Positions 1 to 22,788 of a stretch of DNA of 22,788 bases are shown piece by piece (the stretch's first letter is position 1; the number at the start of each line of letters is the position of its first letter). The notes beneath the pieces are model-generated. The model did no database searches. It saw only the letters and a list, made by a program, of their open reading frames with translations, and had not been told where the DNA came from. This stretch comes from a virus. Location of the stretch: positions 1 to 22,788 of IMG/VR virus record IMGVR_UViG_3300030119_000126, one strand, 5' to 3'. The translations under genes and the position numbers were made by a program.

Positions 1-2
1 AC

Positions 3-161
3 ATCGAAATACTAACCCATAACGTAAGTGGTGTAGCAGATCACCCAAACTTAATGAAGACAGTCGAAGATGAACTTGGCAAGATAGGTCATTGGGAAGA
101 AATTAAGTCTGTAATTAAAAAACATTTCGATTTCGAAGGCAAAAGAACGTTGACAGAGTAA
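3..161 (+). CDS. 3' end of an unknown protein (partial)
   Basis: An open frame runs in from the left edge and stops with TAA at 159-161, giving 52 C-terminal residues. The end is rich in Lys and Glu (for example VEDELGKIGHWEEI) and looks helical and soluble. I do not recognise the family. In T4 the gene just before gp43 is regA, but this C-terminus does not resemble T4 RegA as I remember it. The -35 box of the gp43 promoter lies inside its last codons. The reading frame is likely real because it is open to the edge, in the same strand and composition as its neighbours, and ends just before a promoter. Confidence 0.6.
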   Translation: MEILTHNVSGVADHPNLMKTVEDELGKIGHWEEIKSVIKKHFDFEGKRTLTE

Positions 162-178
162 CCAAACTGTAGTATACT
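150..178 (+). promoter_or_regulatory. Early sigma70-type promoter for gp43
   Basis: TTGACA (150-155), a 17-base spacer, then TATACT (173-178). This is a near-consensus host sigma70 promoter. The -10 box ends 6 bases before the gp43 ATG at 185, so transcription should begin at or next to the start codon. No Shine-Dalgarno is visible. The -35 overlaps the end of the upstream gene. Confidence 0.8.
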
Positions 179-184
179 TACAGT

Positions 185-2698
185 ATGGATTTCTACACTA
201 ACGTTTGTCGCACACGTGACAAGATTCTCGTCACAGGTTATAAAGGCAATAAGAAGCAAAAACTTCAGGTCAACTATAGACCTAAACATTTTATACCATC
301 TAAAAAAGGTCAAACACCATATCGTTCACTTGACGGCAGATACTTAGAAGTTGTCGAACTCAACTCTATGGGTGGTGCTCGTAAGTTCAGAGAACGATAC
401 GATGGTGTAGAAGGATTTGAGATACATGGTTATGACAGATATGTTTACACATATATCTCAGATAGATTTCAAGGCACAATCGATTGGGACTTCAATCGTA
501 TTAAGATAGCAACTCTAGATATAGAATGTGAATGCGAAGAGGGTTTCCCAGACCCCATGATCGCAGGTGAAAAAGTCAATGCAATATCAATCAAACCATT
601 TAGAAAAGAAACTGTAGTTTTTGGTATTGGTCCCTGGGATCATCAGAAGACAAATGTAATCTATGTAGAATGTAAAAACGAGTTTGATCTTCTACAAAAA
701 TTTATTAAGTATTGGCGAACAGAATCGTTCGATGTCATTACAGGTTGGAATGTAAATAGTTTTGACATTACATATCTTTGTAATCGTATCGACAGACTTA
801 TGGGCGAAGATGAACATCGTAAACTTTCACCATGGTCTCAATCAAGTGTTCGTGAGTTTACAACTCAAGGTTATCAGAAACAACAAGTCTATGATCTACT
901 CGGTGTCAATGTAATTGATTATCTAGAACTGTATCGTAAAAGAACATTTTCTAATCAAGAGTCATATCGTTTAGATCATATTGCAAATGTAGAACTCGGT
1001 AAGGGTAAATTAGATTACTCAGAATATGGTTCGTTACATACTTTATACAGACAAGACTATGCAAAGTTTCTTGAATATAATGTTCGTGATGTAGAACTTG
1101 TAGAAGAACTAGACAACAAACTTGGTTTCTTAGAACTGATTATGTCTCAGGCATATACTGCCAAATGTAATTATTCAGATACATTTGGTATGGTAAAGTA
1201 TTGGGAAACTATCATATATAATTTCTTAAAAGATCAAGGTATACAAACCCCACCACAAAGACTCAAATCTGGTAATGATAAAACAAAACCTATAGTTGGT
1301 GCTTATGTAAAAGAACCACTTGTTGGTGGTCATAAATGGGTAATGTCTTTTGACTTGAACTCACTATATCCACATATTATTATGCAGTATAATATATCAC
1401 CAGAAAAACTTATTAAAGGTGAACGTAAAGATGTATCAATAGATAGAATGCTTAACAAAGAGAATGATCTATCGTATTGTAAACAAACTAATACAACTGT
1501 AACACCAAATGGTGTATTGTTCTCACGTGACAAACAAGGCATGTTCCCAGAACTTATGGAAACTTTCTACGAAGAACGTAAAGAATGGAAAGGTAAGATG
1601 ATTGCTTATCAAAAAGAACTACAGAAATGTGATGACCCTAAACGTAAAAGAGAACTTGATACATTAATTAAAAGAGCATACAACAATCAGCAAGTTAGAA
1701 AGATTGCACTTAACTCGGCGTATGGTGCCATGGCGAATCAATACTTTGCATTCTTCTCTATTGATCTTGCAGAAGCAATCACAATGTCTGGTCAAATGAT
1801 TATCAAGTGGTCAGAGAAAACTATTAATGATTATCTTAACAAGATACTAGAAACAGAAGATGAAGATTATGTGATTGCCATGGATACTGATTCAGTTTAT
1901 ATCACAATGGACAAACTAGTACAGAAAGTATTACCAGATGCCCCAACAGAAAAAGTTATAGACTTTTTATCTAAAGCAGAGGGACAGATCGAAGATGTCC
2001 TTGCTAAAGGTTTCGATGATCTTGCAGAATACACAAATGCATTTCAACAGAAGATGCAGATGGGTAGAGAAGTAATTGCTGATCGTGGTATCTGGACTGC
2101 AAAGAAAAGATATATTTTAAATGTACATGATAACGAGGGTGTCCGTCTAGCAAAACCAAAACTCAAGATGATGGGTATTGAAACTGCAAAGTCGTCAACC
2201 CCACAATGGGTAAGAAACAAACTTACTGAAGCATTGAATGTTGTTATGACTCAAACAGAACAAGACTTATGGGCATTCGTAGAGACTGCACGTAAAGAAT
2301 TTAGAAACTTACCACCCGAAGAAGTTGCATTCCCTCGTGGTTGTAGAGGGTTAGCACAATATAAAGATAGTACTAATATCTATTCTAAGGGTACGCCAAT
2401 TCATGTTCGAGGTTCACTATTATACAACCACATGTTGAAATCCAAGAACCTCGACATGAGGTATGAAATGATTAAGAACGGTGAGAAGATACATTTTTCT
2501 TATCTCACTGTTCCTAATCCTATAAATGAAAATGTAATATCATTTATAAATGTTTTACCAAGAGAATTTGATCTGCATAGATTTATAGATTATGATATGC
2601 AGTTTAATAAATCTTTTGTTGAACCACTAAAAAATATTGTAACACTGTTAGACTGGAATGTAGAACCAGTCGCCAGTCTCGATTCTTTCTTTGCATAA
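185..2698 (+). CDS. 43: DNA polymerase, family B (T4 gp43-like)
   Basis: This is the replicative DNA polymerase of the phage, with 3'-5' proofreading. The 837 residues compare with 898 in T4. Exonuclease motifs are complete: ExoI LDIECE with D112 and E114, ExoII NVNSFD with D194, and ExoIII YNVRD with D302. Polymerase motif A is SFDLNSLYPHII (D390), motif B is KIALNSAYG (about 506-513) and motif C is AMDTDS (D567, D569). A KKRY motif follows. No catalytic residue is missing, so the enzyme should be active. The start is the ATG six bases after a strong early promoter. It heads a block that continues into the Fe-S scaffold and nuclease genes and then uvsX and gp41, as expected of T4-like replication modules. 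Confidence 0.97.
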   Translation: MDFYTNVCRTRDKILVTGYKGNKKQKLQVNYRPKHFIPSKKGQTPYRSLDGRYLEVVELNSMGGARKFRERYDGVEGFEIHGYDRYVYTYISDRFQGTIDWDFNRIKIATLDIECECEEGFPDPMIAGEKVNAISIKPFRKETVVFGIGPWDHQKTNVIYVECKNEFDLLQKFIKYWRTESFDVITGWNVNSFDITYLCNRIDRLMGEDEHRKLSPWSQSSVREFTTQGYQKQQVYDLLGVNVIDYLELYRKRTFSNQESYRLDHIANVELGKGKLDYSEYGSLHTLYRQDYAKFLEYNVRDVELVEELDNKLGFLELIMSQAYTAKCNYSDTFGMVKYWETIIYNFLKDQGIQTPPQRLKSGNDKTKPIVGAYVKEPLVGGHKWVMSFDLNSLYPHIIMQYNISPEKLIKGERKDVSIDRMLNKENDLSYCKQTNTTVTPNGVLFSRDKQGMFPELMETFYEERKEWKGKMIAYQKELQKCDDPKRKRELDTLIKRAYNNQQVRKIALNSAYGAMANQYFAFFSIDLAEAITMSGQMIIKWSEKTINDYLNKILETEDEDYVIAMDTDSVYITMDKLVQKVLPDAPTEKVIDFLSKAEGQIEDVLAKGFDDLAEYTNAFQQKMQMGREVIADRGIWTAKKRYILNVHDNEGVRLAKPKLKMMGIETAKSSTPQWVRNKLTEALNVVMTQTEQDLWAFVETARKEFRNLPPEEVAFPRGCRGLAQYKDSTNIYSKGTPIHVRGSLLYNHMLKSKNLDMRYEMIKNGEKIHFSYLTVPNPINENVISFINVLPREFDLHRFIDYDMQFNKSFVEPLKNIVTLLDWNVEPVASLDSFFA

Positions 2699-2701
2699 AT
2701 A
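2694..2701 (+). promoter_or_regulatory. Possible late promoter CATAAATA
   Basis: CATAAATA spans the gp43 stop codon and matches 7 of 8 bases of the T4 late -10 element TATAAATA. A small ORF with a GTG start at 2707 follows at once. The match may be chance in AT-rich DNA, and it lies among early genes. Confidence 0.35.
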
Positions 2702-2706
2702 ACTAT

Positions 2707-2859
2707 GTGGAAAACGAACTCGACAAGATCAAAGAACGTTTAGAGAAACTAGAAAAAGATTCTCACCCACCAATTGGTCTTGAATGTTTTACAGGGTTCA
2801 AAGAATTATGCGAGAGAATACAGAAGTTAGAAAATGCCATACTCAAAAGAAGTAGTTAA
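2707..2859 (+). CDS. Small coiled-coil protein (50 aa), unknown
   Basis: A 50-residue frame starts at GTG 2707 and ends at TAA 2857-2859, overlapping the start of the Fe-S scaffold gene by 26 bases in another frame. The N-terminal third (ENELDKIKERLEKLEKD) and C-terminal third (LCERIQKLENAILKR) have heptad-like Leu/Ile spacing and probably form short coiled coils around a central PPIGLECFTGF loop. It fills the gap between gp43 and the scaffold gene, and its charged, ordered composition is protein-like. There is no good Shine-Dalgarno and the start is not ATG, so whether it is translated is uncertain. I do not recognise its function. Confidence 0.5.
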   Translation: MENELDKIKERLEKLEKDSHPPIGLECFTGFKELCERIQKLENAILKRSS

Positions 2860-3235
2860 GAGATTCGAAGAAGTTCTTAACTCACCAAAACAATTTAGTG
2901 TAGGACGATTTGATCCTAATGATCCAAACGTAGCAACAGGAATGACTGGTGCACCTGCTTGTGGTGATGTCATGAAACTTCAATTGAAACTCGATGAAGA
3001 CGAAAGAATTATAGATGTAAAATTTAAAACTTATGGTTGTGGTAGTGCGATTGCATCATCAACTATGTTCGTAGAGATGCTCAAGGGTAGAACTATCGAA
3101 GAGGCAAAACTTGTCAAAGATAGAGATATTGCAGAAGCATTACAATTACCACCAATTAAATTACACTGTTCTGTACTAGCAGAAGATAGTATAAAGAAGG
3201 CAATCGAAGACTGGGAGAGAAAAAAAGATGTATGA
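2834..3235 (+). CDS. iscU: IscU-type iron-sulfur cluster scaffold protein
   Basis: In bacteria IscU receives sulfur from IscS and iron, builds a [2Fe-2S] cluster and passes it on through the HscA/HscB chaperones. The 133-residue protein is close to E. coli IscU (128). It has all ligands and motifs: GAPACGD (C43, D45), TYGCGSAIASS (C69), the chaperone motif LPPIK (105-109) and H111-C112. It is therefore IscU rather than NifU or SufU in type. No partner (IscS, HscA, ferredoxin) is present, so it would work with host machinery. It overlaps the nuclease gene by 8 bases, which suggests translational coupling. It is best viewed as an auxiliary metabolic gene. The client protein is unknown. Confidence 0.93.
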   Translation: MPYSKEVVKRFEEVLNSPKQFSVGRFDPNDPNVATGMTGAPACGDVMKLQLKLDEDERIIDVKFKTYGCGSAIASSTMFVEMLKGRTIEEAKLVKDRDIAEALQLPPIKLHCSVLAEDSIKKAIEDWERKKDV

Positions 3236-3668
3236 ATATAATGTTACGATAGTAAAAATCGTTGACGGAGATACTGTTGATGTAGATATTGATCTCGGTT
3301 TTGGTATGACCTATAAAAAGCAAAGAGTTAGAATGATGGGCATAGATACCCCGGAATCTCGTACAAGAGATTTAGTAGAAAAGCAATTTGGTAAAGCATC
3401 AAAGAAACACTTAACAAGACTATTAGCAGATGCAGATAGTCTTACACTTATGTCACATGATAAGGGTAAGTTTGGTAGAATTCTTGGTGAAATATTTGCT
3501 CATCACGGAGAAGAAGAATTTAGTATTAATCAAAGAATGATAGATGATCATCATGCCGTACCATATAGTGGTCAATCAAAAGATGATATCGAAAGACAAC
3601 ATTTAGAGAACAGAAAAATTCTTCAAGAAAATGGCACAGTAGAAGTGCAAGGAGAATTATCAGTATGA
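3228..3668 (+). CDS. Staphylococcal-nuclease-like (thermonuclease) protein
   Basis: SNase-fold phosphodiesterases cut DNA and RNA with calcium. The 146 residues show VDGDTVDVDIDLG at 12-24, RVRMMGIDTPE at 33-43 and KGKFGRILG at 79-87. R35, D40, T41 and E43 fall on the same numbers as the catalytic and calcium residues of S. aureus nuclease, and R84 matches its R87. There is no signal peptide, so it should act in the cytoplasm, perhaps in host DNA breakdown or recombination. The C-terminus (HHAVPYSGQSKDDIERQHLE) goes beyond the core. It overlaps the scaffold gene upstream by 8 bases and the next small gene by 4 (ATGA). Confidence 0.9.
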   Translation: MYEYNVTIVKIVDGDTVDVDIDLGFGMTYKKQRVRMMGIDTPESRTRDLVEKQFGKASKKHLTRLLADADSLTLMSHDKGKFGRILGEIFAHHGEEEFSINQRMIDDHHAVPYSGQSKDDIERQHLENRKILQENGTVEVQGELSV

Positions 3669-3826
3669 TCATATCATATATGGATATATTTTACTTGTCT
3701 GCCATCATCATCATTTTTGGTTACATAGTTCATATTGAAACTAGTCTCAAAATATTAACAGAGATGATGAAAGAACACACCAAATGTGAGTCTTTACAAG
3801 ATGTGAAAAAGTCACTAGACGAATAA
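3665..3826 (+). CDS. Small single-pass membrane protein (53 aa), unknown
   Basis: The frame starts at ATG 3665, overlapping the nuclease stop by the ATGA motif, and ends at TAA 3824-3826. Residues about 7-24 (IFYLSAIIIIFGYIVHI) are a clear transmembrane segment. A charged C-terminal tail of about 30 residues follows (TEMMKEHTKCESLQDVKKS). The length, coupling and strong hydrophobic/charged segmentation argue for a real gene. Small membrane peptides of this kind are common among T4-like early genes, but I do not recognise this one. Confidence 0.7.
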   Translation: MIISYMDIFYLSAIIIIFGYIVHIETSLKILTEMMKEHTKCESLQDVKKSLDE

Positions 3827-3848
3827 GCAATTCAGTGTTATACTGAAT
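3816..3848 (+). promoter_or_regulatory. Putative uvsX promoter within an inverted repeat
   Basis: TAGACG (3816-3821, 4 of 6 bases of the -35 consensus), a 17-base spacer and TATACT (3839-3844) form a candidate early promoter. ATTCAGT (3830-3836) and ACTGAAT (3842-3848) are a perfect 7-base inverted repeat around GTTAT, so the -10 box sits inside it. The dyad could be an operator or an RNA hairpin. Unlike the gp43 promoter, it leaves a leader of about 20 bases that holds GAGAGG before the uvsX ATG. Confidence 0.5.
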
Positions 3849-3871
3849 ATATAAATTATGAGAGGTGCAGT

Positions 3872-4930
3872 ATGAAATTTATTGACGAATTAGTTAAGGC
3901 ATCAGGTAACGAATATGCAAATATCGTTGCAGACGGTGTCGCCGCTGGAGATGTAGATTCTTTTGTAGATACAGGATCATATATCTTCAACGCCCTATTA
4001 TCAGGTTCACTATACGGTGGACTTCCAAAAAATAAGATTACCGCTATAGCAGGTGAATCAGCAACTGGTAAAACGTTCTTTGCATTAGGAATGGTAAAAC
4101 AGTTTCTTGCTGATAATCCAGACTCTGCGGTAATCTATTTCGAATCTGAATCTGCGATCACAAAAGAGATGATTGAAGAAAGAGGAATCGATTCAAACAG
4201 AATTGTTATCGTGCCTGTAGTAACAGTTCAAGAATTTAGAATGCAGGCAATATCTATTCTCGATAGATACTTAGAAACGGACGAGTCAGAAAGACCACCG
4301 ATGATGTTCTGTTTAGATTCACTTGGTATGTTATCAACTACAAAAGAGATCGAAGACACAGCGGCCGGTAAAGAAACTAGAGATATGACTAGAGCACAAA
4401 TTGTAAAAGGTGCATTTAGGGTATTGACTCTCAAACTCGGTCGTGCTAAAGTACCTATGATTGTTACAAATCACACGTACGATGTAATCGGATCCATGTT
4501 CCCACAAAAAGAAATGGGTGGTGGGTCAGGACTTAAGTACGCCGCATCTTCAATCATCTATCTTTCAAAGAAGAAAGAAAAAGATGGTACAGAAGTTATC
4601 GGCAATATTATACATTGTAAGAATGCTAAATCTAGACTTACAGTTGAGAACAGAATTGTAGATGTCAGATTGACATACGATAAAGGTCTCGACAGACATT
4701 ACGGGTTACTTGATCTAGCACTTGCAAGTGGTATATTTGAGAAAGCATCTACAAGAGTTAAACTCCCAAATGGTAAAACAGAATTTGGTAAAACGATTAA
4801 TAACAATCCAGAAAAATACTTTACTGAAGACGTGATGGAAAGACTAGAAACAGTTGTACAATCACACTTTAAATATGGAAATAAGAATGAGAATAGAACA
4901 GACAATACTGAAGAATCTGATACAGAATGA
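3872..4930 (+). CDS. uvsX: UvsX, RecA-like recombinase
   Basis: This is the strand-exchange ATPase of T4-type recombination-dependent replication. It works with UvsY, gp32 and the gp41 helicase. The protein has 352 residues (T4 UvsX about 390). Walker A is GESATGKT at 61-68, followed by the ESES segment in the position of the catalytic Glu, and Walker B is MMFCLDSLG near 145. The [18 protein letters not shown] stretch matches the DNA-binding and filament region of RecA/UvsX. The C-terminus is acidic and disordered (NTEESDTE), as in RecA tails. The start has a good GAGAGG ribosome site. It overlaps the gp41 start by 44 bases, so the two are probably translated together. Confidence 0.95.
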
Positions 4931-6260
4931 ATCTTTCGCAAGAAAGGTAATACCATTTCTCAAGTCTGAGTATTTCACCGACTCTTCTGAACAGTTAATT
5001 TATCAATTAACTAAAGAGTACTTTGATAAGTACACAAAGAATCCAACAACTGAGGCACTTCTCATAAACCTTGACAAGATAACTAACGTCAACGACAAAG
5101 TTATCGAGTCTTCAAAACAGTTGATAGATGATTTGTCTAACCAAGAAGAAGAGTCCGCTTACGAGTGGGTGATCAATGAGACAGAACAATGGTGCAAAGA
5201 TAGAGCAATTTACATAGCAGTAATGAACTCAATCGATGTCATTGATAAAAAGTCTCAAAGATCAACAGGTGAAATACCAGACTTACTCAAAGATGCTCTC
5301 TCAGTGTCCTTTGATACTCACATCGGTCACGATGTAATCGAAGATGCTGATGAGAGATTTGAGTTTTACAACAGAGAAGAAGAGAAGATACCATTCGATT
5401 TAGAATACTTCAACAAAATTACAAAAGGTGGTTTACCAAACAAGACACTTAATATTTGTCTAGCAGGTACAGGTGTTGGTAAATCAATGTTTATGTGTCA
5501 CATGGCATCTAGTGCCTTGATGATGGGTAAGAATGTATTGTATCTATCTATGGAAATGTCTGAAGAAAAAATTGCTGAACGTATTGATGCAAATGTATTG
5601 AATATACCAATCAAAGATTTACCAGACTTATCTAAGAAACAATATGATACAAAGATTAATAGACTGAAAAACAAAACTAAGGGTAAATTAATTGTCAAAG
5701 AATACCCGACTGCATCAGCACATGTCGGACATTTTAGACATTTACTACAAGAATTAGATATCAAAAAAGACTTTCAACCTGATATGATCTTTGTCGACTA
5801 TCTAAACATTTGTGCAAGTTATCGTATCAGACCAGGTGCTGGTGCAAACTCTTACACACTAGTCAAGAGTATTGCAGAAGAACTTCGTGGTCTTGCAGTT
5901 GAATATGATCTACCAATTATCAGTGCGACACAAACAACCAGATCAGGTTATGGTTCAACAGATATCGGTCTCGAAGACACTTCAGAGTCCTTCGGGTTAC
6001 CAGCAACTGCTGATTTGATGTTTGCACTTATAACATCTGATGAGTTAGAAGAACTAGATCAGATGGTTGTAAAACAATTAAAGAACAGATACAACGATCC
6101 AACAATATTCAAAAGATTTGTTATCGGTGTAGATAGATCGAGAATGAAATTCTATGATGTCGAACAAGAAGCACAGGAAGAATTAGTAGATAGTGTAGAC
6201 ATGAATGAAGATACACCTGTCATGGACAGAAATAAGAAGTTCTCAGATTTTAAAGTTTAG
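4887..6260 (+). CDS. 41: Replicative DNA helicase (T4 gp41, DnaB-like)
   Basis: This is the hexameric 5'-3' helicase that unwinds the fork and loads the gp61 primase. From ATG 4887 it has 457 residues (T4 gp41 475). Walker A is AGTGVGKS at 193-200, followed by [13 protein letters not shown], the usual DnaB-family H1a region. Walker B is MIFVDYLNI, and the arginine-finger/H4 region is [10 protein letters not shown]. The N-terminus ([15 protein letters not shown], then SEYF) matches the T4 start pattern. I chose ATG 4887 because GGA lies 7 bases upstream. ATG 4875 or a more upstream TTG would add 4 or 11 residues. The gene lies in the last 44 bases of uvsX in another frame. Confidence 0.94.
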
Positions 6261-6354
6261 GGTCGCAAGACTCGGGAGAGGGATAAGGGTCAAGTATCAC
6301 AAAATCCACAAGCATTTACACGATTGATGTGTGCGACCCAACCCCTCCTTTTTA
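6260..6354 (+). ncRNA. Structured RNA or terminator, possible pseudoknot
   Basis: The 142-base gap after gp41 is unusually G/C-rich in patches. GGGTCGCA (6260-6267) pairs perfectly with TGCGACCC (6332-6339). GGAG-A-GGG (6275-6282) can pair with CCCCTCC (6342-6348) with one bulged A, and a run of five T follows at once (6349-6353). The two helices interleave. They therefore form either a pseudoknot or two mutually exclusive structures, the second being a terminator-like stem with a U-tract. ACAC/GTGT (6318-6321/6329-6332) gives a further small hairpin. A simple reading is termination of the gp43-41 block before the next promoter. A regulatory RNA is also possible. Confidence 0.5.
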
Positions 6355-6366
6355 TTCAAAAAACCC

Positions 6367-6396
6367 TTGACAGTAACCATCATTTTTTAGTATACT
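6367..6396 (+). promoter_or_regulatory. Early sigma70-type promoter
   Basis: TTGACA (6367-6372), an 18-base spacer and TATACT (6391-6396). The box ends 6 bases before ATG 6403 and no Shine-Dalgarno is present, which is the same arrangement as at gp43. It should drive the 6403-7539 genes. Confidence 0.8.
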
Positions 6397-6402
6397 AGAA
6401 CT

Positions 6403-6633
6403 ATGAAAGAAGTAAGAATTAAAGGATTCCCAATCATCAAGGGTCAGGTTAGAGATGATGCTATCATCGAGATACCTATACCTGCAGACTTGCATGAACT
6501 CGCACTTTCTGGTGATGGTGACGACTGGGACTTAATGTGTAAAAGATTGCCTGCACATGGATTTGCGAATCCAATTGGTAGAATGTCTATCGAAGAAATT
6601 AAAATCGATGGAGAATGGAGAGTATTTCACTAA
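6403..6633 (+). CDS. Unknown small protein (76 aa)
   Basis: The protein is 76 residues, acidic and probably compact, with alternating strands and a WDLMCKRL helix (EIPIPADLHELALSGD near the middle). It contains no motif I can name. It begins 6 bases after a strong early promoter, and its TAA overlaps the ATG of the phosphatase gene (TAATG), so it is the lead gene of that operon. It is probably an early-expressed host-takeover or regulatory protein by position alone. Confidence 0.75.
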   Translation: MKEVRIKGFPIIKGQVRDDAIIEIPIPADLHELALSGDGDDWDLMCKRLPAHGFANPIGRMSIEEIKIDGEWRVFH

Positions 6634-7076
6634 TGAAAAAATGTATTATTTTTGATATTGATGGCACTATTGCTGATGTAGAGCATAGAAGACATTTTGT
6701 ATCTGGCGAAAAGAAAGATTGGAAAAATTTTAGATTAGCAACTAAGCATGACACTCCTGTTGAGTGGGTTTGTGCTATTGCTAGAAGATTCATTGCTCAA
6801 GGCGATGATGTTGCTTTCTTCTCAGCAAGAAATGAATCAGAGAGAGACATTACTGAAAAACAAGTTATGGACTGGATCGGTGAAGATCACAAAGGTATCT
6901 TTCTTAGACCTGATGGTGACTTCAGATGCGATGCAGAATTCAAATCTGATCTTGCAGATAAGTTTTTAGAACTTGGTGGTAAGATTGACCTTATCTTTGA
7001 CGATAGAAATAAAGTTGTAGATATGTGGAGAGATAGGGGATTCACTGTAGTCCAAGTTGCAGACGGAGACTTTTAA
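6633..7076 (+). CDS. HAD phosphatase like the 3'-phosphatase domain of T4 Pnkp
   Basis: In T4, Pnkp (PseT) removes 3'-phosphates from nicked RNA or DNA with its C-terminal HAD domain and phosphorylates 5' ends with its N-terminal kinase. This 147-residue protein carries only the phosphatase half. HAD motif I is FDIDGT (D8, D10), motif II is FFSAR (S64, R66) and motif IV is IFDDR (D123, D124). The end DDRNKVVDMW...QVADGDF closely follows the T4 Pnkp C-terminus as I remember it. No kinase P-loop is present here. An ATG at 6615 is in frame, but 6633 puts motif I at the usual distance and abuts the upstream stop. Substrate is inferred from similarity; it could also act on mononucleotides. Confidence 0.88.
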   Translation: MKKCIIFDIDGTIADVEHRRHFVSGEKKDWKNFRLATKHDTPVEWVCAIARRFIAQGDDVAFFSARNESERDITEKQVMDWIGEDHKGIFLRPDGDFRCDAEFKSDLADKFLELGGKIDLIFDDRNKVVDMWRDRGFTVVQVADGDF

Positions 7077-7366
7077 TGAAACATACAGATCACCCAGATT
7101 GGGATATTTCTTCACCGAGTGAAAAGAATAGGATTAGATTAGAAAACTATAAGAAGTTAGAACTAGAGACAGAAATTGAAAATGTAGAGAGACTCATATC
7201 AGAAGATAAGAAGAGTGGTAAATCAACTCTTTTATTAGAAGGTATTTTAAAAAGAAAACAATATGCTTTAGATAATAATCCTTTCTATGAACCACACGAA
7301 AATACAACCTTCATTGAAGACTTTAATAATCTCGGTCTAGATTACATAAATAATAGTAAATTATGA
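7076..7366 (+). CDS. Unknown protein (96 aa), helical
   Basis: A 96-residue, highly charged protein with a long helix-forming middle (LELETEIENVERLISEDKKSG) and a more hydrophobic end (FIEDFNNLGLDYINNSK). It starts at the stop of the phosphatase gene (TAATG) and overlaps the next small gene by ATGA, so it is part of the same operon. I do not recognise a family. Confidence 0.7.
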   Translation: MKHTDHPDWDISSPSEKNRIRLENYKKLELETEIENVERLISEDKKSGKSTLLLEGILKRKQYALDNNPFYEPHENTTFIEDFNNLGLDYINNSKL

Positions 7367-7539
7367 CAAAGAATTTGAAATCAAATGAAGTGATAGAGAT
7401 AATACAAAAGAAAGTATTACTCAAAAAACAATTGAAAGAATTTAAATCTTCTGGCGATGATAAAAAGGCAGAAGTTGTATCACTAAAAATAAATCAATTA
7501 GATGATGAACTTCATTCCAGGCCGTTATCAAAAAACTAA
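7363..7539 (+). CDS. Small Lys-rich helical protein (58 aa)
   Basis: The frame runs from ATG 7363, overlapping the previous stop by ATGA, to TAA 7537-7539. It encodes 58 residues with two helices predicted from composition (VIEIIQKKVLLKKQLKEF and AEVVSLKINQLDDELH) separated by SSGDDKK, i.e. a helical hairpin or short coiled coil. No named domain. The coupling and fit of the gap support it as a real gene. Confidence 0.6.
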   Translation: MTKNLKSNEVIEIIQKKVLLKKQLKEFKSSGDDKKAEVVSLKINQLDDELHSRPLSKN

Positions 7540-7542
7540 ATA
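7535..7542 (+). promoter_or_regulatory. Late-type promoter ACTAAATA
   Basis: CTAAATA overlaps the stop of the preceding gene. CTAAATA is the late-promoter variant known from cyanophages. The ATG at 7562 lies 19 bases on with CGGAG between, so this transcript would have a short leader with a ribosome site. Confidence 0.5.
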
Positions 7543-7561
7543 GTACTATACGGAGAAAACT

Positions 7562-7975
7562 ATGGCCTTATATACAGACATAAATGCTGAACTTCAAGCA
7601 GAAATAGACGTAACTCAGAGACAGATCGATGCAGTTGCTGGTGTAAATTCAAACACTTTTGAAATCTATGACCCATCAAATGAGTCAGATCGATTTACTT
7701 ACACAGGTACAGGTGGAATGGAAGCACTTTTCAATCAATGGAGAAGTGAGAATCCTACTGAAGATTCTGGTTGGAAATTTATATTATGGGAAAGATTTCA
7801 ATCAGTACGACATGATCTAGATAATGGCGAAACAGAGGCAGAGTATTGTGCTAGAATGCAACTTATCATAGATGGTTTTCAAGCACAGATAGATCACAAT
7901 AACGCCCAAATTGCCTTAGGTATTACAGACTCAGATTACAGTGCACCTGTTGGTGATCCCCCACCAGAAGTATAA
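7562..7975 (+). CDS. Unknown acidic protein (137 aa)
   Basis: The 137-residue acidic protein begins with a helical, Gln/Asp-rich stretch (LQAEIDVTQRQIDAVAG). A Trp-rich middle follows (FNQWRSENPTEDSGWKFILWERF), then a second helix (MQLIIDGFQAQIDHNNAQIA) and a Pro-rich tail (PVGDPPPEV). The two helices may pair. A late-type promoter and a good CGGAG ribosome site precede the ATG. A structural or assembly role is possible given the late promoter, but I do not recognise it. Confidence 0.75.
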   Translation: MALYTDINAELQAEIDVTQRQIDAVAGVNSNTFEIYDPSNESDRFTYTGTGGMEALFNQWRSENPTEDSGWKFILWERFQSVRHDLDNGETEAEYCARMQLIIDGFQAQIDHNNAQIALGITDSDYSAPVGDPPPEV

Positions 7976-7985
7976 ACCTAATTAA

Positions 7986-7993
7986 TATAAATA
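7986..7993 (+). promoter_or_regulatory. Late promoter TATAAATA (perfect T4 consensus)
   Basis: This is an exact match to the T4 late -10 element, 36 bases upstream of ATG 8030. Between them lies a second -10-like box, TATAAT (8018-8023), ending 6 bases before the ATG. A poor -35 (TTGCAC at 8000-8005) is only 12 bases away. The gene may therefore have both a leadered late transcript and a leaderless one. Confidence 0.65.
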
Positions 7994-8029
7994 GTAGTAT
8001 TGCACAAATAATTGTGTTATAATAGTATT

Positions 8030-9238
8030 ATGGCCAAAAATTTACACTTAGAACATTTAGAAGACGAGATCATTAATAATGGTATAAAGGGTGGTCGTGC
8101 ATCAATATTCTTCTTATTAGAACTTCGAAATATGCTCAAGGGTAATTCTAAGGGTCGTGTAAATATGACTGTAAAATGGGACGGAGCACCAGCAATTTGG
8201 TGTGGTAAACACCCAGAAGATGGTAGATTCTTTGTCGCAAAGAAATCTCTATTTAATAAAACACCACTTTTCTATACATCAGAACAAGAGATCAAAAATG
8301 CATCAGAACTATCTGGTGATCTAGAGACTAAATTCTTAGAAGCATTTAGACATTTCTCTAGATTATCATGGGGTAATAAAATATTACAGGGTGATCTGAT
8401 GTTTACTAAAGGCGATAAAAAAATGGAAAAGATAGGTAATCTATCGTATGTTACATTTCAACCAAACACAATCAAGTATGCCGCGGTCAACGGATCACCA
8501 CTTGCAAATGCAATCAACAATGCAGATATTGGTATTGTCTGGCATACAACATACACAGGACCAACAATAGCAGATTTGTCTGCAAGTTTTGGTGCAGATA
8601 TTAGTTCATTAGGACACTCTAATTCTATATGGATGGACGATGCGACATACAAAGATGTATCTGGTAATAGTGCAATGACTGCCAAAGAGTCAGTTAGATT
8701 ATCAAATAGTTTATCACAATTAGGAAAAACTTTTAGAAAGATCACCAAAAATGATCTTAACAGAATGAGAAAAATTATGGACACTTTTGCTAGTAAGTCA
8801 GCAATAGGTGCCTCATACAAAACATACGTAAACTCAAAAATCAGATCAGGCAAATTTAATCCATCTTACGAAGATTATCTGATTTATGTTGACAAATATT
8901 ACGAGCAAAAGATCATAGCAAAAGTTAAGATGGAAAAAACTAAACTGATCAAGAAAGAAATTAAAGAACAATTATTGTCTGAGATTAGACGATTAAAGAA
9001 ATTTTTTCAAGCATTAACAGAGTTTCAGAGATTAATGATTGAATCAAAACAAATAATAATAGTTGCTCTCAATAGAGTAAAAAGCATAGGGACATTTGTA
9101 AAAACTAGCACAGGTTATAAAGTAGTGAACCCAGAAGGTTATGTTGCAATTGACAGAGATGGCAATGCAGTAAAACTAGTAGATCGTATGGAATTCTCAC
9201 TAAATAACTTTACAGTAGCAAAAGATTGGGATAAGTAA
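8030..9238 (+). CDS. Putative covalent nucleotidyltransferase (KWDG, ligase/capping-like)
   Basis: The 402 residues contain what look like the core motifs of the ligase/mRNA-capping superfamily. Motif I (K-x-D-G) is VKWDGAPAI with K49 as candidate AMP- or GMP-linked lysine. A motif III-like strand is ILQGDLMF (118-125). Motif IV is NPEGYV (367-372) and motif V is AVKLVDR (380-386). Between III and IV sits an insert of about 240 residues with a long Lys-rich helical stretch (near 290-355). From memory, T4-like marine phages carry a family of unknown function (DUF6267) with the same TVKWDG core. ATG 8030 is preferred over an in-frame TTG at 8012. Its stop overlaps the next ATG. The substrate is unknown: RNA, DNA or protein nucleotidylation are all possible. 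Confidence 0.75.
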   Translation: MAKNLHLEHLEDEIINNGIKGGRASIFFLLELRNMLKGNSKGRVNMTVKWDGAPAIWCGKHPEDGRFFVAKKSLFNKTPLFYTSEQEIKNASELSGDLETKFLEAFRHFSRLSWGNKILQGDLMFTKGDKKMEKIGNLSYVTFQPNTIKYAAVNGSPLANAINNADIGIVWHTTYTGPTIADLSASFGADISSLGHSNSIWMDDATYKDVSGNSAMTAKESVRLSNSLSQLGKTFRKITKNDLNRMRKIMDTFASKSAIGASYKTYVNSKIRSGKFNPSYEDYLIYVDKYYEQKIIAKVKMEKTKLIKKEIKEQLLSEIRRLKKFFQALTEFQRLMIESKQIIIVALNRVKSIGTFVKTSTGYKVVNPEGYVAIDRDGNAVKLVDRMEFSLNNFTVAKDWDK

Positions 9239-9375
9239 TGAAGAAGACAATCTATTGCCGATTATGTGATCATGTCGTACGCCCAGGTGACGACCCTACA
9301 GAAGAAGTAGAAGATTGCATACTAGATGTTGGTTTTAATGATAACTTATGTGAACCAGAAGAAGAAGAAGAATGA
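9238..9375 (+). CDS. Small Cys-containing acidic protein (45 aa)
   Basis: The frame starts at ATG 9238 (TAATG overlap) and ends at TGA 9373-9375, which overlaps the next ATG (ATGA). The 45 residues contain C7-x2-C10 (YCRLCDH), C27 and C39, and end in a run of five Glu. The cysteines could bind one zinc ion, as in a minimal zinc ribbon. It sits between the KWDG protein and the next coupled gene, so it may be an accessory subunit. No family recognised. Confidence 0.6.
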   Translation: MKKTIYCRLCDHVVRPGDDPTEEVEDCILDVGFNDNLCEPEEEEE

Positions 9376-9698
9376 TAAGTTTTAAAGAATTTTTAGAGAA
9401 CAGTAACCCTAGAATTCCTAGAAAAAAAGGACAACCTGCTAATTCTAAGAAACATTCCGATCTATACACAGATGAAAATCCAAGGGGTACGATTCATGGA
9501 TTAAAATTTGCAACAGTAGATGATGCAGAGAAAAGTGTAAAGAAGATAGAAAACTCTGGTAAAAAACATGCTCATAAAATACAGGCCGCGATTGCAATGG
9601 AACAAAGAGCAAAAGAAATGGGAAAAAAATCTGCCGCGGCAGTTTATAGAAAGTACATCGAAAAGATGAAAAAGATTACTAAGGAAAAGAACAAGTGA
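9372..9698 (+). CDS. Small basic phage protein with capsid-targeting-like N-terminus (108 aa)
   Basis: The N-terminus MISFKEFLEN resembles the T4 capsid-targeting sequences of internal head proteins (M-K-T/S-F/Y-x-E-F pattern). A very basic linker follows, then a conserved helical module (FATVDDAEKSVKKIE, then HAHKIQAAIAMEQRAKEMG and AAVYRKYIEKMKK). From memory that module recurs at the ends of many marine phage proteins. Function is unknown. Nucleic-acid binding is likely from charge. Its stop overlaps the GTG start of the next gene. Confidence 0.7.
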   Translation: MISFKEFLENSNPRIPRKKGQPANSKKHSDLYTDENPRGTIHGLKFATVDDAEKSVKKIENSGKKHAHKIQAAIAMEQRAKEMGKKSAAAVYRKYIEKMKKITKEKNK

Positions 9699-10939
9699 AA
9701 GAAGTAACATTTACATTTGGAAGATTTAATCCACCAACTACAGGTCATGCTAAACTTGTGGGCAAATTAGCAAAAGGTCGTGGTGATAAAATGCTTTTCA
9801 CATCACACTCAAACGATAAGAAAAAGAATCCACTATCTCATAAAGACAAAATTAAATATCTCAGAAAGTTTTTTAAGAGCAAAGTCAATGTGCCAAATGC
9901 AAATGCTAGAACAGTATTTGAAATTGCAAATGCACTACAAAATCAGGGTTATACTCACGTAAATATGATTGTTGGTTCTGATAGAGTCAGAGAGTTTGAA
10001 ACATTGTTAAACAAATATAATGGCGTAAAAGCAAGACACGGATTCTATAATTTCGAACAAATCAATATTATTTCTGCAGGTGAACGTGACCCTGATGCCG
10101 ATGATGTTTCTGGAATGTCAGCATCGAAAATGAGACACTATGCAGAAACAGATAATTTTTCAGAGTTTGCAAAGGGCGTACCATCAAGAAACAAAAAAGA
10201 TATTGAAGGTGTATACAGAGCAGTTAGAAAAGGTATGGGTATCATGGAATCTTTTTTACCATTATACATGATAGAAGATTTAATTACAGAAGGTGTATAT
10301 GATCCTGGTATATTCAAAGCAGTGTTTCTAGCAGGTGGACCAGGAAGTGGTAAATCAACAGTTGTAAAACAATTAGCACTTGATACTCTTGGACTCAAAA
10401 TGGTAAACACAGATAAAGCATTCGAGAATGGTCTGAAGAAAGCAGGTCTATCTCTTGATCTTAGAAAACTTGATGCAGTCGTCAGAGATCCTATCAGAGC
10501 AAAAGCAAAAAACATAACAAAGAAAAATCTGGACAATTATATTGGTGGACGACTTGGTTTGATATTCGATACAACTTCAGCAAAAGACTCAAAAATTAAA
10601 CAATACAAGAAGATGTTAGATGCATTAGGGTATGAGTACAAAATGGTTTATGTTAATGCATCACTAGACAATGCTCAAAAAAGAAATAAAGCAAGAGCAA
10701 GAAAATTACCACCAGAAATAGTCAAAAATGATTGGGACGCCGCTCAGAAAAATGTCAAATCATATCGTGGTATTTTTGGTAGAGATTTTGTTGAGATTAG
10801 AAATGATGATGATCTTAAATCTTTACAAGCAAAAACACAAAAATTATTTGGTAAGTTAATGTCTTGGTCATCTGCATTCCCAGGAAATAAATTAGCAACC
10901 TCTTGGAAACAAGCAGAACTACAATCTAAAAAAGAATAA
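9695..10939 (+). CDS. Nucleotidyltransferase (NMNAT/cytidylyltransferase-like) fused to P-loop kinase
   Basis: The protein has 414 residues and two enzymes. Residues 1-180 are an HxGH-superfamily nucleotidyltransferase with GRFNPPTTGH at 9-18 (T15-x-G-H18) and the SxxxxR signature GMSASKMR ending at R147. Residues about 205-400 are a zeta-toxin/AAA_33-like kinase with Walker A GGPGSGKS at 214-221, NTDKAFE near 238-244 and GRLGLIFDTT. The architecture recalls NadR (NMN adenylyltransferase plus nicotinamide riboside kinase), though the kinase looks more zeta-like. The GTG start overlaps the previous stop by 4 bases, with AAGGA upstream. Roles in NAD salvage or nucleic-acid end processing are inferences. 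Confidence 0.85.
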   Translation: MKEVTFTFGRFNPPTTGHAKLVGKLAKGRGDKMLFTSHSNDKKKNPLSHKDKIKYLRKFFKSKVNVPNANARTVFEIANALQNQGYTHVNMIVGSDRVREFETLLNKYNGVKARHGFYNFEQINIISAGERDPDADDVSGMSASKMRHYAETDNFSEFAKGVPSRNKKDIEGVYRAVRKGMGIMESFLPLYMIEDLITEGVYDPGIFKAVFLAGGPGSGKSTVVKQLALDTLGLKMVNTDKAFENGLKKAGLSLDLRKLDAVVRDPIRAKAKNITKKNLDNYIGGRLGLIFDTTSAKDSKIKQYKKMLDALGYEYKMVYVNASLDNAQKRNKARARKLPPEIVKNDWDAAQKNVKSYRGIFGRDFVEIRNDDDLKSLQAKTQKLFGKLMSWSSAFPGNKLATSWKQAELQSKKE

Positions 10940-10942
10940 ATA
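10935..10942 (+). promoter_or_regulatory. Late promoter AATAAATA
   Basis: AATAAATA spans the stop of the fusion gene and ends 5 bases before ATG 10948. No Shine-Dalgarno is present. If it acts as a T4-type late -10, the transcript starts at the ATG. Confidence 0.6.
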
Positions 10943-10947
10943 GTATC

Positions 10948-12063
10948 ATGGAAGTTATAAAACTAATTAGAGAAAAACAAAGAGATAAAGTCAGACAGGA
11001 CCCCGATATAAAAGATAAAAAGGGGACACAACCTGATGTCTATTATAAAGGTCTAAAGAAATCTACAAAAGATAAGAGAGATGCACACTTTAAAAAAGGT
11101 GCAAAAATGGACGATGACAATCCAGCGGCATACAAACCAGCACCTGGTGATGCAACTGCAAAAACTAAACCATCAAAACATACTAAGAAGTTTAATCAGA
11201 TGTATGGTGAGAACATGGAAGAAGGTAAATTAGTAGCAAACTTCAGAGAAATTTTAGATACAATGATGAATCAGATCAAGAAAGAAGTTGGCAAAAGATA
11301 TCAAAGAAGTGAAGAAAGTGGTGTCGATTTGATGAATCGTATTGGTAGCATAGTTGGTTACAAAGTCACAAACAAGGCGCAACAAAAGAATAAACTATTC
11401 TTAAAATTTGGTGATGAAATAGTAAAAGAAGATTTAGCACCAAAAGATGTGGGTTATCTTATCAAAAGATATAGAGAATTAGATAAACTACAAAACAGAT
11501 TAATACGTATTCGTGGTGCAGATAATCAAGATATGAAAAAGTGCAGAGATGCAGTCCGAGAGGCCAAGTTTGCAATTATGGACTTAGTAGAAGGCAATGC
11601 TGATGTTATCGTAGACGAATATGATCCAACTCTCTCAGAGGGTAACACAGGGTTACATTTTCAATACGAAAAAGTAGACATAAAGAAAGCATTGAAGAAA
11701 GTTAGAGGTGTAACTAAACAACAAGCAGAGATAATCGCATCTATACCACAACCAACTCTCATATCACTCATACAACAACTATCTACTTTAGCATCAGAAA
11801 AAGAAGTAGAAGAGTCATTGTGGAGAAATATACATAACAAAAGAAAACGTGGTGAAAGAATGAGAAAACCTGGTGAGAAGGGAGCACCAAAACCAGGTGA
11901 TTTCAAAAGAGCAAGAGGAGAAGATTTAGATCATAACTCAGATGCTGGCGATTACATAGATGACTTTATGAAATCAGATGCACCACAGTTTAAGAATAAA
12001 TCAGCAAAGAAAATTAGAAAAATGGCAATCGCCGCATATTTAGATTCTAAGGAGAAAAAATGA
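10948..12063 (+). CDS. Modular Lys-rich phage protein, possible capsid-internal (371 aa)
   Basis: I can see three segments. Residues 1-85 are a basic region with the recurring marine-phage module YYKGLKKSTKDKRDAHFKKG and NPAAYKPAPGD. The middle (about 95-290) is helical and charged (FREILDTMMNQIKKEV; LIKRYRELDKLQNRLIRIRG). The C-terminal module has LWRNIHNKRKRGERM, PGEKGAPKPGDFKRARGE and KIRKMAIAAYLDSKEKK. M-E-E followed by GKL at 90-95 resembles a T4 gp21 protease site. The function is unknown; a virion-internal or assembly role fits the late promoter and composition. The stop overlaps the next ATG (ATGA). Confidence 0.75.
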   Translation: MEVIKLIREKQRDKVRQDPDIKDKKGTQPDVYYKGLKKSTKDKRDAHFKKGAKMDDDNPAAYKPAPGDATAKTKPSKHTKKFNQMYGENMEEGKLVANFREILDTMMNQIKKEVGKRYQRSEESGVDLMNRIGSIVGYKVTNKAQQKNKLFLKFGDEIVKEDLAPKDVGYLIKRYRELDKLQNRLIRIRGADNQDMKKCRDAVREAKFAIMDLVEGNADVIVDEYDPTLSEGNTGLHFQYEKVDIKKALKKVRGVTKQQAEIIASIPQPTLISLIQQLSTLASEKEVEESLWRNIHNKRKRGERMRKPGEKGAPKPGDFKRARGEDLDHNSDAGDYIDDFMKSDAPQFKNKSAKKIRKMAIAAYLDSKEKK

Positions 12064-12539
12064 AGAACGGAAATAAATCAGATAATGGTGTGCTAGAGAT
12101 CGGTACAGAAGAGATTTGTGCATCATACGAAGCAGATACACCAGGACAAGCAGAGAAAGTAGAGAAGTATATCAGAAGTCAAAAGAAAGATCAGATGATC
12201 AATGCTAAGAAACATTTCTCTCAAGTATTCGGTAACCCTCTCAAAGGGTTTCCATATAACGAAGAGTTCGATGTAGAACTTGCAGAAGCAGTCGAAGAAC
12301 TTGCAACTTTAGAAGAGGGCGATACAGACGCCGCAATTAGAAAGAAAGCAGATAAAAGTGGTATGCCATTTGGAATATTAAAGAAAGTATTCAACAGAGG
12401 TGTTGCCGCTTGGAGAACAGGACACAGACCAGGTACTAATCCTACTCAGTGGGGTTTGGCAAGAGTCAACTCTTTTACAACTAAGTCAAAAGGTACTTGG
12501 GGTGGAGCAGACAAAGATTTAGCATCTAAAGTAAGTTAA
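12060..12539 (+). CDS. DUF5824-like phage protein (159 aa)
   Basis: The C-terminal 70 residues (AAIRKKADKSGMPFGILKKV, FNRGVAAWRTGHRPGTNPTQ, WGLARVNSFTTKSKGTWG) match a module that I remember as DUF5824, widespread in marine phages and also found fused to other phage proteins. It holds conserved R, H and W residues but has no known activity. The N-terminal half is acidic and contains LAEA (74-77) and LEEG (84-87), both of the T4 prohead-protease form (L/I-x-E, cut before A or G), just before the conserved module. It is coupled to its neighbours by ATGA and TAATG overlaps. Confidence 0.8.
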   Translation: MKNGNKSDNGVLEIGTEEICASYEADTPGQAEKVEKYIRSQKKDQMINAKKHFSQVFGNPLKGFPYNEEFDVELAEAVEELATLEEGDTDAAIRKKADKSGMPFGILKKVFNRGVAAWRTGHRPGTNPTQWGLARVNSFTTKSKGTWGGADKDLASKVS

Positions 12540-13072
12540 TGAAAACGTTCAAAGAAGTAGCAATCGATGAAACTCTTGCTGATATGCAAGAGAATAATAT
12601 CAATCTCTTAGATAATCCGTTCAGATTGGGATCGATGATGTACTTTGAAGTTATTAAAGAGGCAAGAAGACTACAATTAGAGGGTCGTTACAGACTTACT
12701 GAAGTAGATAAGAACATTTTAGAGACAGATTTAGGAGAGTATGAGGTATATGAAAACGAACTCGTACCACTAGATTGTCCTATGATGAATATATCAGAAG
12801 AAGAAAAGAAAGAATTGAATAAACCAAAACGAGGTGGACCTAAAAAGTTTTACGTCTTTGTAAAAGACGGAGATAAAATTAAGAAAGTCACATTTGGCGA
12901 TACAACAGGTTTAAGTGTCAAGTTTGATGATACAAAAGCAAGATCATCATACGTTGCTAGACACAATTGCGATACAGCAAATGATAAAACTAAACCTAGT
13001 TATTGGTCATGCAGACTCCCTTATTACGCAAAACAATTAGGGTTATCTGGTGGTGGTTCTTTCTTCTGGTAA
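12539..13072 (+). CDS. Phage protein with conserved GGPKKFYV...HNC...YWSCR module (177 aa)
   Basis: The N-terminus MKTFKEVAIDE resembles a T4 capsid-targeting sequence. Residues about 1-90 are acidic and helical. The C-terminal 80 residues form a conserved module: RGGPKKFYVFVKDGDKIKKV, VTFGDTTGLSVKFDD, ARHNCD, then KPSYWSCRLPYYAKQLGL. From memory this module is common in phage and giant-virus proteins. The HNC and SC residues could bind a metal. It ends in a Gly/Phe tail (GGGSFFW). The activity is unknown. The gene starts on the previous stop (TAATG). Confidence 0.8.
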   Translation: MKTFKEVAIDETLADMQENNINLLDNPFRLGSMMYFEVIKEARRLQLEGRYRLTEVDKNILETDLGEYEVYENELVPLDCPMMNISEEEKKELNKPKRGGPKKFYVFVKDGDKIKKVTFGDTTGLSVKFDDTKARSSYVARHNCDTANDKTKPSYWSCRLPYYAKQLGLSGGGSFFW

Positions 13073-13084
13073 AAGGAGTATATT

Positions 13085-13267
13085 ATGGAAAAAATTAGTG
13101 AATACATGGGTTCAAATAGAACCGCAAAAATAAATCTATCAGCATTTGGATATGAAGTAGATTTATACGAAGGTAACAATCTTGTCGAAACAAGAAAAAT
13201 TCATGACAAGTCTATCAGTTATGCTGAGAGTCTTGCAGAGAACTGGACGTTAGGAGTCATCGAATGA
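13085..13267 (+). CDS. Small conserved phage protein paired with cupin (60 aa)
   Basis: This 60-residue protein starts SEYMGSNRTAKI, continues with FGYEVDLYEGNNLVETRKI and ends SYAESLAENWTLGVI. The pattern suggests a small beta sheet plus a C-terminal helix. I recall similar small proteins next to the cupin gene in cyanophages. It has a strong AAGGAG ribosome site at 13074-13079, unlike most neighbours, so expression should be high. It overlaps the cupin gene by 4 bases. Confidence 0.75.
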   Translation: MEKISEYMGSNRTAKINLSAFGYEVDLYEGNNLVETRKIHDKSISYAESLAENWTLGVIE

Positions 13268-13554
13268 TCACACCTAAACCTTATTCTGAGAGAAGAGAAC
13301 AACAATGTGGAACTGGTGTTACATACATTTATCGCACATTTTCAGCAGATGTAGAAGCAGATGAATTGGTATGGCATAGAGATCGTGAATCTCGTCAAGT
13401 GCACATACTGAGTGGTCATGGTTGGAAATTTCAGAAAGATGATAATCTTCCAGAAGAAATTAAACCAGGAACTGATCTCTATATACATAAGGGAATCTAT
13501 CACCGACTAATAAAAGGTGAAACAGACCTAGTAATTAGAATTAAAGAATTATAA
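13264..13554 (+). CDS. Small cupin-fold protein (96 aa)
   Basis: The pattern is a single cupin barrel: LVWHRDRESRQVHILSGHGW (35-54), a KPGTDLYIHKGIYHRL segment (67-82), then LVIRIKEL. H38, H47 and H80 are candidate metal ligands. The usual Glu of cupin motif 1 is not obvious, so metal binding is uncertain. Small cupins can be enzymes, sugar binders or structural proteins, and nothing here chooses among them. The ATG overlaps the previous stop. A late promoter lies across its own stop codon. Confidence 0.8.
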   Translation: MITPKPYSERREQQCGTGVTYIYRTFSADVEADELVWHRDRESRQVHILSGHGWKFQKDDNLPEEIKPGTDLYIHKGIYHRLIKGETDLVIRIKEL

Positions 13555-13557
13555 ATA
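13550..13557 (+). promoter_or_regulatory. Late promoter TATAAATA (perfect T4 consensus)
   Basis: An exact TATAAATA spans the cupin stop codon and ends 6 bases before ATG 13564. No Shine-Dalgarno lies between, so the transcript should be leaderless. Confidence 0.7.
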
Positions 13558-13563
13558 ACTACT

Positions 13564-14064
13564 ATGAGTATCAAAAAAGAAAGTTGGCAAGAGTCTCTTG
13601 AACAGGTTCGTTCTTTTGTAAAAAAAGAAGAAACTGTTGTTGAAGAACCAGTTGAACAGATCGTTGAAGCAAACGATGAAACTGTAAACGAAGAGATAGA
13701 AGAACTATTACGTAATGAGTTTGTAGAAGAACCACTTAATTTAGATGAAAGTGAGGCAATGATACAGAAAGCATTCAGATTAAAAGATAAGAAAGCAACC
13801 ATGGGTATAGCAAATCTTTTAAACATGACTTCTGTAAAAGTTCTACAAAAAATGCAGAAAGATAATCCTAAGGGGTTCGAAAGAATGGCCAAGAAAATGG
13901 GTGAATTACCTGCAATGGAAGAAGTTGAAATCGAAGAACCAACTCTCTCTATAGAAAAACTCGCAGAAAGAAACATGCTAGGTAGATTAGCAAAATCACT
14001 AAGGTTAACAAACGAAGGAAAAAATAAGTTATTTGAATACTTCGAAAAAGGGGAATTGAAGTAA
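13564..14064 (+). CDS. Acidic protein of late cassette (166 aa), unknown
   Basis: The N-terminal half is very acidic and low-complexity (EETVVEEPVEQIVEANDE; NEEIEELLRNEFVEEP) and likely disordered. The second half is helical (AMIQKAFRLKDKKATMGIAN, SVKVLQKMQKDNPKGFERMA). Proteins of this kind occur as scaffolding or core components in T4-like proheads, but I see no specific signature. It follows a perfect late promoter and its stop overlaps the next start. Confidence 0.7.
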   Translation: MSIKKESWQESLEQVRSFVKKEETVVEEPVEQIVEANDETVNEEIEELLRNEFVEEPLNLDESEAMIQKAFRLKDKKATMGIANLLNMTSVKVLQKMQKDNPKGFERMAKKMGELPAMEEVEIEEPTLSIEKLAERNMLGRLAKSLRLTNEGKNKLFEYFEKGELK

Positions 14065-14579
14065 TGATTGACGAACTAACAAAAAAACTTATAGAGGACT
14101 CAAGATCAGTTCTCGAAGGTAAGAAACTTGATCCAGTAGGAAAGAGAGATGCAGACGTAGACAACGATGGCGATGTCGATGATTCTGATGAATATCTTGC
14201 TAAACGTAGAGATGCAATTTCTAAAGCAATGAAAAAAGAAGGTAATGCTTTTATTGCCGCAATGAAAATGGCCAAGAAAAATGGCGATAAAGAATTCGAA
14301 GTTGGTGGAGAAACATATCAAGTCAAAGAAGTTGAGGATATGGAACATGATCCTAAGAAAAAAGAGATCAAAGAACTAGACAAAGAAAAAGAAGACGAAA
14401 AGAAAGACGTTAAAGAGTTCTTTGAAATAACAGAATTGATGGCATCTAGATTAGAACCACGTACTATGAAAATGATAGATATGATGAATGCTATGATGAA
14501 ATTCAAGCACGGTTCTAAAGAGTTTAAACAGAAAAAAGCAGAGATAGATGCTTTCTTAAAGAAAAACGCAGGTAAGTAA
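14064..14579 (+). CDS. Charged protein with EF-hand/dockerin-like calcium loop (171 aa)
   Basis: Residues 31-42 (DVDNDGDVDDSD) form a canonical 12-residue calcium loop with Asp at 31, 33, 35 and 42, and Gly 36. It is followed by a helix (EYLAKRRDAISKAM). Next comes AFIAAMKMAKKNGDKEFEVG, a module I remember from marine phage head-region genes. A Lys/Glu coiled-coil follows, then a Met-rich helix (MASRLEPRTMKMIDMMNAMM) and a basic tail. A role as a calcium-stabilised virion or prohead protein is plausible. It sits between two other late-cassette genes with a 1-base overlap and a 1-base gap. Confidence 0.75.
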   Translation: MIDELTKKLIEDSRSVLEGKKLDPVGKRDADVDNDGDVDDSDEYLAKRRDAISKAMKKEGNAFIAAMKMAKKNGDKEFEVGGETYQVKEVEDMEHDPKKKEIKELDKEKEDEKKDVKEFFEITELMASRLEPRTMKMIDMMNAMMKFKHGSKEFKQKKAEIDAFLKKNAGK

Positions 14580-14580
14580 C

Positions 14581-15783
14581 ATGAATTTATTTCAAGAGTC
14601 TAAGAACATATTAGATAAAGATGGTAAGGTCAATCCCCTTGGCCCATACGGAAGAAGTAAACTTACTGGTCGTGAAACATCAACGTATTTTAGAAGAAAT
14701 AAAGTCAAAGATGCTAAGGTCAGAAGAGCAGTAGAAGTTGCACTTGATCTTGGTGGTGCAGATTCAATCGCAAGAAAAGAAATCAAAAAATTCTACGGCG
14801 ATAAAATACTAAAATCTAAAGAAGTGCAGGCCGCACTTAAATATGCAAACGAAGAAGTTCAAGAAGCAGTATCACCTGCTCAACAGGCCGCTATAGCAAT
14901 ATCTAAAAAAGAAAGAGGTGAAAAACCTAAGAACGAAGATGCTGAAGCAAAAGCAAAACTCAATCTCAAACATACTCAAGATATGGAGAAGTTGAAGGCA
15001 AAACAAGCAAGAGAAAAAGAAGCAATGTCTGAAAACTATAGAACTCTAGCACAAAAGGGTATGGGTGCAGAAGATAAGAAAAGAGTTAAAGTTGGTCTGA
15101 TGATCGATTACTACACTAAAAAAGATGGTTCTAAAAGACAAGGTAAAATTGTCTCAAGAGATTCAAAAGGTTATACTGTAAAAGATGATAACGATGGAAA
15201 AATGCATACATTTGTTTATCATGACAGAGCAAAAGCAAAAAAATTAATGGCCGCTCATGAACCTGGACATATCGAAGAGGGTAAATTACATGTAAAAATG
15301 TTTACAGGTAGAGACCCTGCTGGTATCAAAGTTAAGAAAATTGGTTCTGATCCAAGAGGTGGCAGAGATGTTATGATGACTGGACCAGATAATAAACTAA
15401 TTGCTTTCGCAGTAAGAAGTCTAGGTGTTGATAAAGCAACTGCTAAAAAAGGATTAAAAGCAGTACAAAAAGAACTTGGAGATATGATCGGTGAAGAGTT
15501 TAAAGATGTAGACAAAGCAAAGAAAAGTCCATTCAAAGCATTAGGATTTTCACAACACCCACATAAAGGTTTCGAAGGCGAAAGAATGCCAAAAGGTATG
15601 AGAGATTTCAGAAAGAAAGCATTAACACCTACAGACCTTATGAAAAAGAAAATGAATGTTATGGATTCATATAGAGCAATGTGGGAAGAAGGTGAAAAGT
15701 ATGCACCAGTCGAAGAGAACATGGAAAGAAGCATTATGAAAAAGATGCGAAAAGGTAAAGTAGCAAAAGGCATGCCGAGGTAA
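14581..15783 (+). CDS. Modular basic phage protein, possible capsid-internal (400 aa)
   Basis: It has several modules. The N-terminus is MNLFQESKNIL. The segment 85-150 is helical and Ala/Lys/Glu-rich (QQAAIAISKKERGEKPKNED). An SH3-like small domain spans 163-225 (VGLMIDYYTKKDGSKRQGKI, then MHTFVYHDRAKAKKLMA). After IEEG (231-234), a possible prohead-protease site, comes a region with TGRDPAGIKVKKIGSDPRG and IAFAVRSLGVDKATAKKGLK. The C-terminus has NVMDSYRAMWEEG (359-371), a motif also present in the next protein. Many of these modules recur in marine myophages as I recall. The function is unknown; it may be a packaged DNA-binding head protein. Confidence 0.75.
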   Translation: MNLFQESKNILDKDGKVNPLGPYGRSKLTGRETSTYFRRNKVKDAKVRRAVEVALDLGGADSIARKEIKKFYGDKILKSKEVQAALKYANEEVQEAVSPAQQAAIAISKKERGEKPKNEDAEAKAKLNLKHTQDMEKLKAKQAREKEAMSENYRTLAQKGMGAEDKKRVKVGLMIDYYTKKDGSKRQGKIVSRDSKGYTVKDDNDGKMHTFVYHDRAKAKKLMAAHEPGHIEEGKLHVKMFTGRDPAGIKVKKIGSDPRGGRDVMMTGPDNKLIAFAVRSLGVDKATAKKGLKAVQKELGDMIGEEFKDVDKAKKSPFKALGFSQHPHKGFEGERMPKGMRDFRKKALTPTDLMKKKMNVMDSYRAMWEEGEKYAPVEENMERSIMKKMRKGKVAKGMPR

Positions 15784-15786
15784 ATC

Positions 15787-16734
15787 ATGGCAAAGATGTC
15801 AAAAGAAATGCCTCTTAAAGTTTTCGCCGCTAAGTATAGGTGGAATCCTAAAGAAGAAGAGTGGATTTTAAAGAACGATAAAGATACTCACTACTATAAC
15901 AATAGTGCATTAAAAAATGCATGGTTTTCTCTAAGTTATCCTATCTACGATGGTGATTATTACTTTGCATTTATTCATGATAAAGTAAGAGTCAACGCAA
16001 AATACAACGCAGAGGCAAACAGAGAACTTAGAAAATATATCACATCATTTTTAGATGAAGATGAAATCTTTGAGAGAATGCAAAAGTTTTTTGCAATGAA
16101 ATACAAAGATGCAGGTGCAGGCGATACAATGACCAGAGAAGAACTCTGGACTGCAATCGTTGATATGAGAAGAAAGAATCCTGCCCCTAAAAAAGAAGGT
16201 ATCAACGAAGGAATGACAATGAAACAGATCATGAGAAAACATGGTCGTCATTTAAAGAAAGCAGAAAAGACTGGTAATTTAGAATTGCCAAGTAAAGTAG
16301 AGAGAGATTTACAACAATGGGTGTTCGATAACGAACCAGATGTTGGTGATGATCCAGATGATTTTGATGAATGGTTAGACGATAATCTAGAAGATATCAT
16401 CAAGGGTAGAATCAGAGAAGACGTAAGTGTAAATGTCATGGACAGTTACAGAGAAATGTTAGACGAAGAAGTTGCTAACATTACAGTTGACCCAAGAAAT
16501 AAGATTAATAGTGGGCAACAACAAGCATATCATGGTATGGAAATAGCAAAACAGGCAAGAAGATTTGGACTAAAATCTTCTGTTATGCATAAACACGTCA
16601 GAATTAAGGGTCCTAAGAAAAAAGTTAATGACTTCTTGAGAGTAGTTATTGGTAAATCATCTTATGGTGACCCAACAGAAAAAGATATGTCAACACCACA
16701 AATAGACAAAATGCTTACTAAGGGTTTAAAATAA
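15787..16734 (+). CDS. Modular late-cassette protein sharing MDSYR motif (315 aa)
   Basis: Residues 1-65 contain an aromatic-rich segment (AKYRWNPKEEEWILKND; WFSLSYPIYDGDYYFAFI). The middle is helical and very acidic (NEPDVGDDPDDFDEWLDDN, 182-200). NVMDSYREML at 216-225 repeats the motif at the end of the previous protein. The C-terminal 80 residues form a small alpha/beta unit (AYHGMEIAKQARRFGLKSS, HVRIKGPKKKVNDFL) of KH- or ferredoxin-like pattern. The last is only a pattern-based suggestion. It starts 3 bases after the previous stop, and its own stop overlaps the next start. Confidence 0.7.
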   Translation: MAKMSKEMPLKVFAAKYRWNPKEEEWILKNDKDTHYYNNSALKNAWFSLSYPIYDGDYYFAFIHDKVRVNAKYNAEANRELRKYITSFLDEDEIFERMQKFFAMKYKDAGAGDTMTREELWTAIVDMRRKNPAPKKEGINEGMTMKQIMRKHGRHLKKAEKTGNLELPSKVERDLQQWVFDNEPDVGDDPDDFDEWLDDNLEDIIKGRIREDVSVNVMDSYREMLDEEVANITVDPRNKINSGQQQAYHGMEIAKQARRFGLKSSVMHKHVRIKGPKKKVNDFLRVVIGKSSYGDPTEKDMSTPQIDKMLTKGLK

Positions 16735-17312
16735 TGCAAGAACCTACAAAAGCACAAATAGAAAAGATTTTAACATCTGATGCAAGAACAAAAGCATTCA
16801 GACAAAAATTGTTAAAATTAGGTTACGTGAAGAAAGACGCGGCCAAAGTTAACGCAGTCATGGAAAAGATTGGTGATTTTGGAATGATGTCCGATGCAGG
16901 TAACAAAAAAATTGCACGTGCAGTTGCAAGTGCAAAAAACGAGAAAGACCTAAAGGCAAAGATAGACAAAATATCTAAAATGGCAGGTGGTAAATACGGA
17001 GAGGCCAGTGAGGATAGTGTTTATCAAAGGGCACTTGATGCTATGCAAAGCAAAGCAAGGGGTACCCAGAACAGACCTGATGCGAACATAATGGTTCAAT
17101 TAGGTAAGTTTAAAGATTACACGAAAGACGGAGAAGTCAGAACTGATGACATGAAAACGCAGAAGATCAAAAGAGATGATGCAGTCAAAGTTTATGATGC
17201 TTTAATGACACTTAAAGGTCCCGTCCGTGCTAAATACTTACAACTATTACAAAAAGATAAGAAATCTTTTGATAAAGCATTTAAGACTATATTAAAAGTA
17301 GTCAATAAATAA
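16734..17312 (+). CDS. Basic helical protein of late cassette (192 aa), unknown
   Basis: The 192 residues are almost all helical in pattern and strongly basic. It starts with two helix pairs (AQIEKILTSDARTKAFRQKL; AAKVNAVMEKIGDFGMMSD). A linker follows (QSKARGTQNRPDANIMVQLG), then a C-terminal bundle (AVKVYDALMTLKGPVRAKYL; KSFDKAFKTILKVVNK). No enzyme motif is visible. DNA binding or head packaging is plausible from charge and position. The TAATG junction couples it to the previous gene. Confidence 0.7.
   Translation: MQEPTKAQIEKILTSDARTKAFRQKLLKLGYVKKDAAKVNAVMEKIGDFGMMSDAGNKKIARAVASAKNEKDLKAKIDKISKMAGGKYGEASEDSVYQRALDAMQSKARGTQNRPDANIMVQLGKFKDYTKDGEVRTDDMKTQKIKRDDAVKVYDALMTLKGPVRAKYLQLLQKDKKSFDKAFKTILKVVNK
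17304..17311 (+). promoter_or_regulatory. Late-type promoter AATAAATA
   Basis: AATAAATA spans the previous stop codon. It is followed by GAGAGGAG and then ATG 17327, so here the late transcript would keep a short leader with a strong Shine-Dalgarno, as suits an abundant virion protein. Confidence 0.55.
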
Positions 17313-17326
17313 GAGAGGAGAAAATC

Positions 17327-17866
17327 ATGGCATTATGGGGAGTAACCGACTCAGACGAGTCAAGACCAAAATACCTAAAACAAGCAGATAAAAATAACTG
17401 CGTGGCAAAACCAGAAGGTTGGGTGTTAAAGAAAGCAGTTGGTTCTAGAAATTTAGAAGAAGTTCTAGTAGCAGTTGGTTCTAACACAAACCTTGCTACT
17501 GCATTAGGTAATGCAGATATTACTGGCGTATACTTTGACTCAGCAACTTACAGTCAAGGTGATGCAGGAAAAGTTATCGTTGTGTATAACGAGAATGTAG
17601 ACGTAACTAACGGCGCAACATTAACTGTTGGTGCAACAGGCGGAGCAGATGTAACTGCAACTGCCGCGGCACATGACGGTAAAAACTTAGTTGAGTTCGC
17701 ATTTACAGTACCTTCAAGAACACATACACTATCTATCGGTGCTCAGACAATCAGTGGAACTATCGTAGACGATGGTACATCTACTGCATCTGATAAAGCA
17801 TTCGTAGTTGGTGATAGATTAGGTGCTACAGGAACTGGAACATACGCAAATATTAGTGTAGCATAA
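17327..17866 (+). CDS. Probable virion structural protein with Ig-like domain (179 aa)
   Basis: The opening MALWGVTDSDESRPKYLKQA is a start I remember from structural proteins of marine T4-like phages. Residues about 60-180 are Thr/Val/Gly/Ala-rich and beta-strand patterned (VYFDSATYSQGDAGKVIVVY, GATLTVGATGGADVTATAAA, HTLSIGAQTISGTIVDDG). This resembles bacterial Ig-like adhesion or decoration domains. The base and amino-acid composition shift from the Lys/Glu-rich upstream genes to Gly/Thr/Ala. The strong GAGAGGAG site predicts high expression. A capsid or tail decoration role is inferred. Confidence 0.75.
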   Translation: MALWGVTDSDESRPKYLKQADKNNCVAKPEGWVLKKAVGSRNLEEVLVAVGSNTNLATALGNADITGVYFDSATYSQGDAGKVIVVYNENVDVTNGATLTVGATGGADVTATAAAHDGKNLVEFAFTVPSRTHTLSIGAQTISGTIVDDGTSTASDKAFVVGDRLGATGTGTYANISVA

Positions 17867-18129
17867 TGAAAACTAACGTATTAGGATCAGAAGCATCTTG
17901 CGGAACAAGTTCAGGTAATGGATCAAATTTTGGTTCATCTACTGTTGTGCGACTATTTAATTCAAACGCATCTGCTCAGTTAGTTTCAATAGAGAACTCA
18001 TCAAACAGTTTGATAGGAACTTTTACACTTTCTGCGGGAAGAACAGAATTCGTAGAGAAAAACGCATCAGATGAAATTTTCGCGGCAAGTGCTGACGTAA
18101 AAGGAGTTGGTGTAGCAATCACTACGTAG
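17866..18129 (+). CDS. Probable small virion protein (87 aa)
   Basis: The 87 residues begin MKTNVLGSEASCGTSSGNGS and consist of beta-prone Ser/Val/Phe-rich segments (STVVRLFNSNASAQLVSIEN, IGTFTLSAGRTEFVEKNASD). I recall similar short proteins directly after the MALWG protein in marine myophages, which suggests a structural pair. It starts on the previous stop (TAATG) and so is translated with it. Confidence 0.7.
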   Translation: MKTNVLGSEASCGTSSGNGSNFGSSTVVRLFNSNASAQLVSIENSSNSLIGTFTLSAGRTEFVEKNASDEIFAASADVKGVGVAITT

Positions 18130-18137
18130 GAGAAATT

Positions 18138-18566
18138 ATGAAATCATTCAGAGAATATATCGTAGAACAAGGACTCATGTCTACTGCTGGTCTATCAAGT
18201 AATAAAATGCCTTATTCACTTGAAGATAACGATGTCAAAAATGCCGTCAACGCAGTACTCGGACATGTTGCCGTTTCTGAATTCTTAAATCCAAAGGCCG
18301 CAGTTGCTCACATGGAAGCAAAACTTGGTCAGATTGGTTTGATGAGAAAAGATGTACCATCAGATGATCCAAGAAACGAAAGTTCAGATGTTGAATTTTC
18401 AGGAAATGGTGAGTTCATGGTATCATTTTCACACGGAGAAGTTATTGGTAAATCAGTCGATACACCAATGGACGAACTCGACAAAGAAGAAAGACTTGTA
18501 GACTTAAGAGTAAGATACGAGCAATTAGAAACAGGAACATTCAAAGTCTACGGACAGATTGTTTAG
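18138..18566 (+). CDS. Unknown protein with capsid-targeting-like N-terminus (142 aa)
   Basis: MKSFREYIVEQ closely follows the T4 internal-protein pattern M-K-T/S-F/Y-x-E-F/Y-I-x-E. The body has a helical part (VKNAVNAVLGHVAVSEFL, AAVAHMEAKLGQIGLM) and a beta-rich C-terminal half (DVEFSGNGEFMVSFSHGEVI, LVDLRVRYEQLETGTFKVYG). It has a good GGAG ribosome site 8 bases upstream. The tandem hairpins at its stop end the late cassette. The body function is unknown. Confidence 0.75.
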   Translation: MKSFREYIVEQGLMSTAGLSSNKMPYSLEDNDVKNAVNAVLGHVAVSEFLNPKAAVAHMEAKLGQIGLMRKDVPSDDPRNESSDVEFSGNGEFMVSFSHGEVIGKSVDTPMDELDKEERLVDLRVRYEQLETGTFKVYGQIV

Positions 18567-18600
18567 TAGATAGAGATTCTCTATCTACTGCCCTCGGGCA
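18566..18600 (+). terminator. Tandem hairpins, probable terminator
   Basis: GTAGATAGAGA (18566-18576) and TCTCTATCTAC (18578-18588) are perfect 11-base complements around a single base, giving about a 9-10 bp stem. A second hairpin, TGCCC/GGGCA (18589-18600), follows with no gap. The T-tract after it is weak (TTCT), so it may be a partial terminator or an RNA-end stabiliser. Confidence 0.6.
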
Positions 18601-18602
18601 TT

Positions 18603-18609
18603 CTAAATA
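18603..18609 (+). promoter_or_regulatory. Late-type promoter CTAAATA
   Basis: CTAAATA lies 2 bases after the tandem hairpins and 9 bases before ATG 18619. No Shine-Dalgarno lies between, so a leaderless or near-leaderless transcript is expected. Confidence 0.55.
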
Positions 18610-18618
18610 CATTATATT

Positions 18619-18990
18619 ATGGGTCTATTTGACAAACTAACAGCAAAAAACTTTTCTGCATTTGCGATGAAGCATTATGACGATCCTCAGTGTGAGGACA
18701 TAGAAGACTTCAAAGAAGATTTACGCAGATTCAGATATCTTAAACGATTACTACATCGTTACCACGATCTTGGAGAACTCAGAGAAAGACTTATGTTGAA
18801 TCATACAATATGTCTTTTTAATGTATTTGGTTTCGAACCATGTATGAGAATGCTAGATTTTAAAATTAAAGAAGATGCACATTGGTCATCGATCAAAACA
18901 TTACTATTATATCTAGGGTATGTAGAAGACACTTGGAAACCAGAAATAAAGATAGATAAAGTACTTGTTGAAAGACTACGTGATTTATAA
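18619..18990 (+). CDS. Conserved T4-like marine phage protein (123 aa)
   Basis: The 123 residues start GLFDKLTAKNFSAFAMKHYD, continue with EDFKEDLRRFRYLKRLLHRY and LRERLMLNHTICLFNVFGFE, and end HWSSIKTLLLYLGYV. I remember this whole pattern as a family conserved across marine myophages, sometimes labelled DUF7207, usually near head/tail genes. It is all-helical with no catalytic signature. The regular presence in such genomes points to a core function that I cannot name. It is a monocistron between two late-type promoters. Confidence 0.8.
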   Translation: MGLFDKLTAKNFSAFAMKHYDDPQCEDIEDFKEDLRRFRYLKRLLHRYHDLGELRERLMLNHTICLFNVFGFEPCMRMLDFKIKEDAHWSSIKTLLLYLGYVEDTWKPEIKIDKVLVERLRDL

Positions 18991-18991
18991 A

Positions 18992-18999
18992 CATAAATA
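18992..18999 (+). promoter_or_regulatory. Late-type promoter CATAAATA
   Basis: CATAAATA (7 of 8 bases of the T4 late consensus) ends 5 bases before ATG 19005. No Shine-Dalgarno is visible. The following AGTATTATGG also occurs just before ATG 8030. Confidence 0.6.
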
Positions 19000-19004
19000 G
19001 TATT

Positions 19005-19616
19005 ATGGTCGGAAGAGTAATAGACAGTTTAATTGTTTTTCGTATTCTCAAGATGTTAACTACACCTTTTGAGAAACAACAGGCGTATAAGTTTGGATTC
19101 ATTGACAAACGTGGTAATCGTATCAAAAAGATCAAAGATGAAAATGGCAATGATATCGATAATAATCCAGTCACTCAGAAAGAAAAAAATTCACTCACAC
19201 CTTTACATAGATTAGTATTTAATTTAAAAAGACTAATAGAAAAAGTACCATTTGGTAAGACTGCTTTTGCCTCTTATGCAGTTGCATTACTACTTCTAAA
19301 AGAAGAGACTAATTTAGATCAAGAACAAACAGATCAACTATTCGAAGACTTTTACAAACATTTAAAAGAACTCAATGTCATGAATCCAGAGATGATCTCA
19401 GAGGCGATAGAAGTTGGTAAACTACACGAAGACAGACCATATAATTTACGTAGACAAATCAAACAAAACTTTACAGATACTGGTGAGATAAAAATCTATC
19501 CAGAAAAAACACAAATTACTGATGTCAAAGAGCATAGCATAGGATATGGTATAACAATATATCAAGGTATGATCGAAGAAGAGACAGTATTATTCACGGC
19601 AGAAGATGTTTATTGA
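19005..19616 (+). CDS. Conserved T4-like phage protein (203 aa), unknown
   Basis: It opens with VIDSLIVFRILKMLTTPFEK, has a charged KRGNRIKKIKDENG loop and a conserved core TPLHRLVFNLKRLIEKVPFG followed by SYAVALLLLKEE. From memory this core is shared by marine T4-like phages next to the DUF7207-like gene. The C-terminal third (residues about 135-203) is acidic and beta-prone (ISEAIEVGKLHEDRPYN; EIKIYPEKTQITDVKE) and looks like a separate small domain. It overlaps the phosphatase gene by 11 bases. The function is unknown. Confidence 0.78.
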   Translation: MVGRVIDSLIVFRILKMLTTPFEKQQAYKFGFIDKRGNRIKKIKDENGNDIDNNPVTQKEKNSLTPLHRLVFNLKRLIEKVPFGKTAFASYAVALLLLKEETNLDQEQTDQLFEDFYKHLKELNVMNPEMISEAIEVGKLHEDRPYNLRRQIKQNFTDTGEIKIYPEKTQITDVKEHSIGYGITIYQGMIEEETVLFTAEDVY

Positions 19617-20388
19617 AGAAATCACAAAGATAGACACACTTGTATTCAAACCACAAGATGAGTTAAAGAAAGCAAAATACAAACAAATCGAATTATTTGA
19701 TGATGGGTGGCAAAGTATTGTTATGCCTAATCCACCTAAAAATTCATCGTCAGAAACACGAAATGAAATACAAGAGATCATAAAAAGATATACAAACAAA
19801 ACAGATCAAGACAAACAAGAGTATATAAATTGTGATGAAGATTCTAGTTACTACATAAAATTAGTCTTAGAAGAGAACAACATGGACTACAGTGAAGATA
19901 CAATTGTGTATATCGAAGACCAATGTAGACCTATTATTAGACATTACAAAAATCACTATAACAGACCTAGACCATATCAAGTTGCAGAGGCGTTGGGTAT
20001 AGACTTCAAAAGATTTGTGACTGATACAGCAAAGACACCATCATATCCATCAGGTCATACTGTACAACCATACGTAGTAGCAAATTATTATGGTAAATTA
20101 TATCCAGAAATAAAAAGTGAACTCAGAGAAGCGGCCGATATATGTGCATTTGGTCGTGTGATTGCAGGGTTACATTATCCATCTGATTACAGAGGTGGTA
20201 TAATATTAGCAGATCAGTTATCACAATATCTGAAATTTGACAATCTATCAGAAGATGCACCACTAAATTCTACAGGTGATGCAGTACAAACTAACCATCC
20301 ACTACAGTTTAGTAAATCACTATACAGAAGAAAAAACGAATTAGACACAAAGAGACTATACAAATTACTCAAAAAAAGATATAATTAG
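19606..20388 (+). CDS. PAP2-superfamily phosphatase
   Basis: The acid-phosphatase/haloperoxidase signature is complete. C1 is KNHYNRPRP (K115-x6-R122-P123). C2 is PSYPSGHT (P148-S-G-H151). C3 is GRVIAGLHYPSD (R184-x5-H190-x3-D194), with the usual leading Ser replaced by Gly. Catalysis would go through a phosphohistidine at H190. The 260-residue protein has no signal peptide and no clear membrane helices, so it is a soluble cytoplasmic member, unlike most bacterial PAP2 enzymes. The N-terminal 100 residues are an acidic extra domain. Substrates may be nucleotides, phospholipids or other phosphomonoesters. It is followed within 3 bases by a membrane protein gene. Confidence 0.88.
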   Translation: MFIEEITKIDTLVFKPQDELKKAKYKQIELFDDGWQSIVMPNPPKNSSSETRNEIQEIIKRYTNKTDQDKQEYINCDEDSSYYIKLVLEENNMDYSEDTIVYIEDQCRPIIRHYKNHYNRPRPYQVAEALGIDFKRFVTDTAKTPSYPSGHTVQPYVVANYYGKLYPEIKSELREAADICAFGRVIAGLHYPSDYRGGIILADQLSQYLKFDNLSEDAPLNSTGDAVQTNHPLQFSKSLYRRKNELDTKRLYKLLKKRYN

Positions 20389-20390
20389 AT

Positions 20391-21221
20391 ATGATTAAAT
20401 TTCTAAATTATCTAGCATTGACAACATCAATTGCTATCGCAGGAATCGCGGCATACTTTTCAGTTATCGGTATGGCGACTATATTTGCAGGTGCATATAT
20501 TGGTACAATTGTCATGATGACTGCATTAGAAGTTGGTAAACTTGTCACTGCGGCCTATCTACATCTCGTATGGGAAAAATTAAACTATCTAAAATATTAC
20601 TTGCTTTTATCTGTTGGTGTGTTGATGTTAATCACGTCACTTGGTATATTTGGATATCTATCCAAAGCAAATATAGAAACTACACTTGTAGGTGATGGTA
20701 ATAATCTAGAATTATCAATCATAGAAACCCGTATAAAAGCAGAAGAGTCAAAGATAGAGAGACTACAAGATCGACTCTCTGGACTTGATCTGGTGATTAC
20801 CACGGGTCGTCCACAAGACAGAAACTACATCAATAGAGTACAGAGAGAAGAGAGATTACAGATTGCTACAGACATTGATACATCTCTTGATCTGATCTCA
20901 GAATATACAGAAGAAAAACTACCCATACAACGTAAACAATTAGAACAAGAAAGTAAAATTGGACCAATAAAATACGTTGCAGAAGTCATTTATGGTGAAG
21001 ATGAGAGTGTCAAGTATCTTGACAACGCGGTAAGATGGGTAATTTATGCCCTTATTTTCGTGTTTGACCCCCTTGCCGTCCTGCTTTTAGTGTCCAGTAC
21101 TGGTCTTATTGCACGTAGAGTAGAAGAAGAAAAACCAAAAGTTGTAGAAAACAGATACGTTCTACAAGTCCCCAAAGATCAAATCAAAAAAGTTAGCAAA
21201 AAAGACTTACAAAAATCATAA
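20391..21221 (+). CDS. Membrane protein with coiled-coil domain (276 aa)
   Basis: Hydrophobic segments lie at about 4-26, 27-48, 67-90 and 212-236. Between the third and fourth is a 110-residue charged coiled-coil (IIETRIKAEESKIERLQDRL, ..., LPIQRKQLEQESKIG). The last membrane segment contains FVFDPLAVLLL, a motif I remember from a family in T4-like and other marine phages. The C-terminal tail is charged and soluble. A conserved GPIKYVAEVIYG segment precedes the last helix. A role at the host inner membrane (exclusion, lysis control or sensing) is only inferred. It lies directly after the phosphatase gene. Confidence 0.8.
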   Translation: MIKFLNYLALTTSIAIAGIAAYFSVIGMATIFAGAYIGTIVMMTALEVGKLVTAAYLHLVWEKLNYLKYYLLLSVGVLMLITSLGIFGYLSKANIETTLVGDGNNLELSIIETRIKAEESKIERLQDRLSGLDLVITTGRPQDRNYINRVQREERLQIATDIDTSLDLISEYTEEKLPIQRKQLEQESKIGPIKYVAEVIYGEDESVKYLDNAVRWVIYALIFVFDPLAVLLLVSSTGLIARRVEEEKPKVVENRYVLQVPKDQIKKVSKKDLQKS

Positions 21222-21235
21222 AATTGTAGTATACT
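21207..21235 (+). promoter_or_regulatory. Early sigma70-type promoter for gp61
   Basis: TTACAA (21207-21212), a 17-base spacer and TATACT (21230-21235). The box ends 7 bases before ATG 21243 with no Shine-Dalgarno, the same leaderless layout as gp43. It overlaps the end of the membrane-protein gene. Confidence 0.7.
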
Positions 21236-21242
21236 ATATACA

Positions 21243-22265
21243 ATGCTATGGTTAGAGAAGAAATATTTGTCTATGGTCATGTCGAATCTCGACAAGGCAA
21301 AATGGATAAATGAGAATACACTAAATCACAGATGTTGTTATTGTGGTGATTCACAGAAGAACATCTACAAGGCACGTGGTTATCATTTTGTAAAAGATCA
21401 ATCGTTGATCTATAAGTGCCATAATTGTGGTAAAAGTACATCATCAGTAAATTTTCTCAAAGAAAACTTTCCTATGGTGCACAGAGAATATGTTAAAGAA
21501 TGGTTGACTGAAAGTGGTCGAAAACCAAAGAAGAAAAAACTACCACCTTCTTCTACTTTTAAGTTCACTCCACGATACGATCTTCTAAATAAAACTGAAG
21601 ACTTGAAAGCAATTGCAGTTCCTGTAACAGAGAACGCAACTGCTAGAAAATACCTGCTAGATCGAGGTATACCTGAGTTTAAAATGACAGACATGTGGTT
21701 TGTACAAAGTGCTCAGTCACTATCTCATTTACATAAAAACTATGCAGGTCGTGTTCTAGGTGAAGACCCTAGAATTATATTACCATTCTTCTCAGAAGAT
21801 GGTGAAATGATTGGTCTTACTGGTCGTGCAATCAATGATTCACCACTCAGATATCTGACCATGAGATTTCGAGATGACGTTCCACTCATCTTCAATGCTA
21901 ATAATGTGGACAAAACTAAAACTATCTATGTAACAGAGGGACCCATAGACAGTTTATTCCTCCCAAACAGTATCGCAGTTGCGGGAAGTGATTTTAAAAA
22001 ATTAAGTGATCAGTATAAAGAAAATGCAATACTCATATACGACAACGAACCAAGAAATAGAGAAATCATAAAGAAAATTAATGAAGTTATTGATCTTGGG
22101 TATAAAGTGTGCATCTGGTCTGACAAAAGAGTAGAAAACTGCAAAGATATAAACGACATGATTCAGAGTGGTATATCTGAACATGAGATAGTTGATATAA
22201 TTAATGACTGTACAACGTTTGGTCTCTCAGCAAAATTAAAACTAACGGAGTACAAGAGGGTATGA
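21243..22265 (+). CDS. 61: DNA primase (T4 gp61, DnaG-like)
   Basis: This primase makes the RNA primers for lagging-strand synthesis with the gp41 helicase. The 340 residues match T4 gp61 (342). The zinc-binding domain has C31-x2-C34 and C59-x2-C62. The TOPRIM core has YVTEGPIDSL with E232 (about 229-238), the acidic LIYDNEP with D267, and later CIWSDKRVENCKDIND. A Lys-rich linker (KPKKKKL, about 94-100) joins zinc and catalytic parts. It has its own early promoter and overlaps nrdA by ATGA. Confidence 0.94.
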   Translation: MLWLEKKYLSMVMSNLDKAKWINENTLNHRCCYCGDSQKNIYKARGYHFVKDQSLIYKCHNCGKSTSSVNFLKENFPMVHREYVKEWLTESGRKPKKKKLPPSSTFKFTPRYDLLNKTEDLKAIAVPVTENATARKYLLDRGIPEFKMTDMWFVQSAQSLSHLHKNYAGRVLGEDPRIILPFFSEDGEMIGLTGRAINDSPLRYLTMRFRDDVPLIFNANNVDKTKTIYVTEGPIDSLFLPNSIAVAGSDFKKLSDQYKENAILIYDNEPRNREIIKKINEVIDLGYKVCIWSDKRVENCKDINDMIQSGISEHEIVDIINDCTTFGLSAKLKLTEYKRV

Positions 22266-22788
22266 ATTCAGCAATATTAGTCGTAAAATCAGACGGATCA
22301 AAAGTAGACATAAATTTAGAAAAAATCCATAAGATGGTTGAAAAGGCCTGTAGAGGTATAACAGGTGTATCAGAGTCATTAGTAGAAATGAATTCTGGTC
22401 TTCAGTTCTTTGATGGTATAACAACAAAAGAAATACAAAAGATATTAGTAAAATCAGCAAGTGACTTGATTAGTTTAGAATCACCAAACTATCAGTTTGT
22501 CGCCGCTAGACTTTTACTTTTTGCTATACAGAAACAAGTTTTCAACACAAAATGGAAAGATGCAGAAATATATCCAGATTTACGAGAACTTGTAGATAGA
22601 AATATAGACAAAGGCGTATACGATGCAGATATACTAAACTACTACAACAAAGAAGAATTCAAAAAACTCAACACATATCTCAGACATAGTAGAGACTTTG
22701 ATTTTACGTATGCGGGTTTACAACAAGTCGTAGACAAATATCTTGTACAAGACAGATCATCAGGTAACATATACGAAACACCACAATT
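22262..22788 (+). CDS. nrdA: Ribonucleotide reductase class I alpha subunit, N-terminal part (partial)
   Basis: This is the large subunit that reduces NDPs to dNDPs for phage DNA synthesis. Only the first 175 residues are in the window; the frame is open at the right edge. The start ILVVKSDGSKVDINLEKIHK is the ATP-cone pattern of E. coli NrdA. Further matches are FFDGITTKEIQ, ASDLISLESPNYQFVAARLL, DADILNYYNKEEFKKLN and FTYAGLQQVVDKYLVQDR. An intact allosteric cone implies ATP/dATP control. The ATG overlaps the primase stop (ATGA), so it follows primase in the same early operon. Confidence 0.95.
   Translation, partial: MNSAILVVKSDGSKVDINLEKIHKMVEKACRGITGVSESLVEMNSGLQFFDGITTKEIQKILVKSASDLISLESPNYQFVAARLLLFAIQKQVFNTKWKDAEIYPDLRELVDRNIDKGVYDADILNYYNKEEFKKLNTYLRHSRDFDFTYAGLQQVVDKYLVQDRSSGNIYETPQ

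Follow-up and report, generated by a model that had tools for sequence, protein, structure and literature searches.

A nested structured RNA downstream of a gp41-like helicase gene and its family in T4-like marine phages

The RNA element between gp41 and the next gene

The window, by which we mean the whole 22,788-nucleotide stretch that was analyzed (positions 1 to 22,788 of IMG/VR virus record IMGVR_UViG_3300030119_000126), carries on its + strand a gp41-like helicase gene followed by a structured RNA element with helices P1 to P5, a promoter-like site, and a small ORF. The features are as follows, with the basis for each in parentheses.

4854..6260, +, gp41-like DnaB helicase ORF (ORF call; phrog_19, E 6.8e-130)
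6258..6353, +, structured RNA element, from P1 to the U-tract (R1 and R2 covariance-model matches at 6258-6352)
6260..6273, +, P1 hairpin, GGGTC 6260-6264 / GACTC 6269-6273, with a GCAA loop (fold, covariation)
6275..6282, +, P2 5' strand GGAG-A-GGG with a bulge, the second stem of a first-pass annotation of this DNA (covariation)
6287..6291, +, P3 5' strand GGGTC (covariation)
6298..6331, +, P4 6298-6301/6328-6331, P5 6304-6306/6322-6324, and apical loop 6307-6321 (covariation)
6335..6339, +, P3 3' strand GACCC, letters that the first-pass annotation had assigned to a crossing helix (covariation, longest-run test)
6342..6348, +, P2 3' strand CCCCTCC (covariation)
6349..6353, +, U-tract TTTTT right after P2, a terminator-like 3' end (sequence)
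6367..6396, +, promoter-like TTGACA-18-TATACT of the next gene, outside the RNA (11/12 consensus matches)
6403..6633, +, 76-amino-acid ORF downstream of the RNA, without a PHROG family (ORF call, PHROG search)

The gp41 stop codon, TAG, occupies positions 6258-6260, and its final base is the first G of P1. The RNA lies between this stop and the next promoter-like site, and there is one copy of it in the window's record. The promoter scan overall returned 64 promoter-like sites compared with 73 in shuffles, i.e., no excess. Two near-perfect sigma-70-like sites (11/12) are found in the window, at 150-178 and 6367-6396, and relatives carry a similar TTGACA...CTTTTTAGTATACTA before the next gene; this shape may be a consensus for early promoters in this group of phages.

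The first-pass annotation had paired GGGTCGCA (6260-6267) with TGCGACCC (6332-6339) and GGAG-A-GGG (6275-6282) with CCCCTCC (6342-6348), the second helix ending in TTTTT (6349-6353), and had proposed either an H-type pseudoknot or an attenuator in which the outer helix blocks the terminator stem. The letters are indeed at these positions, the two pairings do cross each other, and the G+C content of the segment exceeds that of the window (0.479 versus 0.351). What was overlooked is that GACCC (6335-6339) has a second partner, GGGTC at 6287-6291, nested within the second stem, and that GGGTC at 6260-6264 has a local partner, GACTC at 6269-6273. Because GGGTC stands in both P1 and P3, there are two possible partners for GACCC, and this shared motif also accounts for the 8-bp crossing match in the window.

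The predicted fold of the segment is nested: P1, then P2 enclosing P3 and the apical arm, then TTTTT. The strands of P2 are separated by 59 nt. The nested fold has an energy of -31.9 kcal/mol, compared with -22.6 kcal/mol when the crossing helix is forced, which makes the nested fold better by 9.3 kcal/mol. The fold of 6258-6350 beats 200 of 200 dinucleotide shuffles (z -3.75), the longer stretch 6240-6370 beats only 191 of 200 (z -1.75), and over 12 family members the z score ranges from -1.24 to -4.06 (dinucleotide shuffles). Fold energy by itself is modest support, and the case rests on covariation.

Extent of the RNA family and its absence from known families

A protein search of IMG/VR with gp41 yielded 504 loci, of which 80 were kept, and the stretch after gp41 is kept in three of these 80 (L001, L002, and L003). 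A core pattern from the relatives L001 to L003 matched 37 IMG/VR stretches, all of which have the same architecture by eye. Two covariance models were built, R1 from 15 copies and R2 from 38 matches, and the window copy belonged to the training set of both. R1 matched 48 of 49 records, once each, most of the 49 having originally been seeded by the pattern. R2 detected 4 further copies in 45 records that had been picked without reference to the RNA; these 45 consist of 36 gp41 relatives, which contain all 4 copies, and 9 named phages. A pattern of the P1 and P2 strands matched 85 IMG/VR stretches, 80 of them among the matches listed, and R2 gave strong matches in 75 of 77 loci tested (4 already known plus 71 of 73 new ones). 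In addition, 4 of 14 loci reached through a neighboring second RNA (see below) also hold the first RNA. The family total is 127 IMG/VR records (48 + 4 + 71 + 4, with no repeats), which are metagenomic, partly redundant, and mostly fragments. One record in this count (L099) is cut at the 5' end of the RNA. Two matches were dropped before counting, L257 (cut by the contig end) and L250:6769 (E 0.62), and L203 and L142, which match the seed pattern without matching the model, were also dropped. The 113 aligned hits (two of 115 rows were dropped) represent 69 distinct sequences and 47 clusters below 93% identity; with the copies found via the second RNA included, there are 70 distinct sequences. 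The pattern GGTCGCAAGACTCGGG alone was unspecific, many of its 29 stretches being unrelated by eye, and a stricter pattern applied over the loci gave no matches.

The 67 positive records that were scanned whole contain exactly one match each (48/48, 4/4, and 15/15), and these single-match records include lengths of 151, 146, 146, 130, 121, 114, and 105 kb. The remaining 60 of the 127 records were scanned around the hit only. At E values up to 1, one record (G016) shows a second, partial match (E 0.77).

Rfam 15 has no match to the window at gathering thresholds, and at E values up to 10 the region 6200-6420 gives only four subthreshold matches (two snoRNA, one miRNA, and STnc150). The same search of 9 other member loci returned one tRNA and nothing at the RNA. 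The family is not listed in Rfam 15. The ends GGGTCGC/GCGACCC had prompted a tRNA reading, which we rejected, as ARAGORN called 0 genes in the window; no tmRNA was found in 10 member loci. Comparison of the window segment with named phages by blastn (E limit of 10) gave only 24 weak matches to unrelated phages, and blastn of two members against named phages gave none. Covariance-model scans of 17 named phage records were also negative (0/9 and 0/8, the 8 including T4 and scanned without a positive control of their own), and the whole T4 record has no match to the family model at an E value of 1. In the open-access literature searched, including PMC2864571, PMC9964418, and PMC9004378, we found no description of the RNA. 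A host origin was also considered: the core pattern (~19 specified bases), which covers one branch of the family, matched 5 bacterial contigs, none of which was confirmed by R1.

The named viruses closest in gp41 protein are cyanophages, Methylophilales phages, and single-cell marine viruses, the majority of them Kyanoviridae. Gp23, the T4-type capsid protein, is found in 4 of 4 records longer than 100 kb and in 6 of 26 searched records overall. The RNA family is widespread in T4-like marine phages.

Covariation of the nested helices and the fate of the crossing helix

The 47 cluster representatives together with L001 and L118 were aligned (alignment A7, 49 rows). In these 49 copies, 96.1% of the cells of the nested structure are paired, 17 of its 23 pairs have changes on both sides (254 such cells), and the covariation score is 0.585 compared with 0.177 when shuffled and ≤0.107 when slid, values that come from an alignment fitted to the nested structure, which favors the nested fold, and from a shuffle control that ignores relatedness. 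P1 (helix 1) is paired in 94.5% of cells and has both-side changes at 3 of 5 pairs, while P3 (helix 4) is paired in 98% of cells and has them at 5 of 5. With P4 and P5 (helices 5 and 6) showing both-side changes at 7 of 7 pairs, P3, P4, and P5 together have them at 12 of 12. Because of the fitted alignment and the relatedness-blind shuffles, we also carried out a longest-run test that is less dependent on the alignment. In this test, the nested P3 partner region has a mean longest run of 6.08, and 45 of the 49 copies have a run of ≥5 bp. An all-against-all column scan placed 13 of the 14 strongest pairs in the nested structure, the remaining one being a slip in the P2 bulge; P2 of the window pairs through the bulge side too (6278-6345), which 44 of the 49 copies do not. 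Since the P1 pair 6261-6272 is G-U in 48 of 49 copies, the RNA strand is the + strand, the same as that of the genes.

Several letters are invariant (G6274, GG 6275-6276, and GG 6280-6281, each in 49/49 copies) or nearly so (A6285 in 47/49, A6302 in 46/49, A6303 in 47/49, C6345 in 47/49, and CC 6347-6348 in 48/49 and 49/49). In the apical loop, ACA 6308-6310 is almost unchanging (A6308 in 47/49, C6309 and A6310 in 49/49), and UUACAC 6316-6321 is moderately conserved (35 to 43 of 49). The 10 nt that follow P2 contain UUUU in 40 of 49 copies, compared with a background of 1.9, and 9 of 49 lack it. Two other candidate features were rejected: an anti-Shine-Dalgarno look of CCTCCTTT, from which P2 covaries away, and a readthrough signal at the gp41 UAG, since the upstream ORF ends elsewhere in other copies.

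The crossing helix, by comparison, is present as 8 bp in 1 of 49 copies, that of the window, and pairing of the P1 5' strand with the P3 3' region reaches a mean longest run of 4.22 bp over the 49 copies, close to the shuffled value of 4.02 bp. An 8-bp Watson-Crick inverted repeat arises in 179 of 5,000 mononucleotide shuffles of the stretch (3.6%), so the crossing helix on its own is weak. On the alignment, 64.2% of its cells are paired and its score of 0.147 is slightly above the shuffled value of 0.120 (7 of 500 shuffles score as high), an excess that is due mostly to the shared GGG/CCC ends. In L001 and L002 (gp41 96% identical), the nested GGGTC/GACCC has become GGGAT/ATCCC, which is two compensatory changes, while GGGTCGCA on the 5' side is unchanged and its 8-bp match to the 3' side is lost. 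This is what the nested P3 predicts and is contrary to the prediction of the crossing helix. The crossing helix is lost in L003 as well, with the nested fold kept. In the full segment, the central pair of the crossing helix has an ensemble probability of ~2e-6, whereas for the window transcript cut off before the P2 3' strand (6341) folding predicts the crossing helix as the optimum. According to this folding model, a switch is possible only as a transient in the window's phage, before P2 is complete.

Based on these results, we conclude that a copy of a conserved structured RNA with a strongly supported nested fold occupies 6258-6353 of the window. On the side of the first-pass annotation, the segment is indeed structured, it is conserved among related phages with compensatory changes (which follow the nested fold in the 49 copies), and the second helix, P2, which does covary, is followed by a terminator-like U-run. 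The GGGTCGCA/TGCGACCC helix is not supported, and neither therefore is the pseudoknot or the attenuator; no conserved, mutually exclusive alternative helix, of the kind that an attenuator requires, was found.

Genomic neighborhood and possible role of the RNA

The neighbors of the RNA differ from copy to copy. The window copy adjoins gp41, on the 3' side of that gene, the L188 copy is near a CobS-like gene, and the L084 type adjoins a DUF2693-like gene and genes that, from their translations, are presumably those for the sliding clamp and clamp loader. Twenty-six downstream proteins fall into 17 clusters and 40 upstream proteins into 18 clusters (26 of 29 downstream ORFs, with that of the window exchanged for 6403-6630, and 40 of 44 upstream ORFs were clustered). 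The two largest upstream clusters have 13 and 8 of the 40 proteins. The first is a small conserved protein (...EEWAKIPKSVHIHRLDSMYYE...) encoded just upstream of the RNA (L187:1609-1887 on the - strand and homologues), and the second is a family of about 90 amino acids (...YEDKIVRMGRNLITLAEKN...). At most 5 nt separate the end of the upstream ORF from the RNA in 16 of 47 clusters, and a downstream ORF with a ribosome-binding-like site is found within 300 nt in 29 of 47, in 14 of these within 40 nt.

In 8 of 47 sequence clusters the RNA has a tRNA gene no more than 300 nt away; counted by hits, this is 14 of 113 compared with 4.7 expected. In 5 of the 47 clusters tRNA-Glu begins 4 to 8 nt downstream of the RNA, and in one cluster tRNA-Leu ends 12 nt upstream of it. 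Among 12 gp41 relatives without the RNA, hand-picked and in several cases chosen for a visible tRNA, 6 have a tRNA within 200 nt after gp41.

As in the window, a TTGACA promoter-like site lies between the RNA and the next gene in the L113/L117/L118/L126 type. Stretches of the form TTGACC-18-TACAAT/TATAAT precede the RNA in the L112, L115, L128, and L130 types and weakly suggest, from sequence, that the RNA may have its own promoter; they fall within the last part of an upstream ORF, whose stop is 3 to 7 nt ahead of the RNA, and for this reason may be coincidence.

The RNA is thus conserved and nested, gives one match per record scanned, is portable among gene contexts, and is usually followed by a U-tract. 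The explanation that we favor, with a probability of roughly 55 to 60%, is that it is a portable gene for a small stable RNA that acts in trans, often with a terminator-like 3' end. Such an RNA would be transcribed as the tail of an upstream gene or together with tRNAs, and in some cases a promoter of its own may drive it. Trimming within the AU-rich UAG flank would produce the 5' end, and the 3' end would come from P2 and the U-tract as an intrinsic terminator or, alternatively, from tRNA processing where a tRNA lies 4 to 8 nt downstream. The conserved apical loop (ACA ... UUACA) may be the part that does the work, through contact with a protein or another RNA, and in the window's phage the RNA may also close the gp41 transcript ahead of the next promoter. 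This explanation is supported by the nested covariation, the single match per record, the differing neighbors, the adjoining tRNAs, and the U-tract, and also by 8 copies recovered without their own sequence (4 in 45 records and 4 in 14 loci). It is weakened by the 29 of 47 clusters with such a downstream ORF within 300 nt, 14 of them within 40 nt, where a role in cis is possible, by the upstream ORFs that end within 5 nt and the two recurring upstream families, by the 9 of 49 copies that lack UUUU, by the extra match in G016, and by the result of 0 in 17 named phages. It is possible that at least subsets of the copies act only in cis, as a terminator or a leader.

Among the explanations that invoke action in cis only, the better one is a 3'-end element, i.e., a terminator or 3' UTR stabilizer whose long conserved insert would shield the mRNA upstream of it or govern termination. 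The terminator-like combination of P2 and a U-tract, present in 40 of 49 copies, would fit this, as would the position of the window copy, after the gp41 stop and ahead of the next promoter-like site, the abutting upstream ORFs in 16 of 47 clusters, and the recurrence of two upstream families. However, terminators are needed many times in a genome, while each of the 67 records scanned whole has a single match, and termination needs neither a conserved apical loop nor covarying P3 to P5. The tRNA-Glu that follows after 4 to 8 nt in 5 clusters also argues against a 3'-end element, as do L129 and L135, where the U-tract is missing and a separate terminator of canonical appearance comes after the RNA. 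We therefore consider this explanation unlikely, although it is the strongest competitor of the stable RNA.

Less probable still is a leader, a riboswitch or protein-sensing attenuator that would control readthrough of P2 and the U-tract into the downstream gene. The 14 of 29 downstream ORFs with ribosome-binding-like sites that start within 40 nt leave little room for a separate promoter, and the conserved loop and bulge could form a ligand site. Against a leader, the 26 downstream proteins fall into 17 clusters rather than one family, some copies have a tRNA as the next gene, the window and the L113/L117/L118/L126 type have the TTGACA promoter-like site in the stretch that separates the RNA from the next gene, and neither the alignment count nor the column-pair scan found a conserved alternative helix. 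A pseudoknot or switch that involves GGGTCGCA/TGCGACCC and the terminator stem and is particular to the window's phage is very improbable: the window's 8-bp match, the fold predicted for the transcript ending at 6341, and the slight excess of crossing-helix covariation over shuffles are outweighed by the loss of this helix in relatives that keep the nested fold and by its negligible pair probability in the full segment.

To our knowledge, few structured phage RNAs are known besides tRNAs, tmRNAs, and riboswitch-like leaders. The closest parallel in setting is with RNA C and RNA D of T4 (rnaC and rnaD, "species 1 and 2"), small stable RNAs that lie within the T4 tRNA gene cluster, beside tRNA-Arg, and for which the T4 record gives no function; the RNA described here adjoins tRNA genes in a minority of its copies. 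T4 rnaD is also predicted to form a small 5' hairpin and a long irregular arm, as is this RNA. In contrast to these likenesses, the family model, with filters off, has no match at rnaD and scores 3.3 bits (E 7.4) at rnaC, and its best score in the rnaC/rnaD region, 11.5 bits (E 0.084), lies outside both RNAs. The likeness to T4 RNA C and RNA D is one of setting, without detectable homology. Like a rho-independent terminator, it has a G+C-rich helix, P2, followed by a U-tract; unlike such terminators, it occurs as one match per record, and its P2 encloses 59 nt in the window rather than a loop of 3 to 8 nt. A standard terminator scan of the window does not list P2 and its U-tract.

The manA and wcaG motifs are described as structured RNAs of marine T4-like phages that are commonly located in potential 5' UTRs (Weinberg et al. 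2010, PMC2864571), and both are also listed for S-CREM1 in PMC9964418. Both motifs are in Rfam and neither matches the window, and the RNA described here, unlike them, has no fixed gene partner. Of two candidate RNAs that are likewise marine only, Ocean-V (RF01714) is in Rfam and does not match this RNA, and Ocean-VI has no Rfam model, with no accession given for it in the table of PMC2864571. The family described here is a concrete, testable object, with a model, a consensus, and many natural variants, and it would improve the annotation of marine phage genomes, in which such stretches look like empty gaps.

Directly downstream of some copies of the first RNA is a second structured RNA, with the core CUCAAUCGGAUGCUCGG, examples of which are as follows.

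L234:969-1064, L115:446-541, and L284 core 8812-8828, -, CUCAAUCGGAUGCUCGG RNA

The second RNA resembles a three-way junction, and its closing helix, which is followed by a U-run in several cases, covaries (GAGGUUA/UGACCUC, AAGGUUA/UAACCUU, and UGGGUA/UGCCCA). In 8 copies, 12 of its 25 pairs have changes on both sides and 190 of 200 cells are paired. There is no Rfam match to the second RNA in L234. An IMG/VR scan with its core gave 19 stretches, six of the 16 inspected looking unrelated by eye. In several contigs it is near the first RNA and tRNAs, and in others it occurs without the first RNA. In both L284 and L276, a 5-nt gap precedes tRNA-Glu and the two RNAs have tRNA-Asp between them, an arrangement reminiscent of the tRNA region of T4 with rnaC and rnaD.

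More tentatively than for the stable RNA itself, and with a probability that we would put below even, we suggest that T4-like marine phages may carry a portable "stable RNA module" composed of tRNAs and at least two new RNA families, including the CUCAAUCGGAUGCUCGG RNA, in which the first RNA would be single copy and would act in trans throughout uncultured marine phages, e.g., as a scaffold for a phage ribonucleoprotein or as a decoy for a host translation or defense factor.

Two further stretches were observed near copies of the first RNA. In L284 (- strand), an apparent third structured element ending GAAUCCUCUC...GAGAGGAUUC-GACUUUUUU lies within at most ~150 nt directly upstream of the RNA at 9225, and in L217 (- strand), the interval from the RNA to tRNA-Glu holds a structured-looking stretch, AGGUAGUUUGAA...UUCAAUACCU, no more than about 170 nt past the RNA.

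Follow-up and report, generated by a model that had tools for sequence, protein, structure and literature searches.

RLIG1 (C12orf29 and its viral homologues) is a 5'-to-3' RNA ligase with a single nucleotidyltransferase domain (PMC11494293). In the viral enzyme, described as a nucleotidyltransferase-only RNA ligase, motif IIIa is a histidine, and E240 and K253 are separated by a spacing of 13 (PMC11494293). The RNA ligases of phage T4, Rnl1 (PF09511) and Rnl2 (PF09414), have no OB domain. Capping enzymes bear an OB domain at the C-terminus, and all DNA ligases known to us carry one.

T4-like cyanophages are among the commonest marine phages. Homologues of g30, the T4 DNA ligase gene, were not found in cyanomyoviruses; distant homologues may have been missed, although absence was thought more probable, and the host ligase can serve in place of phage g30 (PMC2984593). 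Pnk and Rnl1 were also reported to be absent from T4-like cyanophages, on the grounds that these phages would not be expected to encounter anticodon nucleases (PMC3874168). Here, we analyzed a 22.8-kb viral record (the window, i.e., the whole stretch of 22,788 nucleotides) and its relatives, and we propose a role for DUF6267, a family without an assigned function. Its sequences and predicted models suggest that it is likely a ligase-type enzyme.

Putative active-site motifs of the DUF6267 protein

The DUF6267 gene of the window is located at 8030-9238 on the + strand, where a clean open reading frame of 402 codons runs from an ATG at 8030 to a stop codon at 9236-9238. Its 402-aa product scored 330.9 bits (E=1.7e-98) against PF19782/DUF6267 over profile positions 1-376 of 376. 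Membership was defined as a score above the curated Pfam cut-off (27) across the whole profile, and the window protein is thus a full-length member. It also matched phrog_455. The first-pass annotation had described the family as annotated only as unknown; indeed, PF19782 and phrog_455 both bear the label "unknown function", and a literature search found no mention of DUF6267. A PDB sequence search with the window protein found no similar chain, and no ligase was retrieved from PDB by the family profile or by profiles of the N-terminal and the C-terminal motifs taken separately. When 93 homologues were scanned against Pfam, DUF6267 alone recurred consistently. The product is predicted to be an RNA-ligase-like covalent nucleotidyltransferase, as described below.

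The same 93 diverse homologues, whose identity to the window protein ranges from 25 to 89%, were aligned. Motif I is K49-W-D51-G52 (8174-8185, +), in which K49, D51, and G52 are invariant and K49 is the predicted adenylylated lysine. A motif Ia-like K72-S73 in VAKKS (8243-8248, +; K72 invariant, S73 in 88/93) may be compared with KSKGS in T4 Rnl1 and AKRTG in Rnl2. Motif III, ILQGDLMF (residues 118-125; 8381-8404, +), holds the invariant Q120 and D122, the latter within a β strand formed by residues 118-126. Y150 is invariant, as are H172 and T173 (8543-8548, +) in the strand 167-176; by analogy with the motif IIIa histidine of RLIG1 (PMC11494293), we propose H172 as the motif IIIa equivalent. 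Toward the C-terminus, motif IV is E369-G-Y-V (9134-9145, +), with E369 and G370 invariant, and motif V is A-V-K382-L-V-D-R386 (9167-9187, +), with K382 and R386 invariant. The invariant residues thereby follow the order of motifs I, Ia, III, IIIa, IV, and V of covalent nucleotidyltransferases. The first-pass annotation had placed VKWDG (K49-G52), ILQGDLMF at 118-125, NPEGYV at 367-372, and AVKLVDR at 380-386, and all of these placements were right. Further invariant residues, H6, H9, E11, and D12 near the N-terminus and R386, F389, and N393 at the other end, are specific to the family. The second lysine of the KxK form of motif V is replaced by valine (V384) in 92 of the 93 homologues. This replacement is not decisive because RLIG1 has been described with a single motif V lysine, K253 (PMC11494293).

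An ordered pattern, K.DG ... [GA][DE] ... EG.[VI] ... K, was found in 327/327 homologues compared to about 0.2% of shuffled sequences. It also occurred in 21 of 804 other open reading frames of at least 280 residues. Among the matches listed (20), 18 were T4 gp30-type, DNA-ligase, or Rnl1 proteins, all comparators fetched for this analysis, and two were DUF6267 copies that had been missed. The full-length PF19782 membership, the invariant residues, and the occurrence of the pattern in every homologue but in few shuffles therefore indicate that the motif arrangement is not due to chance.

Motifs III and IV of the window protein are separated by 247 residues (D122 to E369), in line with the earlier estimate of about 240, which had been judged far above that of compact ligases. 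The corresponding distances are 68 in T4 Rnl1, 105 in T4 Rnl2, and 88 in the DNA ligase of phage S-CRM01. The large insert claimed for this stretch is present as a set of helices at residues 218-348 (8681-9073, +; DSSP of the model). However, it is partly a lineage feature, since about 97 residues of the window protein, mostly between motifs III and IV, are absent from compact family members (~290 aa), where the insert is reduced. Even so, the compact form, with a III-IV distance of 157, remains longer in this region than all three comparators.

Predicted fold and comparison with known ligases

Structure prediction and a fold search had been suggested as a check of the assignment; they gave confident models and best matches enriched in ligases and capping enzymes. 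AlphaFold2 models had a pLDDT of 89.0 and a pTM of 0.84 for the window protein, and 93.9 and 0.88 for a compact relative. In the model, a strand precedes motif I, motif III is part of a strand, and motifs IV and V make up two successive strands. With either model, a Foldseek search of PDB returned no match below E=0.001. As counted by hand, RNA ligases, DNA ligases, LigA, RNA-editing ligases, and capping enzymes accounted for 11 of the 50 best PDB matches of the long model and for 19 of the 50 best of the compact model, with 8 of the first 10 in the latter list, and these entries bore the highest probabilities. Carbonic anhydrases also recurred, with probabilities up to 0.06. Against viral models, 13 family members came first; next was an RNA ligase from a Lactococcus phage (probability 1.00, E=0.015), and below it were RNA ligases bearing kinase domains as well as ICP-46 proteins. 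After motif V, only about 16 residues with a single helix remain before the protein ends at residue 402. Thus, the window protein has neither a C-terminal OB domain nor motif VI, which places it outside PF01068 and the capping guanylyltransferases, and it has no recognizable RNA-binding domain.

Sequence comparison pointed to the same part of the protein. When full-length T4 Rnl1 and the full-length window protein were compared by BLASTP, exactly the motif IV-V stretch was picked (NIEGYVAVMKDGSHFKI in T4 Rnl1, aligned with NPEGYVAIDRDGNAVKL in the window protein), with 9/17 identical residues and E=0.013. The spacing from the motif IV glutamate to the motif V lysine is 13 in both proteins. The DUF6267 and Rnl1 families were aligned by hhalign in the correct register (E=0.03), with a score reached in 0 of 60 column shuffles. 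The best path with Rnl1 passed through motif IV, which was also aligned in the printed alignments with the Rnl2 and DNA ligase sets, although the scores against Rnl2 and DNA ligase were not significant. With half profiles, the scores were small, and only the C-terminal half against Rnl1 exceeded all shuffles. Overall, no sequence-profile comparison matched DUF6267 to any ligase at conventional significance; PF09414 gave no match to the window protein, and PF09511 was found neither in DUF6267 phages nor among the matches listed for the 93 homologues. In the same set-up, Rnl1 against DNA ligase, an accepted relative, gave E=0.3 with the motifs missed, and Rnl1 against Rnl2 gave 0.0038. Because Rnl1 and DNA ligase also fail this test, non-significance is to be expected between relatives this distant, and we did not count it against membership.

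Compared with individual enzymes, DUF6267 resembles T4 Rnl1 in its KxDG, motif Ia lysine region, acidic motif III, EGYV motif IV, and lack of an OB domain, but differs in a KxV instead of a KxK motif V, in extra helices between motifs III and IV in place of the C-terminal RNA-binding domain, and in a unique HLEHxED N-terminus. With RLIG1, it shares a predicted single nucleotidyltransferase domain, KxDG, the proposed motif IIIa histidine, and the spacing of 13 (PMC11494293), whereas the helical insert and the fusion or linkage to a cytidylyltransferase-like enzyme set it apart. This likeness follows the published description of RLIG1 (PMC11494293); sequence searches of PDB returned no hit to it. 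The motif order, EGYV, a Foldseek match to 2hvq, and the missing OB domain are common to T4 Rnl2, although DUF6267 is devoid of the C-terminal Rnl2 domain. Similarly, ATP-dependent DNA ligases (PF01068, e.g., T4 gp30) have motifs I, III, IV, and V in the same order and appear among the fold matches (3rr5, 2hiv, and 2cfm), but DUF6267 differs from them in having no OB domain and no motif VI. As a predicted member of the covalent nucleotidyltransferase superfamily, it has a new and distinct architecture.

It could be argued that the motifs are coincidental, or that DUF6267 is a dead enzyme or an unrelated fold that serves a structural purpose or binds nucleic acids, given that neither the sequence searches nor Foldseek against PDB produced a significant match. 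The invariance of the core catalytic residues and the specificity of the ordered pattern argue otherwise, as do the enrichment of ligases among the fold matches and the probability of 1.00 for a viral RNA ligase. Moreover, dead enzymes seldom retain catalytic residues down to ~25% identity, as DUF6267 does. We therefore regard this explanation as very unlikely. Based on the motifs and the models, DUF6267 likely belongs to the covalent nucleotidyltransferase (ligase/capping) superfamily. Within this superfamily, the missing C-terminal OB domain makes an RNA-ligase type more probable than a DNA ligase or a capping enzyme. On balance, we favor the view that DUF6267 is a divergent, RNA-ligase-type member of the covalent nucleotidyltransferases that is devoid of an OB domain and for which RNA sealing is predicted.

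Distribution and neighboring genes

DUF6267 was detected by tblastn in 469 phage records (466 with the window protein as the query), comprising 371 Synechococcus-phage, 61 cyanophage, and 24 Prochlorococcus-phage records together with some Pelagibacter and Methylophilales phages. For comparison, the Syn9 replicative helicase was detected in 376 and 61 records of Synechococcus phages and cyanophages, respectively. DUF6267 is present in nearly all T4-like cyanophage records. Among 13 complete phage genomes, it occurs in 12/12 Kyanoviridae and is absent from T4. In the same set, PF01068 DNA ligase was found in T4 and S-CRM01 only, the Rnl1 and Rnl2 profiles matched T4 only, and an NAD-dependent ligase was found in none; classical ligases are hence absent from 11 of the 12 DUF6267 genomes tested. 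The freshwater cyanophage S-CRM01, in which DUF6267 and a classical ATP-dependent DNA ligase occur together, provides a natural test of redundancy.

This distribution bears on whether DUF6267 might supply the replicative DNA ligase that T4-like cyanophages seem to lack, joining Okazaki fragments instead of T4 gp30. The family is as widespread as the replicative helicase, its gene often lies slightly downstream of gp41, and the reported lack of g30 left room for distant homologues (PMC2984593). However, only about 16 residues follow motif V, so that there is no OB domain, its best motif match is RNA ligase 1, the host ligase can serve (PMC2984593), and S-CRM01 has a classical DNA ligase in addition to DUF6267. 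Taken together, we consider a replicative DNA ligase a poor candidate for the function of this family.

In the window, where the surrounding genes were named from their translations, genes for a T4-like DNA polymerase, UvsX, and gp41-type proteins are followed by a HAD phosphatase, DUF6267, a small lysine-rich protein, and a cytidylyltransferase-like/kinase protein. The phosphatase gene (6615-7076, +) encodes a HAD_PNKP-type 3'-phosphatase (PF25109, E=5.8e-27). The last gene (9695-10939, +) encodes an N-terminal cytidylyltransferase-like domain (PF01467) and a C-terminal, polynucleotide-kinase-like P-loop kinase domain (PF13671), with matches to phrog_3041 and phrog_505; the kinase domain matched the polynucleotide kinase family phrog_505 at 2e-10. 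The domain architecture of this fusion recalls that of NadR, and its substrate might be a nucleotide instead of RNA ends. A small open reading frame at 9238-9375 overlaps the DUF6267 stop codon (TAATG) and has a zinc-ribbon-like start, CRLCDH. By eye, a NifU/IscU-like iron-sulfur scaffold gene (2834-3235) and a thermonuclease-like gene (3228-3668) were observed between the polymerase and uvsX, and the protein of 19606-20388 contains PSGHT and GLHYPSD, motifs of PAP2-type phosphatases.

In three family branches, the cytidylyltransferase-like gene is next to DUF6267 or close to it (76/80, 73/80, and 79/80 loci); in the fourth (group D), this holds for 0/80 loci. In phage S-PM2, the two are fused into one 591-aa protein, and the phrog_455 profile covers DUF6267 in one part and the partner type in another. 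These findings raise the alternative that DUF6267 transfers NMP to a different acceptor, which could be a protein, a small molecule, or, in capping, the 5' end of an RNA; a product of its cytidylyltransferase-like partner may be used in this transfer. That this tightest partner is a HIGH-type nucleotidylyltransferase would suit such a reaction, as would the family-specific invariant residues at both ends and V384 in place of the second motif V lysine. Nevertheless, the C-terminal OB domain of capping enzymes is absent, all 80 group D loci are without the partner, and nothing indicates a specific acceptor; NMP transfer is, in our opinion, unlikely.

Among the close loci of the window's branch, the kinase was found in 71/80 and the PNKP-type phosphatase in 15/80, and neither was matched in groups B-D with the queries used. 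A general healing-and-sealing operon was thus considered and found to be of limited application, since only part of the family has this end-healing context. For the window's own branch, the kinase and phosphatase neighbors would be consistent with RNA repair of the kind seen in T4. Neither was found elsewhere in the family, whose general role may therefore depend on the cytidylyltransferase-like partner or solely on the ligase.

A TATAAT hexamer (8018-8023, +), extended by a preceding TGT, is located 6 nt before the DUF6267 start codon. Exact copies were observed in 33 of 58 distinct upstream regions of close relatives compared to 2.7% of random 60-mers, and near-exact copies usually lie 6-8 nt from the start codon. 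In a second branch, TATAAT occurred in 56/58 distinct upstream regions, usually at 21-23 nt. The conserved hexamer is therefore likely a gene-specific promoter of DUF6267. From a position 6-8 nt ahead of the start codon, it would direct the synthesis of an almost or entirely leaderless transcript.

N-termini resembling the T4 capsid-targeting sequence (PMC9026906), MKxFxxFLxE, were found at 38 of 971 open reading frame starts compared to 1.15 expected by shuffling. In the window, they occur at 9372, 12539, and 18138, the first belonging to the small lysine-rich protein (9372-9698, +), which starts with MISFKEFLEN. Across loci L001-L080 and L088-L167, the cytidylyltransferase-like partner has such an N-terminus in 73/73 cases in the S-CAM8 branch and 28/74 in the window's branch. 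Judging from these N-termini, the partners may be packaged in the head. A capsid-targeting N-terminus on the DUF6267 family itself was rejected, as relatives start with M..KNLHLEH or similar. The exception is Melnitz-3 (L084:8962-10209), where DUF6267 starts at TTG with INFSKYITED, a capsid-targeting-like extension before the HLEH motif.

Proposed reaction and its implications

RNA sealing is the best single reading of DUF6267, and one we lean toward, because the protein resembles Rnl1 and RLIG1 and has no OB domain. In the proposed reaction, K49 would attack ATP, the presumed donor, to form lysyl-AMP, while E369, K382, D122, and H172 would position the nucleotide and the metal. AMP would then be passed to a 5'-phosphate end, and a 3'-OH would close the phosphodiester bond, most likely in RNA. 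Ends may be prepared by the partners, that is, the downstream kinase domain and, in some relatives including the window, the upstream PNKP-type phosphatase.

A broader and more doubtful proposal is that T4-like cyanophages and their relatives possess a near-universal, unrecognized ligase of a new architecture, which works with the cytidylyltransferase-like (partly kinase) partner. Through the capsid-targeting-like peptide that this partner bears in many relatives, an end-processing activity might be carried inside the head and reach the host cell together with the genome.

If true, a near-universal ligase-like enzyme, which in the window's group adjoins a polynucleotide-kinase-like domain, would overturn or qualify the published absence of the T4 DNA ligase (PMC2984593) and of Pnk and Rnl1 (PMC3874168) from these phages. 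It would suggest either that marine hosts use RNA-cutting defenses or that the phages seal their own nicks, and DUF6267 would represent a new ligase scaffold.
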